Source: Streptomyces sp. ISL-100
GTDB lineage: Bacteria; Actinomycetota; Actinomycetes; Streptomycetales; Streptomycetaceae
Direction of reading: 5' to 3'
Assembly (NCBI RefSeq): GCF_018614615.1
Contig: NZ_JAGGOK010000065.1
Location: forward strand, 1 to 64,000
Length of the DNA: 64,000 nt
The number at the start of each line of letters is the position of its first letter. Position 1 is the stretch's first letter. The position numbers and the translations under genes are program-made. Of this stretch, positions 1 to 64,000 are shown one piece after another. The notes under the pieces are model-generated. The model was not told the DNA's origin and searched no databases. It was given only the letters and a program-made list of their open reading frames with translations.

Positions 1-108
1 GTTGCTCGCGTCCACTGTGTTGTTCCCGGGTTGCGAACAGTTATCGCACCGGTTGAACAGATCCACTTACTTAATTGAAGAGTGTGCTTGTTCGCTAAGC
101 CCGATAGG
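1..108 (+). other. 23S-5S rRNA intergenic spacer (partial)
   Basis: This short AT-richer stretch directly precedes the 5S rRNA and is best read as the 3' part of the 23S-5S spacer of an rRNA operon whose 16S and 23S genes lie upstream of the window. No reading frame in it looks coding. The assignment rests on its position only. Confidence 0.7.
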
Positions 109-226
109 GTTTCGGTGGTCATAGCGTTAGGGAAACGCCCGGTTACATTCCGAACCCGGAAGCTAAGCCTTTCAGCGCCGATGGTACTGCAGGGGGGACC
201 CTGTGGGAGAGTAGGACACCGCCGAA
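109..226 (+). rRNA. rrf: 5S ribosomal RNA
   Basis: The stretch beginning GTTTCGGTGGTCATAGCG and ending near CACCGCCGAAC matches the actinobacterial 5S rRNA as I know it, including the conserved internal block CCGAACCCGGAAGCTAAG and the pairing of the GGTGG/CCACC-type ends (helix I). Length about 118 nt is right for 5S. It is the last gene of an rRNA operon read on the plus strand and is followed within 10 bases by a strong intrinsic terminator. The ends are placed by eye and may be off by one or two bases. Confidence 0.95.
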
Positions 227-235
227 CAATCTTTC

Positions 236-287
236 AGGACCCTTGGTCCAGCGTTCATGCTGGATCAAGGGTCCTTTTTTTGTTTTT
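236..287 (+). terminator. Intrinsic terminator of the rRNA operon
   Basis: A long inverted repeat (left arm AGGACCCTTGGTCCAGC, right arm GCTGGATCAAGGGTCCT, loop about six bases, one mismatch) runs from 236 to 275 and is followed by a T-rich tract to 287. This is a textbook Rho-independent terminator directly behind 5S rRNA. It also argues against the earliest possible start (257) of the next open frame, which would begin inside the stem. Confidence 0.95.
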
Positions 288-352
288 CCGAAGCGCGTCG
301 GATGGCCGACTGCGCGAGAATGACTGCGTTACCCCAAGACAGGAGCCAACCG

Positions 353-2641
353 ATGTCCACCAACTCTTCCGACGATCGCCCGGAGCGCGAGCCGCGCCGG
401 CGAGACGGCGATGACAGGGGCGGATACCGCGGCGGTCGTGACGACCGTGCGCCGCGCCAGGACAACGATCGCGGTGGGTTCCGTCGTGACGACCGCCCCA
501 CCGGCGGAGCGCCCCGTGGTGGTCGTGACGACCGCCCGAGTGGTCCTCGCCGTGATGACGACCGAGGCGGGCGTCCGAGCGGTGGTGGCGGTGGCTTCCA
601 GCGTCGTGACGACCGGTCAGGCAGCGGCCCTCGCCGCGATGACAGCCGAGGCGGCCGTCCGGCCAGCGGTGGCGGTGGTTACCAGCGTCGTGATGACCGG
701 CCGAGCAGTGGCCCGCGTCGTGATGACGAGCGTGGCGGTGGGTTCCGTGGCGGTCGTGACGACCGTGCGCCGCGCCGGGACGACCGTCCCAGCGGTGGCG
801 GTGGCGGGTTCCAGCGTCGTGACGACCGTCCGAGCGGTGGTGGCGGTGGCTACCAGCGTCGTGACGAGCGTCCGAGTGGTGGCGGTGGCTACCAGGGTCG
901 TGAAGAGCGTCCCAGTGGTGGTGGCGGTTACCAGCGCCGGGACGACCGTCCCAGCGGTGGTGGTGGCGGTTACCAGCGTCGCGACGACCGCCCGAGTGGC
1001 GGCGGTGGCGGGTTCCGTGGCGGCCGCGATGACCGTGGACCCCGTCGTGACGATGACCGTGGTGGGTTCCGTGGTGGTCGTGATGACCGTGCGCCGCGCC
1101 GGGACGACCGTCCCAGCGGTGGCGGTGGCGGGTTCCAGCGCCGCGATGACCGTCCGAGCGGTGGTGGCTACCAGCGTCGCGACGAGCGTCCGAGTGGTGG
1201 CGGTGGCTACCAGGGTCGTGAAGAGCGTCCCAGTGGTGGTGGCGGTTACCAGCGCCGGGACGACCGTCCCAGCGGTGGTGGTGGCGGTTACCAGCGTCGC
1301 GACGACCGTCCCAGCGGTGGCGGTGGCTACCAGCGTCGCGACGAGCGTCCCACTGGTGGTGGCGGTGGTTACCAGCGTCGGGACGAGCGTCCCAGTGGCG
1401 GCGGGTTCCAGCGTCGTGACGATCGTCCGAGCAGCGCGCCGCGTCGTGATGACGAGCGTGGCGGCGGGTTCCGTGGCGGTCGTGATGACCGTGCGCCGCG
1501 CCGGGACGACCGTCCCAGCGGTGGTGGCGGCGGGTTCCAGCGCCGTGATGACCGTCCGAGCGGTGGTGGCGGTGGCTACCAGCGTCGTGACGACGACCGC
1601 GGTGGTTTCCGTGGCGGCCGTGACGACAGCCGGGGCGGGCGTCCCAGCGGTGGTGGCGGCTATGAGCGTCGCGACGACCGGCCGAGCAGTGGGCCGCGTC
1701 GGGACGACGACCGCGGTGGATACCGCGGCGGCCGCGACGACCGTGGGCCTCGTCGTGACGACCGCGGTGACCGCGGCGGCGACCGAGGGTACCGCGGGCA
1801 GCGTGACGACCGGGAGCGTGAGCCCATCAAGCGGCTTCCCATTCCCGAGGACGTCACAGGTCACGAGATCGACAAGGACGTTCGGCAGGAGCTCCAGAGC
1901 CTGCCGAAGACCCTTGCCGAGGATGTCGCCAAGAACCTCGTCATGGTCGCGAACCTCATCGACGACGAGCCCGAGGAGGCGTACGCGTACTCGCGTATCG
2001 CCCTGAGGCTCGCCTCGCGAGTGGCTGCCGTGCGTGAGGCCGCCGGCTTCGCGGCGTACGCGACTCAGCGGTACACGGAGGCGCTCGCGGAGTTCCGAGC
2101 GGCCCGCCGTATGACCGGGAGCGTCGAGCTGTGGCCCGTCATGGCGGACTGCGAGCGCGGGCTCGGGCGGCCGGAGCGGGCGATGGCGATGGCCGGTGAG
2201 CCGGAAGTGCTGAAGCTCGACAAGGCCGGCCAGGTCGAGATGCGTATGGTCGCGGCCGGTGCGCGGCGGGACATGGGGCAGATCGATGCGGCCATCGTGA
2301 CCCTCCAGGGGCCCGAGCTGGCGTCGAATTCGGTGCAGCCGTGGACCGCGCGACTGCGGTACGCGTACGCCGATGCGCTGCTGACCGCCGGGCGCGAAGC
2401 CGAGGCGCGTGAGTGGTTCGCCAAGGCGATCGAGGCCGACAAGGATGGTCTGACGGACGCTTCCGACCGCCTCGCCCAGCTCGATGGTGTCGCCTTCGTC
2501 GACGCCCTCGATGAGGAGTCCGGTGAGTCGGCGGGCGAGGCTGAGGCCGAGACTGAGACTGAGACTGTCGTGAAGGATGACGTCGACGTTCAGGACGAGG
2601 GCCCGAGTGGCGTGGAGCCTGTTGAGGGCGACAAGGACTGA
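353..2641 (+). CDS. RGG/RDD-repeat protein with C-terminal TPR-like domain
   Basis: This 762-residue protein has two parts. Residues about 15-490 are a low-complexity array built from units such as RRDDRPSGGGGGYQ and FRGGRDDRAPR, very rich in Arg, Asp and Gly, resembling RGG/RG RNA-binding tracts. Residues about 490-720 form an ordered alpha-helical domain with tetratricopeptide-like helices (for example the segment starting DEPEEAYAYSRIALRLAS), and the tail is acidic. The start at ATG 353 has AGGAG 9 bases upstream; the in-frame start at 257 lies in the rRNA terminator. The DNA repeats make other frames and the opposite strand falsely open. It sits directly behind the rRNA operon and is followed by a terminator, so it is probably monocistronic. 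RNA binding is inference from composition; the TPR part is known from related Streptomyces proteins but its role is not. Confidence 0.85.
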   Translation: MSTNSSDDRPEREPRRRDGDDRGGYRGGRDDRAPRQDNDRGGFRRDDRPTGGAPRGGRDDRPSGPRRDDDRGGRPSGGGGGFQRRDDRSGSGPRRDDSRGGRPASGGGGYQRRDDRPSSGPRRDDERGGGFRGGRDDRAPRRDDRPSGGGGGFQRRDDRPSGGGGGYQRRDERPSGGGGYQGREERPSGGGGYQRRDDRPSGGGGGYQRRDDRPSGGGGGFRGGRDDRGPRRDDDRGGFRGGRDDRAPRRDDRPSGGGGGFQRRDDRPSGGGYQRRDERPSGGGGYQGREERPSGGGGYQRRDDRPSGGGGGYQRRDDRPSGGGGYQRRDERPTGGGGGYQRRDERPSGGGFQRRDDRPSSAPRRDDERGGGFRGGRDDRAPRRDDRPSGGGGGFQRRDDRPSGGGGGYQRRDDDRGGFRGGRDDSRGGRPSGGGGYERRDDRPSSGPRRDDDRGGYRGGRDDRGPRRDDRGDRGGDRGYRGQRDDREREPIKRLPIPEDVTGHEIDKDVRQELQSLPKTLAEDVAKNLVMVANLIDDEPEEAYAYSRIALRLASRVAAVREAAGFAAYATQRYTEALAEFRAARRMTGSVELWPVMADCERGLGRPERAMAMAGEPEVLKLDKAGQVEMRMVAAGARRDMGQIDAAIVTLQGPELASNSVQPWTARLRYAYADALLTAGREAEAREWFAKAIEADKDGLTDASDRLAQLDGVAFVDALDEESGESAGEAEAETETETVVKDDVDVQDEGPSGVEPVEGDKD
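413..1812 (+). repeat. Tandem/interspersed coding repeats (RDDRPSGGGG units)
   Basis: Within the coding sequence the same short DNA units recur dozens of times, for instance CGTGACGACCGTCCGAGCGG, CGTCCCAGCGGTGGTGG and GGTTACCAGCGTCG, with near-identical longer blocks (for example around 770-960 and 1090-1300). They encode the Arg/Asp/Gly array. The array is expected to vary in length by slippage or unequal recombination. It is not a CRISPR: there are no unique spacers and the units stay in one reading frame. Confidence 0.9.
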
Positions 2642-2659
2642 CTGAGTCTGTGTGAGTAG

Positions 2660-2693
2660 AAGGGCGGCACCCCCGGTGGGGGTGCCGCCCTTT
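2660..2693. terminator. Bidirectional intrinsic terminator
   Basis: AAGGGCGGCACCCCC, a three-base loop GGT, then GGGGGTGCCGCCCTTT form a perfect 15-bp stem. It has A residues on one flank and T residues on the other, so it can serve both converging genes: the repeat protein on the plus strand and the DUF1015 gene on the minus strand. Confidence 0.85.
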
Positions 2694-2706
2694 CGCGTTT
2701 CTGGGG

Positions 2707-3990
2707 TTAGCTCAGTTCGAGGCTGCGCAGGACCAGGCCCGTCGCCGGCTTCGGGCCGAACGACGTGGATTTGCGGGGCATCGTGACGCCCTGGCGGGCC
2801 AGGTCCCGGACGACTTCCTCGCGTACTGGATGCATCAGGACGGCCGTACCGCCGTGACGTTCCGCCTGGGTGACGGCCGCCTCCGTGCCGTGGATGTACG
2901 CGATGTCCTCGGGGGCGTCGGGGATCGACCACATGTGGTCCAGCAGCGTGGCGTGCAGGACCGTCGCGTCCAGGGTCCGCCAGGCCGCGGGGCGGTCGGC
3001 CGGGATCGTACGGGACAGCAGGGCCTCGTCCGGGCGGTCGATCAGGTGGTACGCGCCGTCTCCCGCCAGGAGGAACGCGTTGCCGGCGGTGGCCGCCTCG
3101 GCGAGGGCGTCCAGGGCGTGGGGGAGCGGGCCCGGGACTTCGCGGATGCGGAAAGTGTCGGCGACCGCGGCGAGCGCGTCCGCGACGGGGAGGCGGTGCA
3201 GCACGCGGTGGATGGCGCGGACCTGGAGCGGGTAGCGGGCCGTGTCGATGAGGAGGACCAGGCCCGAGTCCCAGGCGCCGGTAGCCGGGTGTTCCGCCTG
3301 GAGGCGGAGGTACGTCGCCCACCGGTGGTGGCCGTCCGCGATGAGGGCCTGGCGGTGGGACAGGTCCGCGGTGACTTCGGCCAGTTCGGCGGGGTCCGTG
3401 ATGGACCACAGGCGGTGGCTGAAACCGTCCTCGGTGGTGGTGGCCAGGAGCGGGGAGCGCAGGATGGTGCGTTCGATGACGGCGGTCGCGCCGGTGGCGT
3501 TGCCGCCGCTGCGGTAGGTCAGCAGGAGCGGTTCGAGGTTGGCGGCCGTCGCGCGCATCAGGGCCGCGCGGTCGGCGACGACGTGCGGCATGACGTCCTC
3601 GTGGGGGAGGACGATTCCCTCCGCCGGTGGAGTGAGGGTGAGCGCGCCGATGACGCCGCGCTGGAGCAGGTCGCCGCTGCGCTGCTCGTACACGTAGAGG
3701 GCCGGCTCGGGGTCCGGGGCGAGTACACCTTCGGACAGCCAGCGGTGCAGGGTGTCCGCGGCCTGCTGGTTGCGGGTGGCGGGCGTGGCGGCCTGCGGGA
3801 GGATCAGGCGGACGATGTTGTACGGGTCGGCCGATTCGAGGTGGTGCAAGCCGTCGGGGCGTACCACCACGTCGTACGGCGGGGACGTGACGGCGGCCAG
3901 GCTGCTCACTCGCTCGGGGACGTAGCGCAGTCCACGGAACGGGGCCAGGCGCAGGCCGTGGTCCTCGTCGGACCGACCAGGTGTACTCAT
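2707..3990 (-). CDS. DUF1015 family protein
   Basis: A 427-residue soluble protein with the features I associate with DUF1015: an N-terminal LAPFRGLRYVPERV segment followed by SPPYDVV, a central block with IADGHHRWATYLRL, and a C-terminal ALLMHPVREEVV-like stretch. DUF1015 proteins are widespread in bacteria and archaea but have no established biochemical role; the conserved HHRW region suggests an enzyme or nucleotide-binding site, which is inference. ATG 3990 is the natural start. The gene is divergent from the HAD phosphatase, with only 72 bases between them, so the two promoters must lie close together or overlap. Confidence 0.85.
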   Translation of the reverse strand: MSTPGRSDEDHGLRLAPFRGLRYVPERVSSLAAVTSPPYDVVVRPDGLHHLESADPYNIVRLILPQAATPATRNQQAADTLHRWLSEGVLAPDPEPALYVYEQRSGDLLQRGVIGALTLTPPAEGIVLPHEDVMPHVVADRAALMRATAANLEPLLLTYRSGGNATGATAVIERTILRSPLLATTTEDGFSHRLWSITDPAELAEVTADLSHRQALIADGHHRWATYLRLQAEHPATGAWDSGLVLLIDTARYPLQVRAIHRVLHRLPVADALAAVADTFRIREVPGPLPHALDALAEAATAGNAFLLAGDGAYHLIDRPDEALLSRTIPADRPAAWRTLDATVLHATLLDHMWSIPDAPEDIAYIHGTEAAVTQAERHGGTAVLMHPVREEVVRDLARQGVTMPRKSTSFGPKPATGLVLRSLELS

Positions 3991-4062
3991 TGGTGCATCG
4001 TAAGTGGGGTCGTCCTATGAGCGATGATCGGGGGACAGGCACCGAGCTAGGAGTGGTACGGA

Positions 4063-5094
4063 ATGAGCCAGCAGACCAGGACCCGGCCCGACGCGAGCGC
4101 GCATGCGCTGAGCGAGGTGTACGACACGGCTCTGCTGGATCTGGACGGTGTCGTCTACGCGGGCGGTGAGGCCATCGCGCATGCGGTGGACGCGCTCGCG
4201 GTCGCCCGGGGCGGCGGGATGCATCTTGCGTACGTGACCAACAACGCGTTCCGGACGCCTGACGCGGTGGCGGAGCACCTCACGGAGCTCGGGGTCCCTG
4301 CGGAGGCTTCCGATGTCATTACATCGGCGCAGGCTGTGGCTCGGCTGATTGCGGATCAGGTTCCTGGTGGGTCGCGGATTCTGGTCGTGGGTGGTGATGG
4401 GCTGCGGGTCGCGCTGCGTGAGCGCGGGCTGGTGCCGGTGGAGTCCGCCGACGATGACCCGGTCGCTGTGGTGCAGGGGTACGGCGGGCCTGATCTGGCG
4501 TGGGGGCGGTTCGCGGAGGCGTCGTATGCGGTGGCGCGGGGTGTGCCGTGGTTCGCGTCCAACACGGATCTGACGATTCCCAGTGCGCGGGGGATCGCGC
4601 CGGGTAACGGTGCGGCGGTGGAGGTCGTACGGATCGCCACGGGCGCGGAGCCGCCGCAGGTGGCGGGCAAGCCGCTGCCGCCGATGCACCGGGAGACGAT
4701 TCTGCGGACGGGGGCGGAGCGGCCGCTGGTGGTTGGCGACCGGCTGGATACGGATATTGAGGGCGCGAATGTGGGGGGCGTGGACTCGCTGCTGGTGCTG
4801 ACCGGGGTTACGGATGGGGCGCAGTTGTTGGCGGCTGCGCCGAAGCATCGGCCGACTTATGTGGATGCGGATCTGCGGGGGTTGCTCGGCGGGCAGCCTG
4901 AAGTGGCCGAGGCTGGTGGCGGGTTCGTGTGTGGTGGGTGGACTGCTGCCGTGCGGGGCGGCGAGCTGGTTGTAGAGGGGGAGGGGGCAGCGGTGGATGG
5001 GCTGCGGGCGTTGTGTGCGGCGGCTTGGACGTATGCGGGGGACGGGGCGTGTGGGCTGGATGCGAGCAAGGCGCTGGACGGGGTGGGACTTTAG
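4063..5094 (+). CDS. HAD-IIA (NagD-type) phosphatase
   Basis: A 343-residue HAD-superfamily hydrolase of the NagD/p-nitrophenylphosphatase class. The nucleophile motif DLDGVVYAG lies at residues 26-34 with catalytic Asp26 and Asp28, motif II is VTNNA near 60, the motif III Lys is in AGKPLPP near 209, and the metal motif GDRLDTDIEGAN lies near 224-235. Members remove phosphate from small metabolites (nucleotides, sugar phosphates); the substrate here cannot be read from sequence. The start ATG 4063 has AGGAG about 8-10 bases upstream. The C-terminal 70 residues extend past the usual HAD core and are less conserved-looking. Confidence 0.9.
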   Translation: MSQQTRTRPDASAHALSEVYDTALLDLDGVVYAGGEAIAHAVDALAVARGGGMHLAYVTNNAFRTPDAVAEHLTELGVPAEASDVITSAQAVARLIADQVPGGSRILVVGGDGLRVALRERGLVPVESADDDPVAVVQGYGGPDLAWGRFAEASYAVARGVPWFASNTDLTIPSARGIAPGNGAAVEVVRIATGAEPPQVAGKPLPPMHRETILRTGAERPLVVGDRLDTDIEGANVGGVDSLLVLTGVTDGAQLLAAAPKHRPTYVDADLRGLLGGQPEVAEAGGGFVCGGWTAAVRGGELVVEGEGAAVDGLRALCAAAWTYAGDGACGLDASKALDGVGL

Positions 5095-5124
5095 GGGGGA
5101 AGGGCTCCATTGGAGCCTCCGATG

Positions 5125-5143
5125 CGAGGGTAGGCTAACCTAA
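5125..5143. promoter_or_regulatory. Predicted iron box (DmdR/IdeR operator)
   Basis: The 19 bases ending TAGGCTAACCTAA match the IdeR/DmdR1 iron-box consensus (TTAGGTTAGGCTAACCTAA) at 16 of 19 positions, with the right half complete and three mismatches in the left half. The site ends five bases before the GTG start of the first FecCD permease. In Streptomyces, DmdR1 bound to Fe(II) represses genes with such boxes, so this importer should be induced by iron starvation. Placement over the start suggests a leaderless or nearly leaderless transcript. Confidence 0.85.
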
Positions 5144-5148
5144 CCTCC

Positions 5149-6195
5149 GTGTTGGTTGAGAGTCCCCCCAAGCAGAGCGCACAACAGCTCCCCGCGCCCC
5201 GGGAACGCAATGCCGTCCGTGCCGGGGGGTTGGTTTTCTCCATCGGGGTGCTGCTGTTGGTCGTCGTCGCGAGTATCGCGATTGGTGCGAAACCCCTGGC
5301 GCTGGGTGATGTGTGGCACGGCCTGTTCCATGCCTCCGGCACCGGCAACGACGTGATCATCCAGGACGTGCGGGTGCCCCGCACGATCCTCGGTGTGCTC
5401 GTCGGTGCGGCGCTCGGGCTGTCGGGCGCCGTCATGCAGGGGCTCACCCGTAATCCGCTCGCCAAACCGGGCATCCTCGGGGTGAACGCGGGGGCCGCGG
5501 CCGCCGTCGTGTCCGCCATCAGCTTCTTCGGGATAACCTCCCTGACCGGATATGTCTGGTTCTCCTTCGCCGGCGCGGGAGTTGTCTCCGTGCTGGTGTA
5601 CATCCTGGGAGGCAGCCGCGGCGCCACACCGGTACGGCTCGCACTCGCCGGCACGGCCATGACTGCCGCGCTGTACGGCTACGTCAACGCCGTACAGCTC
5701 ATGGACTCGGCGGCGCTGGAGCGGATTCGCTTCTGGACCGTCGGCTCGCTGGCCTCCGCCGACATGGAGATCATCGGCAAGGTCTGGCCGTTCATCGCCG
5801 TCGGTGTGGTGCTGGCGCTGCTGATCGCGCGGCCGCTCAACGCCATGGAGATGGGCGAAGACACCGCGAAGGCTCTGGGTGCGCATCTGACCCGTACGCG
5901 CGTACTCGCGATGGTCGCCGTGACGCTGCTGTGCGGTGCCGCGACCGCCGCTTGCGGGCCGATCGTCTTCATCGGGCTGATGGTGCCGCACCTCGTCCGG
6001 ACCATCACCGGGCCCGACATGCGCTGGATCCTGCCGTACGCCGCGGTGCTTTCGCCGGTACTGCTGCTGGGCTCGGACGTCATCGGGCGGGTCGTCGCCC
6101 GGCCCTCCGAACTCCAGGTCGGCATCGTGACCGCGCTCGTCGGCGGGCCCGTCTTCATCCATCTCGTACGCCGCCGGAAGATGGCTCAACTGTGA
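5149..6195 (+). CDS. FecCD-family iron-siderophore permease, subunit 1
   Basis: A 348-residue BtuC/FecCD-type membrane permease with about nine or ten transmembrane helices. Diagnostic motifs are the VRVPRTILGVLVGAALGLSG block (residues about 80-100), the NPLAKPGILGVNAGA block and the C-terminal GPIVFIGLMVPHLVR segment that contacts the ATPase. It imports ferric siderophores together with the next two proteins. The start is GTG 5149; no Shine-Dalgarno sequence is visible because the iron box lies immediately upstream, and no good later start exists before the first helix. It overlaps the next gene by four bases (GTGA). Confidence 0.9.
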   Translation: MLVESPPKQSAQQLPAPRERNAVRAGGLVFSIGVLLLVVVASIAIGAKPLALGDVWHGLFHASGTGNDVIIQDVRVPRTILGVLVGAALGLSGAVMQGLTRNPLAKPGILGVNAGAAAAVVSAISFFGITSLTGYVWFSFAGAGVVSVLVYILGGSRGATPVRLALAGTAMTAALYGYVNAVQLMDSAALERIRFWTVGSLASADMEIIGKVWPFIAVGVVLALLIARPLNAMEMGEDTAKALGAHLTRTRVLAMVAVTLLCGAATAACGPIVFIGLMVPHLVRTITGPDMRWILPYAAVLSPVLLLGSDVIGRVVARPSELQVGIVTALVGGPVFIHLVRRRKMAQL

Positions 6196-7259
6196 CTGTG
6201 ACTGTCAGCTCCACTTCGCGGACGCGGTCCTCCCGCGCGATACGCACCCGCGGCGGGTTCTCCTTCCGGGTCGAGCCCAGGGCGCTCCTCGCCACGCTGC
6301 TGCTCACCGCCGCTGCTCTGGCCATGGCGGTCGTGCTCATCGGCAGTGGCGACTTCCCGATGTCGCCCGGTGACGTCCTACGTACGCTCCTCGGAAACGG
6401 CACCTCTTCTCAGGAATTCATCGTCACCGAGCTGCGGATGCCGCGGGTCGTCGTCGCGCTGCTCGTCGGTGCGGCGCTCGGGCTGTCGGGCGCCGTCTTT
6501 CAGTCCATCTCACGCAATCCGCTGGGCAGTCCCGACGTGATCGGTTTCGGTCAGGGCGCCACGGCAGGTGCGCTGGTCGTCATCGTGCTGTTCAAGGGCA
6601 ACGCCCTCGCGGTGACGGGCGGCGCGCTCGCCGGCTGTCTGCTGACGGGAGCCGCCGTCTACTTCCTCGCGTGGAAGCGTGGTGTGCACGGCTTCCGGCT
6701 GGTACTTGTCGGGATTGGGGCGGCCGCCATGCTCACGGCGCTCAACCACTACCTGATCACCAAGGCCAGCATCGTCGACGCTACCCGGGCCACCGTGTGG
6801 ATGACCGGCTCGCTCGACGGGCGTGGGTGGGAGCAGGCGTGGCCGCTGTTGGGCGTGTGCGCCGTTCTCGTTCCGCTGGTGCTGGGGCACGGGCGGTCGC
6901 TGCGCATGACGGAGATGGGCGACGACGCGGCGTACGCCCTCGGAGTGAGCGTGGAGCGTGGGCGACTGGTACTGATGCTGTCTGCCGTACTCCTCATCGC
7001 GGTGGCTACGGCCGCCGCCGGGCCCATCGCCTTCGTGGCGCTGAGCGCGCCGCAGCTCGCCCGTCGCCTGACGCGCTCGCCGGGCCCCAACCTCGGGGCC
7101 TCGGTCTCCATGGGTGCCACGCTGCTCGTCGTCGCCGACTGGGCGGCCCAGCAGGGCTTCGGCGACACGCAGCTGCCGGTGGGTGTGGTGACCGGGGTGC
7201 TCGGCGGCTGTTATCTGCTGTGGCTGCTGGTCACCGAGCGCAAGGCGGGACGTATATGA
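6192..7259 (+). CDS. FecCD-family iron-siderophore permease, subunit 2
   Basis: A 355-residue homologue of the preceding permease, with LRMPRVVVALLVGAALGLSG, an NPLGSPDVIGFGQGA block and a C-terminal GPIAFVALSAPQLARRL motif for ATPase contact. The first about 35 residues are Ser/Thr/Arg-rich and cytoplasmic. The start GTG 6192 overlaps the upstream TGA (GTGA), and a second GTG at 6198 is possible. Translation is probably coupled to subunit 1. The two permeases form a heterodimeric channel, as in FepD/FepG or CchC/CchD. Confidence 0.9.
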   Translation: MTVTVSSTSRTRSSRAIRTRGGFSFRVEPRALLATLLLTAAALAMAVVLIGSGDFPMSPGDVLRTLLGNGTSSQEFIVTELRMPRVVVALLVGAALGLSGAVFQSISRNPLGSPDVIGFGQGATAGALVVIVLFKGNALAVTGGALAGCLLTGAAVYFLAWKRGVHGFRLVLVGIGAAAMLTALNHYLITKASIVDATRATVWMTGSLDGRGWEQAWPLLGVCAVLVPLVLGHGRSLRMTEMGDDAAYALGVSVERGRLVLMLSAVLLIAVATAAAGPIAFVALSAPQLARRLTRSPGPNLGASVSMGATLLVVADWAAQQGFGDTQLPVGVVTGVLGGCYLLWLLVTERKAGRI

Positions 7260-8134
7260 CGAACGACAAGAGTTCCAGGAGCATGCCAGTGCAGAGTCAG
7301 CGCCTCAGTGCGGAATCGGTGACCCTCGCCTACGACCAGCGGGTCATCGCCGAAGACCTCTCCGTCGAGATACCCGACCATTCGTTCACGGTGATCGTCG
7401 GACCCAACGCGTGCGGCAAGTCCACGCTCCTGCGCGCACTGTCACGGATGCTCAAGCCCACGCAGGGGCGGGTGCTGCTGGACGGCAACGCCATCGGGTC
7501 CATGCCCGCGAAGAAGGTCGCCAGGACGCTCGGGCTGCTGCCGCAGTCGTCCGTCGCACCGGATGGGATCACGGTCGCTGATCTGGTGGCGCGCGGGCGC
7601 TACCCGCACCAGGGCGTGCTTCGGCAGTGGTCGCCGCAGGACGAGCGGATCGTCGAGGAGTCGATGGACTCGACGGGCGTCGGCGAACTGGCCGACCGGT
7701 ACGTCGACGAGCTGTCCGGGGGGCAGCGGCAGCGCGTCTGGATCGCGATGGCGCTGGCCCAGCAGACGCCGCTGCTGTTGCTCGACGAGCCGACGACCTT
7801 CCTCGACATCCAGCACCAGATCGACGTACTGGATCTGTGCGCGGAGCTGCACGAGACGCAGGGGCGCACCCTGGTCGCCGTACTGCACGACCTGAACCAC
7901 GCCGCCCGTTACGCCACGCACCTGATCGCCATGCGGGACGGCGAGATCGTCGCGCAGGGGCCGCCGGCCGAGGTGGTTACGGCGGAGCTGGTGAAGCGGG
8001 TCTTCGGGCTGCGCTGCCAGGTCATCGACGACCCGCAGACCGGGACGCCGCTGGTGGTGCCGGCGGGGCGGAAGGCGCGTGGCGGCCGGGCTGCTGTGGC
8101 TGCCGGGGCCGCAGCGGCTACAGCAGCTTCCTGA
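7256..8134 (+). CDS. Iron-siderophore ABC transporter ATPase
   Basis: A 292-residue ABC ATPase of the FepC/FhuC type. Walker A is GPNACGKST, the signature is LSGGQRQRVWIAMALAQ, Walker B is LLLLDEPTTFLD and the switch His follows in VAVLHDLNHAARY. ATG 7256 overlaps the upstream stop (ATGA); an alternative ATG at 7283 is preceded by AGGAG at a short distance. It powers the FecCD heterodimer. No substrate-binding lipoprotein is encoded next to it, so the importer must borrow one from elsewhere. The last 17 bases overlap the convergent SCP2-like gene. Confidence 0.92.
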   Translation: MTNDKSSRSMPVQSQRLSAESVTLAYDQRVIAEDLSVEIPDHSFTVIVGPNACGKSTLLRALSRMLKPTQGRVLLDGNAIGSMPAKKVARTLGLLPQSSVAPDGITVADLVARGRYPHQGVLRQWSPQDERIVEESMDSTGVGELADRYVDELSGGQRQRVWIAMALAQQTPLLLLDEPTTFLDIQHQIDVLDLCAELHETQGRTLVAVLHDLNHAARYATHLIAMRDGEIVAQGPPAEVVTAELVKRVFGLRCQVIDDPQTGTPLVVPAGRKARGGRAAVAAGAAAATAAS

Positions 8135-8465
8135 GGCGGATCAGGTCGCGGAAACCGGCTTCGAGCCTGACCCGGCCCGACGCCCAGGCCCTCGCGAAGT
8201 TCAGTTCGCCCCCGACCATGGCGACCAGGTCGTCACCGGTCATGGCCAGGCGGATCTCGGCGCGCTCGCGCGGGGGACCGTCGAAGGTGTCCCGTACGTC
8301 GATCCGGCCGCCCGCGAGGCGGCCGGTGAACGTGATGTCCAGATCCGTGATGTGACAGCTCAGGGAACGGTCGAGTGCTGCGGCGCTGCGTACGCCGTCG
8401 TCGGCCTGAGCCAGATTGTCCGAAAGTTTGTCGAGTGCGCTGCGGCACTCCTCCATCGTTGCCAT
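8118..8465 (-). CDS. SCP2 sterol-binding-like domain protein
   Basis: A small protein of about 115 residues (MATMEECRSALDKLSDNLAQ...) whose pattern, with DITFTGRLAGGRIDV followed by ERAEIRLAMTGDDLVAMVGGELNFARAWASGRVRLEAG, fits an SCP2-type lipid-binding fold. Such stand-alone domains are common in Streptomyces and may bind a lipid; none is identified. The frame is open much further upstream, but the region above 8465 is coding on the other strand, so I chose ATG 8465; a second ATG lies at 8456. No clear ribosome binding site separates the two. Confidence 0.75.
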   Translation of the reverse strand: MATMEECRSALDKLSDNLAQADDGVRSAAALDRSLSCHITDLDITFTGRLAGGRIDVRDTFDGPPRERAEIRLAMTGDDLVAMVGGELNFARAWASGRVRLEAGFRDLIRLRKLL

Positions 8466-8507
8466 CGGGATCGACGGTACCCCAGCGCTTCGGGGTAGCG
8501 TCTGGGC

Positions 8508-8810
8508 ATGAACCACGAGGTCGAGTACGCAGGGGACGCCGAGTACGCCGGGGCTGCCCCTGCCGCAGCCCCGGCCGTTGCTGTGTACGGTCCGGCCGCA
8601 CCGGCGTCTCTCGGAGTCGAGCGCACCCCCACCGGGCACGCCGATGTCGACGTACTGCTCGAACGCCTGGGCGACGCCGACCACCTCGCGGCGGACGGGC
8701 ACATCGAGGTGTACGAGGATGTACACCGAGGGCTGCGTGAGGCGCTGACCGCGCTGGACGCACGACCGGGACCCCCGGCGCCCCTTTCCTCGTACGACAT
8801 CAGGAGCTGA
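8508..8810 (+). CDS. Small conserved protein upstream of tlyA
   Basis: A 100-residue protein with a low-complexity Ala/Pro N-terminus and a more ordered C-terminal half (TGHADVDVLLERLGDADHLAADGHIEVYEDVHRGLREAL) that should form two helices. I do not know a function. It starts at ATG 8508 and ends seven bases before the GTG of tlyA, so it is probably the first gene of a tlyA-nadK operon, an arrangement seen in streptomycetes. It lies 42 bases from the divergent SCP2-like gene. Confidence 0.8.
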   Translation: MNHEVEYAGDAEYAGAAPAAAPAVAVYGPAAPASLGVERTPTGHADVDVLLERLGDADHLAADGHIEVYEDVHRGLREALTALDARPGPPAPLSSYDIRS

Positions 8811-8817
8811 ACCGAAC

Positions 8818-9633
8818 GTGGCAGGAGTCGCGCGCCGCCGCCTCGACGCCGAGCTGGTCCGCCGGAAACTCGCACGCTCACGGGAGCACGCGAGCCAGCT
8901 GATCGCCGCAGGGCGGGTGAAGGTGGGCGGCGCCGTCGCGACCAAGGCCGCCACACAGGTCGAGACCAGCGCCGCCGTCGTCGTGCTCAAGGACGACAAC
9001 GACCCCGACTACGTCTCGCGGGGCGGGCACAAGCTGGCCGGCGCGCTGGAGGCGTTCGTACCGCAGGGGCTGAAGGTCGAGGGGCGGCGGGCGCTGGACG
9101 CCGGGGCTTCGACCGGTGGATTCACCGATGTGCTGCTGCGGGCGGGGGCCCGCGAGGTCGTCGCCGTCGATGTGGGGTACGGCCAGCTCGCGTGGTCGCT
9201 GCAGTCCGATGAACGCGTGACCGTCAAGGACCGTACCAACGTGCGGGAAATGACACTCGAGACGATTGACGGGGAGGCGGTCGACTTGATCGTCGGTGAC
9301 CTGTCTTTCATTCCGCTGGGGCTGGTGCTGCCGGCGCTGGTGCGGTGTGCCGCGCCCGACGCCGATCTCGTGATGATGGTGAAGCCGCAGTTCGAGGTCG
9401 GCAAGGACCGACTGGGCAGTGGGGGTGTCGTGCGCAGCCCCGAGCTCAGGGCCGAAACGGTTCGGGCTGTGGCGCGGCAGGCGTGGGGGCTCGGACTGGG
9501 CGTACGGGGCGTCACCGCCAGTCCGCTGCCCGGGCCTTCGGGGAATGTCGAGTACTTTCTGTGGCTCCGGGCCGGAGCTCCCGAGCTCGACCCGGCGGAT
9601 GTTGACCGTGCAGTGGCGGAGGGGCCGAGTTGA
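8818..9633 (+). CDS. tlyA: TlyA family rRNA 2'-O-methyltransferase
   Basis: A 271-residue protein: an S4 RNA-binding domain at residues 1-60 (RLDAELVRRKLARSREHA), the SRGGHKLAGAL linker, then an FtsJ-like methyltransferase fold with the SAM site LDAGASTGGFTDVLL (near 95-110), VGDLSFIPL and the catalytic-Lys segment VKPQFEVG. TlyA methylates ribose 2'-hydroxyls in 16S and 23S rRNA and confers sensitivity to capreomycin-type antibiotics in mycobacteria. GTG 8818 has AGGAG 12 bases upstream. It overlaps nadK by four bases (TTGA). Confidence 0.93.
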   Translation: MAGVARRRLDAELVRRKLARSREHASQLIAAGRVKVGGAVATKAATQVETSAAVVVLKDDNDPDYVSRGGHKLAGALEAFVPQGLKVEGRRALDAGASTGGFTDVLLRAGAREVVAVDVGYGQLAWSLQSDERVTVKDRTNVREMTLETIDGEAVDLIVGDLSFIPLGLVLPALVRCAAPDADLVMMVKPQFEVGKDRLGSGGVVRSPELRAETVRAVARQAWGLGLGVRGVTASPLPGPSGNVEYFLWLRAGAPELDPADVDRAVAEGPS

Positions 9634-10583
9634 CAACGACGACAGCGACGACCGAGACGACGACAGACAGATCTGCTGAGTCTCCTGGGGGAGCACGCAC
9701 CGTTTTCCTGCTCGCGCACACCGGACGCCCCGCGGCGATCCGCAGCGCGGAACTGGTCGTACAAGGGCTGCTGCGCAACGGCATCGGTGTGCGCGTGCTG
9801 GCGGCCGAGGCGGCTGATCTGCCGCTGCCGCCGTCCGTCGAGACGGTGGCGGAAGCCTCGCCCGCCGTACTCGACGGCTGTGAGCTGCTGATCGTCCTCG
9901 GGGGCGACGGGACGCTTCTGCGCGGCGCCGAGTTCGCGCGCGCCTCCGGGGTGCCGATGCTCGGCGTCAACCTCGGCCGCGTCGGCTTCCTCGCGGAGGC
10001 CGAGCGGGACGATCTCGACAAGGTCGTCGACCGGGTCGTCACGCGTGCGTACGAGGTCGAGGAGCGTATGACCCTCGACGTCCTCGTGCGCAACAACGGT
10101 GATGTCATGTACGCGGACTGGGCGCTCAACGAGGCCGCCGTGCAGAAGGTTTCGCCCGAGCGGATGCTTGAGGTGGTCCTTGAGATCGACGGGCGACCGG
10201 TGACCGGGTTCGGCTGCGACGGCATCGTCTGCGCCACCCCGACCGGCTCCACGGCGTACGCCTTCTCGGCGGGCGGGCCTGTGGTCTGGCCCGAGGTGGA
10301 AGCGCTGCTGATGGTGCCGATCAGTGCGCACGCGCTGTTCGCCAAGCCGCTGGTTACGTCGCCGAGTTCGGTGCTGGCGGTGGAGGTGCAGCAGCACACG
10401 CCGCACGGCGTGCTGTGGTGCGACGGCCGCAGGACGGTCGAACTGCCCGCCGGTGCGCGCGTGGAGGTGCGGCGGGGCGCCGTGCCGGTGCGGCTGGCGC
10501 GGTTGCACCATGCGTCGTTCACCGACCGGCTCGTCGCGAAGTTCGCCCTTCCGGTGTCGGGGTGGCGCGGGGCGCCGCACTGA
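9630..10583 (+). CDS. nadK: NAD kinase
   Basis: A 317-residue NAD kinase, which makes NADP+ from NAD+ and ATP (or polyphosphate in many bacteria). The catalytic GGDGTLLR motif lies at residues about 91-98, the NE motif is in DWALNEAAVQK, and the C-terminal half has the CDGIVCATPTGSTAYAFSAGG block typical of the family. The chosen TTG 9630 overlaps the tlyA stop as TTGA; the first 22 residues are Thr-rich and unlike the conserved core, which begins ARTVFLLAHTGRPAAIRSAE, but no better start is present. It is translationally coupled to tlyA. Confidence 0.93.
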   Translation: MTTTTATTETTTDRSAESPGGARTVFLLAHTGRPAAIRSAELVVQGLLRNGIGVRVLAAEAADLPLPPSVETVAEASPAVLDGCELLIVLGGDGTLLRGAEFARASGVPMLGVNLGRVGFLAEAERDDLDKVVDRVVTRAYEVEERMTLDVLVRNNGDVMYADWALNEAAVQKVSPERMLEVVLEIDGRPVTGFGCDGIVCATPTGSTAYAFSAGGPVVWPEVEALLMVPISAHALFAKPLVTSPSSVLAVEVQQHTPHGVLWCDGRRTVELPAGARVEVRRGAVPVRLARLHHASFTDRLVAKFALPVSGWRGAPH

Positions 10584-10798
10584 GTGCGAGGCGTCGGCCG
10601 GTCGCCGGGGGCGGCTTCCTTCCTCGCCGCCCTCCTTCCTCGCCTCCCTCTTTGCTGCCGGCCCCGCTCGGCCTCTGCGGGATTGCGGGGCGGTGGCCGG
10701 CCGTGCAGGGCTGATCCTGCCCGTTCCGAGCTCATGAATTCGTGGTGAGGGGCGGGGGCCGTCGAAATAGGGGGCCGGAACCTCGTAAGGTCGTGTCC

Positions 10799-12529
10799 GT
10801 GTTGGAGGAGATGCGGATACGGTCGCTGGGCGTCATTGATGACGCCGTCGTCGAGCTGTCACCCGGGTTTACGGCGGTGACGGGTGAGACCGGCGCGGGC
10901 AAGACCATGGTCGTCACCAGCCTCGGGCTGTTGCTCGGCGGGCGCGCCGACCCTGCCCTCGTGCGGATCGGGGCCAAGGCCGCGGTCGTCGAGGGGCGGA
11001 TCACCATGCCTGCCGACGCGCCCGCGGCCGTACGGGCCCAGGAGGCGGGGGCGGAACTCGACGACGGGGCGCTGCTCGTCAGCAGGACCATCTCGGCCGA
11101 GGGGCGTTCGCGAGCCCATGTGGGCGGGCGGTCGGTACCGGTGGGGCTCCTCGCGGAGCTGGCCGACGACCTCGTCGCCGTACACGGGCAGACCGATCAG
11201 CAGGGCTTGCTGCGGCCGGCCCGGCAGCGGCAGGCCCTCGACCGGTACGCGGGAGACGCCGTCGCCGTACCCCACGCGAAGTACGCGGCCGCGTACCGGC
11301 GGCTGCGGTCGGTGGTGGTGGAGCTGGACGAGCTGACGACGCGGGCGCGTGAGCGTGCGCAGGAGGCGGATCTGCTGCGCTTCGGGCTCGACGAGATCGC
11401 GGCGGTCGAACCGCGGGCCGGTGAGGACGTCGAGCTTGCGGCGGAGGCGGAGCGGCTGGGGCATGCGGAGGCGCTGGCGTCGGCCGCTTCTGTCGCGCAT
11501 GCGGCTCTTGCGGGGAATCCGGAGGATCCGGAGAGTCTCGATGCGACGACTCTGGTCGCCGGGGCGCACCGGGCGCTGGATGCGGTGCGGGCTCATGATC
11601 CGGCGCTTGCTGTGCTTGCTGAGCGGATCGGTGAGATCGGGATCCTGTTGGGGGATGTGGCCGGGGAGCTCGCCGGGTACGCCGACAATCTCGACGCCGA
11701 TCCGCTGCGGCTGGCCGTGGTGGAGGAGCGGCGGGCGGCGCTCACTCAGCTCACGCGCAAGTACGGCGAGGACGTCGGGGCGGTGCTCGCCTGGTCTCAG
11801 GACGGTGTCGCGCGGCTTACCGAGCTGGAGGGTGACGATGACCGGATCGGTGAGCTGACCGCCGAGAGGGATGCGTTGCGGGATGAACTGGCGGGGCTGG
11901 CGCAGGCGTTGACCGATGCGCGTACGGAGGTGGCGGAAAGGTTTGCCGACGCCGTTACTGGTGAATTGGCGTCGCTCGCCATGCCGCATGCGCGGGTGTC
12001 GATTGCTGTGCGGCAGACCGAGGACCCTGATGGCGTTGAGGTCGGTGGGCGGCTGGTGGCTTATGGGGCGTCCGGGGTTGATGAGGTCGAGCTGCTGCTC
12101 GCGCCGCATCCCGGGGCTCAGGCGCGGCCGATCGCCAAGGGGGCTTCGGGAGGTGAGCTCTCCCGGGTGATGCTGGCGGTTGAGGTTGTCTTCGCCGGGT
12201 CCGATCCGGTGCCGACGTATTTGTTCGACGAGGTAGACGCGGGCGTGGGCGGCAAGGCAGCGGTCGAGGTCGGGCGGCGGCTGGCGAAGCTGGCGAAGTC
12301 GGCGCAGGTCGTGGTGGTCACGCACTTGCCGCAGGTCGCGGCGTTCGCTGACCGGCAGTTGCTGGTGGAGAAGACGGTGGATGGTGCGGTGACCAGGAGC
12401 GGGGTCACTGTGCTGGAGGGCGAGGACCGGGTGCGGGAGCTTTCGCGGATGCTGGCGGGGCAGGAGGACTCGGAGACTGCTCGGGCGCATGCGGAGGAGT
12501 TGTTGGCGGCTGCGCGGAGCGATGCGTAG
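10799..12529 (+). CDS. recN: DNA repair protein RecN
   Basis: A 576-residue SMC-like ATPase used in double-strand-break repair. Walker A GETGAGKTMV is at residues about 29-38, the central region has long heptad-like helices (coiled coil, roughly 150-370), and the C-terminal lobe carries the signature GASGGELSRVMLAVEV and Walker B PTYLFDEVDAGVGG. The frame is open from GTG 10742, but that stretch is not conserved-looking; GTG 10799 (MLEEMRIRSLGVID) or ATG 10811 (MRIRSLGVID) is the likely start. The tlyA-nadK-recN order is standard in actinobacteria, with 215 bases between nadK and recN. Confidence 0.93.
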   Translation: MLEEMRIRSLGVIDDAVVELSPGFTAVTGETGAGKTMVVTSLGLLLGGRADPALVRIGAKAAVVEGRITMPADAPAAVRAQEAGAELDDGALLVSRTISAEGRSRAHVGGRSVPVGLLAELADDLVAVHGQTDQQGLLRPARQRQALDRYAGDAVAVPHAKYAAAYRRLRSVVVELDELTTRARERAQEADLLRFGLDEIAAVEPRAGEDVELAAEAERLGHAEALASAASVAHAALAGNPEDPESLDATTLVAGAHRALDAVRAHDPALAVLAERIGEIGILLGDVAGELAGYADNLDADPLRLAVVEERRAALTQLTRKYGEDVGAVLAWSQDGVARLTELEGDDDRIGELTAERDALRDELAGLAQALTDARTEVAERFADAVTGELASLAMPHARVSIAVRQTEDPDGVEVGGRLVAYGASGVDEVELLLAPHPGAQARPIAKGASGGELSRVMLAVEVVFAGSDPVPTYLFDEVDAGVGGKAAVEVGRRLAKLAKSAQVVVVTHLPQVAAFADRQLLVEKTVDGAVTRSGVTVLEGEDRVRELSRMLAGQEDSETARAHAEELLAAARSDA

Positions 12530-12889
12530 TGCGTGTGCGTGAGGTTGTGGTTGCGGTTGTGGCTCGTGCGGGTGCGTGCCGCTCCGGGGGCGGCGTTCGG
12601 AACTGCATGATTTAGGGCGCGGCGGGGGCTGTTGAAGTGACCGGCGTCTTGCCCACAAATCACGCTTTACGTTCCGAACACCACCCCCTGCGCGGACCGC
12701 AACCTCCCGTCGGTGGTCGCTTCCGCCGCTGTTCGTGTAGGGGGACCGCTGATCACCCTTGCGGGTGATGGCGGTGAGGTGCCACCACGGGGTCGACCCT
12801 TTCGTGGTGCCGGAACGCGCGTGCGGGCTGGCATTCTGGGCGACGCACTATGTCCGCCGTTCGACGCCGACTCAGGAGCTCCGACCGAC
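12530..12889. other. Intergenic region recN - glycosyltransferase
   Basis: These 360 bases show no convincing gene. The frame of the downstream glycosyltransferase is open here, but its translation (from 12713) lacks conserved character. Two short inverted repeats can be seen: ATCACCC-TTGC-GGGTGAT at 12751-12768 and a weaker one around 12781-12813 with CACCAC/GTGGTG arms. Either could be a regulatory stem-loop; neither has a T-tract. Confidence 0.5.
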
Positions 12890-13993
12890 GTGAGCAGCAC
12901 CCCGGTCCCGCCGTACGGCCAGTCGCCGCTGAGCGTCGTCCAAGTCCTCGGCGGCGGCAGCGCGGGCAGCAGCGCGCACGTCAGGTCGCTGGCCGCGGGG
13001 CTTGTCGCGCGGGGCCTTCGGGTGAGCGTCTGTGCCCCTGCGGGGCTTGAGGCGGCGTACGACTTCGGTGGCTCCGGGGCACGGTTTGTTTCCGTACCAC
13101 GGCGCAGTGATCCTGCGGCTGTGGCGGCGTTGCGGGCAGCTTGTGCGGACGCGGATCTCGTGCACGCCCACGGGCTGCACGCCGCTGTGCGCAGCGCGCT
13201 GGCGCTCAGGGGGCGTCGGATTCCGCTTGTGGTCACCTGGCACACCCGGGCGGACACCGAGGGCCCGCGAGGTCATCTCGTACGGCTGATGGAGCGGAGG
13301 GCGGCCAGGGCGGCCGCCGTGGTGCTGGGGACGTCGTCCGATCTGGTCGACCGGGCCCGTACCAGGGGTGCGCGTGACGCGCGGCTCGCGCCGGTGACCG
13401 TGCCCGCGCCGCGTCCGCCCGTGAACGTACCCGAGAGCAAGGCGCGTGCCGATCTCGGTGCGGTGGACCGGCCGTTGATCATGGCGGTCGGGAGTCTTGT
13501 ACGGAGCCGGGGATACGGGGCCCTGCTGGACGCGGCCCGGACCTGGCGCGAGCTGGTTCCCACGCCGCTGCTGGTTGTCGCGGGCGAAGGGCGTGAGCGG
13601 GGCGCCCTTCAGCGGCGTATCGAGGCCGAGTCGCTGCCTGTCAGGCTCATTGGCCGGCGTGAGGACATTGGGGAGCTTCTCGCCGTCGCCGATGTCGCGG
13701 TGCTCGCCAGCCGGTGGGAGGGGCGCTCTGTGCTGGCTCAGGAGGCGCTGCGGGTTGGCGTTCCGCTTGTGGCCACGGCGGTCGGCGGGGTGCCGGAGCT
13801 GGTGGGTGACGCCGCTGAGCTGGTTCCGTACGGCGACAGTGAGGCGCTCGGGGCCGCCGTCCTGCGGCTGCTGGGCGACCCGGCGCGGCGGCTCTGGCTG
13901 GCGGAAGCGGGCAAGGCGCAGGCCGCGACGTGGCCGACCGAGGACGAGACGGTGGCGCAGGTGCTCAGCGTGTACGACGAGTTGACCGGTTAA
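12890..13993 (+). CDS. GT4-family glycosyltransferase
   Basis: A 367-residue GT-B glycosyltransferase. The N-terminal half has the LGGGSAGSSAHVRSLAAGL glycine-rich start typical of GT4 enzymes. The C-terminal nucleotide-sugar domain includes MAVGSLVRSRGYGALLDA, LIGRREDIGELLAVADVAVL and the E-x7-E element in WEGRSVLAQEALRVGVPLV. The sugar and acceptor are unknown. I chose GTG 12890, which follows CAGGAG at 13 bases and precedes the conserved core; an upstream GTG at 12713 would add 59 unconserved-looking residues. It ends five bases from the stop of the convergent PucR gene. Confidence 0.85.
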   Translation: MSSTPVPPYGQSPLSVVQVLGGGSAGSSAHVRSLAAGLVARGLRVSVCAPAGLEAAYDFGGSGARFVSVPRRSDPAAVAALRAACADADLVHAHGLHAAVRSALALRGRRIPLVVTWHTRADTEGPRGHLVRLMERRAARAAAVVLGTSSDLVDRARTRGARDARLAPVTVPAPRPPVNVPESKARADLGAVDRPLIMAVGSLVRSRGYGALLDAARTWRELVPTPLLVVAGEGRERGALQRRIEAESLPVRLIGRREDIGELLAVADVAVLASRWEGRSVLAQEALRVGVPLVATAVGGVPELVGDAAELVPYGDSEALGAAVLRLLGDPARRLWLAEAGKAQAATWPTEDETVAQVLSVYDELTG

Positions 13994-13998
13994 CCCTC

Positions 13999-15627
13999 CT
14001 AAGTGGTGTGGCGGCGGGCTCGCAGGGCGAGGCTCAGGGCCAGGACCGTCTGGGGGTCGTCGAGGTCCGTGCCGAGGAGTTCGGAGATGCGCGCCAGGCG
14101 GTTGTAGAGGGTCTGGCGGTTCAGGTGCAGCTCGCGGGCTGTTTCCGCTTTGCGGCCCGCGTGAGCCAGATATGTCTGAAGGGTGGGCAGGAGCGGCGGG
14201 CGGGACGTGCGGTCGTGGTCGCGGAGGGGGCCGATCGCCCGGTCGACGAAGGCCGCCAGGTCCGGGTGCTCGCGCAAACGCCACAGAAGCAGGTCGATGT
14301 CGAGGCGGCGGGCGTCGTACCAGGGGCGGTCGGACAGGCCCTGAGCCGCTGTGGCTGTTTCCGCGGCGTGGCGCAGGCCTGCCGATGCCGCTGTCCAGCT
14401 GCCGGCTACGCCCACGACTACTACGGGAGGATGGGCGCCCGCGCGTTCCAGGCCGGCCCGTTCCACCCCGGCGCGCAGGGCGGCTGCCACGCGGTCCGCG
14501 ACCGCCGTACGTTCTGATTCGGAGCGCAGGCCCAGGAGGAGGGGTACGCGGCCTTCCACGGGGCGTACGCCGAGAAGGACCGGCACGCCGACCGCCGAGA
14601 GTTCCTCCAGGACGGCCCGCGCCAGCACCGCCCAGTTGCCCGCCGGCGCCAGCTCGGCCGCGAGCCGCATGACGACGGGGAGCAGCGGGCCCTCGCCCGG
14701 CTTGAAGCCGAGGACTCTGGCCTGCGCGGGGGCGTCCTCGGCCGCGATGCGGCCCTCGGCGAGGTCGGTGAGGAAGTCGCCGCGGCCGCGCGCCGCAAGC
14801 TCTTCCTCCTGGCGGGCCTGCATCAGGACCACCGCGAGGATTCCGGCCGCCCGCTCGGCCGCGATCCGGTGGACGGGCAGGAGTGGTGACGAGACCGCGA
14901 GCAGGGCGATCCTGGCCCGTACCGCGCCCGCGCCGTGGCCGCCGCCCGGTACGTCCACGATCACGCCGTTCGCGGGCGGCCCCTCCTCGCGGGCCTCGCG
15001 CTGGCCGCGCAGGCCCTCCCACACCTGGAGGGGATCGGCGCAGGCCTCGCCCGACTCGGGTGCGGCCGCGTAGAGGAGCTGTCCGTCCGCCGTCTCCAGG
15101 AAGACCGGGTTGGCGGTGAAGTCCGCGAGGATGCCGAGGACCTGGGGAATCCCGCCGCCGCCGAGCAGCGCCTCCGTACAGCGCCGGTGGACCTCCTCGG
15201 CGCGCCGCAGGAGTGTGTAGTGGCCGTTGACGATCTCGGTGTGGACCTCTTCGGTCACCGATACGAACGGCACCTCGCGGTGCAGCTGGACGAGCGGCAG
15301 CCCGGCCGCCCGCGCGGTCTCCACGATCGTCGAAGGGAGGCGGCTGAAGCGCGGGCCGAGTTCGACGACCAGGGCGGCGATCCCCCGGTCCGCGAGGCGG
15401 CGTACGAAAGCACGCTGTTCGGCGGGGCGCGTACCGAGGCCGAGGCCGGTCGTCAGGAGCAGTTCGCCGCCCTTGAGCAGCGAGGCGATGTTGGGCACCT
15501 CGCCCGCGTGCACCCAGCGGACCGTGCGGTTCAGCCGGTCCGCGCAGGCGACGACCTCGGGAAGTCCGCTGCGGAGCCCCGGCAGCTCCAGTGCCCGCTG
15601 CACGGTGATACCGCCTTGCGTTTCCAC
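13999..15627 (-). CDS. PucR family transcriptional regulator
   Basis: A 542-residue regulator with an N-terminal PucR domain (residues about 8-130: LLKGGELLLTTGLGLG and IAALVVELG), a degenerate GGDEF-like middle region and a C-terminal helix-turn-helix (residues about 485-540: RELHLNRQTLYNRLARISELLG). PucR-type regulators control purine, amine and proline catabolism. GTG 15627 is preceded by GAGG at about 8 bases. It is divergent from the amino-acid permease gene, with 235 bases between, and probably controls it and the following amine oxidase; that link is inference from position. Confidence 0.88.
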   Translation of the reverse strand: METQGGITVQRALELPGLRSGLPEVVACADRLNRTVRWVHAGEVPNIASLLKGGELLLTTGLGLGTRPAEQRAFVRRLADRGIAALVVELGPRFSRLPSTIVETARAAGLPLVQLHREVPFVSVTEEVHTEIVNGHYTLLRRAEEVHRRCTEALLGGGGIPQVLGILADFTANPVFLETADGQLLYAAAPESGEACADPLQVWEGLRGQREAREEGPPANGVIVDVPGGGHGAGAVRARIALLAVSSPLLPVHRIAAERAAGILAVVLMQARQEEELAARGRGDFLTDLAEGRIAAEDAPAQARVLGFKPGEGPLLPVVMRLAAELAPAGNWAVLARAVLEELSAVGVPVLLGVRPVEGRVPLLLGLRSESERTAVADRVAAALRAGVERAGLERAGAHPPVVVVGVAGSWTAASAGLRHAAETATAAQGLSDRPWYDARRLDIDLLLWRLREHPDLAAFVDRAIGPLRDHDRTSRPPLLPTLQTYLAHAGRKAETARELHLNRQTLYNRLARISELLGTDLDDPQTVLALSLALRARRHTT

Positions 15628-15862
15628 TGCGATGTACCTCGTGACGTCGATCCCGCTGTGCCCCAGGAAGGCACCGCATCCGGTGGACGCTACCCGGGTG
15701 TCTGTTCCAGGAACATCACCCTGCGGTTACGAGACACATCGCGTGGTCCCGTGGGCCGACAACTCGTCGCCCCCGGACAGCTTTTGAGTGACCGCGTGTC
15801 GATTGTGGTCTGCGTCACTCCGGCCAAGACTGTCGCCCCCGTACATAGAGAGAGGGCGCGGC
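15628..15862. promoter_or_regulatory. Divergent promoter region pucR-like / APC permease
   Basis: The 235 bases between two divergent starts must hold both promoters and, if the PucR protein is a local regulator, its operator. I did not find a convincing palindrome or clear -10/-35 elements by eye. A good ribosome binding site (AGAGAGGG) precedes the permease ATG. Confidence 0.5.
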
Positions 15863-17374
15863 ATGTCTGACAAACCCGCACGTGAAGTCCAGCGGCTCAA
15901 GGCGAATTCCGTCGGACTGGTCGGTGTGGTCTTCATGGCGGTCGCCACCGCGGCGCCAATCACCGCGATGACCGGAAATCTCCCCATCGCCGTGGGCTTC
16001 GGCAATGGGACGGGTGCTCCCGCCGGTTATCTCTTCGCCACGCTCGTCCTGACCGTCTTCTCGGTCGGATACGTCGCCATGGCGAAGCGCATCACCGCCG
16101 CCGGCGCCTTCTACGGCTACATCTCGCACGGCCTGGGCCGCATCGCGGGCATGGCGTCCGGGATGCTGGCCGTTCTCGCGTACATCGTCTTCGAGGCCTC
16201 GATCGTCGGTATCTTCGCCTACTTCGGCCAGACGACCGTCGCCGACCAGCTCGGTGTCGACATTCCGTGGATCGTGTACGCCGCCGGGATGCTCGCCGTG
16301 ACCGGTGTCCTCGCGTACTTCGACATCAACATCACCGCCAAGGCCCTCGGCATCATGCTCGTCGCCGAGATCGCCGTCCTCTTCGCCGTCGCCACGGCCG
16401 TGCTGCTCGCCGGCGGCGGTCCGGACGGCATCCCTGTGGAGCCCATCAACCCCGTGAACGCCTTCACGGGCACGTCGGCGGGGCTCGGTCTCTTCTTCGC
16501 CTTCTGGTCGTGGGTCGGCTTCGAGTCGACGGCGATGTACGGCGAGGAGTCCCGCGACCCGAAGCGCGTCATCCCGCGCGCGACCCTGATCTCGGTGGTC
16601 GGGGTGGGGCTCTTCTACATCTACGTCTCCTGGATGACGATCGCGGGCAACGGCCTCGAAGGGTCGGTCAAGGTCTCGTCGTCGGCCTCCCCGCTCGATC
16701 TCTTCTTCGATCCGACGGAGGCCTTCATCGGGGCGTGGGCCGTCGACGCCTTCCAGTGGCTGCTGCTCACCGGTTCGTTCGCCTGCGGCATGGCGTTCCA
16801 CCAGTGCGCGTCGCGTTATCTGTACGCGATCGGCCGCGAAGGCTTCCTGCACCCGGCTCTTGGGCGTACGCACCGTTCGCACGGGTCGCCGTACATCGCG
16901 TCGTACGTCCAGTCCGGCATCGCCACCCTGCTGGTGGCCGCGTTCTGGCTCGCCGGTGAGGACCCGTACATCCACCTGTACACGCTGCTCGCGATCCTCG
17001 GCACGATGGCGATCCTCATCGTCCAGACGCTCTGTTCGTTCGCGGTGATCGGCTACTTCCGCAAGAACCACCCGGAGGACCGGCACTGGTTCAAGACCTT
17101 CACCGCCCCGCTGCTCGGCGGCATCGGCATGATCGCCGTCGTCGTACTGCTCGTGATCAACATGGAGACCGCGGCCGGACTCGCCGCCGACTCCCTCTTC
17201 TTCAAGCTGATCCCGTGGATCGTCGGCCTGGTCTTCTTCGGCGGCCTCGGACTCGGTCTCTATCTCAAGGCCAAGCAGCCCGACCGTTACGCGATCATCG
17301 GCCGGATCGTCCTCGAGGACGCGGCCGAGCGCACCGACGACAGCGAAACCAGCCAGCCAGCCGCGACCGTCTGA
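15863..17374 (+). CDS. APC family amino acid/amine permease
   Basis: A 503-residue secondary transporter with about 12 predicted membrane helices. The family-typical first helix reads GLVGVVFMAVATAAPITAM near residues 20-40, and later blocks include SWVGFESTAMYGEESRDPKR, an APC hallmark with the FE-T--YGEE-kdp pattern. APC permeases of this type import amino acids or polyamines by proton symport. ATG 15863 has AGAGAGGG upstream; the frame extends to 15788 but that part is promoter. It is followed 11 bases later by an amine oxidase gene, suggesting uptake and oxidation of one amine substrate. Confidence 0.9.
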   Translation: MSDKPAREVQRLKANSVGLVGVVFMAVATAAPITAMTGNLPIAVGFGNGTGAPAGYLFATLVLTVFSVGYVAMAKRITAAGAFYGYISHGLGRIAGMASGMLAVLAYIVFEASIVGIFAYFGQTTVADQLGVDIPWIVYAAGMLAVTGVLAYFDINITAKALGIMLVAEIAVLFAVATAVLLAGGGPDGIPVEPINPVNAFTGTSAGLGLFFAFWSWVGFESTAMYGEESRDPKRVIPRATLISVVGVGLFYIYVSWMTIAGNGLEGSVKVSSSASPLDLFFDPTEAFIGAWAVDAFQWLLLTGSFACGMAFHQCASRYLYAIGREGFLHPALGRTHRSHGSPYIASYVQSGIATLLVAAFWLAGEDPYIHLYTLLAILGTMAILIVQTLCSFAVIGYFRKNHPEDRHWFKTFTAPLLGGIGMIAVVVLLVINMETAAGLAADSLFFKLIPWIVGLVFFGGLGLGLYLKAKQPDRYAIIGRIVLEDAAERTDDSETSQPAATV

Positions 17375-17385
17375 GGAGCTCTCCC

Positions 17386-19017
17386 ATGTCCCGTACGCCC
17401 GTCATGCACGCACTTCGACAACTTGCCGCTGAGCACGCCGCCGCCCGCAGGCTCCGCATGCCCGCCACTGAGGTCCGCGGCTCCAGCCGCCGTGAACTGC
17501 TCAGGCGGGCCGCCGCTCTTGGCCTCGGTACGGTCCTGGCCGGGCCGGCGGTCACCGCCGCCCAGGCCGCGCCGGTCCGGGCGGCCGTACAGGGCGCGGG
17601 GGCGCCCAGAATCGCCGTGGTCGGCGCGGGCATAGCCGGCCTCACCGCGGCCCTGACGCTCAAGGACGCGGGCCTTGGCTGCACGCTGTACGAGGCCAAC
17701 CCCGACCGGGTAGGCGGCCGGATGTGGACCCAGCGGGACCACTGGGCGTACGGGCAGACCTCCGAGATCGGCGGGGAGCTGATCGACACCAGTCACAAGA
17801 AGATCCTCGCACTGTGCCGCCGCTTCAACCTGCCGACGGAGGACTTTCTGGGTGGGGGGCCGACCGGCGCCGAGGAGGTGCTCTGGTTCAACGGGGCGTA
17901 CTACCCGCGCGAGCACGCCGACGAGGACTTCAAGGCCGTCTTCCAGGCCCTCCACCGCGACCTCCAGGAAGCGGGCGAGGTGAAGTGGAACCAGACCACC
18001 CCGACCGGCACGGCTCTCGACAACATGTCGATCCATGAGTGGATCGACTCGCGCGTGCCGGGCGGGCATGCCTCGCCGCTCGGCCGCTTCATCGACGTGG
18101 CCTACAACGTCGAATACGGCGCCGAGACGAGCGAACAGTCGGCCCTCGCGCTGGTCCTGCTGATGGGCTACCAGCCCAATCCGGGCCACTTCAGCGTCTG
18201 GGGCCTGTCCAACGAGCGCTACCACATCACCGGCGGCAACGATCAGCTCCCGCGCGCCATCGCGCAATCGCTGCCGGCGGGCACCATCCAGATGGGCAAA
18301 CAGCTCACGGCGGTAAGGGCCAACGCCAATGGCACCCAGACCCTTACATTCACCGACGCGGGAACGACCACCACCGTCACCGCGGACCACACCGTCCTGT
18401 GCGTACCGCTGCCCGTCCTTCAGCGCCTCGATCTGTCGGGCGCCGGCTTCGACCCGCTCATGACGAACCTGGTGCGCGATGCCCGCATGGGCAACTGCAC
18501 CAAGCTCAACATGCAGTTCTCGTCGCGTCCGTGGCGCGGCGAGGGCGCCTGGCCCGGGGTGTCGGCGGGCGACTGCTTCACCGACATCGACGTACAGCAG
18601 ACCTGGGACACCACCAAGATCCAGCCCGGGACCGGCGGCATCCTCATCCAGTACGGCAGCGGGCAGCTCGCCAAGGCGCTCACCCCGGGCACGCCCTTCG
18701 CCACCGAATCGGATCCGTACGTACGGGACCTCGCGGCGCGCCGTTCCCGTGAAGTGGACGCGTTCTTCCCGGGAACGTCGAAAACGTGGACCGGGAAAGC
18801 CCAGTTGTCAGCCTGGCACCGCAACCCGTACGCCCTGGGTGCGTACTCCTACTGGCCCATCGGCTATCTGCACCGGTACGCCGGCTACGAAGGCACCGCA
18901 CAGGGGAACGTTCACATCGGCGGCGAGCACTGCAGTTACGACTTCCAGGGCTTCATGGAGGGGGGCGCGACCGAAGGGGAACGCGCCGCCCGTCAGGTGA
19001 TCGGCAAGCTGGCCTAG
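17386..19017 (+). CDS. Tat-exported flavin monoamine oxidase
   Basis: A 543-residue FAD-dependent amine oxidase. Residues about 33-39 (SRRELLR) followed by a hydrophobic Ala/Gly/Leu stretch ending AQAAP form a twin-arginine signal, so the enzyme is probably exported folded with FAD bound. The mature part starts with the dinucleotide fold VVGAGIAGLTAAL (about 76-88), then GGRMWTQ, and ends with the flavin-contact motif HIGGEHCSYDFQGFMEGG. It would oxidise an amine or L-amino acid to aldehyde or keto acid, ammonia and hydrogen peroxide. ATG 17386 has GAGGAG seven bases upstream. It is in an operon with the APC permease; the substrate is unknown. Confidence 0.88.
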   Translation: MSRTPVMHALRQLAAEHAAARRLRMPATEVRGSSRRELLRRAAALGLGTVLAGPAVTAAQAAPVRAAVQGAGAPRIAVVGAGIAGLTAALTLKDAGLGCTLYEANPDRVGGRMWTQRDHWAYGQTSEIGGELIDTSHKKILALCRRFNLPTEDFLGGGPTGAEEVLWFNGAYYPREHADEDFKAVFQALHRDLQEAGEVKWNQTTPTGTALDNMSIHEWIDSRVPGGHASPLGRFIDVAYNVEYGAETSEQSALALVLLMGYQPNPGHFSVWGLSNERYHITGGNDQLPRAIAQSLPAGTIQMGKQLTAVRANANGTQTLTFTDAGTTTTVTADHTVLCVPLPVLQRLDLSGAGFDPLMTNLVRDARMGNCTKLNMQFSSRPWRGEGAWPGVSAGDCFTDIDVQQTWDTTKIQPGTGGILIQYGSGQLAKALTPGTPFATESDPYVRDLAARRSREVDAFFPGTSKTWTGKAQLSAWHRNPYALGAYSYWPIGYLHRYAGYEGTAQGNVHIGGEHCSYDFQGFMEGGATEGERAARQVIGKLA

Positions 19018-19027
19018 GCCGGCCGGG

Positions 19028-20830
19028 TCAGCCGCCGTACGCACCACTCGCCGTCAGCCGCAGTGCCGTGTCGATCAGCGGCACGTGGCTGAAGGCCTGC
19101 GGGAAGTTACCGACCTGGCGCTGCAGCCTGGAGTCCCACTCCTCGGCGAGCAGCCCCAGGTCGTTCCGCAGCCCCAGCAGCTTCTCGAAGAGCTTTCGCG
19201 CCTCGTCGACCCGCCCGATCATCGCCAGGTCGTCGGCGAGCCAGAACGAGCACGCCAGGAACGCGCCCTCGTCGCCCGCCAGGCCGTCCAGGCCCTCGTC
19301 GTCACCAGCGGTCGGGTAGCGCAGTACGAAACCGTCCTCCGTGGACAGCTCGCGCTGGATCGCCTCGATCGTGCCGATGACGCGCTTGTCGTCGGGCGGC
19401 AGGAAACCCATCTGCGGAATGAGCAGCAGGGAGGCGTCCAGCTCCTTCGACCCGTACGACTGCGTGAAGGTGTTGCGCTCCGGGTCGTAACCCTTCTCGC
19501 ACACATCGCGGTGGATCTCGTCGCGCAGCTCGCGCCACTTCTCGACCGGGCCGTCCGCGTCGCCCATCTCGATCAGCTTGATGGTCCGGTCGACGGCGAC
19601 CCAGGCCATCACCTTGGAGTGCACGAAGTGGCGGCGCGGTCCGCGCACCTCCCAGATGCCCTCGTCCTTCTCGTTCCAGTGGTCCTCCAGGTAGCGGATC
19701 AGCTTCAGCTGGAGCAGCGAGGCGTAGTCGTTGCGCGTCAGCCCCGTCATATGGGCCAGGTGCAGCGCCTCCGTGACCTCGCCGTAGACGTCCAGCTGCA
19801 GCTGGTGCGCCGCGCCGTTGCCGACCCGTACAGGCGTCGAATTCTCGTAACCGGGGAGCCAGTCCAGCTCCGCCTCGCCCAGCTCACGCTCGCCCGCGAT
19901 CCCGTACATGATCTGCAGGTTCTCCGGATCGCCCGCGACCGCGCGCAGCAGCCACTCACGCCACGCCCGTGCCTCTTCGCGGTAGCCGGTGCGCAGGAGT
20001 GAAGACAGCGTGATCGCCGCGTCTCGCAGCCAGGTATAGCGGTAGTCCCAGTTGCGTACGCCGCCGATCTCCTCCGGCAGCGACGTCGTCGGCGCGGCGA
20101 CGATGCCGCCGGTCGGGGCGTACGTCAGCGCCTTGAGGGTGATCAGCGAGCGGATCACGGCCTCGCGGTAGGGCCCGTGGTATGTGCACTGCTCGACCCA
20201 GTCGCTCCAGAATTCGGCGGTTGCCTCCAGCGCGGCCTCGGGCTCCGGCAGCGGCGGAGCCGCCTTGTGCGAGGGCTGCCAGCTGATCGTGAAGGCGATC
20301 CACTCCCCGGGCGCGACGGTGAAGTCGGAGTACGTCGTGAGGTCCTTGCCGTGCGTCTCGACCTCGGTGTCGAGCCAGACGGAGTCGGGCCCGGCGACCG
20401 CGACCGTGCGTGTGTCCACCTTGTGGACCCAGGGCACCACACGTCCGTAACTGAAACGCATCCGCAGCGCGGAGCGCATGCGCACGCGGCCGCTGACCCC
20501 TTCGACGATCCGGATCAGCTGGGGCGCCCCGTCGCGCGGCGGCATGAAATCGGTCACCCTGACAGTGCCGCGTGGGGTGTCCCACTCCGATTCGAGGATC
20601 AGAGAGTCGCCGCGGTAACGGCGGCGGGCAGCCGCCGGTGGTCCGGCGTCGGCCGCGTGCGCGGGGCCGATCCGCCAGAATCCGTGTTCCTCGGTGCCGA
20701 GCAGTCCGGCAAAAACGGCGTGTGAGTCGAAGCGGGGAAGGCACAGCCAGTCGACCGTGCCGTCCCTGCAGACCAGTGCCGCGGTCTGCATGTCTCCGAT
20801 AAGTGCGTAGTCCTCGATGCGCCCGGCCAC
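19028..20830 (-). CDS. Glycoside hydrolase family 15 protein
   Basis: A 600-residue cytoplasmic GH15 enzyme (glucoamylase/trehalase class). It has the N-terminal IEDYALIGDMQTAALVCRDG and DWLCLPRFDS segment, the RNWDYRYTWLRDAA motif near residue 265-280 of the (alpha/alpha)6 barrel, and GIAGERELGEAEL carrying a likely catalytic Glu. There is no signal peptide. GTG 20830 is chosen because GGAG lies eight bases upstream and the conserved sequence starts at once (MAGRIEDYALIG); the longer frame to 20875 is less likely. Substrate could be trehalose (as for mycobacterial GH15) or an alpha-glucan; sequence alone does not decide. Confidence 0.88.
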   Translation of the reverse strand: MAGRIEDYALIGDMQTAALVCRDGTVDWLCLPRFDSHAVFAGLLGTEEHGFWRIGPAHAADAGPPAAARRRYRGDSLILESEWDTPRGTVRVTDFMPPRDGAPQLIRIVEGVSGRVRMRSALRMRFSYGRVVPWVHKVDTRTVAVAGPDSVWLDTEVETHGKDLTTYSDFTVAPGEWIAFTISWQPSHKAAPPLPEPEAALEATAEFWSDWVEQCTYHGPYREAVIRSLITLKALTYAPTGGIVAAPTTSLPEEIGGVRNWDYRYTWLRDAAITLSSLLRTGYREEARAWREWLLRAVAGDPENLQIMYGIAGERELGEAELDWLPGYENSTPVRVGNGAAHQLQLDVYGEVTEALHLAHMTGLTRNDYASLLQLKLIRYLEDHWNEKDEGIWEVRGPRRHFVHSKVMAWVAVDRTIKLIEMGDADGPVEKWRELRDEIHRDVCEKGYDPERNTFTQSYGSKELDASLLLIPQMGFLPPDDKRVIGTIEAIQRELSTEDGFVLRYPTAGDDEGLDGLAGDEGAFLACSFWLADDLAMIGRVDEARKLFEKLLGLRNDLGLLAEEWDSRLQRQVGNFPQAFSHVPLIDTALRLTASGAYGG

Positions 20831-21280
20831 GTTGCAATCTCCAGTCGAACGGCCACGTCCGCCCCATTGGGGCACTTGCGGTCAGGGGATTTTCGACGAG
20901 CTCTTGGTCCCGGGAGCGGGCGGTGATGGTGCCTTCGCCGGCCGGCTCGCAGCGATGTATCCGAGCAGGATACGTCGCAGCCAAGTGCTCTGCGCGACGG
21001 TACCGGCAACACGAGTGTGCCGAACGGGTGAGCCAGGGGTGAGTTGTGGGTGAGGTTTGTGTGAGCCACAGGTGGCGCAGGTGGCGGACGATGCTGCTCG
21101 CGAGCCCGAGACGCGGCGCGCGGCCGGAAGCAGCCTCGTCCCGTCGCTGATACCCTGGTACCCCGTGGACCGGTGGCCAGTCTGTGACGATCAGGCGCCC
21201 CGAAACCGCAGCGACGGCGCCACCCGGACTCCGGGCGGCAGCCGGTACGCACCTCACTACGCGACCACGGGAGCCCCCTC
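20831..21280. other. Divergent intergenic region GH15 - pyrG
   Basis: About 450 bases between divergent genes, with no credible reading frame. It contains an imperfect inverted repeat at 20953-20977 (arms CGATGTATCC and GGATACGTCG, nine of ten paired, five-base spacer) about 125-145 bases upstream of the GH15 start, which could be an operator. The remainder should hold the pyrG promoter and leader. I saw no riboswitch or attenuator structure. Confidence 0.5.
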
Positions 21281-22936
<1,656 letters not shown>

Positions 22937-22962
22937 CGCGCTAGCGATACGCGATACGGTTG

Positions 22963-23005
22963 ACCGGGGTACGGGCCTGATCAGGGCACGTGCCCCGGTT
23001 TTCTT
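22963..23005 (+). terminator. Stem-loop with T-rich tail after pyrG
   Basis: ACCGGGGTAC and GTGCCCCGGT form an imperfect stem across a loop of about 17 bases, followed by TTTTCTTT. This resembles an intrinsic terminator or attenuator between pyrG and the Nudix gene. The loop is long, so the call is moderate. Confidence 0.5.
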
Positions 23006-23027
23006 TGTACGAGGGAGGACGGCTTTC

Positions 23028-23654
23028 ATGACCATCAAGGACGCGCCCGAGGAATGGCAGGTCACCGCGACCGCGGTTCCCTTCACGGGCAACAAGACGA
23101 GTGTCCGTACGGACGACGTGGTCATGCCCAATGGCAGCGTGGTACGTCGCGACTACCAGGTGCACCCCGGTTCCGTGGCGGTCCTGGCCCTCGACGAGAA
23201 CGACCGTGTCCTGGTCATCCGCCAGTACCGGCACCCCGTGCGCCAGAAGCTGTGGGAGATCCCGGCCGGGCTGCTCGACGTACCCGGTGAGAATCCGCTG
23301 AGTGCGGCTCAGCGGGAGCTGTACGAAGAGGCGCACGTCAAGGCGGAGGAGTGGCACGTACTGGCCGATGTCTACCCGACGCCGGGGGGCTGTGACGAAG
23401 CCGTACGGATCTTCTTCGCGCGTGACTTGTCGGCGGTCGAGGGGGAGCGCTTCGAGGTCGAGGAGGAGGAGGCGGACATGGAGCACGCGCGGGTTCCTCT
23501 TCCGGAGCTCGTGCGGGGCGTGCTCGCCGGGGAGCTGCACAACACGTGCCTGGCGGTGGGCGTTCTCGCGCTGACGGCTGCGCTCGCGGGCGACGGCATT
23601 GAGGCGCTGCGCCCGGCCGACGCACCGTGGCCGGCCCGCCCGTTCGACGCCTAG
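23028..23654 (+). CDS. Nudix hydrolase, ADP-ribose pyrophosphatase type
   Basis: A 208-residue Nudix hydrolase resembling ADP-ribose pyrophosphatase, which cleaves ADP-ribose to AMP and ribose 5-phosphate. The Nudix helix is in AGLLDVPGENPLSAAQREL followed by YEEAHV; there is one extra residue between the Gly and first Glu compared with the canonical spacing, a variation also found in mycobacterial ADP-ribose pyrophosphatase. RQYRHPVRQKLWEIPAG upstream and YPTPGGCDE downstream are typical of the subfamily. ATG 23028 has a strong GGGAGG site. The pyrG-Nudix order is common in streptomycetes. Confidence 0.9.
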   Translation: MTIKDAPEEWQVTATAVPFTGNKTSVRTDDVVMPNGSVVRRDYQVHPGSVAVLALDENDRVLVIRQYRHPVRQKLWEIPAGLLDVPGENPLSAAQRELYEEAHVKAEEWHVLADVYPTPGGCDEAVRIFFARDLSAVEGERFEVEEEEADMEHARVPLPELVRGVLAGELHNTCLAVGVLALTAALAGDGIEALRPADAPWPARPFDA

Positions 23655-23987
23655 GTCCTCCCTCCTGCGGAGCCCAGCCCCCAGCCCCCAGCCAAGACGC
23701 CCTGCGGGCGTGTCCTCAAACGCCGGACGGGCTGCTTTTTGCCACGCGAGGCTGGATGTTGCCGCTTGCGGCAATCCCAGCCCCTCCGGCGTTTGAGGAG
23801 CGGGGTCTGGGACGGAGCCCCAGCAGCGGACACGTCCGTAGGGCGTAGGGGGATGAAAAACTGCTGATCCGATCGGGGGACGACCCCGCCGCGCTCCGCA
23901 CGGTTCGTAGCAGAGCGTGAACTACGCTCGAAGCTCCCGACCGCAGTCGCGGGCGGGCTTGTGCGCAGGCGGACGGGAGCGTGGCCC
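23655..23987. other. Intergenic region with dispersed palindromic repeat
   Basis: About 330 bases without a gene. Most of it is occupied by a dispersed repeat (listed separately). The last 150 bases hold the leader of the downstream NB-ARC/TPR gene; no clear promoter was identified by eye. Confidence 0.6.
23713..23799. repeat. Dispersed Streptomyces palindromic repeat, copy A
   Basis: Left arm TCCTCAAACGCCGGACGGGC (from 23713) and right arm GCCCCTCCGGCGTTTGAGGA (to 23799) are inverted copies with one mismatch over 21 bases, separated by 45 bases that include GGCTGGATGTTGCCGC. I recognise this arrangement (CCGGCGTTTGAGGA next to AGCCC) as a short repeat found very often between genes in Streptomyces chromosomes. 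A second, more diverged copy lies at 47049-47109 in this same window. It may act as a transcript 3' end or be a miniature mobile sequence; its function is not established. Confidence 0.8.
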
Positions 23988-26027
23988 GTGACGGATCAGG
24001 CGGTGGACACCAGCGGCACGGCGGCGGGTTCCGCGGCAGGGCGGACAACGGGCGAGTTCTTCGGCAGAGCGCGCGAGTTGAAGGAGTTGCGGGACGACAT
24101 CGAGCGGGCCGGACTCGACACCCTGGCCGGCCGCAAGACGCCCCGGGCCCGCGTGCTGCTGATCGCCGGACGCCCGGGTTCCGGCCGCACCGCCCTCGCC
24201 GCGGAACTCGCCGCGCACCTGGCCGACGACTACCCCGACGGCACGCTCCGTGCCCGGCTTACCGACCCGGGCGGCGAACGCGTACCCACTGAGCGCACCG
24301 CCCGAGTGCTGCTCGACGACCTCGGGGTCCCGGTCCCGCCAGGAGCCGGCGACGACGAGCTGTCCGAGCTGGTCCGCGAGGCACTCGGCGTACGCCGCAT
24401 GTTGCTGGTCCTCGATGACGCAGCCGACGCCGAGCAGGTCGACCTGCTGCTCCCCGACAACCCGGACTGCCTGGTGGTGGCCACCGCCCGCGGCCCGCTC
24501 ACCGGCATCCCCGGCGTCCGGCCCTGCACCATCGGCGGCCTGGACACCGGATCCGCCGTCGAACTGCTCGCCCGCTCCACGGGCGCGGTCAGGATCACCG
24601 TCGACCCGACGGCAGCCGAGTCACTTGCCGAGGAGTGCGGGGGACAGCCCGCCGCGCTGACTCTCATCGGCGGCTGGCTCGCCGCCAGCCCCAAGGCGTC
24701 GGTCGCCGATGTGACGAAGCGGCTGCACGACATGCCCGTCGACCCCGGGCAGCCCACCGGCGGCAGGCCGCTGGCCCGCACGTTCCGGTTCGTGTACGAG
24801 TCGCTGCCGCAGCCCACGGCACGGATGCTGCGGCTGCTCGCCCTCGCGCCCGCCGGTGTCGTGGACGCGCACACCGCGTCCGCGCTGGCCGGTTGCTCGG
24901 TTTCCGGGGCCGAGAAGGCACTGGACGATTTCGCCGCGCTCGGCCTGCTGCGAAGGGCGGGTGATCGGCAGTACGAGGTGCCCGGCTGCCTCGCGCCCAT
25001 GATGAAGGCGCTGATGGCGGACCGGGACCGGCCCGCCGAGGTGCAGCTGGCCCGGGCCAGGATGCTGGAGCGGACCGTACGGCTGCTCCAGTCCTGCCGG
25101 GCGATCACCGAGCCCGACGGCTCCGCGGCCCGGAAAAACCTGGCGGGACTGCCTCGCGCCCTGCGCTTCCCGAACGTCCCGGCCGCCGCCGAATGGCTGC
25201 GGATCCGGCAGCCCGCGCTCCTCGCCTCGGCCCGGATGGCGGTCGAGGACGGTGAGCTCGACACCCTGGCGAGGCGGCTGGTGGCCGCGCTGGTACGGGC
25301 GCTGGCGGCGCACCGGGGCACCGAAGCGGCGGCTCCCGAGCTGTACGGGCTGCACCGGCTCGTACTCGACGTGGCCGAGAGGTGCGGTCTGCACCGCGAG
25401 AAGGCCGCCGCGCTGCTGAATCTCGCGGATCTGGACGCGCGGACCGGGCGTACGGAGGAGGCGCTGACGCGCTACCGGGCCGCGCTGGAAGCCGGCCGGG
25501 CAGCTGGTGACCCGTACGCGACGGGCCGCGCGATGGAATCCGTAGGCGGCACATATCAGGAACTGGGTGACTGGCAGCGTGCCTCGGACTGGTACGGACG
25601 GGCGCTGGAACAGCGGCTGACGCGGGGCGAACGGGCGGACGCGGCGCGGCTGTACGGGCGTCTCGGGGCCGTACACACCTATGCCGGGCGGTACGGCGAG
25701 GCGCTGCGCAACTGGCGGGCTTCGGCGGCGGGCTACCGCCGGGTCGGTGATCTGCCGGGCCACGCACGGGCGTTGAGCGAAGTGGCGAGGGTGCAGGAGT
25801 ACGCGGGCCGGCCCGAGGAATCGCTGCGCACCTGTCACGAGGCCGTGGAACGGGCGCGGCAGGCCGGGGACGTACGGCTGCACGCGGCGCTGGAGTTGCG
25901 GCTCGCGGACACGCTCGACCGGCTGGGCGACCCGGCGGCTGCCCGCCTGCACAGGAACGCTGCGGAAAGGCTGCTTGGAGATGGGGGTTCTGCCTACGAA
26001 ATCCGTAGTAGTTCGCCGAGAGATTGA
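23988..26027 (+). CDS. NB-ARC-like NTPase with TPR repeats
   Basis: A 679-residue STAND-type protein. The nucleotide-binding domain follows an EFFGRARELKEL entry motif; its P-loop is GRPGSGRTAL (residues about 60-69), with Arg where Lys is usual, and Walker B is RMLLVLDDAAD (about 134-144). A winged-helix-like region follows (ALAGCSVSGAEKALDDFAALGLLRR), and residues about 470-675 hold several tetratricopeptide repeats (YRAALEAGRAAGDPYATGRA, YGRALEQRL, LSEVARVQEYAGRPEESL). Such proteins act as signalling or regulatory switches, and SARP-family regulators share this core, but there is no DNA-binding domain at the N-terminus here. GTG 23988 is chosen (GGAG about 9 bases upstream); the frame extends to 23961. 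Confidence 0.85.
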   Translation: MTDQAVDTSGTAAGSAAGRTTGEFFGRARELKELRDDIERAGLDTLAGRKTPRARVLLIAGRPGSGRTALAAELAAHLADDYPDGTLRARLTDPGGERVPTERTARVLLDDLGVPVPPGAGDDELSELVREALGVRRMLLVLDDAADAEQVDLLLPDNPDCLVVATARGPLTGIPGVRPCTIGGLDTGSAVELLARSTGAVRITVDPTAAESLAEECGGQPAALTLIGGWLAASPKASVADVTKRLHDMPVDPGQPTGGRPLARTFRFVYESLPQPTARMLRLLALAPAGVVDAHTASALAGCSVSGAEKALDDFAALGLLRRAGDRQYEVPGCLAPMMKALMADRDRPAEVQLARARMLERTVRLLQSCRAITEPDGSAARKNLAGLPRALRFPNVPAAAEWLRIRQPALLASARMAVEDGELDTLARRLVAALVRALAAHRGTEAAAPELYGLHRLVLDVAERCGLHREKAAALLNLADLDARTGRTEEALTRYRAALEAGRAAGDPYATGRAMESVGGTYQELGDWQRASDWYGRALEQRLTRGERADAARLYGRLGAVHTYAGRYGEALRNWRASAAGYRRVGDLPGHARALSEVARVQEYAGRPEESLRTCHEAVERARQAGDVRLHAALELRLADTLDRLGDPAAARLHRNAAERLLGDGGSAYEIRSSSPRD

Positions 26028-26172
26028 TGCTTTGTAAGGCTAGACAGCGGGAAATCCTTCATTAGACTGGCTCTGCCGCGTCATACCGCGGTGTTCCCCG
26101 GGTGTGCCCCGCGTACCTGGGTATGTATGGCATTAACCCATTTATTCCCCTGAGCCAAGGACCGTGATCCAC

Positions 26173-27288
26173 GTGAAGGTCGGCATCCCCCGCGAGGTCA
26201 AGAACAACGAGTTCCGGGTGGCCATCACCCCCGCCGGAGTGCACGAGCTGGTGCGCCACGGCCACCAGGTATTCGTCGAGCAGAACGCCGGCGTCGGATC
26301 TTCCATCACGGACGGTGAGTACGTCGCCGCCGGTGCTCAGATCCTGGCCACCGCCGATGAGGTCTGGGCCACCGCCGACCTGCTGCTGAAGGTCAAGGAG
26401 CCCATTGCCGAGGAGTACCACCGCCTCCGCAAGGACCAGACGCTCTTCACCTACCTGCACCTCGCCGCTTCCCGCGAGTGCACGGACGCCCTGCTGGAGT
26501 CCGGCACCACGGCGATCGCATACGAGACGGTGGAGACCGCGAACCGCGCGCTGCCGCTGCTCGCCCCCATGTCCGAGGTCGCGGGCCGGCTGGCCCCGCA
26601 GGTCGGCGCGTACCACCTGATGCGCTCGGTCGGCGGCCGCGGTGTGCTGCCGGGCGGCGTCCCGGGCACGGCGGCCGGCGAGGCTGTCGTCATCGGTGGC
26701 GGCGTCTCCGGCTGGAGCGCCACGCAGATCGCCGTCGGCATGGGCTTCCACGTGACCCTGCTCGACCGCGACATCAACAAGCTGCGCGAAGCCGACAAGG
26801 TCTTCGGCACCAAGGTCAAGACGATCGTCTCTAACGCCTTCGAGCTGGAGAAGGCCGTCGTCGAGGCCGACCTCGTCATCGGCGCGGTTCTGATCCCCGG
26901 CGCCAAGGCCCCGAAGCTCGTCACCAACGAGCTCGTCGCCAAGATGAAGCCCGGAAGTGTCCTTGTCGACATTGCGATCGACCAGGGCGGCTGCTTCGAG
27001 GACTCGCACGCGACGACGCACGCCGAGCCGACGTTCAACGTCCACAACTCGGTCTTCTACTGCGTCGCCAACATGCCGGGCGCCGTTCCGAACACCTCGA
27101 CGTACGCGCTGACGAACGCCACGCTGCCGTACATCGTGGAGCTCGCGAACCGCGGCTGGGTCGAGGCGCTGCGCCGCGACGCGGCCCTCGCCAAGGGCCT
27201 CAACACCCATGACGGCCAGGTCGTTTACCGCGAGGTGGCCGAGGCTCACGAGCTGCCGCACGTCGAACTGGGTACCCTCCTCGGCTGA
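26173..27288 (+). CDS. ald: Alanine dehydrogenase
   Basis: A 371-residue NAD-dependent L-alanine dehydrogenase, interconverting alanine with pyruvate and ammonia. It begins MKVGIPREVKNNEFRVAITP, carries VKVKEP and FTYLHLAAS with the substrate-binding Lys and His (around residues 74 and 95), and a Rossmann fold VIGGGVSGWSATQIAVGMG near 172-190. GTG 26173 is preferred because AAGGA lies 11 bases upstream and the length matches the family exactly; GTG 26164 is too close to that site. A perfect stem-loop follows the gene. Confidence 0.96.
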   Translation: MKVGIPREVKNNEFRVAITPAGVHELVRHGHQVFVEQNAGVGSSITDGEYVAAGAQILATADEVWATADLLLKVKEPIAEEYHRLRKDQTLFTYLHLAASRECTDALLESGTTAIAYETVETANRALPLLAPMSEVAGRLAPQVGAYHLMRSVGGRGVLPGGVPGTAAGEAVVIGGGVSGWSATQIAVGMGFHVTLLDRDINKLREADKVFGTKVKTIVSNAFELEKAVVEADLVIGAVLIPGAKAPKLVTNELVAKMKPGSVLVDIAIDQGGCFEDSHATTHAEPTFNVHNSVFYCVANMPGAVPNTSTYALTNATLPYIVELANRGWVEALRRDAALAKGLNTHDGQVVYREVAEAHELPHVELGTLLG

Positions 27289-27627
27289 CGCGTCAACGAA
27301 AGTCGTCAACCTCACGCATCCGGCCGGACCTTGTCGAACAAGGTCCGGCCGGATGTGTATCCGACCACTTGCGCGGACTCGTTCAACTCGCCGCGAACGT
27401 AACCCTTTAACCGTTTCGCGCCCCTGCGAAACGCGCGGTCCGTGCCCCGGTTTGCCGCCCGCGCACCCTTGACACAGGGGTGTTCCATTGCCGACACATC
27501 GGGCCGCGTCCGGCCGATTGTGTTGCTGCGGACCGGTGACACGCCATAGAGTCGCCAACCGTCGGCATGGTGCCACGCTGACCTATCGATAAGTTTCCTG
27601 GTCACGTCCAAGGAGGTAAGACGACTT
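27289..27627. other. Intergenic region ald - parA
   Basis: These 339 bases contain the ald terminator in the first quarter and then the promoter/leader region of the parA operon, ending in a strong AAGGAGG site. A short palindrome CTATCGATAG-like element (CCTATCGATAAG) sits near 27582-27593. No parS-like site (GTTTCACGTGAAAC) is visible. Confidence 0.55.
27318..27354 (+). terminator. Stem-loop terminator after ald
   Basis: ATCCGGCCGGACCTTG and CAAGGTCCGGCCGGAT are perfect inverted copies around a five-base loop TCGAA. There is no T-tract, which is common for GC-rich actinobacterial terminators. Confidence 0.8.
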
Positions 27628-28791
27628 GTGAATGAGTCGACATTTACTCCCGGAGGTGGTCAACCAGGTACGCCTGCACGGGGTCAGGGCCCATCGGGGC
27701 TCCAGGCTGTCGGCTCCGTCGCTGTCCGCACCTTCGCCACCCATCAGCACATGACGACAGCCCACCAGAGCATGGACGGCCTACACGTGAACGCCATGGC
27801 CGGCGACCAGAGTGGGGACAAGTCCACCACCCGCTTCGCCGACTTCGACGAGGTGCCCGAGGGGCACTTCTACGATCCCGATGCCGAGTACGAGCCCGAC
27901 CCCGAGTACGCGGCCACCCTCGCCCCCGACGCTGCCCGCCAGCGCCGCGAGCGGATCGGCCCGACCGGACGGCCGCTGCCGTACTTCCCGATCCCGGGCC
28001 CGCTGACCGATCACGGCCCCGCGAAGATCATCGCCATGTGCAACCAGAAGGGCGGCGTCGGCAAGACGACGTCGACCATCAATCTGGGTGCGGCTCTCGC
28101 GGAGTACGGACGACGGGTCCTGCTCGTCGACTTCGACCCGCAGGGAGCCCTGTCGGTCGGTCTCGGCGTGAACCCGATGGAACTCGACCTGACGGTCTAC
28201 AACCTGCTCATGGAGCGGGGCATGTCGGCCGACGAGGTCCTGCTGAAGACCGCGGTCCCCAACATGGACCTGCTGCCGAGCAATATCGACTTGTCGGCGG
28301 CAGAAGTGCAGTTGGTCAGCGAGGTCGCGCGCGAGTCGACACTTCAGCGGGCGCTCAAGCCGCTGATGGCCGACTACGACTACATCGTGATCGACTGTCA
28401 GCCTTCGCTGGGGCTTCTTACGGTGAACGCCCTGACGGCGGCTCACAAGGTGATCGTGCCGCTGGAGTGCGAGTTCTTCGCGCTGCGCGGTGTGGCCCTG
28501 CTGACCGAGACGATCGAGAAGGTCCAGGAGCGGCTCAACCCCGACCTGGAGCTCGACGGCATCCTCGCCACGATGTACGACTCCCGTACGGTGCACAGCC
28601 GCGAGGTGCTGGCGAGGGTCGTCGAGGCCTTCGACGAGCACGTCTACCACACGGTGATCGGACGGACCGTGCGCTTCCCGGAGACCACGGTCGCCGGTGA
28701 GCCGATCACGACGTACGCCTCCAACTCGGTCGGTGCGGCCGCTTATCGCCAGCTCGCCAGGGAGGTGCTCGCCCGGTGTCACGCCGAGTGA
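27628..28791 (+). CDS. parA: ParA/Soj-family ATPase
   Basis: A 387-residue ParA ATPase. After a non-conserved N-terminal 135 residues comes the deviant Walker A NQKGGVGKTTSTINLG, then LLVDFDPQGALSVGLG and IVIDCQPSLGLLTVNAL. It lies upstream of scpA-scpB rather than beside a ParB gene, so it is a paralogue of the origin-proximal ParA, likely acting with the condensin regulators or with the small basic protein encoded next. GTG 27628 has AAGGAGG 11 bases upstream; a later GTG at 27787 is possible. The next gene overlaps the stop. Confidence 0.93.
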   Translation: MNESTFTPGGGQPGTPARGQGPSGLQAVGSVAVRTFATHQHMTTAHQSMDGLHVNAMAGDQSGDKSTTRFADFDEVPEGHFYDPDAEYEPDPEYAATLAPDAARQRRERIGPTGRPLPYFPIPGPLTDHGPAKIIAMCNQKGGVGKTTSTINLGAALAEYGRRVLLVDFDPQGALSVGLGVNPMELDLTVYNLLMERGMSADEVLLKTAVPNMDLLPSNIDLSAAEVQLVSEVARESTLQRALKPLMADYDYIVIDCQPSLGLLTVNALTAAHKVIVPLECEFFALRGVALLTETIEKVQERLNPDLELDGILATMYDSRTVHSREVLARVVEAFDEHVYHTVIGRTVRFPETTVAGEPITTYASNSVGAAAYRQLAREVLARCHAE

Positions 28792-29417
28792 GTCTGCCGG
28801 GGGCCGACGAACTGTTCCGCACGACCGGGGGAATGGCGCTTCAGTCGTCGTCCCCGCGGCGCCCGCCGTCGCCCGCCAACCCCGCCAACGGCGAGGCGCG
28901 GGTGCCGGGGCCGGCTGCGGAGAGCGATTCCGGGGCGGCGGAGGGCGAGCAGCAGTCCGAGGGCGCGGCGTCCTCGCCCTCAGCCGGTGCGGGGCCGGAG
29001 CATTCGGCGGCCGCCGACGCGGAGGCCGGCGGGCATCGCAGCCGGGCCGTGGAAGGCGACCAGGCGGCCGCTGCGGCCGCCAGAGCGCGCCGTGCGCCGG
29101 AGAGTCAGCCGCCCTCCCAGCCGGCCGCCCAGCAGCGTCCTGCGGGCCCGGCGACGGGGGCCCAGCCACGGCGCCGGGGCGGGCGCGGGGCGAACCGTCG
29201 TCCCAGCGGCCGCGAACGGCACGACGAGAAGATCACGGTCTACGTCTCGGCCGAGGAACTGATGGACCTCGAGCACGCGCGGCTGGTGCTGCGCGGTGAG
29301 CACGGGCTCGCTGTCGACCGGGGCCGGATCGTGCGGGAAGCGGTTGCCGTCGTACTCGCGGACCTGGAGTCGCGGGGCGACGCGAGCATTCTCGTACGGC
29401 GCCTGCGCGGGCGCTGA
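28788..29417 (+). CDS. Disordered basic protein with helix-rich C-terminus (parA-scpA operon)
   Basis: A protein of about 209 residues: a disordered Ala/Pro/Gly/Glu-rich region to about 140, a basic patch RRRGGRGANRRPSGRERHDEK, then an ordered C-terminus, ITVYVSAEELMDLEHARLVL and RGRIVREAVAVVLADLESRG, that resembles a ribbon-helix-helix DNA-binding unit (a strand followed by two helices). I do not recognise a named family. GTG 28788 overlaps the parA TGA as GTGA; GTG 28776 is also in frame. Its place between a ParA ATPase and ScpA suggests it is the DNA-binding partner of this ParA; that is inference. Confidence 0.8.
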   Translation: MSLPGADELFRTTGGMALQSSSPRRPPSPANPANGEARVPGPAAESDSGAAEGEQQSEGAASSPSAGAGPEHSAAADAEAGGHRSRAVEGDQAAAAAARARRAPESQPPSQPAAQQRPAGPATGAQPRRRGGRGANRRPSGRERHDEKITVYVSAEELMDLEHARLVLRGEHGLAVDRGRIVREAVAVVLADLESRGDASILVRRLRGR

Positions 29418-29475
29418 CCGGACCGGAGGGTAGCCTGCGCTGCCCCCTGTTCGTCTTTCCGTACCTGGACCCGCG

Positions 29476-30870
29476 ATGCAGCCCACCGACGACTCAGCCG
29501 GCCCCGACCGGCCCGCCAGTGCCCCACGCCGTCGCTTGGGGCGCGGGCCGGGGGCGTCCCGCGCGGCCGGGCCGCGGCTGTCCGGTGGGCCGTTCACCGT
29601 CCCGGACACGGCTGTTCCCGTTGCGGCGCCGGATGGTGCGTCGGGGCCTCGGGCGGGCGGTTCTTCCCCCACCCCGCCCCTTCCCGAAACCGGGGATAAG
29701 CCTCCGGCCCCCCAGGCCGCAGGCCCCTCCGGGACAGCGCCCGTGACCGGCCCGGCGACCGGGGAGGCCGGCTCCTTCGGAGCGGCGCCTGTGACTGGTG
29801 CGGCCATCGGGGACGCCGGCTCCTGCGGGGCGGCGCCCGTGACCGGCCCGGCGACGGGGGAGGCCGACTCCTCGGGAGCGGCGGCCGTGACCGACCCGGC
29901 CACTGGTGACCCCGGCTCCTCCAGGGCGGCGGCTGTGACCGGCCCGGCGGCCGGGGAGGCCGGCTCCTTCGGGGCGGTGGCCGTGGGCGGCGCCGGGTCT
30001 CGTGGTGGGGGCTTTGGTGGACTGCCGAGGGGGGTGGACACGGCCGGGCTTGGTGATGTGGCCGTCGGGGCGGGGGACGGGCGATTCACCGTTCGGCTCG
30101 TTAATTTCGAGGGGCCCTTCGACCTGCTGCTTCAGCTCATCTCGAAGCACAAGCTCGACGTCACCGAGGTCGCCCTCTCGAAGGTCACCGACGAGTTCAT
30201 GGCGCACATCCGCGCCATGGGGGCCGACTGGGATCTTGACCAGACCACCGAGTTCCTCGTGGTGGCCGCCACACTCCTCGATCTCAAGGCCGCGCGGCTG
30301 CTGCCCACCGCCGAGGTGGAGGACGAGGGGGACCTCTCGCTGCTGGAGGCGCGGGACCTGCTGTTCGCGCGGCTGCTGCAGTACCGCGCGTACAAGCGGA
30401 TCGCCGACATCTTCAGCGAGCGGCTGGACGCGGAGGCCCGTCGCTACCCGCGTACGGTCGGCCTTGAGCCGCAGCACGCCGCGCTGCTGCCCGAGGTCGT
30501 CATCAGCATCGGCCCCGACGGCTTCGCCAAGCTCGCCGTGAAGGCCATGCAGCCCAGGGCCGAGCCACAGGTGTACGTCGATCACATCCACGCGCCCCTC
30601 GTGTCCGTACGGGAACAGGCCGAGGTGGTCGTCGCGCGGCTGCGGGAGGTGGGGCAGGCGTCTTTTCAGGCGCTGACGGAGGATGTCTCGGACACGCTCA
30701 CCGTGGTCGCACGGTTCCTCGCCCTGCTCGAGCTCTATCGGGAGAAGGTTGTCGTGCTGGACCAGGAGGAGGCCCTGGGGGAGCTCATGGTGCGGTGGAC
30801 CGGCGGGGAGGCGGCGCAGCCCGTCGTCACGGACGAGTTCGATCAAGTGGTGGAGGAGGAGACGGAGTGA
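29476..30870 (+). CDS. scpA: Segregation and condensation protein A
   Basis: A 464-residue ScpA (kleisin of the SMC-ScpAB condensin). The conserved protein starts only near residue 200 with FTVRLVNFEGPFDLLLQLIS, continues with LDLKAARLLP and ends with a C-terminal winged-helix region (FQALTEDVSDTLTVVARFLALLELYREK). The first 200 residues are low complexity and contain five 16-residue tandem repeats of the form GAAPVTGPATGEAGSF. ATG 29476 has no strong ribosome binding site, and the repeated region could in principle be bypassed by a later start, but it keeps its frame and codon bias. It overlaps scpB by four bases (GTGA). Confidence 0.92.
   Translation: MQPTDDSAGPDRPASAPRRRLGRGPGASRAAGPRLSGGPFTVPDTAVPVAAPDGASGPRAGGSSPTPPLPETGDKPPAPQAAGPSGTAPVTGPATGEAGSFGAAPVTGAAIGDAGSCGAAPVTGPATGEADSSGAAAVTDPATGDPGSSRAAAVTGPAAGEAGSFGAVAVGGAGSRGGGFGGLPRGVDTAGLGDVAVGAGDGRFTVRLVNFEGPFDLLLQLISKHKLDVTEVALSKVTDEFMAHIRAMGADWDLDQTTEFLVVAATLLDLKAARLLPTAEVEDEGDLSLLEARDLLFARLLQYRAYKRIADIFSERLDAEARRYPRTVGLEPQHAALLPEVVISIGPDGFAKLAVKAMQPRAEPQVYVDHIHAPLVSVREQAEVVVARLREVGQASFQALTEDVSDTLTVVARFLALLELYREKVVVLDQEEALGELMVRWTGGEAAQPVVTDEFDQVVEEETE
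29731..29970 (+). repeat. Five 48-bp tandem repeats in scpA
   Basis: Five consecutive 48-base units encode GTAPVTGPATGEAGSF, GAAPVTGAAIGDAGSC, GAAPVTGPATGEADSS, GAAAVTDPATGDPGSS and RAAAVTGPAAGEAGSF. A sixth, degenerate unit follows to about 30015. The period is a multiple of three, so copy number can change without breaking the frame. Confidence 0.9.
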
Positions 30871-31493
30871 GTGAGTCCCCTGCGGTCGCGGACCTCGGGC
30901 TCAAGCCCGCCCTGGAGGCGGTCCTCATGGTCGTCGACGAGCCCGCCACCGAGGAACACCTCTCGAAGGTGCTGGAGCGGCCCCGCAGAGCCGTCGCGGA
31001 CGCGCTGCGAGAGCTGGCCGACGAATACGCCGCACAGGGGCGCGGATTCGAGCTCAGGCTGGTCGCCGGGGGATGGCGCTTCTACACGCGGCCCCAGTAC
31101 GCGGCGGCGGTCGAGAGCTTCGTACTGGACGGACAGCAGGCCCGTCTCACCCAGGCTGCCCTGGAGACCCTGGCGGTCGTCGCGTACCGCCAGCCGGTGA
31201 GCCGGTCACGGGTCTCGGCCGTACGTGGCGTGAACTGCGACGGCGTGATGCGGACCCTCCTCCAGCGCGGTCTGGTAGGGGAGGCGGGCACGGAACCCGA
31301 AACAGGTGCGATCCTGTACAGGACGACGAACTACTTTCTGGAGCGGATGGGCCTGCGTGGCCTGGACGAGCTCCCGGAGCTCGCGCCATTCCTCCCGGAG
31401 GCGGACGCGATCGAGGCTGAGACGCTAGAGGGTGTGCCGTCGTTCGATCCGGACGCCCCGGACACCGACGCAGACGACAAGACGGAATTTTGA
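30867..31493 (+). CDS. scpB: Segregation and condensation protein B
   Basis: A 208-residue ScpB with two winged-helix domains (LKPALEAVLMVVDEPATEEHL, then LTQAALETLAVVAYRQPVSRSRVSAVRGVNCDGVMRTL split around residue 105-140) and an acidic tail. It dimerises and binds ScpA in the SMC condensin. GTG 30867 overlaps the scpA stop (GTGA), so the two are translationally coupled, and its own stop shares a base with the next ATG (TGATG). Confidence 0.94.
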   Translation: MSESPAVADLGLKPALEAVLMVVDEPATEEHLSKVLERPRRAVADALRELADEYAAQGRGFELRLVAGGWRFYTRPQYAAAVESFVLDGQQARLTQAALETLAVVAYRQPVSRSRVSAVRGVNCDGVMRTLLQRGLVGEAGTEPETGAILYRTTNYFLERMGLRGLDELPELAPFLPEADAIEAETLEGVPSFDPDAPDTDADDKTEF

Positions 31494-32785
31494 TGCGAAG
31501 CAGCAGCGGCAGGAACAGCGGAAGCGGTAACGACCGGAATCAGCGGGGCGCGGGCGCGGGCAAGGGGCGCGAGCGCGACGACAAGAAGCGCACCGAGCGT
31601 CCCGACCGCCCCCGTCCGGAAGAGCGCCGTTACGACGTCGGCCGTGACGCCCCTGGCGCCCGCGGCGGCAGTGGTGGTAGTGGCGCGGGCGGCGGCGGTC
31701 GTGGCGGCAGTGGTGCTGGACGCGGCGGCAGCGGCGCGGGCGCTGGACGCGGTGGAAGCGGCGCGGGCGCTGGACGTGGCGGCGCGGGCGCGGGCGGCGG
31801 GCGCGGTGGCGCGGGCGCGGGACGTGGCGGCAGCAGCTCCGGAGGCACCTCGAGCACCGGCAGCCGTGGCGCGTCCGCGCGCGGTGGCGCCAAGGGCGGC
31901 CCCAAGGCCCCGCAGGGCGGCTTCAGGACCCCTGGCCTGCGCCGTGGCCCGCAGAGTGCTCCTTCCCGGCCGCGTGAGCTCGACGCCAAGCTTGAGGAGC
32001 GCGTACGTGAGCGGCACAGCAAGCCCCAGGTGACGACGCCCAAGACGTTCCCCGGAGCCGAGCAGGAGGGTGAGCGCCTGCAGAAGGTCCTCGCCCGTGC
32101 GGGCATGGGTTCGCGGCGTGCCTGCGAGGAGCTGATCGAGCAGGCCCGGGTCGAGGTCAACGGCGAGATCGTGACCGAGCAGGGCAGGCGCGTCGACGTG
32201 CACAAGGACGAGGTCAAGGTCGACGGCCTGACGGTCGCCACCCAGTCGCACCTCTTCTTCGCGCTCAACAAGCCGGCCGGTGTCGTCGCCACCATGGGTG
32301 ACCCGGACGGCCGCCAGAACCTCAACGACTACGTGAACAACCGTGAGACGCGTCTCTTCCACGTGGGCCGGCTGGACACCGAGACCGAGGGCATCATCCT
32401 GCTCACCAACCACGGCGAGCTGGCCCACCGTCTGACGCACCCGAAGTACGGCGTGAAGAAGACCTACCTCGCCGCGATCCAGGGACCGCTTCCGCGTGAC
32501 CTCGGCAAGCGGCTCAAGGACGGCATCGCGCTGGAGGACGGGTACGCCCGCGCCGACCACTTCCGCGTCGTCGAGAACACCGGAAAGAACTACCTGGTCG
32601 AGGTCACCCTCCACGAGGGCCGCAAGCACATCGTGCGCCGCATGCTGGCCGAGGCCGGCTTCCCGGTCGAGCGGCTCGTGCGGACGTCCTTCGGGCCGAT
32701 CCCGCTGGGTGACCAGAAGTCCGGCTGGCTGCGCCGCCTCACCAACACCGAGGTCGGCATGCTGATGAAGGAAGTCGGCCTGTAA
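31493..32785 (+). CDS. RluB/RsuA-type pseudouridine synthase with Gly-rich N-terminus
   Basis: A 430-residue enzyme. Residues about 1-165 are a Gly/Arg/Ser/Ala-rich repeat tract (GRGGSGAGAGRGG and similar). An S4 RNA-binding domain follows (GERLQKVLARAGMGSRRACE, from about 192), then the catalytic domain with FALNKPAGVV and the GRLDTETEG motif (near 292) that carries the catalytic Asp. It modifies uridine in 23S rRNA or 16S rRNA; the scpAB-rluB order favours RluB. ATG 31493 overlaps the scpB stop. A strong terminator ends the operon. Confidence 0.92.
   Translation: MRSSSGRNSGSGNDRNQRGAGAGKGRERDDKKRTERPDRPRPEERRYDVGRDAPGARGGSGGSGAGGGGRGGSGAGRGGSGAGAGRGGSGAGAGRGGAGAGGGRGGAGAGRGGSSSGGTSSTGSRGASARGGAKGGPKAPQGGFRTPGLRRGPQSAPSRPRELDAKLEERVRERHSKPQVTTPKTFPGAEQEGERLQKVLARAGMGSRRACEELIEQARVEVNGEIVTEQGRRVDVHKDEVKVDGLTVATQSHLFFALNKPAGVVATMGDPDGRQNLNDYVNNRETRLFHVGRLDTETEGIILLTNHGELAHRLTHPKYGVKKTYLAAIQGPLPRDLGKRLKDGIALEDGYARADHFRVVENTGKNYLVEVTLHEGRKHIVRRMLAEAGFPVERLVRTSFGPIPLGDQKSGWLRRLTNTEVGMLMKEVGL
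31655..31850 (+). repeat. Short GGC-rich coding repeats in rluB-like gene
   Basis: Repeats of GGACGCGGTGGCAGCGGCGCGGGCGC-like units (given here by pattern, about 24-30 bases each) encode GRGGSGAGA blocks. They are imperfect and probably length-variable between strains. Confidence 0.75.
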
Positions 32786-32803
32786 CCGACGCCCTTTTGC
32801 CCG

Positions 32804-32850
32804 AAGCCCCGGGCGGTTCCTGTACGTACAGGAACCGCCCGGGGCTTTTT
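32804..32850 (+). terminator. Intrinsic terminator (44-bp perfect palindrome)
   Basis: AAGCCCCGGGCGGTTCCTGT-ACGT-ACAGGAACCGCCCGGGGCTT, centred at 32825/32826, is perfectly self-complementary over 44 bases and is followed by TTT. It terminates the parA-scpAB-rluB operon and insulates it from the NAD operon. Confidence 0.93.
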
Positions 32851-32875
32851 GCCGCTTGTGGAGCGGGCCTCCACT

Positions 32876-32902
32876 CCTTTATAGTCACCATGACCATAAA
32901 GG
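32876..32902. promoter_or_regulatory. Predicted NrtR operator
   Basis: A 27-base inverted repeat with arms CCTTTATAGTCA and TGACCATAAAGG (11 of 12 complementary positions) around a three-base centre. Its core TATAGTCA-NNN-TGACxATA resembles the palindromes reported for the NAD-metabolism repressor NrtR. It overlaps the ribosome binding site region of pnuC, and the third gene of the operon encodes an NrtR-type protein, so autoregulation is expected. Confidence 0.82.
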
Positions 32903-32910
32903 AGGCGGGC

Positions 32911-33567
32911 GTGAGTCTCGCGGACATACTCGAACCCCTGCAGCAGCCACTGGTCACCGTCCTGGACACCCCGGTGAGCTGGACCGAGGTCCTCGGGTTC
33001 GGCAGCGGCGCTCTCTGCGTCTGGCTCGTCGCCCGGCAGCACATCGCCAACTGGCCGATCGGCATGGCCAACAACCTCTTCTTCGTCCTCCTGTTCACCC
33101 AGGCGGGCCTGTACGCCGACGCCGGCCTGCAGGTCGTCTTCATCACCCTCGCTGCCTACGGCTGGTGGACCTGGACCCACGGGGGTGGACCAGGCTCCTC
33201 CGCGTCCCTGCCGGTACGGCGCACCAGCCGCACCGAGTGGACCTGGCTGCTGGCGGCGGGGGCGGTGGGGACCTTCGCTCTGACGCTCCTCCTCGACCGC
33301 GCGACCGATTCGACCGTTCCTTTCTGGGACTCCCTGACGACCGCGCTGTCCCTCATGGCGACGTACGGGCAGTGCAGGAAGCGCCTCGAATCGTGGTGGC
33401 TGTGGATCGCGGCCGACGTTGTGTACGTCCCTCTGTACGCCTACAAGGAGCTGTATCTGACGTCGCTCCTGTACGTCGGTTTCATGGCCCTGTGCGTTCT
33501 CGGGCTGCTCAATTGGCGGCGTGACGCGCGCTCCCGGGAACAGCTCGTCGCTCGGGCCGCGGCATGA
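32911..33567 (+). CDS. pnuC: PnuC nicotinamide riboside transporter
   Basis: A 218-residue membrane protein with about seven helices and the PnuC-type blocks GMANNLFFVLLFTQAGLYAD, GWWTWTHGG and WWLWIAADVVYVPLYAYKEL. PnuC passes nicotinamide riboside into the cell, where it is trapped by phosphorylation. GTG 32911 is chosen because AAAGGAGG ends six bases upstream; the in-frame ATG 32890 lies inside the operator palindrome. It overlaps the next gene by four bases (ATGA). Confidence 0.93.
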   Translation: MSLADILEPLQQPLVTVLDTPVSWTEVLGFGSGALCVWLVARQHIANWPIGMANNLFFVLLFTQAGLYADAGLQVVFITLAAYGWWTWTHGGGPGSSASLPVRRTSRTEWTWLLAAGAVGTFALTLLLDRATDSTVPFWDSLTTALSLMATYGQCRKRLESWWLWIAADVVYVPLYAYKELYLTSLLYVGFMALCVLGLLNWRRDARSREQLVARAAA

Positions 33568-34649
33568 CCGCGTACAAGCACGGACTCGTGCTCGGGAAGT
33601 TCTATCCGCCGCACGCGGGTCATCACCATCTCGTGCGCACCGCGCGGGAACGCTGCGAGCGGCTCACCGTCCTGGTCTGTGCCTCGTCCGCCGAGTCCGT
33701 GCCACTCACCGACAGGGTGGCGTGGATGCGGGCCGTGCACCCGGACGTTGATGTGGTCGGCGCCGTCGACGACATCCCCGTGGACACCACCGACCCCGCC
33801 GTGTGGGACGCGCACATGGCGGTCTTCCTGGCCGCTGTTCCGCAGCCCGTCGACGCCGTCTTCACTTCGGAGGCGTACGGCGAAGAGCTCGGCCGGCGCT
33901 TCGGTGCGGACGCGGTGTGCGTGGACCCGGACCGTACGGCCTTTCCTGTCTCGGGAACGGCCGTACGCGCCGATCCTGTCGGCCACTGGGACTACCTGGA
34001 GCGGCCGGTACGGGCCGCCCTCGCCCGGCGCGTGGTCGTTCTGGGGGCCGAGTCGACCGGGACCACGACCATGGCAAGGGCGCTCGCCGAGCACTACCGG
34101 CGCCGCGGCGGCGTATGGGAACGGACGCAGTGCGTTCCCGAGTACGGCCGGGAGTACAGCGAGCGGAAACTCGCCGCACTGCGCGAACGTCGCCCGGACG
34201 CCGACTGGGCGGACGTAGCCTTCACCACGCGGGAGTTCCCGCTGATCGCGCGGCGGCAGTGCCACGACGAGGACGCGGCGGCCGGAGCGGGCTCGCCCGT
34301 GCTGTTCTGTGACACCGATGCCTTCGCCACCACGGTGTGGCACGAGCGTTACCTGGGGGGCCCGAATACGGACGTCGCGCGGATCGCCGCAACCGCCAGG
34401 GGCAGGCAGCACCTGTGGCTGCTCACCGACCACGCCGGCGTGCCCTTCGAGGACGACGGCCTGCGCGACGGCGAACACCTGCGGCCCTGGATGACGGCAC
34501 GCTTCCGCGAGGAACTGACTCGTACAGGGCGCACATTCGTCACCCTCGGCGGACCGCACGAGAAGCGGCTCGCGGCCGCCGTCGCCGCCGTGGACGCGTT
34601 GCTCGCCGAGGGATGGGGCTTCACCGATCCCCTTCCGGAGAAGCGATGA
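33564..34649 (+). CDS. nadR: NadR-like NMN adenylyltransferase / ribosylnicotinamide kinase
   Basis: A 361-residue two-domain protein. The N-terminal nucleotidyltransferase domain has GKFYPPHAGHHHL (residues 11-23, HxGH site) and SGTAVRADP (near 129), matching the NMN adenylyltransferase ISGTxxR motif. The C-terminal P-loop domain, normally the ribosylnicotinamide kinase, has GAESTGTTTMARAL (159-172), with Thr in place of the usual P-loop Lys, then PEYGREY and a Walker-B-like CDTDAF. There is no N-terminal helix-turn-helix as in enterobacterial NadR. It should turn imported nicotinamide riboside or NMN into NAD; whether the kinase domain is active is open. Confidence 0.88.
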   Translation: MTAYKHGLVLGKFYPPHAGHHHLVRTARERCERLTVLVCASSAESVPLTDRVAWMRAVHPDVDVVGAVDDIPVDTTDPAVWDAHMAVFLAAVPQPVDAVFTSEAYGEELGRRFGADAVCVDPDRTAFPVSGTAVRADPVGHWDYLERPVRAALARRVVVLGAESTGTTTMARALAEHYRRRGGVWERTQCVPEYGREYSERKLAALRERRPDADWADVAFTTREFPLIARRQCHDEDAAAGAGSPVLFCDTDAFATTVWHERYLGGPNTDVARIAATARGRQHLWLLTDHAGVPFEDDGLRDGEHLRPWMTARFREELTRTGRTFVTLGGPHEKRLAAAVAAVDALLAEGWGFTDPLPEKR

Positions 34650-35389
34650 ACGAAGAGACCGATTACAACCCGCGCGACTTCGAGCCGTTCGCCGTCACCG
34701 TCGATCTCGCCGTCTTCACCGTGCGCGAGAGCCGCCTGCACGTTCTGCTGATCCGGCGCGGACAAGACCCGTACGCCGGGGCGTGGGCGCTGCCCGGCGG
34801 CTTCATACTGCCCCGTGAGTCCGCGGAAACCGCCGCCCGGCGCGAACTGGCCGAGGAGACCGGGCTGTCGCAGGAGTCCGCCGCCGCGCTCCACCTGGAG
34901 CAGCTGCGTACGTACAGCGAACCCGACCGCGATCCACGGATGCGCGTCGTCTCCGTCGCGTACACCGCGCTGGTGCCCGGTCTGCCGGAGCCGCGCGGCG
35001 GCGGTGACGCCGCGCACGCCCAGTGGATGCCCGTCGGCGGTGTGCCCGCGCTCGCCTTCGACCACGCGCGGATCATCACCGACGCACAGGAGCGCATCCG
35101 CGCCAAGCTCGAATACACCTGCCTGGCCACGGCTTTCTGCCCGCCCGAGTTCACGCTGGGCGAGCTCCAGCAGGTGTACGAGACGGTCTGGGGCGTAGAG
35201 CTCGACCGGCCCAACTTCCGGCGCAAGGTGCTCGCCTCGCCCGGCTTCGTGGAGCCGGTGGAAGGGGCGCCCCGGCGTACCGGAGGACGGGGGAAACCCG
35301 CCGCTCTCTACCGCGCGGGGAACGCCGCCGCTCTGCATCCACCACTTCTGCGCCCCGAACGACGATCCGAAGGAGAACGGTCAGAATGA
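34646..35389 (+). CDS. nrtR: NrtR-type Nudix-related transcriptional regulator
   Basis: A 247-residue protein: an N-terminal Nudix domain (VTVDLAVFTVRESRLHVLLI then WALPGGFI) and a C-terminal winged helix (FTLGELQQVYETVWG, PNFRRKVLAS). This architecture defines NrtR, a repressor of NAD-biosynthesis genes released by ADP-ribose-type ligands. The Nudix box here keeps all residues of the GX5EX7REUXEEXGU pattern (residues about 51-73), while many NrtR proteins have lost it. ATG 34646 overlaps the nadR stop (ATGA). The palindrome at 32876 is the likely binding site. Confidence 0.9.
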   Translation: MNEETDYNPRDFEPFAVTVDLAVFTVRESRLHVLLIRRGQDPYAGAWALPGGFILPRESAETAARRELAEETGLSQESAAALHLEQLRTYSEPDRDPRMRVVSVAYTALVPGLPEPRGGGDAAHAQWMPVGGVPALAFDHARIITDAQERIRAKLEYTCLATAFCPPEFTLGELQQVYETVWGVELDRPNFRRKVLASPGFVEPVEGAPRRTGGRGKPAALYRAGNAAALHPPLLRPERRSEGERSE

Positions 35390-36387
35390 AGCAGCCGGCT
35401 ACCGGTGCTCTCGTGGGACTCGCGCTGGGGGACGCGATGGGCTTCCCGACCGAGTTCAACGACGTACCCTCGATCCTCGCGAAGTGCGGTCCGTGGCGGG
35501 AGATGGAGCTGCCCGCGCCCGCGATCGTCACGGACGACACCCAGATGACGCTCGCGCTGGGGCGCGGGATACGGACGGCGATGGACCGTGGGGTGCTGGG
35601 GCCGCTGAGGCTGGCGCGGCCGGTGCGCGAGGAATTCGTGGACTGGTACCACTCGCCCCAGAACAACCGGGCCCCCGGCAACACCTGTCTCGTCGCCTGC
35701 CGGCTGCTCGACAGCGACCTGCCCTGGCAGCAGGCCAGTCAGCTTGGCTCCAAGGGGTGCGGGGCCAACATGCGGGTCGCGCCGGTCGGGCTCGTACCGG
35801 GGCTCAGCGAGGAACAGCGCGCCGGGGCGGCGCAGTTGCAGTCGGCGCTCACACACGGGCACCCGACGGCGCTGGCGGCGAGCGATCTGACGGCACGTGC
35901 GGTGTATCTGCTGGCGCAGGGGGCGGAGCCGACCGGTCTGGTGGGGCTCCTCCGTTCGTACGCGTACGAGAACCGCACCCAGTACCACGAGCACTGGCTG
36001 GGCGACCTGTGGACGCACGCACACGACGCCTCGCCGGAGGTTTTCATCGCCCGCGGCTGGGACGAGTGCCTGGCCGTACTGGAACGGCTCGCCGAGGCAC
36101 TGCGCTCACCGTCCCCCGAGACCGATCCGTGCCTGGCGACAGGTGACGGCTGGATCGCCGAGGAGGCGCTGGCGACCGCGCTGCTGTGCTTCCTGCTCTT
36201 CCCCGGGGAGCCGGTCACCGCCCTGCGCCGCGCCGCGTGTACCAAGGGCGACTCGGACTCGATCGCGTGCCTGGCGGGAGCGTTCGCGGGAGCGCACCTG
36301 GGAGCGGGCGTGTGGCCGGCCGAGTGGGCGGAACGCATCGAGTACAAAAGTGAGCTGCTGGCCCTGGGTGCGCTCTGGGATGCTTGA
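35386..36387 (+). CDS. ADP-ribosylglycohydrolase (DraG/ARH type)
   Basis: A 333-residue ADP-ribosylglycohydrolase-fold protein. It starts ATGALVGLALGDAMGFPTEF, carries the first metal-binding motif in TDDTQMTLAL (near 50-59) and the second in GDSDSIACLAGA (near 287-298), which together hold the binuclear metal site. Members remove ADP-ribose from protein or nucleic acid, or cleave ADP-ribose derivatives. ATG 35386 overlaps the nrtR stop and has AAGGAG about 9 bases upstream, so it is the last gene of the NAD operon. Its substrate is not evident. Confidence 0.92.
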   Translation: MKQPATGALVGLALGDAMGFPTEFNDVPSILAKCGPWREMELPAPAIVTDDTQMTLALGRGIRTAMDRGVLGPLRLARPVREEFVDWYHSPQNNRAPGNTCLVACRLLDSDLPWQQASQLGSKGCGANMRVAPVGLVPGLSEEQRAGAAQLQSALTHGHPTALAASDLTARAVYLLAQGAEPTGLVGLLRSYAYENRTQYHEHWLGDLWTHAHDASPEVFIARGWDECLAVLERLAEALRSPSPETDPCLATGDGWIAEEALATALLCFLLFPGEPVTALRRAACTKGDSDSIACLAGAFAGAHLGAGVWPAEWAERIEYKSELLALGALWDA

Positions 36388-36457
36388 TCAAAGGCGTGAG
36401 CGTCTGCGCGAGGACGTCGACACCTGCGACCACACCCCGCGCGCACTGACCACCGCC

Positions 36458-37150
36458 TCAGCGGGCTGAAGCGCGGCGTGTGCGGAGCAGGAAGTCCTCC
36501 ACGCGGGGGCGGTCCGGCTCCGGGGGGAGGGGGCTCTTCGGCGCGGCCGCTTCTGCCTCCGCCGCGAGCGCGTTCATCCGGCGGTCGACCTCCCGCCACG
36601 CCACCTCACCGCGCTTGACCGCGAGCAGGTGCTCGCGGTGCTCGCCGACGTCGATGACCAGCTCGCCCGTACGCAGCAGATCGCGGCAGCTGCCGAGCAG
36701 CCGCAGCAGGTGCATGGCGTGCTTCCAGCGGGGGGCGCCGTGCTGCCGTACGTCCGCCTCCAGCTTCTTGCGCCGGCCGGCCGCGTACCGGACGAACGTC
36801 TGATGGACCTGGCGGGAGAGGAACGCCTCACGCAGGGCGAGCAGCTCGCGGCCGGTGGCGTCGACGTGCTCGACCAGCGGGGAGTGCAGGCACTCCAGGA
36901 TGTTGGGGTTGGCGCGCAGGGCCAGCTCGCAGAAACGTTCCAGCTCCCAGGAGAACTGCTCGTCCGCCGGCCCCTCGACATGCGTCGGCGGCTTCTCGAA
37001 GCGCCAGTACAGCGGCGTCGGCGCCACGAAGACGCCACGCCGGTCCGTGTCGCTGCCGTCCGTGGCCAGGCCGAAGGCACGTGAGCCCATCACGCAGGAG
37101 TAGACAGTGTGGTCGCGTACGAGGTCTTCAGGCACGGCGGGCGGGATCAT
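36458..37150 (-). CDS. RlaP/YcgL-like predicted nucleotidyltransferase
   Basis: A 230-residue protein with the pol-beta-type nucleotidyltransferase motif GSRAFGLATDGSDTDRRG (residues about 21-38), then YWRFEKPPTHVEG and a helical C-terminal part (KHAMHLLRLLGSCRDLL). It resembles the YcgL/RlaP group, which has been proposed to act in RNA repair or end modification. ATG 37150 is chosen because the longer frame would overlap the Rieske gene. It is convergent with the ADP-ribosylglycohydrolase gene and 19 bases downstream of the Rieske gene. Confidence 0.82.
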   Translation of the reverse strand: MIPPAVPEDLVRDHTVYSCVMGSRAFGLATDGSDTDRRGVFVAPTPLYWRFEKPPTHVEGPADEQFSWELERFCELALRANPNILECLHSPLVEHVDATGRELLALREAFLSRQVHQTFVRYAAGRRKKLEADVRQHGAPRWKHAMHLLRLLGSCRDLLRTGELVIDVGEHREHLLAVKRGEVAWREVDRRMNALAAEAEAAAPKSPLPPEPDRPRVEDFLLRTRRASAR

Positions 37151-37169
37151 GCCCCGGATTGTGCCGCAG

Positions 37170-37628
37170 TCAGGCCAGCCGGATCGAACCACTTTCCACG
37201 ATGATCTGGCGCCGCGGCAGCGGCTTTTGGGCCGGGCCGCCCTCGACCGAGGCGTCCGCGACGCGGAACTTGCTGCCGTGACAGGCGCAGTTGATGGTGC
37301 CGCCCTCGACGGTGCTGACCGTGCAGCCCTGATGGGTGCAGACCGCGGAGAAGGCTTTGAAGCTGCCTTCCTCCGGCTGCGTGACCACGACCTTCTCGCC
37401 CTTGAAGATTTTTCCGCCGCCCACCGGGATCTCCGTGGTCTTCGCGAGCGCCGTGCCGCCGCCGGGCGATTCCCCGGACGGGACGGGCGGCTCCGACGGC
37501 GCCGGTTCGGTCTCCTCGGCGCTGCCGCCGTTCTCGTCGCCGTACTCGCTGCAACCGGCCGTCAGCGCGGTGCCGGCCGCTGCGGCGGCGGCCGTGAGGA
37601 CCGCCCGGCGGCTCGTGCCCTTGCCCAT
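37170..37628 (-). CDS. Exported Rieske [2Fe-2S] protein
   Basis: A 152-residue protein. The N-terminus has a twin-arginine motif SRRAVL, a hydrophobic Ala-rich stretch and a lipobox-like LTAGC, suggesting a Tat-exported lipoprotein. A Pro/Ser/Glu-rich linker follows, then a Rieske domain with CTHQGC (near 94-99) and CACHGS (near 113-118), complete Cys/His ligand sets. ATG 37628 has GAGGAG six bases upstream; a GTG lies three bases earlier. It lies 10 bases behind a gene for a multi-helix membrane protein, so the two may form an electron-transfer unit. The redox partner is unknown. Confidence 0.9.
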   Translation of the reverse strand: MGKGTSRRAVLTAAAAAAGTALTAGCSEYGDENGGSAEETEPAPSEPPVPSGESPGGGTALAKTTEIPVGGGKIFKGEKVVVTQPEEGSFKAFSAVCTHQGCTVSTVEGGTINCACHGSKFRVADASVEGGPAQKPLPRRQIIVESGSIRLA

Positions 37629-37638
37629 CACGTTCTCC

Positions 37639-38238
37639 TCATGTCGTCACACCGAACGTGCGGAAGAACCAGAGCGCGGAGGTCAGCCAGACCACGGTGA
37701 GCACCGTGAAAACCAGGCCGCCGACGATCGGCAGCAGCCAGCCCGGCAGCCGCTCGGCGCGAAGCAGCAGCATCTTCGCGCTGAACGCCCCGAAGAAGAA
37801 GCACCCGAGGAGCGAATGCCACATCACGCGGCTGCTGTACGTCTGATAGCCGAGCCCGTACAGGCAGTGGACGGCGACGGGCACCGCCAGCAGGAACGCG
37901 GCCCGGCCCGACCAGCGGTGCGCCGCCGCCGTCCAGGAAGCGGCGCGCACGCCCGGCAGCCGCCCGTACATCGCGAGGGCCGAGAGCAGCTGTACGACAG
38001 CGAAGGCGACGGCGGCGGTGGCCAGCCAGGACTTGACCGCGCTCGTGCTGCTGAAGCCGGCCAGGTTGAACGCCGTACCGGCAGGGTCATGGACCTTTCC
38101 GTACGCGCCGAGGCCGACCGCGACCGCGCCTGCGACCAGGGCGGGCACGAGGTAGCGGCCCGGGCCCGGACGGCCGTGACCGCCGCCGTTCGGCTGGGCC
38201 GGGAAGGACGCGGTCGGGGCGGTGGGGTCCACGCTCAT
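37639..38238 (-). CDS. Five-helix membrane protein (DUF6529-like, possible b-type haem protein)
   Basis: A 199-residue protein with five predicted membrane helices. Potential haem-ligand histidines occur at AHRWSGR and VAVHCLYGLG around helix 3 and at VMWHSLLG at the start of helix 4, a layout reminiscent of cytochrome b561 or ferric-reductase-like proteins. I believe it belongs to the uncharacterised DUF6529 group found next to Rieske proteins in actinomycetes. ATG 38238 is about 10 bases after GGAG. It is the middle gene of a three-gene operon. Confidence 0.78.
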   Translation of the reverse strand: MSVDPTAPTASFPAQPNGGGHGRPGPGRYLVPALVAGAVAVGLGAYGKVHDPAGTAFNLAGFSSTSAVKSWLATAAVAFAVVQLLSALAMYGRLPGVRAASWTAAAHRWSGRAAFLLAVPVAVHCLYGLGYQTYSSRVMWHSLLGCFFFGAFSAKMLLLRAERLPGWLLPIVGGLVFTVLTVVWLTSALWFFRTFGVTT

Positions 38239-38259
38239 GACGCACACACTCCCTAAGGC

Positions 38260-38907
38260 CTAAGGGACGACGGGGCGGGCGGTGATTTCGGTGCCGTCGA
38301 CGGTCACGGCACCGGTGTCCGGGTCGATCCGCGGGGCGGCGGCCGGCTCGCCTTCGCGGTTGAGGATGCCGACCTGCCTGCCGTTCTGGAGGAGGATCCA
38401 GCCGCCGTCGATCTCGGCGCCGCGTACCTCGGCCGTCGCGCGGTAGAGCCCCGACGGCTTGACGGCCCGGTCGGCCGTGAAGGTCCACTTCCGCTCGCGG
38501 ATGTCGACCGCGCCTTCGATCTTTCCACCGCGCAGGGTGCCGTCGAGCTTGGAGCCGCCCTTGCCGGACAAGCGCATCGTGCCGTCCTCCTCGACATCAC
38601 CGCGCAGCCAGGACTCCTGGTCGCGGCCGTCGCAGAAGTACGCGACCGCCTTGCCGCCGCGTACGGACACCGAGACGGCGGCGGTGTCGTCGTCCGTACG
38701 GCCCGCGTAGTCAGCATCGGGAAGAGGAACGGCGCTCTTGGACACCGAGGGCCGCGGAGCAGGTGAGGCCGGGGCCGAGGCCGACGCTGATTCCCCTGGC
38801 GCGCCGTACGACGCACCCTTGGTGCCCGTCGAGAAGTTGAGCGACAGCATGAAGAGCGCGAGGAGCAGCCCCGCGAGGAGTGTGCAGAGAGGACCGGAAC
38901 GCTTCAT
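38260..38907 (-). CDS. Membrane-anchored exported protein of Rieske operon
   Basis: A 215-residue protein starting MKRSGPLCTLLAGLLLALFMLS, an uncleaved anchor or signal peptide, followed by a Ser/Ala/Pro-rich linker and an extracytoplasmic domain (YAGRTDDDTAAVSVSVRGGK, AYFCDGRDQESWLRG) that looks beta-rich. I do not know the family. ATG 38907 has GGGAGG six bases upstream, and the longer frame to 39027 runs into the aroH promoter region. It heads the operon with the membrane protein and Rieske protein. Confidence 0.8.
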   Translation of the reverse strand: MKRSGPLCTLLAGLLLALFMLSLNFSTGTKGASYGAPGESASASAPASPAPRPSVSKSAVPLPDADYAGRTDDDTAAVSVSVRGGKAVAYFCDGRDQESWLRGDVEEDGTMRLSGKGGSKLDGTLRGGKIEGAVDIRERKWTFTADRAVKPSGLYRATAEVRGAEIDGGWILLQNGRQVGILNREGEPAAAPRIDPDTGAVTVDGTEITARPVVP

Positions 38908-39078
38908 GACGAGCCTCCCCCGAGGCGCCGGACGGTGCGGCCTCCATGCAAGCGGACCGCACCCCCGGCGTCCATAGCCCGAAAAGGCCCGGGCAAGCCC
39001 ACCAAGGCGGGCGGGTCTGCCTCCCAACTAGGCTGAATCCTGCAGGGCCAATCCGCGGTGTGGAGCGAGGAGTACGAC

Positions 39079-39441
39079 GTGGCAGTACGAGCAGTGCGTG
39101 GGGCCGTTCAGCTGGAGCGGGACGAGGCCGAGCACATGAACGAGCAGGTCAGCGAGCTGCTCTCGGCCATTTTGGAGCGCAACGGACTCACCCCCGACGA
39201 TCTCATCAGCATCTGGTTCACCGCCACCCCCGATCTCCACAGCGACTTCCCGGCCGCCGCCGCGCGCAAGCTCGGCATAGTCGACGTACCGCTGATCTGT
39301 GCCCAGGAACTGGATATAGCGGGCGCCATGCCCCGAGTGGTACGGATCCTCGCGCACGTCGAGTCGGACCTGCCCAAGTCCTCGGTCTCGCACATCTACC
39401 TCGGCGCCGCAGCCGCCCTCCGCAAGGACATCGCCCAGTGA
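39079..39441 (+). CDS. aroH: Chorismate mutase AroH class
   Basis: A 120-residue monofunctional chorismate mutase of the trimeric AroH type, converting chorismate to prephenate. It begins MAVRAVRGAVQLERDEAEHM and continues IWFTATPDLHSDFPAAAARKLG, PLICAQELDIAGAMPRVVR and SHIYLGAAAALRKD; the active-site Arg residues are in VRAVRGAVQ and PRVVRI. GTG 39079 has GAGGAG about seven bases upstream. It overlaps the prephenate dehydrogenase gene by four bases (GTGA), so the two steps to tyrosine are coupled. Confidence 0.95.
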   Translation: MAVRAVRGAVQLERDEAEHMNEQVSELLSAILERNGLTPDDLISIWFTATPDLHSDFPAAAARKLGIVDVPLICAQELDIAGAMPRVVRILAHVESDLPKSSVSHIYLGAAAALRKDIAQ

Positions 39442-40523
39442 GAACCGCCCTCGTCATCGGAACCGGCCTCATCGGCACCTCCGCCGCCCTCGCCCTCGCC
39501 GGGCGCGGCATCACCGTCCACCTCACCGACCACGACCCGGCGCAGGCCCACACCGCCGCCGCGCTCGGCGCGGGCACCGACGAGGCGCCCGAAGGCCCCG
39601 TCGACCTGGCCATCGTCGCCGTACCGCCCGCGCACGTGGCCAGGGCGCTGGCCGACGCCATGCGGCGCGGGATCGCCCGCGCGTACATCGACGTCGCCAG
39701 CGTCAAGGGTGGACCGCGCAGGGAACTGGAGGCCCTGGGCTGCGACCTCACGTCGTACATCGGTACGCACCCGATGTCCGGCAAGGAACGTTCGGGCCCG
39801 CTCGCCGCGACCGCTGACCTCTTCGAGGGCCGCCCCTGGGTCCTCACCCCCACCCGGGACACCGACACCGAGGTGCTGAACCTCGCGCTGGAGCTGGTCG
39901 CCCTGTGCCGGGCCGTCCCGGTGGTGATGGACGCGGACGCCCACGACCGCGCGGTCGCGCTCGTCTCGCACACCCCGCAGCTCGTCTCCTCGATGGTCGC
40001 GGCGCGGCTGGCGGACGCGGACGAGACGGCGGTACGGCTGTGCGGTCAGGGCATCCGGGACGTCACCCGCATCGCCGCCTCGGATCCTCGGATGTGGGTC
40101 GAGATTCTCTCCGCCAACCCCGGCCCCGTCGCGGATGTGCTCACTGGCGTCGCCGCCGACCTGGAGGAGACCGTGCAGGCGCTGCGCGCCCTCCAGTCCG
40201 CCGACGACGACAAGCGCGCGGGCGGCGCCGAGGGCATCGAGGACGTGCTGCGGCGCGGCAACGCGGGCCGCGAGCGCGTACCGGGCAAGCACGGGGCCGC
40301 CCCCACGGCGTACGAGATCGTCGCTGTCCTCATCAGCGACCGTCCCGGCGAGCTGGCCAGGATCTTCGCGGACGCGGGGCGTGCGGGCGTCAACATCGAG
40401 GACGTACGCATCGAGCACGCGACGGGGCAGGAGGCGGGCCTCGTCCAGCTGATGGTGGAGCCGGCGGCCGCACCGGGGCTGAGCACGTCGCTGCGGGAGC
40501 GGGGCTGGTCGATCCGCCCGTAG
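39438..40523 (+). CDS. tyrA: Prephenate dehydrogenase
   Basis: A 361-residue prephenate dehydrogenase, making 4-hydroxyphenylpyruvate for tyrosine. The N-terminal Rossmann fold is ALVIGTGLIGTSAALAL, the substrate region includes GTHPMSGKERSGP and VSHTPQLVSSM, and residues about 285-361 form an ACT domain (YEIVAVLISDRPGELARIF) likely sensing an aromatic amino acid. GTG 39438 overlaps the aroH stop. The gene is followed by cmk after 144 bases. Confidence 0.95.
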   Translation: MRTALVIGTGLIGTSAALALAGRGITVHLTDHDPAQAHTAAALGAGTDEAPEGPVDLAIVAVPPAHVARALADAMRRGIARAYIDVASVKGGPRRELEALGCDLTSYIGTHPMSGKERSGPLAATADLFEGRPWVLTPTRDTDTEVLNLALELVALCRAVPVVMDADAHDRAVALVSHTPQLVSSMVAARLADADETAVRLCGQGIRDVTRIAASDPRMWVEILSANPGPVADVLTGVAADLEETVQALRALQSADDDKRAGGAEGIEDVLRRGNAGRERVPGKHGAAPTAYEIVAVLISDRPGELARIFADAGRAGVNIEDVRIEHATGQEAGLVQLMVEPAAAPGLSTSLRERGWSIRP

Positions 40524-40667
40524 CAGCGCGCGCCGTCCATGGCGATGTCCGCTTTGCGGTGGCTTCGCAGGGGCGTCGAGGGCGGTGCCGGGGACTCGGT
40601 AACCTTGTGTGGGGCCCGTCGGGTCTCCGCATGCCCAAGCCCGTGTACCAGGAAGGTGTCCTACACC

Positions 40668-41363
40668 GTGGAAACCGCCGCCCGGACCGCCCCGGCAGCA
40701 GTGATTGTCGCCATCGACGGCCCCTCCGGCACGGGCAAGTCCAGCACCTCCAAGGCCGTCGCCGCCAAGCTCGGGCTGAGCTACCTGGACACCGGTGCCC
40801 AGTACCGGGCGATCACCTGGTGGATGCTGAACAACGGCATCGACGTCACGGACCCCGTCGCCATCGCGGACGCCGCGATCAAGCCCGTGATCGTCTCCGG
40901 CACCGACCCGGCCGCTCCCACGATCACGGTGGACGGAGTCGACGCCTCCGGGCCGATCCGCACCCAGGAGGTCACCTCCAAGGTGAGCGCCGTGAGCGCC
41001 GTCCCCGAGGTGCGCACCCTCATCACCGAGCTGCAGCGCTCCATCGCGAAGGGTGCCGAGCTCGGCATCGTCGTCGAGGGCCGTGACATCGGTACGACCG
41101 TGCTGCCGGACGCGGACCTCAAGATCTTCCTGACCGCCTCGCCCGAGGCGCGCGCCGCCCGCCGCAGCGGCGAGCTGAAGGGCGCGGACGTGTCCGCGAC
41201 CCGCGAGGCCCTGCTGAAGCGGGACGCGGCCGACTCCAGCCGCAAGACCTCGCCGCTCGCCAAGGCGGACGACGCCGTCGAGGTCGACACCAGCGACCTC
41301 ACGCTGCAGCAGGTCATCGAGTGTGTCGTTACCCTGGTCGAGGGGAAGCGGGCCGCGAAGTGA
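40668..41363 (+). CDS. cmk: (d)CMP kinase
   Basis: A 231-residue cytidylate kinase phosphorylating CMP and dCMP. The P-loop is AIDGPSGTGKSSTSKAVA, and YLDTGAQYRAITW, EGRDIGTTVLPDADLKIFLTA and the C-terminal Arg-rich LID region are all typical. GTG 40668 is chosen since GGAAGG lies about 11 bases upstream; the frame stays open to 40539. It overlaps the acyltransferase gene by four bases (GTGA). The cmk-plsC-der order is typical of actinobacteria. Confidence 0.95.
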   Translation: METAARTAPAAVIVAIDGPSGTGKSSTSKAVAAKLGLSYLDTGAQYRAITWWMLNNGIDVTDPVAIADAAIKPVIVSGTDPAAPTITVDGVDASGPIRTQEVTSKVSAVSAVPEVRTLITELQRSIAKGAELGIVVEGRDIGTTVLPDADLKIFLTASPEARAARRSGELKGADVSATREALLKRDAADSSRKTSPLAKADDAVEVDTSDLTLQQVIECVVTLVEGKRAAK

Positions 41364-42004
41364 CCGCACCCACACTGCGTGGTGCGGCGGTCGGACGCGG
41401 CATCGGCATCGGCCTGATGTACGGGCTGTGGAAGCCCCGCGTCCTGGGTGCCTGGCGAGTGCCCATGAGCGGTCCGGTCATCCTGGCCGTGAACCACTCG
41501 CACATGATCGACGGCCCCATGCTGATGGGCACCGCGCCCCGGCCGGTGCACTTCCTGATCAAGAAAGAGGCGTTCGTCGGCCCCCTCGACCCGTTCCTGC
41601 GCGGAATCGGGCAGCTGAAGGTGGACCGTACGACCGCCGACCGTACGGCGATCTCGAACGCGCTGGGGGTGCTCGACGACGGCGGGGTGCTCGGGATCTT
41701 CCCGGAGGGCACCAGGGGCGAGGGCGACTTCGCCTCGCTGCGCGCCGGGCTTTCCTACTTCGCCGTACGCAGCGGGGCGCCGATCGTCCCGGTCGCGGTG
41801 CTCGGCAGTACGGAGCGACGTGGCCGGCTGATACGGGGGCTGCCGCCGCTGCGCAGCCGCGTGGACGTCGTCTTCGGTGACCCGTTCGAGGCCGGCGACG
41901 GCAGCGGACGGCGCACCCGCAAGGCGCTGGACGAGGCCACCGTACGTATCCAGGAGCGGCTGACCGCCCACCTGGAAAGTGCCAGGCGCTTCACCGGGCG
42001 CTAG
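41360..42004 (+). CDS. 1-acyl-sn-glycerol-3-phosphate acyltransferase family protein
   Basis: A 214-residue PlsC-type acyltransferase. The catalytic HX4D motif is in VNHSHMIDGPML (near residue 46), the phosphate-binding motif is FPEGTRGEG (near 112-120), and a C-terminal PVAVLGST segment closes the fold. It should acylate lysophosphatidate or a related lipid at the membrane. GTG 41360 overlaps the cmk stop. Confidence 0.92.
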   Translation: MTAPTLRGAAVGRGIGIGLMYGLWKPRVLGAWRVPMSGPVILAVNHSHMIDGPMLMGTAPRPVHFLIKKEAFVGPLDPFLRGIGQLKVDRTTADRTAISNALGVLDDGGVLGIFPEGTRGEGDFASLRAGLSYFAVRSGAPIVPVAVLGSTERRGRLIRGLPPLRSRVDVVFGDPFEAGDGSGRRTRKALDEATVRIQERLTAHLESARRFTGR

Positions 42005-42073
42005 GCGAGACTTGAGTAGTGGACCGCGCGAATCGGGTGGTCCATCGATGATGATGAACGAGGAACGGACTTC

Positions 42074-43534
42074 ATGAACGACCAGAATCACTCCGGCGAC
42101 GAGCACGGAGCACTTGGCGACGCCGAGTACGCGGAGTTCATGGAGCTCGCCGCGCAGGAGGGCTTCGACCCCGAAGATGTCGAAGGCGCGATTGGCGAAG
42201 CCGGTCACGGCCCACTGCCCGTCCTCGCCGTCGTCGGCCGCCCTAATGTCGGCAAGTCGACCCTGGTGAACCGCATCATCGGCCGCCGTGAGGCCGTCGT
42301 CGAGGACAAGCCCGGCGTCACCCGTGACCGCGTCACCTACGAGGCCGAGTGGGCCGGCCGCCGCTTCAAGATCGTCGACACCGGCGGCTGGGAGCAGGAC
42401 GTCCTCGGCATCGACGCGTCCGTCGCCGCCCAGGCCGAGTACGCGATCGAGGCCGCCGACGCGGTCGTCTTCGTCGTCGACTCCACGGTCGGCGCCACCG
42501 ACACCGACGAGGCCGTCGTCAGGCTGCTGCGCAAGGCCGGCAAGCCCGTGGTGCTCTGCGCCAACAAGGTCGACGGCCTGAGCGGCGAGGCTGACGCCAC
42601 CGCGCTGTGGTCGCTCGGCCTCGGCCAGCCGCACCCGGTCTCCTCGCTGCACGGCCGCGGCACCGGCGACATGCTGGACGCCATCCTGGAGGCCCTGCCG
42701 GAGGCCCCGGCACAGTCCTTCGGTCTGGCCACCGGCGGCCCGCGCCGTATCGCGCTCATCGGCCGCCCGAACGTCGGCAAGTCGTCCCTGCTCAACCGGG
42801 TGGCGAACGAGGACCGTGTCGTCGTCAACGAGATCGCGGGCACCACGCGCGACCCGGTCGACGAGCTGATCGAGCTCGGCGGCATCACATGGAAGTTCAT
42901 CGACACGGCCGGTATCCGCCGCCGCGTCCACCTCCAGGAGGGCGCGGACTACTACGCCTCGCTGCGTACCGCCGCCGCCGTCGAGAAGGCCGAGGTCGCG
43001 GTCGTACTGATCGACGCCAGCGAGTCCATCAGCGTGCAGGACCAGCGGATCATCACGATGGCCGTCGAAGCGGGCCGCGCGCTGGTCATCGCGTACAACA
43101 AGTGGGACACCCTCGACGAGGAGCGCCGCTACTACCTGGAGCGCGAGATCGAGACCGAGCTGGCCCAGGTCGCGTGGGCGCCCCGGGTGAACGTGTCGGC
43201 GCAGACCGGCCGTCACATGGAGAAGCTGGTCCCGGCGATCGAGACGGCGCTGGCCGGCTGGGAGACGCGCATCCCGACCGGCAGGCTCAACGCCTTCCTC
43301 GGCGAGATTGTCGCCTCCCACCCGCACCCGGTCCGCGGCGGCAAGCAGCCCCGCATCCTCTTCGGGACGCAGGCGGGCGCCAAGCCGCCGCGGTTCGTGC
43401 TCTTCGCCTCGGGCTTCCTGGAGGCCGGCTACCGGCGGTTCATCGAGCGTCGCCTCCGCGAGGAGTTCGGCTTCGAGGGCACGCCGATCCACATCTCGGT
43501 GCGGGTGCGCGAGAAGCGCGGCCGCAAGAAGTAA
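42074..43534 (+). CDS. der: Ribosome biogenesis GTPase Der (EngA)
   Basis: A 486-residue double GTPase. An acidic N-terminal extension of about 48 residues precedes G-domain 1 ([23 protein letters not shown]) and G-domain 2 ([24 protein letters not shown]), with a KH-like C-terminal domain ending in [14 protein letters not shown]. Der acts in 50S subunit maturation. ATG 42074 follows GAGGAAC at about 8 bases. A long stem-loop follows the gene. Confidence 0.96.
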
Positions 43535-43557
43535 CGCCGGACGGCCTGTCAGCGGGC

Positions 43558-43941
43558 CTAGAACCCCCGACGGGGAGCGGGCGGCAGCGCGGCCGGGAAG
43601 TGATTCCCGGTGTGCTGCCGCCCGTTGCTTTGGGGGGTGCTGTCGCTGTCGCTGCTCGTGACGCGCCAGAAGCCGGTGTGCGCGCCGTGCGTTCCGTGGC
43701 CGGTGTGACTCGTGTGGCCGGGACCGTCGCTGTGGCGCGTCTCCTGGGCGAAACCCGTGAACCCCAGGTCTTCCTCGCCGGTGCGGTCGCCGGGCAGTGC
43801 CCGGAAGGACCTGCGGTACTCCGAGTAGAGCGCGTCGTAGATCGGCGTGTGCGAGGGCTCGGCCCGGGATTCCCGCGACGGGCGCATCGCGGGGATCTGG
43901 GTCTGGTACGGCTGATGGCGTGAGGGGTCGTATGAGTGCAC
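43558..43941 (-). CDS. Hypothetical protein, His/Ser-rich tail
   Basis: A protein of about 127 residues starting MHSYDPSRHQPYQTQIPAM, with PSHTPIYDALYSEYRRSFRALPGD as the most ordered part and a His/Gly/Thr-rich tail. I do not recognise a function. The frame is open to 44247, but that part overlaps the neighbouring gene; GTG 43941 is preferred, and ATG 44022 is a second choice that would put the 26-base palindrome inside the gene. No good ribosome binding site supports either. Confidence 0.6.
   Translation of the reverse strand: MHSYDPSRHQPYQTQIPAMRPSRESRAEPSHTPIYDALYSEYRRSFRALPGDRTGEEDLGFTGFAQETRHSDGPGHTSHTGHGTHGAHTGFWRVTSSDSDSTPQSNGRQHTGNHFPAALPPAPRRGF
43575..43629. terminator. Stem-loop after der
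   Basis: AGCGGGCGGCAGC and GCTGCCGCCCGTTGCT form a strong stem, with a second internal hairpin CCGGGAA/TTCCCGG in its loop. It overlaps the 3' end of the convergent hypothetical gene's frame, so it probably serves as the terminator of der. Confidence 0.65.
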
Positions 43942-43977
43942 GTATGTGCCAACGACCCCAGCGCCCGACGGATGCGG

Positions 43978-44003
43978 GCCGAGCAGGGAATTCCCTGCTC
44001 GGC
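43978..44003. repeat. 26-bp perfect palindrome
   Basis: GCCGAGCAGGGAA and its exact complement TTCCCTGCTCGGC meet at 43990/43991 with no spacer. It lies in the gap between two minus-strand genes, 37-62 bases upstream of the chosen start of the distal one. It may be an operator or a processing/termination stem; no T-tract follows on the minus strand. Confidence 0.75.
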
Positions 44004-44048
44004 TGGGGTAAGCGGCTCGCATGGACCGGGCGTGCGGCCCGATGCCCG

Positions 44049-44840
44049 TCAGGTGCCGGCCAGCGGCATGGCGGCGGCGGCCAGCACGCCACGGGCGGCT
44101 GCCCGCTCCAGCGCGTTGCGCAGCAGGTCCTCGCGCGGCTGCTGGCCGATCGAGCCGGCGGGCGCGGTGTAGACGAGGACGGTGCTCGACTTGTTGGCCG
44201 CCGTCCGCCAGCCGTCGGTGACCTGGAGCGGCTGGTGGGCCTGCCACCAGGAGACGGGGTTTCCGCCGTTGGTGGCGGGCTGGAGTACGGCGTGCAGCTG
44301 GCCCATGGCGAGGAGGACCGACCAGCCGGGCAGTGCGGCGGGCACCTCGGCCATGTCCTTGACCGGCTGGAAGCCCTGCTCGGTGACGAGCGGCAGGAAC
44401 TCGTCGGTGGTGCCGTCGGAGCCGGGGCGGGCGACGGGCCCGGTCGGCTCGACGACCAGGGCCGGGTGCAACTGGCCGTCGATCAGTACGAGGCCGCTGG
44501 TGATGCCGAGCACGGCCTGGCCGGGCGAGCCGCCGTACTGCTCGGCGCCGGGGAGGTCGGGGGCGCCGCCGGTGATGCTGCGTACGGCGCCCTGGAGCTG
44601 TTCCTCGGCCACGCGGACGACCTGCGAGGGGATGCAGGTGGCGTGGGCGAACGCGAGCACAGCGGTTTCGTCTCCGACGAACAGCACGGTGCTCGTGCGT
44701 TCCAGTTCGGAGTCGCCCTGGGTACGGCAGGAGGTGCAGTCGTAGCTGCCCGGGGCATTCTCGCCGGCGAGCAGCCGGTCGGCTTCTTCGTTGCCGATCT
44801 CGGCGCGTACGTCGTCGCTGACGTCGAGCATGCGCGGCAC
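44049..44840 (-). CDS. Conserved hypothetical protein with N-terminal CxxC
   Basis: A 263-residue soluble protein starting MPRMLDVSDDVRAEIGNEEADRLL. Early on it has YDCTSCRTQGD, a CxxC that could bind metal or be redox-active, then a mostly alpha/beta domain ending in a helical segment REDLLRNALERAAARGVL. I do not know a function; similar proteins occur in the der neighbourhood of streptomycetes. GTG 44840 has GAGGAG six bases upstream; the frame continues to 45149 but with non-coding character. Confidence 0.78.
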   Translation of the reverse strand: MPRMLDVSDDVRAEIGNEEADRLLAGENAPGSYDCTSCRTQGDSELERTSTVLFVGDETAVLAFAHATCIPSQVVRVAEEQLQGAVRSITGGAPDLPGAEQYGGSPGQAVLGITSGLVLIDGQLHPALVVEPTGPVARPGSDGTTDEFLPLVTEQGFQPVKDMAEVPAALPGWSVLLAMGQLHAVLQPATNGGNPVSWWQAHQPLQVTDGWRTAANKSSTVLVYTAPAGSIGQQPREDLLRNALERAAARGVLAAAAMPLAGT

Positions 44841-45049
44841 GGGGGGCTCCTCGGACTCGGTGCGGGTGCCGGGCGGTTCCCGGCTCGTCAAGAAGACAAC
44901 GGGTGATCTGCGGCCGGGGTCACGCGAAGAAGGGAACGGAATCGAACCGAACGGCGCGGGCGGCCCCCGGCGTGTCCGGTCGGCCGACCGGGTGGGGCTT
45001 TTCCGGTGCGCCGCGCGGCACGTGAGCCGATGCCCGGGCGCCTGCCTAG

Positions 45050-46300
<1,251 letters not shown>

Positions 46301-46304
<4 letters not shown>

Positions 46305-48877
46305 GGGGCCTCGATGCGTCCCGCCGTCATGGTGTGCACGGTGTGGGCGATGTCCGCGACCAGGTCGAGGTCGTGCTCGACGACGAGCACGGCCATGCCG
46401 TCGGCCGCGAGTGCGGCCATGACGCGGGCCAGCCGCTGCGCCTCGGCGGTGTCGAGCCCGGCGGCGGGCTCGTCGAGCAGGAGGGTGTGCGGGCGGCCCG
46501 CGAGCGCCCTGCCGAGCTCTACGCGGCGCAGGGTTCCCGTGGGGAGGGCGGCTGCGGGGTGGTGCCGGATGGGCCCCGCGAGGTCCAGGAGGCGCAGTAC
46601 GGACTCCAGCGCGGTGGGGTCGGTCCGTACGTGGCCCTGTTCGGCGCCGAGCGCGATGTTCTCCTCGACGGTGAGGGAGGGGAAGACGGCGAGGTCCTGG
46701 AAGGTCCTGGCGATGCCGAGGCGGGTGCGGGTGTGCGGGGGTGTGTGGGTGATGTCCCTGCCGTTCAGCTCTACGCGGCCGGAGTCGGGGCGGAGCGTGC
46801 CGGACAGGCAGTGGAAGAGGGTGCTCTTGCCCGCTCCGTTGGGTCCGACGACTGCGGTCACCTTGCCGGGTTCGATGGTGATGTCGACGCCGTCCAGGGC
46901 GGTGTACGCGCCGTAGGTGAGGCGTAGGGCGTGGGCGGTGAGGGGGGCGGCCGCTCTGGTGCCGCTGCGCGGGGCTTTCCCCACCCCGCCCCTTCTCGCT
47001 GTGACACTTCGCGGCTCCGCCGCGTGGGGGCTGTGCCCCGGACTCCGCTCCTCGAACGCCGGAGGGGCTGGATGGTGCGGCCGGATCCAGCCCGTCCGGT
47101 GTCTGGGGCCGGCCCATGCCGGCCAGGGGTAGCGGCCCAGCAGTACTGCCAATACGCCGATGACCGCCGCTGCCGCGCCGCCCCGCGTCCCCGCGTCCAG
47201 GCCCACCAGCAGCGCCGCCGCCGCGCACGCGCCCAGGAGGCTGTCGGCGCCCAGGACCACGACCGCCGCGAACCACAGCAGCGCGCGCACCGGGTCGTAC
47301 GCCGCGGGGTCGAACGCGCGCAGGCCCATCCCCAGCATGCCGCCGCCCAGTGCGGCCAGTGCCGCGCCCGTGACGAAGGTGAGGAGCTTCAGGGCGGGGA
47401 CGGGAACGCCCGCAGCCGACGCGCCCGTCTCGTGGTCGCGCATCGCCGCCAGCGCGCGGCCCGCGCGGCCCCGGCGCAGCGCGGCCACGGCCAGCAGGGC
47501 AGCGGTCAGAAGGACCAGCTCCAGGGCGTAGTACACCCGGTCGGAATGGAAGCCGGCCGGGCGGGCCAGGCCGAGGCCGGCCGTCGCGTACGGCTGCGCG
47601 AAGACGAAGCGGCTCACCGCGACGACGAACGCCAGTGTGGTCAGGGCCAGTGCGAGGCCCCGGCGGCCGATCGCCGGCCAGCCGAGGAGCACGCCCAGCG
47701 GGGCCACCAGCACCACCGCCACGGCCAGGGCCGGGAGTTCCGGCATGGCGGGCAGGCCGGGGAAGCGGCCCGCCGCCAGGAGGGCGGTGAAGAGGGCGCC
47801 GAGGCCGGCGTACGCCGCCTGGCCCAGCGAGATCTGGCCGCCCCGGCCTGTCACGACCACCAGCGAGAGGAGGATCACCGCCAGTGCGGGGACCTGGATG
47901 GACGTGTGGAGATCCGAGCCCGCGAAGCCGAGCGGGAGGAGGAAGAGGACCCCCGCCACCAGCCACGCGACCGGCGGTGCGGCGGGCAGGACGGGCGCCG
48001 AAGGGCGGGGGAGCGCGTCGCGGGCGTCCGTGGTGGGCACCGCCAGGGCCGCGATCAGCAGGGCCACCACGAAGAGGTTCGCGCCGATGGCCTGGACGAG
48101 CGGCTCGGCCCAGGCCGCCGTCGGGTGCACCCGCGTCAGTTGCGCCTGCGCGACACCGATCGCCAGCGCCGCGCCCACCGCGACCGGCAGGCTCCGCATC
48201 CGCGCCACCACCGCCACCGCGATCACTTCGACAACGAGCAGGGGCAGTCCGTACGGGTCCAGGCGTACGTACGGGGCCAGGAGTACGCCCGTCAGGCCCG
48301 CCGTGAACGAGCCGAACGCCCAGCCCGCCGCCGCCACCCGGTCGGTGTTCGTCCCGCCCAGCGCGGCCAGCGGACGGTTGTCGACGACTGCCCGCAGCTC
48401 TCGCCCGAAACGCGTCCACCGCGTCACCGCGTCCACCAGGGCCGCCAGTACCACTACCGTCGCCAGCTGCGCCCATGGGTCGCCGGCCAGCAGCACGGGA
48501 GCATCCGCGCGGGCGCCCGTGCCCCACACCAGCGCCGCGCCCCCGACCAGCAGGACGAATACGCCGATGGACGCGACCAGGGTCTGCGCCGGATCGCTGC
48601 CGAGGACCGCCAGCGGCCGGAACACCGCCCGGTCCAGGAGCAGTCCGAGGCCGGGCGCCACGACCACCAGCGTCACGGCGGCGGCGAGCGGCAGCGGCCA
48701 GTCCCATTCCACCGCCAGTTGGCGCAGCACGTACGCGCACACCATGGCGATCGCGCCGTGCGCCAGGTTCAGTACGCCGGTCGCGCGGTAGGTGACGATC
48801 AGTCCGATGCCGGTGAGCGCCGCCGCGCTGCCGACGGCGAGCCCCGCCAGCGTGAGGTCGTACGTGAGAGACGACAC
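46301..48877 (-). CDS. LivH-LivM-LivG fusion: branched-chain-type ABC permease/ATPase
   Basis: An 858-residue single reading frame containing three normally separate subunits. LivH-type permease: residues about 1-285 (GLIVTYRATGVLNLAHGAIA). LivM-type permease: about 300-580 (GRGGQISLGQAAYAGLGALF). A non-conserved linker spans about 583-645, and a LivG-type ATPase follows with Walker A VVGPNGAGKST, a degenerate signature LPTGTLRRVELGRAL and Walker B TLLLDEPAAGLD. The linker is encoded by a dispersed repeat. An internal GTG at 46984 with AGAAGGGG upstream could start LivG separately. The substrate class (amino acids, urea, amides) is open. Confidence 0.87.
47049..47109. repeat. Dispersed Streptomyces palindromic repeat, copy B (inside coding frame)
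   Basis: TCCTCGAACGCCGGAGGGGC (from 47049) and AGCCCGTCCGGTGTCTGGGG (from 47089) are degenerate inverted arms of the same repeat as 23713-23799. On the minus strand it is read in frame and yields PAPPAFEER within the LivM-LivG linker. The adjoining CTTCGCGGCTCCGCCGCG segment (about 47008-47025) is also palindromic and often accompanies such repeats. Confidence 0.78.
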
Positions 48878-48881
48878 GGGG

Positions 48882-49319
48882 TCAGGCCTCGGCGGCGGGG
48901 GGTTCGGGGGGCGGGGGTTCGCAGATGGGGCAGAGGTTCAGGCCGGACGGGTCGTCCGGTGGCGCGGCGTCCGGTTTGCCGGTGACGAGCGGGCAGTCGG
49001 GCCGGTGCAGGAGCGTCCCGCCGGGGACTTGGAGCAGCGGGCCCTCGGCGGACGGCGGCGTGGACACTTCCACCGGCTCCGCGCCGGTGTCCTCCCGCGT
49101 GGGCGCAGGCTCCCGGTCGCCGCGTGCGAGGAGCACCGCGCCGGCGACGATCAGCGCCGCGCCGGGCACCGTGCAGGAGGCGATGTACGGGAGCTGCCGC
49201 TCGGCGAAGCGCTCGCCGGAGATCCCGTACCAGCCGATCACGCTGAGCACCGCACCGCAGACCAGGGCCGCCAGGCCGGCCCACAGCAGCGGCCTGTCGA
49301 GCGGTCGCGTCCTTGGCAC
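48882..49319 (-). CDS. Two-helix membrane protein with C-terminal Cys/His motif
   Basis: A 145-residue protein: two membrane helices (LLWAGLAALVCGAVLSVIGW and ASCTVPGAALIVAGAVLLA), an acidic linker, then LLHRPDCPLVTG and LNLCPICEP, a His-Cys and Cys-x-x-Cys pattern that could bind a metal ion. It lies four bases upstream of the LivHMG gene, so the two are probably co-transcribed. GTG 49319 has AGGGGG upstream. Function unknown. Confidence 0.8.
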   Translation of the reverse strand: MPRTRPLDRPLLWAGLAALVCGAVLSVIGWYGISGERFAERQLPYIASCTVPGAALIVAGAVLLARGDREPAPTREDTGAEPVEVSTPPSAEGPLLQVPGGTLLHRPDCPLVTGKPDAAPPDDPSGLNLCPICEPPPPEPPAAEA

Positions 49320-49443
49320 CGGGACCCCCTAGAGGCACTTCACGGGTCAGTACGAGCCTGTCGTTGGCGGCGGATACGTTGCACTATGCCGTGAAGCGAC
49401 AGACCCTGGAAGCATCGGGCCGATCGGCCCGGTCGGACACCCG

Positions 49444-49983
49444 GTGGTGAGCCAGATGGTCCTCGGCAGACACCCTCGTACTGCGGCATGGGCGGCCGCC
49501 GCAGTGCTGATACTGGTACCAGCCGCCGCGGCCTGCGGCGACGACAACGGCGCGCCGGAGGCGCCGGCGCGTTCCCCGGCCACCGGCACCAGCCCTCCGG
49601 TGACCCCGGACAAGAACCAGCCCAGCGACCTCGCCGCGGCCAGGGCCGAGGTCGAGAAGAACTGGACGACGTTCTTCGATCCCAAGGCGTCGACGGACGA
49701 CAAGGTCAGGGTGCTCCAGAACGGCGAGCAGATGCGGCGCGTGCTGACGGCCTTCGCGAATGACCCGAACGCCGCCAAGTCCTCGGCGAACGTCACCGAC
49801 GTGAAGTTCACCTCCGCCACCGAGGCGGATGTGACGTACGACCTGCTCGTCGGCGGACAGCCCGCCGTGCCCAACAGCAAGGGCACCTCGGTCCTCCAGG
49901 ACGACGTGTGGAAGGTCTCCGTCAAGACCCTGTGCGCCCTGGTCCAGCTCAGCGGCAATGCGCCGGCTGTGCCGGGCTGCTGA
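49444..49983 (+). CDS. Putative lipoprotein
   Basis: A protein of up to 179 residues with an N-terminal hydrophobic segment ending VPAAAACGDD, a lipobox with the modified Cys near residue 31. The mature part (ARAEVEKNWTTFFDPKASTD and DVKFTSATEADVTYDLLVGG) has the NTF2-like or MTB12-like look of small actinobacterial lipoproteins. The start may instead be GTG 47 bases' equivalent downstream at 49447 or ATG 49456; no ribosome binding site decides. It overlaps the binding-protein gene by 26 bases, so both may form one operon divergent from livHMG. Confidence 0.8.
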   Translation: MVSQMVLGRHPRTAAWAAAAVLILVPAAAACGDDNGAPEAPARSPATGTSPPVTPDKNQPSDLAAARAEVEKNWTTFFDPKASTDDKVRVLQNGEQMRRVLTAFANDPNAAKSSANVTDVKFTSATEADVTYDLLVGGQPAVPNSKGTSVLQDDVWKVSVKTLCALVQLSGNAPAVPGC

Positions 49984-51268
49984 AAGCCTGCTGCTCGCGG
50001 CGTTCCTCCTGCTGAGCGCCGCCTGTGGCAGTCGGCTGCCCGAGAGCGACTTCGAGGGCCGCCGGAGCGACCCGCCGCCCGCCCGGGAGGCCGAGCCGAT
50101 ACGTATCGGCATCATCAGCAGTGCCACCAGCCCGGTCGGCGGCTCGGCCTTCAGCGGCCCCGGGGAGGGCGCACGGGCGTACTTCGACGCGCTCAACGCG
50201 GACGGCGGCATCGACGGCCGCAAGGTCGATGTGTTCACCTGCGACGACGGCGGCAGCGGCGTCGGCAACAACGACTGCGTGCACAAACTCCTCGACGAGC
50301 GGAAGGTCTTCGCGCTGGTCGCGACGACCGCCCTGGAGTACGCGGGCGCGCCACGGGTCGCCGCCGCGGGCGTCCCCGACATCGGCGGCCAGCCGATCGG
50401 TCCGGCGTACGACACCTACCCCCACCTGTACGGGATCTACGGCAGTGATGCCCCGCGCACCGGCGGGAAGCCGGGCTGGAACGGCATGCTCTACGGCGGC
50501 ACCGAGGTCTACCGCTACTTCAAGCGCGAGCACGGCGCGCGCACCGCCGCCGTGGTCGCCTACAACCAGGCCGCGTCGGCGGCGTACGCGCGGCTGGTCA
50601 CCAAGGGGCTGAAGGCCGAGGGCTACCGGGTCGTCACCGAACAGGTGGACTTCGTCCTGCCCAACTTCCGGGCGGTGGCTGCGGACCTCAAGGACCAAGG
50701 GGTCGACCTGGTCTTCGACGCGATGGACACGCACGGCAACGCCCAGCTGTGCGAGGCGATGGACGACGTGGGCGTGGAGGTCACCGCGAAGGTCACCAAT
50801 GTGCAGAACTGGTCGTCCGCAGTTCCGCGGGACTTCAAGGACGCGCCACGCTGCCGCAACGCCCTGTGGGTCACCGGAGCCAGCCGCAACTACGAGGACG
50901 TGAGCCATCCGGCCGTACGGGAGTTCCGCGAGGCGATGGGGGAGGCGGGGAAGGGAGGCCAGGACCGGCCGCTCTCCCAGTGGCAGTTGGAGGGCTGGGC
51001 GGCCGCCATGTGGTTCACGGACGCGGCGAAGTCGTGCGGACGGCAGCTCACGCGCGCGTGCGTCGAGGCGTACCTGAACCGCGAAGAGCCGTACACCGCA
51101 CGCGGACTGCTGCTCCCCGTGACGTACAAGCGACTGGCCGAGCCGCCCGAAACCCGGCGCACGTGCCTGTCGGTGGCGCGGTGGCAGGACGGGGCGGGAT
51201 GGGTGACGCAGGGCGGGGACATTACCGGCAACTGCTTCACCGTGCCGCAACTTCCCTACCGGCCCTGA
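49958..51268 (+). CDS. ABC transporter substrate-binding lipoprotein (LivK-like)
   Basis: A 436-residue type I periplasmic-binding-protein fold. The N-terminus MRRLCRAAESLLLAAFLLLSA then ACGS is a lipoprotein signal. IRIGIISSATSPVGGSAFSG opens the ligand-binding domain, followed by ARAYFDALNADGGIDGRKV and a hinge region typical of LivJ/LivK-like proteins. It most likely serves the divergent LivHMG-LivF transporter about 600 bases away, which is inference from position and family match. ATG 49958 lies within the preceding gene. Confidence 0.87.
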   Translation: MRRLCRAAESLLLAAFLLLSAACGSRLPESDFEGRRSDPPPAREAEPIRIGIISSATSPVGGSAFSGPGEGARAYFDALNADGGIDGRKVDVFTCDDGGSGVGNNDCVHKLLDERKVFALVATTALEYAGAPRVAAAGVPDIGGQPIGPAYDTYPHLYGIYGSDAPRTGGKPGWNGMLYGGTEVYRYFKREHGARTAAVVAYNQAASAAYARLVTKGLKAEGYRVVTEQVDFVLPNFRAVAADLKDQGVDLVFDAMDTHGNAQLCEAMDDVGVEVTAKVTNVQNWSSAVPRDFKDAPRCRNALWVTGASRNYEDVSHPAVREFREAMGEAGKGGQDRPLSQWQLEGWAAAMWFTDAAKSCGRQLTRACVEAYLNREEPYTARGLLLPVTYKRLAEPPETRRTCLSVARWQDGAGWVTQGGDITGNCFTVPQLPYRP

Positions 51269-51434
51269 TGCGTAGAACGGCAGTTTGGTTGCCCGCTCGC
51301 CGCTATCGATGTCACAACCGTATTGGAACGATTCGATGCGATCCGGTCCGATCGGTTTATGACCAGTACAGTCCATTTCTGAAAGCAAGCGGACATGGAC
51401 CAGTCCGCGGAAGATCTGGGGGTCGCGTCGGCGT

Positions 51435-52718
51435 ATGCACATCTCTTTTCTGCTCCACAACGCGTACGGCATCGGCGGCACGATCCGCACTACGTTCAAC
51501 CTCGCCCAGGCGCTGGCCGAGCAGCACGACGTCGAGATCGTCTCGGCCTTCCGCCACCGCGACGAGCCCGCGATGGGCGCCCCCGCCGGCGTACGGCTGG
51601 ACTATCTGGTGGATCTGCGGAAGAAGAGCCACGGATACGACGGCGACGACGAGCGGTTCAAGCAGCCGGCCAAGGTTTTCCCGGCCGGCGACGGCCGCCA
51701 CAAGCAGTACAGCCGGCTCACCGACGCCCGTATCGCCACGCATCTGAAGTCCACGGAGGCGGACGTCGTCGTCGGCACCCGCCCCGGGCTCAACGTGCAC
51801 ATCACCCGGCAGACCAGGCGCGGCCCCGTGCGCGTTGGCCAGGAGCACCTCACCCTCGCCGGGCACGGCTACCGGCTGCGCCGCGAACTGAGTCACCGTT
51901 ACGGTCTGCTCGATGCCATCACCACCGTCACCGAGGCCGACGCCCACGCCTACCGGACCCGGCTCAAGCTGCCCGGCGTACGCATCGAGGCTGTGCCGAA
52001 CAGCGTGCCCGCGCCCCTCATCGCGCCGGCCGACTCCAGCGCCAAGTGGGTCGTCGCGGCCGGCCGGCTCACCAAGGTCAAGCGGTACGACCTGCTGATC
52101 GAGGCCTTCGCGAAGGTCGTCGCCGCCCGCCCCGACTGGCGGCTGCGCATCTACGGCAGCGGCGACGCGAGCGGCAACGAGAAGCAGGCCCTGCACGCCC
52201 TCATCAGTGAACTCGGGCTGCACAATCACGTCTTCCTGATGGGATCGGCCAACCCCATTGAGCCCGAGTGGGTCAAGGGCTCGATCGCGGCGGTCACCTC
52301 CAGCCACGAGTCCTTCGGCATGACCATCGTCGAAGCGATGCGCTCCGGGCTGCCGGTGGTCTCCACCGACTGCCCGCACGGGCCGCGCGAGATCATCGCC
52401 GATGGGTCGGACGGGCGGCTGGTGCCGGTGGGGGACTCCGACGCTGTTGCCGACGCTCTCCTTGGACTGATCAACGACGACGAACTGCGGCGCGCCATGG
52501 GAGCGGCCGCGCTCGACAGCTCGGCCCGCTTCGACCCGGGGCACATCGCCGAGCGTCATGAGGCGCTGTTCACCGAACTGGTCTCGCGCGGCGCCAACAG
52601 CCGTTCGCGCGGCCGGGTCCAGGACGCGCTGTACCGCTCCCGGGGAGCGGTGTTCGACGGGGCGTACTCCCTCCGCTACAAGGCCGCCTCCGTACTCCGG
52701 AAAGGGCAGACCGCATGA
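51435..52718 (+). CDS. GT4-family glycosyltransferase
   Basis: A 427-residue GT-B enzyme. It begins MHISFLLHNAYGIGGTIRTT, carries a donor-domain start VVAAGRLTKVKRYDLLIEAF and the E-x7-E region SSHESFGMTIVEAMRSGLPV. This pattern is common in exopolysaccharide and wall-polymer transferases. ATG 51435 starts the conserved core directly; a GGGGG run lies upstream. It overlaps the next gene by four bases (ATGA), which suggests a two-protein unit. Confidence 0.88.
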   Translation: MHISFLLHNAYGIGGTIRTTFNLAQALAEQHDVEIVSAFRHRDEPAMGAPAGVRLDYLVDLRKKSHGYDGDDERFKQPAKVFPAGDGRHKQYSRLTDARIATHLKSTEADVVVGTRPGLNVHITRQTRRGPVRVGQEHLTLAGHGYRLRRELSHRYGLLDAITTVTEADAHAYRTRLKLPGVRIEAVPNSVPAPLIAPADSSAKWVVAAGRLTKVKRYDLLIEAFAKVVAARPDWRLRIYGSGDASGNEKQALHALISELGLHNHVFLMGSANPIEPEWVKGSIAAVTSSHESFGMTIVEAMRSGLPVVSTDCPHGPREIIADGSDGRLVPVGDSDAVADALLGLINDDELRRAMGAAALDSSARFDPGHIAERHEALFTELVSRGANSRSRGRVQDALYRSRGAVFDGAYSLRYKAASVLRKGQTA

Positions 52719-53566
52719 CCAGCACCTCGACCCGCACGGAGCCGCCGCGCGCCGACTGCATCGCGGACTCCGCCGGCGGCGTCACCTTCGACATCGTGGG
52801 TGACGCGTCTCCGGGCGCGGTGCTCGTACTGCGGCGGCGCGGCGGAAAGACGGCCGCGGACGTCATGCGGCTGCCGCTCACGCCCACCGGGGACGACCGC
52901 TCACGTGCGGTGCTGCCGAGTACGGTCGAGCTGGCGGAGGGGCGCTGGGACGCCTTCACCGCCCACGGGGACGAGACCGGGGAACAGCGCATCGAGCCCG
53001 GCGTCAGGGACCTGCGCTCGCTCGTCGACCGCGCCCCGGACTCCGGGCGCGCGCGAGTCGCCGTACGCATCCCCTATCCGACGGCCGACGGCAAGCTCGC
53101 GGTGCGCAGCTGGCTGCGAGCGCCGCACGCGGAGGCCGGGACCATTACCTTCGCGCAGGGCGCGATGACGCTGGAGGGGCGGCTGTACGGGGCCGGGACC
53201 GGGCTCGGCGAGGGCGCGGTCCTCGAGGCCAGGCTGCGCGGCGCGAAGAAGGACGTGCACCGGGTGCCGGTGACGGTCCGGGTGGACGGCACGTTCACCT
53301 TCACCCTGGCGTACGAGCCGCTGGCCGAGGGGCGCGGCGACGAGCAGCGGCTGTGGGACCTGTGGCTGTGCCCGGCGGAGGCGGAGCCGGGGCAGGCGGC
53401 CGGGATACGGGTGGGGCGCATCCTGGACGACGTCTGGGACAAGAAGGGCGTCTTCCGCTACCCGGTGCGGCCGGTGGAGGGGCCGAGGGTGACGCGGCCG
53501 ACCACGGCGTACCCGTACTTCACCGTCGACAACGACCTCAGCGTGCGGCTCGACACCCTTAAGTGA
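52715..53566 (+). CDS. Conserved hypothetical protein coupled to glycosyltransferase
   Basis: A 283-residue protein made almost wholly of predicted beta-strands (FDIVGDASPGAVLVLRRRG, VTVRVDGTFTFTLAYEPLAE). I do not know its family with certainty; similar sequences occur as accessory parts of actinobacterial wall-polymer glycosyltransferases. No signal peptide is seen, so it is cytoplasmic. ATG 52715 overlaps the upstream stop, so it is translationally coupled to the glycosyltransferase. Confidence 0.78.
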   Translation: MTSTSTRTEPPRADCIADSAGGVTFDIVGDASPGAVLVLRRRGGKTAADVMRLPLTPTGDDRSRAVLPSTVELAEGRWDAFTAHGDETGEQRIEPGVRDLRSLVDRAPDSGRARVAVRIPYPTADGKLAVRSWLRAPHAEAGTITFAQGAMTLEGRLYGAGTGLGEGAVLEARLRGAKKDVHRVPVTVRVDGTFTFTLAYEPLAEGRGDEQRLWDLWLCPAEAEPGQAAGIRVGRILDDVWDKKGVFRYPVRPVEGPRVTRPTTAYPYFTVDNDLSVRLDTLK

Positions 53567-53574
53567 GTAAGGCA

Positions 53575-53613
53575 GCCAGGGCTTGAGGACAGTGCCTGTC
53601 CTCAAGCCCTGGC
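53575..53613. promoter_or_regulatory. 39-bp palindrome before WYL regulator gene
   Basis: GCCAGGGCTTGAGGACAG and CTGTCCTCAAGCCCTGGC are exact inverted copies of 18 bases around the three-base centre TGC. The site ends 12 bases before the ATG of the WYL regulator and starts eight bases after the stop of the preceding gene. It could be an autoregulatory operator or a terminator for the upstream operon; there is no T-tract on either side. Confidence 0.8.
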
Positions 53614-53625
53614 AGACTCGCCCCC

Positions 53626-54600
53626 ATGTTGGAGACCTCCGCACGTCTGCTGCGCCTGCTCTCGCTGCTCCAGGCCCACCGCGAATGGTCCGGGCCCGAC
53701 CTGGCCCAGCGGCTCGGCGTCACTCCGCGCACTGTGCGCCGCGACGTCGACCGGCTGCGCGAGCTCGGCTATCCCGTCAACGCCAGCCCCGGCACGGGCG
53801 GCGGCTACCAGCTCGGCGCGGGCGCCGAACTGCCGCCGCTGCTGCTCGACGACGAGGAGGCCGTGGCCGTCGCGGTCGGCCTGCGCACCGCCGCCGGACA
53901 GGGCATCGAGGGCATCGGCGAGACGTCCGTACGCGCGCTGGCCAAGCTCGAACAGGTGCTGCCGAACCGGCTGCGCCGCCGCGTCGGCGCGCTCAACGCC
54001 TTCACCGTCCCCATGCTGCGCGGCCCCGGGGCGTCCACCGTCGATGCCTCCGTCCTGACGGAGCTGGCCAACGCCTGCCGGGACAACGAGCGGCTGCGCT
54101 TCGAGTACCGCGACCACGGCGGCAGTTCGTCCCGCCGGACCGTCGAGCCGCACCGCCTGGTGTGCACCGAGCGCCGCTGGTATCTCGTCGCCTGGGACCT
54201 GGACCGCTCCGACTGGCGTACGTTCCGGGCGGACCGGATCACCCCGACGCCCCCGCACGGCCCGCGCTTCGTCCCGCGCGATCCCCCGGCCGAGGACTTG
54301 GCGGCGTACGTCTCGAAAGGCGTTTCCACCGGGGCGTACGCCGCGACGGCCGTGGTCCGGCTGCTGGCGCCTCTGGAGGAGGCGCGGCAGGCGGTCTCGC
54401 CCAGCGCCGGCGTACTCGAAGCCGTCGACGAGCACAGCTGTCTGCTGCGCACCGGGGCGGCGAGCCTCGATGTGCTGGTCATTCACATCATGCTGATGGG
54501 CTTCGACTTCGAGGTCGTCGAGCCGCCGGAGCTCACCGACCGGATCAGGTCGGCCCGTGATCTCCTCGCGCGCGCTCTGGATCGAGGGGCGCCGGCCTGA
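53626..54600 (+). CDS. WYL-domain HTH transcriptional regulator
   Basis: A 324-residue YafY-type regulator. An N-terminal HTH_11 winged helix (ARLLRLLSLLQAHREWSGPD, LAQRLGVTPRTVRRDVDRLR) is followed by the WYL ligand-sensing domain (VEPHRLVCTERRWYLVAWDL) and a WCX-like C-terminus. Such proteins repress or activate neighbouring genes in response to ligands, often nucleic acids or nucleotides. ATG 53626 has no ribosome binding site because a palindrome lies just upstream, consistent with a leaderless, autoregulated transcript. Confidence 0.9.
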   Translation: MLETSARLLRLLSLLQAHREWSGPDLAQRLGVTPRTVRRDVDRLRELGYPVNASPGTGGGYQLGAGAELPPLLLDDEEAVAVAVGLRTAAGQGIEGIGETSVRALAKLEQVLPNRLRRRVGALNAFTVPMLRGPGASTVDASVLTELANACRDNERLRFEYRDHGGSSSRRTVEPHRLVCTERRWYLVAWDLDRSDWRTFRADRITPTPPHGPRFVPRDPPAEDLAAYVSKGVSTGAYAATAVVRLLAPLEEARQAVSPSAGVLEAVDEHSCLLRTGAASLDVLVIHIMLMGFDFEVVEPPELTDRIRSARDLLARALDRGAPA

Positions 54601-54661
54601 CCTGGGCGGCCCGCTGGATCGCCGCGAACTCGGGGTGGTGCGGGTCGACCTTGTTGCTCAT
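54545..54661 (-). CDS. Possible small ORF or gene remnant
   Basis: Reading minus from ATG 54661 gives MSNKVDPHHPEFAAIQRAAQ and stops at 54545 after 38 residues. In the part outside the WYL gene nearly every codon ends in G or C, and the same frame continues upstream (EARWGQSDGDGDGLQL) with similar bias, which is what real Streptomyces coding sequence looks like. It may be the end of a decayed gene overlapping the 3' end of the WYL gene antisense. No ribosome binding site is visible. Treat as tentative. Confidence 0.3.
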   Translation of the reverse strand: MSNKVDPHHPEFAAIQRAAQVRPAPLDPERARGDHGPT

Positions 54662-55079
54662 CAGCTGGAGGCCGTCTCCGTCCCCATCGCTTTGCCCCCA
54701 TCGGGCTTCAGGCAGCAGGCAGGAGACACATGATGCTCGCGACGGCCCCCGGTCCGACAGGGGGCGTACGCGGACTATGTGGGGGAAGCGTGAATTCGGC
54801 TACGGGGCGTCAGATTTCGCGGGGGCCGGTGCGGGGAATTGCGGGCAGTCCCCGCGGGATGCCGGGAATGAATTCGGAACCTGTTATTGCGTGATCATTC
54901 GAAGGGTGTTCCATTCGTGTCCCGGCGGCACGGAACTGTCCTTTCGGGTGAAGGCGTTCATGCCAAACGCCCGTCGTGATCCTGTGACACAAGTGTGACC
55001 GCTGAGGTATCTGGGGCGGTGACACTCAGCTCCGGCCCTGTACTTCCTTCCGCGTTCCGGGCGGCCTACGGTGAGTCTC
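54601..55079. other. Intergenic region WYL regulator - I78 inhibitor gene
   Basis: About 480 bases. The first 60-120 bases contain the possible minus-strand remnant described separately. The rest is notably less GC-rich (for example the stretch around 54880-54930 with AATTCGGAACCTG and CGTGATCATTCG) and probably holds the promoter for the downstream gene. No palindrome of note was seen. Confidence 0.5.
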
Positions 55080-55295
55080 ATGGCATCCCTACCGACCCCT
55101 TCCGCACAGCCCGACGACGCTCCCGAGGCGTACGTCGGACTCGACGCCGCCGGCGCGGAGCGGCTGGCCCGCGAGCGAGGCTGGACCACCGTCAGGGCAC
55201 TTCCGCCGGGCTCGATCATCACCATGGAGTACCTGGAGGGCCGCCTCAACTTCGAGGTCAAGGACGACACCGTCATCCGCTGCTGGAAGGGCTGA
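55080..55295 (+). CDS. I78-family peptidase inhibitor-like small protein
   Basis: A protein of about 71 residues ending DAAGAERLARERGWTTVRAL, PPGSIITMEYLEGRLNFEV and KDDTVIRCWKG. The pattern (A-E-LARERGW then ITMEY-EGRLN, then C-terminal I-RCWKG) matches the inhibitor I78 / potato-inhibitor-like fold of bacterial peptidase inhibitors. No signal peptide is present. ATG 55080 is chosen (GGTGAG upstream); a GTG lies at 55071. It is followed by a terminator. Confidence 0.85.
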   Translation: MASLPTPSAQPDDAPEAYVGLDAAGAERLARERGWTTVRALPPGSIITMEYLEGRLNFEVKDDTVIRCWKG

Positions 55296-55306
55296 CCCGC
55301 ACACGG

Positions 55307-55348
55307 CGAAGGCCCCGGTGGCTCCAAGGGAGTCCACCGGGGCCTTCG
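55307..55348. terminator. Bidirectional stem-loop terminator
   Basis: CGAAGGCCCCGGTGG and CCACCGGGGCCTTCG are perfect inverted copies around a 12-base loop. It separates the inhibitor gene from the convergent PAP2 phosphatase gene and can serve both. Confidence 0.85.
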
Positions 55349-55397
55349 CCTGCGGGGAGAGGCCTGTGCGTACCGTCCCCGCCGTCTTGCGGGCGGG

Positions 55398-56453
55398 TCA
55401 GCCGCCGGCCACCGGCCGGGGCGAGGACCCGGGGCGCGCCGCGCCCGTACGGTCGGCGTGCGGCGCGCGGCGGCTGCCCGCCGGGGTGACGGACGTCCGC
55501 TCCGAGCGGACCCCCTTCACCCCGGTGGTCAGCCGCTGCGTGAGGTGACCGGCCGTCCTGGCGTTGCCCGTGGAGCGGCCGCCGCTGCCCGCGCCCACCG
55601 GCTCGCGGGCCGGCGGCGTGTCGGCCTGGGCGGAGTACGGGGCGGTGGGGTGGCGCTGCGGGAAGAGCACCGGGGACACGCGGCCGCCGGCCGGCGCGGG
55701 CTGCGCGGCGCCGAGCTTGCGACGGGCACGCCGGGCCTCGCGCACCGCGAAGATCCAGGCTTCGGTGCGCCCGATCAGCGGCTCGAACCACGGCAGGCTC
55801 AGCAGGATCAGCAGACCGGCGGCCCAGCCGAGGAGCACATCGCTCAGCCAGTGGGTGCCCAGGTAGACGGTGGTCGCGCCGACGCCCAGCGCGACGAGGG
55901 CCGAGAACACCGAAAGCCAGCGCCTGGCCCGCGGGGTGGTGGCCAGGTAGGCCAGGATTCCCCACGTCACCACGGCGTTGGCGGTGTGACCGGAAGGAAA
56001 TATATCGCCGCCCGCGAACATCTCGGCCGAGCCGATCTCCGTCGCGTAGTGGGGGCCGAGGCGGCCGAGGCCGAGCTTGACCGAGCCCACCGTCACGTTC
56101 AGCAGGAGGAGCGAGGCGCCGAGCGTCAGCAGGGGGCGCAGCGTGTGCTGCCGCCAGGAGCGCCAGCCGAGCCAGGCCGCCACCATGACGGAGGTGGGGC
56201 CGCGCTGCCCGAGCACCACGAAGTAGTCCAGGAAGGGATGGACTTCGGGCCACTGCTCGTAGGGCCGGAAGAGCATGACCTTCCAGTCGAGAGCCACCAG
56301 CCAGGACGTGATCAGCACAGCCCAGACGATGGCGATGTAGAACGCCAGCGTCGAACCGAAGAGGGCCGTACGGGTACGGCTCATCCCGGGGATCTCTATC
56401 TTCGGCGGCTCCGCTTCCCGGTCCAGCCGGGCAAAGAGTTGGTCGGTACGCAC
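55398..56453 (-). CDS. PAP2 superfamily membrane phosphatase
   Basis: A 351-residue membrane protein with about six helices. The PAP2 motifs are KLGLGRLGPHYA (motif 1, partly degenerate), FPSGHTAN (motif 2) and YLGTHWLSDVLLGW (motif 3, with the catalytic His and Asp but no Ser-Arg ahead). It should dephosphorylate a lipid phosphate such as undecaprenyl pyrophosphate or phosphatidate. The last about 100 residues form a Pro/Arg/Thr-rich cytoplasmic tail. GTG 56453 is chosen for the start; the frame stays open to 56588. Confidence 0.87.
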   Translation of the reverse strand: MRTDQLFARLDREAEPPKIEIPGMSRTRTALFGSTLAFYIAIVWAVLITSWLVALDWKVMLFRPYEQWPEVHPFLDYFVVLGQRGPTSVMVAAWLGWRSWRQHTLRPLLTLGASLLLLNVTVGSVKLGLGRLGPHYATEIGSAEMFAGGDIFPSGHTANAVVTWGILAYLATTPRARRWLSVFSALVALGVGATTVYLGTHWLSDVLLGWAAGLLILLSLPWFEPLIGRTEAWIFAVREARRARRKLGAAQPAPAGGRVSPVLFPQRHPTAPYSAQADTPPAREPVGAGSGGRSTGNARTAGHLTQRLTTGVKGVRSERTSVTPAGSRRAPHADRTGAARPGSSPRPVAGG

Positions 56454-56907
56454 TGAATCGACGTTACAGCGAGTGAGTGACAAGCCCGGCCCATCCGGCA
56501 TCTTTGTGATGACGATGTGATGTGGGGTGTGTCTCACCGAGTGGGTAATTCCCGGCCGTTCGGGAATGCGGGGCGGCCTCATGCTCAATTAATTCGGAGG
56601 CCCGCTCGTAAGAGTGAATGCGCGTCGATGAATTCCGTTCACCGGAACTCAGCATGGAATTTCCCGCTCCCTCATGAGCCGCTCAAGATCACTGGCGGCT
56701 CGGCGGCGGGTCGTCGGCCGGTCCGGAGTGACGTGGCGTACGCCACACCCGCCTCCCGCCCCGGTGAGAGGTGCACCACGTGGCACGGGTGTGAACTCGC
56801 GTACTCTGACGGCTCACTCGCCCGTCGATGCCGGGCCCGCAGGGACGTAGGACAACGCCGTCCCGCCGGTCCGCCGAGCGCGAGGGATGTCACTGGGAGG
56901 GACGCAC
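56454..56907. other. Divergent intergenic region PAP2 - MFS
   Basis: About 450 bases between two divergent genes. An open frame on the plus strand from 56517 has no conserved look or codon bias and is rejected. The region is less GC-rich around 56600-56670 (AATTAATTCGG), which is where a promoter might sit. No regulator gene is adjacent. Confidence 0.5.
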
Positions 56908-58575
56908 ATGTCAGGGACGACCACGGCCGGAACACAGCGGTCTGCGGGCGCCCCCGGGCACCGGCCGCGCGTACAGAACGTGGGGGCCGTCGCCGGTAAC
57001 CGCTGGGCCGTGCTGGTCGTCCTGTGCGTCAGCCTGCTGCTGGTCGCCCTCGACGCGACGATCCTGCACATCGCCGTCCCGGCCGTCTCCGAGGACCTGC
57101 GTCCCGGCGCGATGGAACTGCTCTGGATCGTCGACGCCTACCCGCTGGTCTGCGCCTCGCTGCTGATTCTCTTCGGCACGCTCGGCGATCGTGTCGGGCG
57201 CCGTCGCGTCCTGCTGCTCGGTTACGGACTCTTCGGCGCCGCGTCCGCGCTCGCCGCCTTCGCCGACAGCCCGCACGTCCTCATCGCGGCCCGCGCCCTG
57301 CTCGGCATCGGCGGCGCGATGATCATGCCCGCGACGCTGTCGATCCTCCGCCAGGTCTTCCCCGACCGGCGCGAGCGCGCCGTCGCCATCGGCATCTGGA
57401 CCGCGGTCGCCGCCATAGGCGCGGCCACCGGGCCGGTACTCGGCGGCTTCCTCATCCAGCACTTCTGGTGGGGCTCGGTCTTCCTCATCAACATCCCGCT
57501 GATGGCACTGATCCTGCCGGTCGGCCGCTGGCTGCTGCCGGAATCCCGGGGGAGCGGCCACGGGCCCTGGGACGTGCTCGGCGCACTCATGGCCGCGGCC
57601 GGTGTGCTCGGCGTCGTCCTCGGGGTGAAGCGGATCGGCAGCGGCGAGGGCATCGCCGACGCCAGGACGCTGCTGCCGCTGCTCATCGGCTCGGTGCTGC
57701 TCGTTCTCTTCGTACGCAGGCAGAGGACGCGGACGCAGCCGCTCATCGACGTGACGATGTTCGCCAGGGCGGCCTTCTCCACCTCCGTCGGATGCATCGT
57801 TCTGGCGATGCTCGCGCTGGTCGGCCTGGAGCTGATCGCCGTCCAGTACCTCCAACTGGTGCTCGAACTGAGCCCGCTGGAGACCGGACTGCGGCTGCTG
57901 CCGCTGACCTTCGCCGCGATGGCGGCCGGCGCCACCGGCTCGTACACCCTCCAGCGCCTCGGCCCGCGCGCCATGGTCTCCTCCGGCTTCGCGCTGACCG
58001 CCGCGGCGGTGCTCGTACTGACCCTTATGGGACAGCACGACCGGCCCGCGCTGTTGACGGCCGGGTTCGTGCTGCTCGGCTTCGGGCTCCAGACCACACT
58101 CTTCGGGGCGTACGAGTCGATGCTGAGCGAGGCCCCGGCCGAGCACGCGGGCGGCGCCGCCGCCATCGGCGAGACCTCCTACCAGCTCGGCGCCGGTATG
58201 GGCATCGCCCTGCTCGGCAGCGTCATGAACGCCGCCTACGCGCCCGGGGTCGCCACGGTCCCCGGCGTCTCCTCGGCGCAGAGCGCGGGCGCGGCGAACT
58301 CGCTCGGCGAGGCGTACACGGTCGCGGACCGGATCGGCGGACCCGCCGGTGACGCGTTGCGCTCCACCGCGCGGCAGGCCTTCGTCCACGGCCTGCATGT
58401 GACGCTCTTCGTCAGCGCGGGCCTGCTGCTGCTCGGCGCGCTGGCCGCGCTGAGACTGCCGCGGCTGATGGACTGCGGGGCGCGGGAAGAGCCGCAGGAA
58501 CAGTTGCCGCAGGTGAAGGTCCCGGCGCGCCGGGAGCCCGCCGAGCGGGCCGGGTCTGGACGGGTCGCGCGCTGA
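56908..58575 (+). CDS. MFS drug exporter, DHA2 family (14 TM)
   Basis: A 555-residue exporter of the EmrB/QacA-SmvA type with about 14 helices. Motif A is GDRVGRRRVLLLG, motif C is GPVLGGFLIQHFWW, and motif D1 LDATILHIAVPAV lies in helix 1, the DHA2 hallmark. It should expel cationic drugs or other toxic compounds by proton antiport. ATG 56908 has GGGAGG seven bases upstream; the earlier ATG 56887 is less likely. The substrate is unknown and no TetR-type regulator is next to it. Confidence 0.9.
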   Translation: MSGTTTAGTQRSAGAPGHRPRVQNVGAVAGNRWAVLVVLCVSLLLVALDATILHIAVPAVSEDLRPGAMELLWIVDAYPLVCASLLILFGTLGDRVGRRRVLLLGYGLFGAASALAAFADSPHVLIAARALLGIGGAMIMPATLSILRQVFPDRRERAVAIGIWTAVAAIGAATGPVLGGFLIQHFWWGSVFLINIPLMALILPVGRWLLPESRGSGHGPWDVLGALMAAAGVLGVVLGVKRIGSGEGIADARTLLPLLIGSVLLVLFVRRQRTRTQPLIDVTMFARAAFSTSVGCIVLAMLALVGLELIAVQYLQLVLELSPLETGLRLLPLTFAAMAAGATGSYTLQRLGPRAMVSSGFALTAAAVLVLTLMGQHDRPALLTAGFVLLGFGLQTTLFGAYESMLSEAPAEHAGGAAAIGETSYQLGAGMGIALLGSVMNAAYAPGVATVPGVSSAQSAGAANSLGEAYTVADRIGGPAGDALRSTARQAFVHGLHVTLFVSAGLLLLGALAALRLPRLMDCGAREEPQEQLPQVKVPARREPAERAGSGRVAR

Positions 58576-58594
58576 CCCCGTAACGTCGGCCGCG

Positions 58595-58613
58595 AGCAGT
58601 AACTACCACTGCT
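58595..58613. promoter_or_regulatory. Inverted repeat upstream of acyl-CoA dehydrogenase
   Basis: AGCAGT and ACTGCT are perfect inverted copies around a seven-base centre AACTACC. It lies about 80-100 bases before the acyl-CoA dehydrogenase start, a plausible operator position. Confidence 0.45.
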
Positions 58614-58626
58614 AGTTTTGCGCAGC

Positions 58627-58658
58627 ACGTGACGCAATACGTGGCAGTACGTGACGCA
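58627..58658. promoter_or_regulatory. Triple direct repeat upstream of acyl-CoA dehydrogenase
   Basis: ACGTGACGCA occurs at 58627-58636 and again at 58649-58658, with a related copy ACGTGGCAGT at 58639-58648 between them. Spacing of 10-12 bases puts the copies on one face of the helix, as for iteron-like regulator sites. The repeats end 35 bases before the start codon. Confidence 0.5.
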
Positions 58659-58693
58659 GCACCGTGAGCCGAGCAGCCGCCGGAGGGCCAGGA

Positions 58694-59884
58694 ATGTCCG
58701 CAACCTCAAAGCTTCCGCCGTTCGACCCCAGCGACCCGATCGGCATCGACGATCTGCTGGCCCCCGAGGACCTCGCGATCCGCGAGACCGTACGGACCTG
58801 GGCCGCCGACCGCGTCATGCCGTACATCGCCGACTGGTACGAGCGCGGCGAACTCCCCGGCATCCGCGAACTGGCCCGCGAGCTCGGCTCGATCGGCGCC
58901 CTGGGCATGTCCCTGGAGGGCTACGGCTGCGCGGGCGCGTCCGCCGTCCAGTACGGTCTGGCCTGCCTGGAGCTGGAGGCCGCCGACTCCGGCATCCGCT
59001 CCCTGGTCTCCGTACAGGGCTCGCTCGCCATGTACGCGATCCACCGCTTCGGCTCCGAGGAGCAGAAGCAGCGCTGGCTGCCCGGCATGGCCGCCGGCGA
59101 GATCATCGGCTGCTTCGGCCTGACCGAGCCCGACCACGGCTCCGACCCGGCCGGGATGCGGACGTACGCGAAGAAGGACGGCACCGACTGGGTGCTGACG
59201 GGCCGCAAGATGTGGATCACCAATGGCTCGGTCGCGGGCGTGGCCGTCGTCTGGGCGCAGACGGACGACGGGATTCGCGGCTTCGTCGTGCCGACCGACG
59301 CCCCCGGCTTCTCGGCGCCCGAGATCAAGCACAAGTGGTCCCTGCGCGCCTCGGTCACCAGCGAGCTGGTCATGGACGAGGTGCGGCTGGCCGCCGACGC
59401 CGTACTGCCCGACGTCACGGGGCTCAAGGGGCCGCTGAGCTGCCTGAGTCACGCGCGGTACGGAATCGTGTGGGGCGCGATGGGCGCCGCCCGCGCCAGC
59501 TTCGAGGCGGCGGTGGACTACTCGAAGACGCGCGAGCAGTTCGGAAAGCCGATCGGCGGATTCCAGCTCACCCAGGCCAAGCTCGCCGACATGGCGGTCG
59601 AACTCCACAAGGGCATCCTGCTCGCCCACCACCTGGGGCAGCGCATGGACGCCGGGCGGCTGCGACCGGAGCAGGTCAGCTTCGGCAAGCTCAACAATGT
59701 GCGCGAGGCGATCGAGATCTGCCGTACGAGCAGGACGATCCTCGGCGCGAACGGCATCTCGCTGGAGTACCCCGTGATGCGGCACGCGACGAACCTTGAA
59801 TCGGTGCTCACCTACGAGGGCACCGTCGAAATGCATCAGCTCGTACTGGGCAAGGCGCTCACCGGCCTGGATGCCTTCCGGTGA
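58694..59884 (+). CDS. Acyl-CoA dehydrogenase, glutaryl-CoA dehydrogenase type
   Basis: A 396-residue FAD-dependent acyl-CoA dehydrogenase. GIRSLVSVQGSLAMYAIHRF (near 102) carries the Arg that binds the second carboxylate in glutaryl-CoA dehydrogenases; GLTEPDHGSDPAGM (near 140-155) is the flavin-binding motif; the catalytic base Glu is in LTYEGTVEMHQLV (near 374). It would oxidise glutaryl-CoA to crotonyl-CoA in lysine and tryptophan breakdown. ATG 58694 is about 5-10 bases after GGAGG/AGGA; an ATG-less GTG at 58664 would extend it by ten residues. Confidence 0.9.
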   Translation: MSATSKLPPFDPSDPIGIDDLLAPEDLAIRETVRTWAADRVMPYIADWYERGELPGIRELARELGSIGALGMSLEGYGCAGASAVQYGLACLELEAADSGIRSLVSVQGSLAMYAIHRFGSEEQKQRWLPGMAAGEIIGCFGLTEPDHGSDPAGMRTYAKKDGTDWVLTGRKMWITNGSVAGVAVVWAQTDDGIRGFVVPTDAPGFSAPEIKHKWSLRASVTSELVMDEVRLAADAVLPDVTGLKGPLSCLSHARYGIVWGAMGAARASFEAAVDYSKTREQFGKPIGGFQLTQAKLADMAVELHKGILLAHHLGQRMDAGRLRPEQVSFGKLNNVREAIEICRTSRTILGANGISLEYPVMRHATNLESVLTYEGTVEMHQLVLGKALTGLDAFR

Positions 59885-59897
59885 GCGGCCCCGCCCA

Positions 59898-60338
59898 TTA
59901 GCTCTGGTTGAAGAAGCCGTTCGTGTCGCGGCCTGCGGCCTCACCGCTGACGACCTCGGTGTCGGCGGGGCTCAGCAGGAACACCCGGTTCGCGACGCGC
60001 TCGATCGAACCGCGCAGGCCGAAGGTCAGGCCGGCTGCGAAGTCCACGATGCGCTTGGCGTCGGAGGGCTCCATGGACGTGAGGTTCATGATGACCGGGA
60101 CACCGTCCCGGAAAAGCTCCCCGATGCCACGCGCGTCCCGGAAGCCGTCCGGGGTGACCGTGGCGATTCTCGGGGCCTTGTCGTCGGACGGCTCGGAGAC
60201 CGCCTTGACCCGTGGGTCCGTGACCCACGGCTCGGCGCTCTCGTTGGTTCCCTCGGCGTACTCGTCGTCGTAGTAGCGGTCGTCGTCGCTGTCCTCGACG
60301 AGTCCGAGCCAGGCACTGGCCTTGCGCACCGATCCCAT
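59898..60338 (-). CDS. SepF-like cell division protein
   Basis: A 146-residue SepF-family protein. The N-terminal [20 protein letters not shown] is the membrane-targeting amphipathic region in a variant form, an acidic linker follows, and the C-terminal SepF fold reads [27 protein letters not shown] and [19 protein letters not shown]. SepF links FtsZ to the membrane; streptomycetes also carry shorter SepF-like proteins (SflA, SflB), and this neighbourhood away from ftsZ suggests one of those. ATG 60338 has AAAGGAGG seven bases upstream. Confidence 0.9.
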
Positions 60339-60628
60339 GGGACGCCTCCTTTCACCGCGGTCGGTCTGTGTACCGCTCCCCCTATGGTCGTCCATCATGC
60401 GGATTACGCGCCAAGTGGATAGTCGCCGCGCAGGGGATTCGTGACGGTACTGGTGCAGAACTTGTGGCGGTTCGTCAAGGTTCTTACTGTGTCCGGCTGC
60501 TGACAGAGTGAAAAATACGACCGTCGGGCCACACGGGTGATGAGGGGGACGGACGGGTGAACACGGGACGTTGAAACCGCCTCGATACGATGCGGGCCGC
60601 ACCGTCTCACGTCGCCCGGGGGAGCGCC

Positions 60629-61852
60629 TTGTTCGGAATAGTCAGGCCTTGCAGTCATCGGCTCTCGGAGGGGCTCAGGACGGAGTGGATGGCCCATCTG
60701 TGCGGGCTCTGCCTGGCACTTCGCGGTGACCACGGGCAGCTCGCGAGGGTCGTGACGAACTACGACGGCCTGATCGTCTCGGTTCTGACGGAGGCTCAGT
60801 CCGAGCGCGTCACGGGATGGCGGCGTACGGCCGGCCCCTGTCCACTGCGCGCGATGCGCACCGCGCCCGTCGCCCAGGGCGAGGGGGCCAGGCTGGCCGC
60901 GGCCGTCTCGCTGGTCCTGGCCTCGGCGAAGGTACGGGACCACGTCGCCGACCGGGACGGGGTGTTGGCCCGCAGGCCGGTGGCGGCGGCCGCGCGGCGG
61001 GTCGCCGCGGGCTGGGACAGGGCGGGCGCGCGGACGGGCGCCTCGCTGGGCTTCGACACCGCGCTGCTGGTCGACGCGGTGGACCGGCAGGCCGGGATCG
61101 AGGCGCTGGCGGGGCTTGGCACGTCCGTCCTCACGGTCACCGAGCCGGCCGAGACGGCGACCGCCGCTGCCTTCGCGCACACCGCCGTACTCGCGGGCAG
61201 GCCGCAGAACGCGGCGCCCCTCGAGGAGGCGGGCCGGCTCTTCGGGCGGCTCGCGCATCTGCTGGATGCCGTGGAGGACCTGGAAGCTGACGCGGCGTCT
61301 GGTGCGTGGAACCCGCTGACCGCGACGGGCACCGGCCTGGCGGAGGCACGCCGGCTGTGCGACGACGCGGTGCGTGGAGTGCGGCTGGCGCTGCGGGACG
61401 CGGAATTCACGGATGCCAAACTGGCGCACGTACTCCTGGCCCACGAGCTGGGGCGGTCGGTGGACCGGGCGTTCGGCGCGACGTGCGCCCATCAACCGGG
61501 GCCCTACGGGCCGCCCGGTCCGTACAACCCCAATCCGCACGGGCCGGGTCCCTACGCCCCGAATCCCTACGCCCCGGGGCCGGGTGGACCTGGGCCGCAA
61601 GGACCCCCTCCTCCGGAGCCGCCGCGGCGAGACCGGCGCGGCACTCTCGTCGGCTGCGCTGTGTGGCTGGGCCTCGCCTGTACGTGCCAGATGTGCTGCG
61701 GCACCTACCAGGACCCGTGGTCCCGCGAGAACCGCCAGGCCCCCTGTCAGAGCTGTGGGGACTGCTGCGAGGGCTGCGGGCAGTGCGGGAGCTGCTGCGA
61801 AAGCTGCTCCGGGTGCTGCGAGTGCTGTGAGTGCTGCGACTGCGGCGGCTGA
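60629..61852 (+). CDS. DUF5685 family protein with cysteine-rich C-terminus
   Basis: A 407-residue protein. The N-terminal 290 residues resemble DUF5685 ([20 protein letters not shown] then [14 protein letters not shown], with conserved His/Cys/Asp). A Pro/Gly/Tyr-rich linker ([20 protein letters not shown]) follows, then a tail with 21 cysteines in about 66 residues ([18 protein letters not shown] at the end). The tail suggests metal binding. TTG 60629 with GGGGAG four bases upstream is chosen, since the conserved MFGIVRPC start lies there. The gene is divergent from the SepF-like gene. Function is unknown. Confidence 0.85.
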
Positions 61853-61919
61853 AGCCGACGCCCGTGTGAGCACCTTCGGCTCCCCGTGCCCGTAGCGCCC
61901 GTGTGGAAAGGTTGCGCGC

Positions 61920-62720
61920 ATGAGCACAGACCCGCAGCAGGACTGGAAGCACTGGCACGAGCAGCGCACCGAGACGGTCCTGGCGCCGTACGGCCCGCTC
62001 TCGCTCACCGGCACGCACTGGCTCTCCGACTACCCGGAAGGTCGCATTCCGGACGTGCCGGGGCGGTGGGCGGCCGACGGTGACGAGGTGGTTCTGACCG
62101 CCTCGCCCGAGGACGGCATCACTGTCGACGGGCAGCCGCTGACCGGCGAGGTCAGGCTGACCGCGGACACCGCGCCCATCCCGGAGTCCCGCGTCTCGGC
62201 CGCCGGGAAGCGGCTGGTCGTGCTGCGCCGGGAAGGGCTGTGGGCGGTCCGGGTCTTCGACCCCGAGTCGCCGGCGCGGCGTGCTTTCGCGGGAATAAAA
62301 GTGACGCCGTACGACCCGAAATGGGTGCTGCCGGGCCGCTTCCGCCCGTACGACGAAGGGCGCACCACCATCCAGGTCGAGAACGCGGACGGGCGCGAGC
62401 GCGGGCTCGGCCTCGCCGGGGAGATCGCCTTCGACATCGACGGCGTCGAGCACACGCTCCGGGTCGCCGTCGAGGACGACGGCTCGCTCTGGGCGGTCTT
62501 CGCCGACGCGACCAGTGGAGACAGTACGTACCGCTTCCGCTTCCTGCGACCGCCCGCGCCGGCGGCCGGCGGCACGGTGACCGTCGACTTCAACCGGGCG
62601 CTGCTGCCGCCGTGCGCCTTCGCCGACCACTTCATCTGCCCGTTCCCGCCGCCGGGCAACACCCTGACGGTTCCGGTTCCGGCGGGGGAGCGGCGGCTGT
62701 CATCGGCGGCCGACCGCTGA
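61920..62720 (+). CDS. DUF1684 family protein
   Basis: A 266-residue soluble protein with the DUF1684 pattern: WHEQRTETVLAPYGPLSLTG near the start, VRVFDPESPARRAFAGI in the middle, and DFNRALLPPCAFADHFICPFPPPGN at the end. The conserved FNRA-PPCAF motif is the family signature. The biochemical role is not established. ATG 61920 follows GGAAAGG at about 9 bases. It appears monocistronic. Confidence 0.88.
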   Translation: MSTDPQQDWKHWHEQRTETVLAPYGPLSLTGTHWLSDYPEGRIPDVPGRWAADGDEVVLTASPEDGITVDGQPLTGEVRLTADTAPIPESRVSAAGKRLVVLRREGLWAVRVFDPESPARRAFAGIKVTPYDPKWVLPGRFRPYDEGRTTIQVENADGRERGLGLAGEIAFDIDGVEHTLRVAVEDDGSLWAVFADATSGDSTYRFRFLRPPAPAAGGTVTVDFNRALLPPCAFADHFICPFPPPGNTLTVPVPAGERRLSSAADR

Positions 62721-62933
62721 GCCGTCGGAACCGGCCCGGGCCCGCCTGTCGCGTCCCGGACCCGTCGGCCGAAAGGCGCCCTTGCGCGGGCAGTTGGCGC
62801 CACGGATACTCCCGAGGAGCGCTTGTCAGGGACACAACCTGTCCGGTATCCGGACCGGTTCACTGACTGCGCCTCACGGGCCCGTCTCACCCCACGAGTG
62901 GGCCCCCTAACTTCCCCTTGGGAGGAACGAAAC

Positions 62934-63836
62934 GTGAGGATCAAGCGCACCACCCCCCGCAGCGGCATAGCGAGACGATCCCGCCTGATAGCCGTCACGG
63001 CAGGACTCGTCGCCGCGGCCGCACTCACCGTACCGAGCGCCAGTGCCGACACGGCCAGTACGTACAGCGCCAACCAGCTCACCTCCGCGAGTGACGCGGT
63101 CCTCGAGGCCGATGTCGCCGGTACCGCCTGGCACATCGACAAGGCGAAGAACACCCTGGTCGTCACGGCCGACAGCACCGTCTCCGCCGCCGAGATCGCC
63201 AAGATCAAGCGCGAAGCCGGGACGAACGCAGGCGCCATCCGCGTCGAGCGCACCCCCGGCAAGTTCTCCAAGCTTCTCTCCGGCGGCGACGCGATCTACG
63301 CCACCAGCTGGCGCTGCTCGGCGGGCTTCAACGTCCGCAACAGCGCGGGTACGTACTTCTTCGTGACCGCCGGCCACTGCACCGACGGCAATCCGCCCTG
63401 GTACACCAACTCCTCCCGTACCACGAGCATCGGCCCCACGGCCGGATCCAGCTTCCCGGGCAACGACTACGGCCTGGTGCGGTACGCCAACACCTCGCTC
63501 TCGCACCCCGGCACCGTCGGCAGCCAGGACATCACCAGCGCGGCCAACGCCACCGTCGGCATGTCCGTCACCCGTCGCGGCTCCACGACCGGTACCCACA
63601 GCGGTTCCGTCACCGGCCTCAACGCCACGGTGAACTACGGCGGCGGCGACATCGTCTACGGCATGATCCGCACCAACGTCTGCGCCGAGCCCGGCGACAG
63701 TGGCGGCCCGCTCTACTCCGGCACCCGCGCCATCGGTCTGACCTCGGGCGGCAGCGGCAACTGCTCCTCCGGCGGTACGACGTTCTTCCAGCCGGTCACC
63801 GAGGCCCTGAGCGCGTACGGCGTCAGCGTCTACTAA
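62934..63836 (+). CDS. Streptogrisin-type S1 serine protease precursor
   Basis: A 300-residue secreted chymotrypsin-like protease, close to streptogrisin A/B of Streptomyces griseus. A signal peptide spans about 1-38 (ending ASADT), a propeptide runs to about 114, and the mature enzyme starts near [20 protein letters not shown]. The catalytic triad is His in FVTAGHC (near 145), Asp in GNDYGLV (near 177) and Ser in [12 protein letters not shown] (near 256). Six Cys in the mature part fit the known disulfides. GTG 62934 has GGGAGG eight bases upstream. A terminator follows. Confidence 0.94.
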
Positions 63837-63889
63837 GAGCAGATCAGCGGAACCTGAGCCAAGTCCGAAGACTGCGGCCAGCAGCAGAT

Positions 63890-63921
63890 GAGTCCCCGTC
63901 CGGTCGACCGGACGGGGACTC
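63890..63921 (+). terminator. Stem-loop terminator after protease gene
   Basis: GAGTCCCCGTCCGGTC and GACCGGACGGGGACTC are exact inverted copies, a 32-base perfect palindrome centred at 63905/63906, 54 bases after the stop. It fits a GC-rich terminator. The remaining 79 bases of the window contain nothing recognisable. Confidence 0.8.
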
Positions 63922-64000
63922 GTCGTTGAGCGAGGAATCCACTGAGCTCCCTCGAACGGACCGCTTCACAACCGCAGTTGCCGCAATCCGCACCCGCGCC

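Follow-up and report, generated by a model that had tools for sequence, protein, structure and literature searches.

A Streptomyces operon that links vitamin B3 uptake to a putative ADP-ribosylhydrolase under one probable ADP-ribose-sensing NrtR repressor

The described systems closest to the locus analyzed here are the NrtR regulons of NAD metabolism and the operons centered on an ADP-ribosylglycohydrolase (ARG). For the former, passages of two papers report that SoNrtR contacts ADP-ribose through Tyr10, Arg41, and Arg98 (PMC4666351), that the NrtR-family member NdnR of the actinobacterium C. glutamicum responds to NAD (PMC6800001, PMC4666351), and that S. suis has a nadR-pnuC-nrtR arrangement (cited in PMC6800001). 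ARG-centered systems, as portrayed in parts of Iyer and co-workers 2022 (PMC9503650), carry Nudix or WYL regulators and include actinobacterial members; released ADP-ribose is proposed as the inducer, phosphatase, chaperone, or nuclease partners are frequent without being obligatory, and a phage-related role is predicted. Association of an ADP-ribosylhydrolase gene with NrtR regulons in Streptomyces may already be contained in Rodionov 2008 or Huang 2009. Assays of binding, expression, or enzyme activity for the regulator or the hydrolase described below did not turn up in the NrtR and ARH literature that we examined.

We analyzed a window of 64,000 nucleotides from Streptomyces sp. ISL-100 that carries pnuC, a nadR-like gene, nrtR, and a DraG/ARH-family gene, termed arh here (Table 1). 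The four genes lie on the plus strand with a 4-base overlap at each junction and match the profiles of their families, which confirms the operon proposed in the original prediction. No ADP-ribosyltransferase (ART) was present among the operon genes and their named neighbors. Upstream, rluB precedes the operon in 44 of 47 Streptomyces loci, a fixed chromosomal place; the neighboring convergent RlaP-type nucleotidyltransferase gene, at most a candidate member of the unit, was found at 41 of the 47.

Table 1. Features of the operon and its surroundings (window coordinates)
Feature	Coordinates	Strand	Description
Probable intrinsic terminator	32803..32850	+	After rluB; hairpin of 21 pairs with a T run behind it; folding energy as RNA −47.7 kcal/mol (z −8)
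Probable promoter	32856..32885	+	TTGTGG, 18-bp spacer, TATAGT; second hexamer within the palindrome
NrtR operator (predicted)	32874..32904	.	Core 32878-32900, TTTATAGTCACCATGACCATAAA; based on palindrome and conservation
pnuC	32911..33567	+	Nicotinamide riboside/NMN transporter; PF04973, E = 1.2e-58; TIGR01528, 106.8 bits (cut-off 42.45)
nadR-like	33564..34649	+	NMN adenylyltransferase and ribosylnicotinamide-kinase-like domain with altered P-loop GAESTGTTT; CTP_transf_like and AAA_28
nrtR (first type, A)	34646..35389	+	Nudix sensor with canonical Nudix box and NrtR winged helix; NUDIX PF00293, NrtR_WHD PF21906
arh	35386..36387	+	DraG/ARH-family ADP-ribosylhydrolase; PF03747, E = 2.1e-63; motifs LGDAMG, VTDDTQM, GDSDS
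RlaP-type nucleotidyltransferase	36458..37192	−	Convergent with arh; PF10127, E = 7.8e-34

The strong terminator that had been proposed ahead of the palindrome was borne out by the hairpin and T run after rluB, although a simple terminator scan did not call it, and its presence implies that the operon needs a promoter of its own. A scan of positions 32700-36600 for the sigma-70 consensus returned no promoter, so the −35/−10 reading in Table 1 draws on conservation: TTG occurs at a spacing of 16-19 in 29 of 47 loci, against a mean of 2.5 and a maximum of 8 in shuffled upstream regions, with the spacing range picked after the sequences had been seen. The 27-bp palindrome at 32876-32902, in which 11 of 12 arm pairs match, extends by two bases on each side and lies ahead of the pnuC start, as predicted. 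Its pattern, searched on both strands with up to 3 mismatches, matched once in the window (none in 100 shuffles) and once in the 8.7-Mb genome, where the reversed-pattern control gave no match with the first pattern and one place per strand with a looser one.

This predicted operator heads the transcription unit in all 47 Streptomyces loci with nrtR of the first type (nrtR-A), scoring at least 15 of 20 upstream of the first gene; 104 of the 669,090 windows scanned on both strands reached 15, all within 40 bases of an operator. Applied to a second set of 80 loci that partly overlaps the first, the same scan gave scores of 17-20 at 78, and the remaining two had sites scoring 19 and 20 that directly precede nadR or a truncated pnuC. 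Such recurrence across both sets argues that the palindrome is no accident. Allowing 3 mismatches, 54 of 120 genomes had an operator match, and the reversed pattern had none in 73 genomes of the same genus. Its position depends on which gene comes first, the site standing before nrtR where pnuC-nadR is absent. Genome G073, which has nrtR-A, carries a separate pnuC-nadR preceded by the operator. All 33 nadR units found in the 120 genomes bear a site of this or a sister type, so that, together with the 47 loci, a palindromic site at NAD genes is kept among orthologues, as is characteristic of the NrtR family. The set of 47 leaves aside the G073 nrtR-A locus (L079; a different family, no adjoining arh, and no site there, at 9/20) as well as G028, where nrtR lies at a contig edge, and G046, where nrtR-A is in two pieces (L182). 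The steady companion of nrtR at these loci is arh rather than the salvage genes: nrtR and arh stand together in 46 of 47, and pnuC-nadR is present in 26, a count that includes a partial pnuC match at L062.

The regulator belongs to the NrtR family by its domains (PF00293, 5.5e-23; PF21906, 1.1e-16), with an N-terminal Nudix and a C-terminal winged-helix part, and by alignment of residues 6-223 with SoNrtR 3gz5 (E = 2.9e-29). Its score of 132.5 bits against the NCBIfam NtrR equivalog NF050029 (curated cut-off 400) denies it that name, not the family, as NF050029 is a narrow equivalog. Mapped through the 3gz5 alignment, the three ADP-ribose contacts that we checked, Y7, R38, and R98, are present in 46 of 46 aligned sequences of this type and in 7 of 7 of a second type, B.

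That second NrtR is encoded in the same genome, where palindromes of a sister type precede both its gene and nadA. The regulon described in the original prediction is thus self-contained for the first NrtR but not for the genome, and the search for the palindrome at other NAD genes that it suggested led to sister palindromes, the exact type having been found once. Type-B-like sites are not confined to NAD genes (L199 and L200 in G078; C137:639 in the source genome). Genomes that lack nrtR-A have arh alone, with a sister-type site ahead of it in 8 of 10 (none in G009 and G026), and in all five such genomes with pnuC-nadR (G043, G081, G083, G086, G087) a sister-type site precedes that pair. No site was found at the arh homologue (58%) located elsewhere in G073, nor at two arh loci inspected in the sister family f3. 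The variable half-site base is A in 43 of 47 nrtR-A loci and C or T in all eight arh-only loci that have a site (Fisher 4e-7, not a true probability because the genomes are related). The recognition helix reads LDRPNFRRKVL in type A (46 sequences) and LDPRNFHRKVT in type B (7), rows containing a stop having been left out; by our own alignment, this stretch covers residues described as essential in MsNrtR in part of PMC6800001. In a 38-row NrtR tree, the type A sequences, that of G073 among them, grouped together (100/99), but type B and the other rows stayed unresolved on long branches. At the sequence level, then, regulator type and site type change together; which NrtR reads which site we infer from homology. 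A pair of paralogues with swapped helix residues and half-sites differing mainly at one base offers a natural test of how repressor specificity changes.

The arh product, which aligns with the DraG structure 2woe (E = 4.6e-15), probably removes ADP-ribose tags. It resembles DraG, ARH1, and ARH3 in its PF03747 family and its DDT and DSD motifs, and differs from DraG and Tri1 in falling below both equivalog cut-offs (67 bits against 337 for TIGR02662; 62 against 490 for Tri1). The DDT and DSD motifs have a metal-site role in the DraG/ARH family; among 46 arh copies, GDSDS is kept in 46, the DDTQM pattern in 45, and the LGDxxG pattern in 42. Judging from gene order, we take SCO1766 of S. coelicolor to be the probable orthologue. 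Within the parts of PMC5087735 and PMC9411070 on S. coelicolor, which count 7 and 8 uncharacterized DraG/ARH homologues, respectively, SCO1766 is one of them. The nadR-like protein scored 185 bits against TIGR01526, below the cut-off of 341. Its adenylyltransferase motif, GKFxPxHxGH, is present in the window copy and in 25 of 26 copies (24 GKFYPPHAGH, 1 GKFYPPHTGH, 1 without a match), but the kinase P-loop (Walker A) lacks its lysine in all 26 (25 GAESTGTTT, 1 GAESSGTTT), and GAESTGTTT recurs in 46 of 47 copies of the second set. With the P-loop lysine missing, the predicted combination of nicotinamide riboside uptake and conversion is doubtful on the conversion side, and the salvage reading of the operon is weakened.

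Taken together, these data support the prediction of one unit that joins an NrtR-type repressor, its operator, NAD salvage genes, and an ADP-ribosylhydrolase, with an operator kept in the genus and a site type that tracks the regulator. We propose, with a probability of about 0.77, that the NrtR encoded in the operon controls it through repression relieved by ADP-ribose, serving NAD rebuilding and ADP-ribose removal. An NrtR dimer would sit on TTTATAGTCA-N3-TGACTATTAA, covering the probable −10 box, and block transcription of pnuC-nadR-nrtR-arh. Once ADP-ribose accumulates, whether NAD breakdown or ADP-ribosylated targets are its source, it would bind the Nudix domain and NrtR would leave the operator, whereupon NAD precursors would be taken up, NAD rebuilt, and ADP-ribose stripped from targets. 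Since the Nudix box is intact, NrtR may also cleave its inducer and so reset itself. NrtR-A would be a specialized sister of the second NrtR, whose sites are of the TTATCGTCA-N3-TGACGATAA type. The mapped operator and its regulator provide a handle, the inducing condition being a rise of the ligand, probably ADP-ribose; this is of value for the study of ADP-ribosylation in Streptomyces, whose transferases and physiological role are as yet poorly characterized.

Might the palindrome instead work at the RNA level, folding into a hairpin that masks the pnuC ribosome-binding site? One arm does overlap GGAGG in the window, where the leader folds with z −2.7, but among the 47 loci the 23-base core has a mismatch at its third pair in 36 and pairs along its full length in only 3, and the first flanking pair is noncomplementary in 23. 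The same core also stands before nrtR at other distances, and a −10 box within the palindrome would put the RNA start in or after it. We consider this reading very improbable and rejected it, as base pairing is not what is conserved. It is also improbable that NrtR-A senses NAD as a co-repressor, in the manner of NdnR, with arh co-regulated through NAD turnover: NdnR supplies an actinobacterial precedent, but all three checked SoNrtR contact residues for ADP-ribose are kept.

Two further alternatives concern the role of arh. The hydrolase might drive its own operon, the ADP-ribose that it frees from modified macromolecules being the main inducer, as the original prediction suggested and as parts of PMC9503650 propose for operons with an ARG and a Nudix regulator. 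The constant nrtR-arh core and the ARH motifs, intact in nearly all copies, are consistent with such feedback. However, pnuC-nadR lies under such a site without an adjoining arh in G073, G043, and f3 genomes, which implies that arh is dispensable in the operon for the salvage response, and NAD cleavage also yields free ADP-ribose; we regard the feedback as unlikely, and arh as a main source of inducer as speculative. If the operon were a conflict system as conceived by Iyer 2022, arh would strip phage-added ADP-ribose from host molecules and the salvage genes would replace the NAD spent in the attack; the core architecture of an ARG with a Nudix regulator described in that source (PMC9503650, in part) is shared by the operon. 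NrtR-type sites also precede SIR2-like candidate defense genes in all three of the 120 genomes that have one, two of these genes having been noticed through the site and only that of G079 independently of it. Against it stand the fixed chromosomal place, the lack of a phosphatase, chaperone, or nuclease gene among the operon genes, and a PADLOC search that gave no match for arh and a weak one for nrtR (PDC-S07, 2e-7). We judge the conflict reading to be improbable as well.

Taking the proposed ADP-ribose response further, we tentatively suggest, with slightly less than even confidence, that NrtR in Streptomyces and its sister family commands an ADP-ribose response that reaches beyond NAD supply. 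It would comprise NAD resynthesis (nadA, nadE, pncBA, pnuC-nadR), lineage-specific enzymes that remove ADP-ribose (ARH in Streptomyces and, in 3 genomes of the sister family, a macrodomain enzyme of the PARG type), and the SIR2-like candidate defense genes of the three genomes carrying one. Streptomyces would use two regulator copies, the TATAGTCA-site copy going with arh and pnuC-nadR, and these targets mostly bearing the other copy's site in genomes that lack it. PARG as a general NrtR target was rejected: matches occur in 68 of 120 genomes, and among the best 30, which were scanned, one has a site with at most 2 mismatches. Two further cases (G080, G076) were found from the site side, and all 3 known cases fall in genera g4 and g5 of family f3. 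The PARG match in G080 is in two pieces with a stop inside, and this copy is possibly broken.

In comparison with NrtR regulons of NAD metabolism, such as that of M. smegmatis NrtR (described in part of PMC6800001), this locus shares a Nudix and winged-helix repressor, a palindromic operator at NAD genes, and pnuC/nadR salvage genes that accompany nrtR. It differs in having arh as the constant partner and two NrtR paralogues with distinguishable sites; moreover, the Nudix box is canonical in both types, whereas passages of PMC4666351 describe an impaired box for the NrtR regulators that govern NAD metabolism. With the ARG systems of Iyer 2022, as far as parts of PMC9503650 describe them, it has in common an ADP-ribosylglycohydrolase gene beside that of a Nudix-HTH regulator and an operon free of an ART. 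Unlike those systems, it lacks a phosphatase or chaperone, has NAD salvage genes joined to it, occupies a fixed locus, and has a mapped operator. In our view, a housekeeping setting is more likely for this operon than a conflict setting.

The four genes and the palindrome before them lie where the original prediction placed them, as confirmed in the sequence and by domain searches, and successive operon genes overlap by 4 bases at each junction. The operon is parted from rluB by a 21-pair hairpin with a run of Ts after it (fold −47.7 kcal/mol, z −8), so that a transcription start is expected in the ∼60 bases 5′ of pnuC, where the palindrome sits. TATAGT in the left operator arm reads as a −10 box, and 29 of the 47 loci of a first comparison set have TTG 16 to 19 bases 5′ of it (shuffled mean, 2.5), so the operator probably overlies the promoter, as expected for a repressor site. 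Its pattern occurs once in the window (both strands; 0 in 100 shuffles) and once in the whole 8.7-Mb genome with up to 3 mismatches, where the reversed control of a looser pattern also gave one place per strand.

Features of the NrtR operon, the second nrtR and recurrent Band_7/SPFH targets
Feature	Position or loci	Strand	Remark
Palindrome (operator)	32874-32904		5′ of pnuC
pnuC	32911-33567	+	
nadR-like	33564-34649	+	
nrtR (type A)	34646-35389	+	
arh	35386-36387	+	ADP-ribosylhydrolase
RlaP-type nucleotidyltransferase gene	36458-37192		PF10127; adjoins arh, convergent
Second nrtR (type B)	C77:53116-53868		same genome
Band_7/SPFH targets, Streptomyces	L144, L147, L150, L151, L155, L157, L160, L162-L165, L167, L168, L172		
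Band_7/SPFH targets, sister family f3	L189, L193, L196, L202		

We searched 120 related genomes with the window's NrtR protein. The first set comprises the window and 46 same-genus type-A neighbourhoods (71 to 82% identity) from 45 genomes, as G024 has two copies; the second comprises the 80 closest titled nrtR relatives, all Streptomyces, one titled [Kitasatospora] papulosa, with species partly shared with the first. Of the 47 first-set loci, 44 have rluB on the 5′ side and, within the stretch compared, 41 have a convergent RlaP-type gene on the 3′ side. Since arh is kept 3′ of nrtR in 46/47 loci versus pnuC-nadR 5′ of it in 26/47 (one with a partial pnuC match), nrtR-arh is the core of this unit and pnuC-nadR its variable part. 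The sole locus lacking arh is the second G024 copy, this genome having pnuC-nadR-nrtR at one place and nrtR-arh at the other. In the second set, arh follows nrtR in 79 of 80 loci, and pnuC-nadR precedes it in 45, with neither gene seen in 31 and part of the pair in 4. At L182, in genome G046, the nrtR-A match is split in two pieces, and the operator, pnuC-nadR and arh are still present. Several genomes with arh only (L096, L107, L112, L175) have another RlaP-type gene 3′ of arh on the same strand, overlapping arh in L096; PF10127 was confirmed in those of L107 and L175.

The operator was scanned with the pattern TTWATAGTCANNNTGACTATWAA (20 scored positions), built after the first palindromes had been seen. 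In all 47 loci, the top-scoring window 5′ of the first gene reaches 15 to 20, and none of the 104 windows that score at least 15 (of 669,090 in L033-L079, both strands) is more than 40 bases from an operator. Where pnuC-nadR is missing, the operator stands directly before nrtR instead. The same scan found a site scoring at least 17 in 78 of the 80 loci of the second set; in the remaining two, L235 and L302, sites scoring 19 and 20 lie just outside the scanned stretch. This is a real, conserved and well-delimited regulatory unit. In six loci without pnuC-nadR (L061, L066, L071, L072, L074, L075), the operators before nrtR are double, closely spaced or overlapping. L235 (Streptomyces omiyaensis) keeps an operator before a divergent nadR-like gene (53%; P-loop GGGSTGTTT), with pnuC not recognisable.

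A second NrtR (type B, ∼60% identical) occurs in most of these genomes, and a third kind (51 to 58% identity) in some. Of the 73 same-genus genomes, counting the window's own, 60 have arh, or 58 after setting aside G051 and G060, which have fragments elsewhere. Among these, 48 have nrtR-A (the 46 compared, G028 at a contig edge and G046 in two pieces); in the other 10, arh lies beside rluB without nrtR-A. A B-type palindrome precedes arh in 8 of these 10 (G003, G010, G014, G016, G017, G020, G036 and G048, the weakest being G014), and no palindrome was found before arh in G009 and G026. All 33 nadR units, found in 33 of the 120 genomes, carry an A- or B-type site: A in G073 and in 27 genomes of the same genus that have nrtR-A (among them G046), and B in G043 and four f3 genomes, all without nrtR-A. 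At the half-site base that tells the types apart, 43 of 47 type-A loci have A, and the 8 sites of arh-only loci have C or T (Fisher 4e-7, which overstates independence because the genomes are related). At the place matching this difference, the recognition helix reads LDRPNFRRKVL in type A and LDPRNFHRKVT in type B. Binding by MsNrtR of M. smegmatis requires D167, T169, N170, R173, K179 and R196, according to PMC6800001, and by our own motif reading T169 would fall on the P/R difference between the helices. Thus, regulator type and site type change together, and this co-change, with sites kept separately before arh and before pnuC-nadR, is the strongest new evidence. Counting against a tidy co-change, G073 has an arh homologue (58%) elsewhere with no site before it, and two f3 arh loci examined have no site.

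The original prediction had proposed looking for the palindrome at other NAD genes of the same genome. The type-A pattern found its own operator alone, and type-B-like sites do precede the second nrtR and nadA; with 2 mismatches the type-B pattern marks these two places, the type-A operator and C137:639, where none of the searched-for genes was found. A looser type-B pattern (up to 3 mismatches) gave 22 places versus 10 for the reversed control. In f3 (14 genomes, same order), type-A NrtR was not seen among the matches listed, and each genome has 3 to 6 sites of type TTATCGTCA-N3-TGACGATAA. Twenty further f3 stretches around such sites held nadA (7), nadE (1), pncB-pncA (2), PARG (2), a Band_7 operon (3) or pnuC-nadR (1), and none of these in L194, L197, L199 and L200; domain scans back NadA, NAD synthase, NAPRTase, isochorismatase-type PncA, Band_7, PnuC and PARG in at least one example each. 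Such a site precedes nrtR in G076, G081, G083 and, by position, G080, and a similar one lies 5′ of an nrtR adjoining nadA in the more distant G089.

Other genes also stand behind NrtR-type sites. SIR2-like genes (PF13289, PADLOC candidate PDC-S65) have a type-B-like site 97 to 132 bases upstream of the match in L340 (G085), L341 (G020) and L342 (G079), and also L105 and L135, that is, in 3/3 carrier genomes among the 120, from two families; two of the three were first noticed through the site, G079 alone being independent. This places a candidate defence gene behind a site for an NAD/ADP-ribose repressor. A microbial PARG lies behind such a site in three f3 genomes, at L191 (G081), L204 (G080) and L208 (G076), and PF10021 was confirmed in both L191 and L208; the copy in G080 may be broken, and 29 of the best 30 PARG loci scanned had no site. 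Type-B-like sites recur before a Band_7/SPFH gene paired with a second, unnamed gene, several of these targets having two sites ∼33 to 34 bases apart. Sites are also paired in L194, L197 and L229 (f3, genus g3), in the first two between divergent genes, one product of which has a DVTGS motif resembling a vWA metal site and no Pfam match.

The three SoNrtR ADP-ribose contacts checked, as named in PMC4666351, are all kept in NrtR-A (Y7, R38 and R98 in 46/46 sequences). The Nudix box is canonical in 48/48 sequences read with the first set (L079, which lies outside the 47 loci, included), 80/80 of the second and 7 type-B or related sequences (L080-L086), whereas earlier reports describe an impaired box in NrtR regulators of NAD metabolism (PMC4666351) and MsNrtR as inactive (PMC6800001); from the canonical box we predict that the NrtRs here may also hydrolyse their ligand. 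Among solved structures, ARH is nearest by sequence to DraG and ARH3. The NadR-like protein has an adenylyltransferase motif, and its kinase P-loop reads GAES-T/S-GTTT in 26/26 copies of the first set, without the usual lysine. Walker A is GAESTGTTT in 46 of 47 second-set copies and in the f3 copy read (L192), and threonine replaces the lysine in nearly all copies read (the window's, L033-L068 and L192). Because of this P-loop, either the kinase would work differently or the protein would perform the adenylyl step alone.

At the level of sequence, the operator stands before the first gene, regulator type predicts operator type, and arh is the constant partner. By analogy with relatives, NrtR would repress the operon and ADP-ribose would lift repression, whereupon NAD would be rebuilt and ADP-ribose cleared from targets. 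Since there are genomes in which the salvage genes stand behind such a site apart from arh, and genomes in which arh does so apart from the salvage genes, the simplest reading is a common response to ADP-ribose. The loop of the original prediction, with ARH supplying the inducer, is speculative, an optional extra on top of that common response. SCO1767 of S. coelicolor, by number a neighbour of the DraG homologue SCO1766, is presumably the nrtR of this operon, judging from numbering and gene order rather than a sequence match. A hint of stress induction is that SCO1767 (“DNA hydrolase”) is up, log2 1.92 and 1.81, with topA lowered or raised, in tables from PMC6637917 where dnaE2, dinP and uvrA appear as well, joined for raised topA by recA and lexA.

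Among papers on NrtR with ADP-ribosylhydrolases, DraG, PARG or Streptomyces, and on the S. coelicolor loci, none describes the operon with its operator as far as titles, abstract openings and selected passages show; Rodionov 2008 may contain such a description. Salvage genes are already known as members of NrtR regulons, as in the S. suis nadR-pnuC-nrtR cited in PMC6800001, which the present operon resembles in this respect. For operons of an ADP-ribosylglycohydrolase and a Nudix regulator, a 2022 study proposed an anti-viral role, with the ADP-ribose that is released acting as inducer (PMC9503650, section 3.8).
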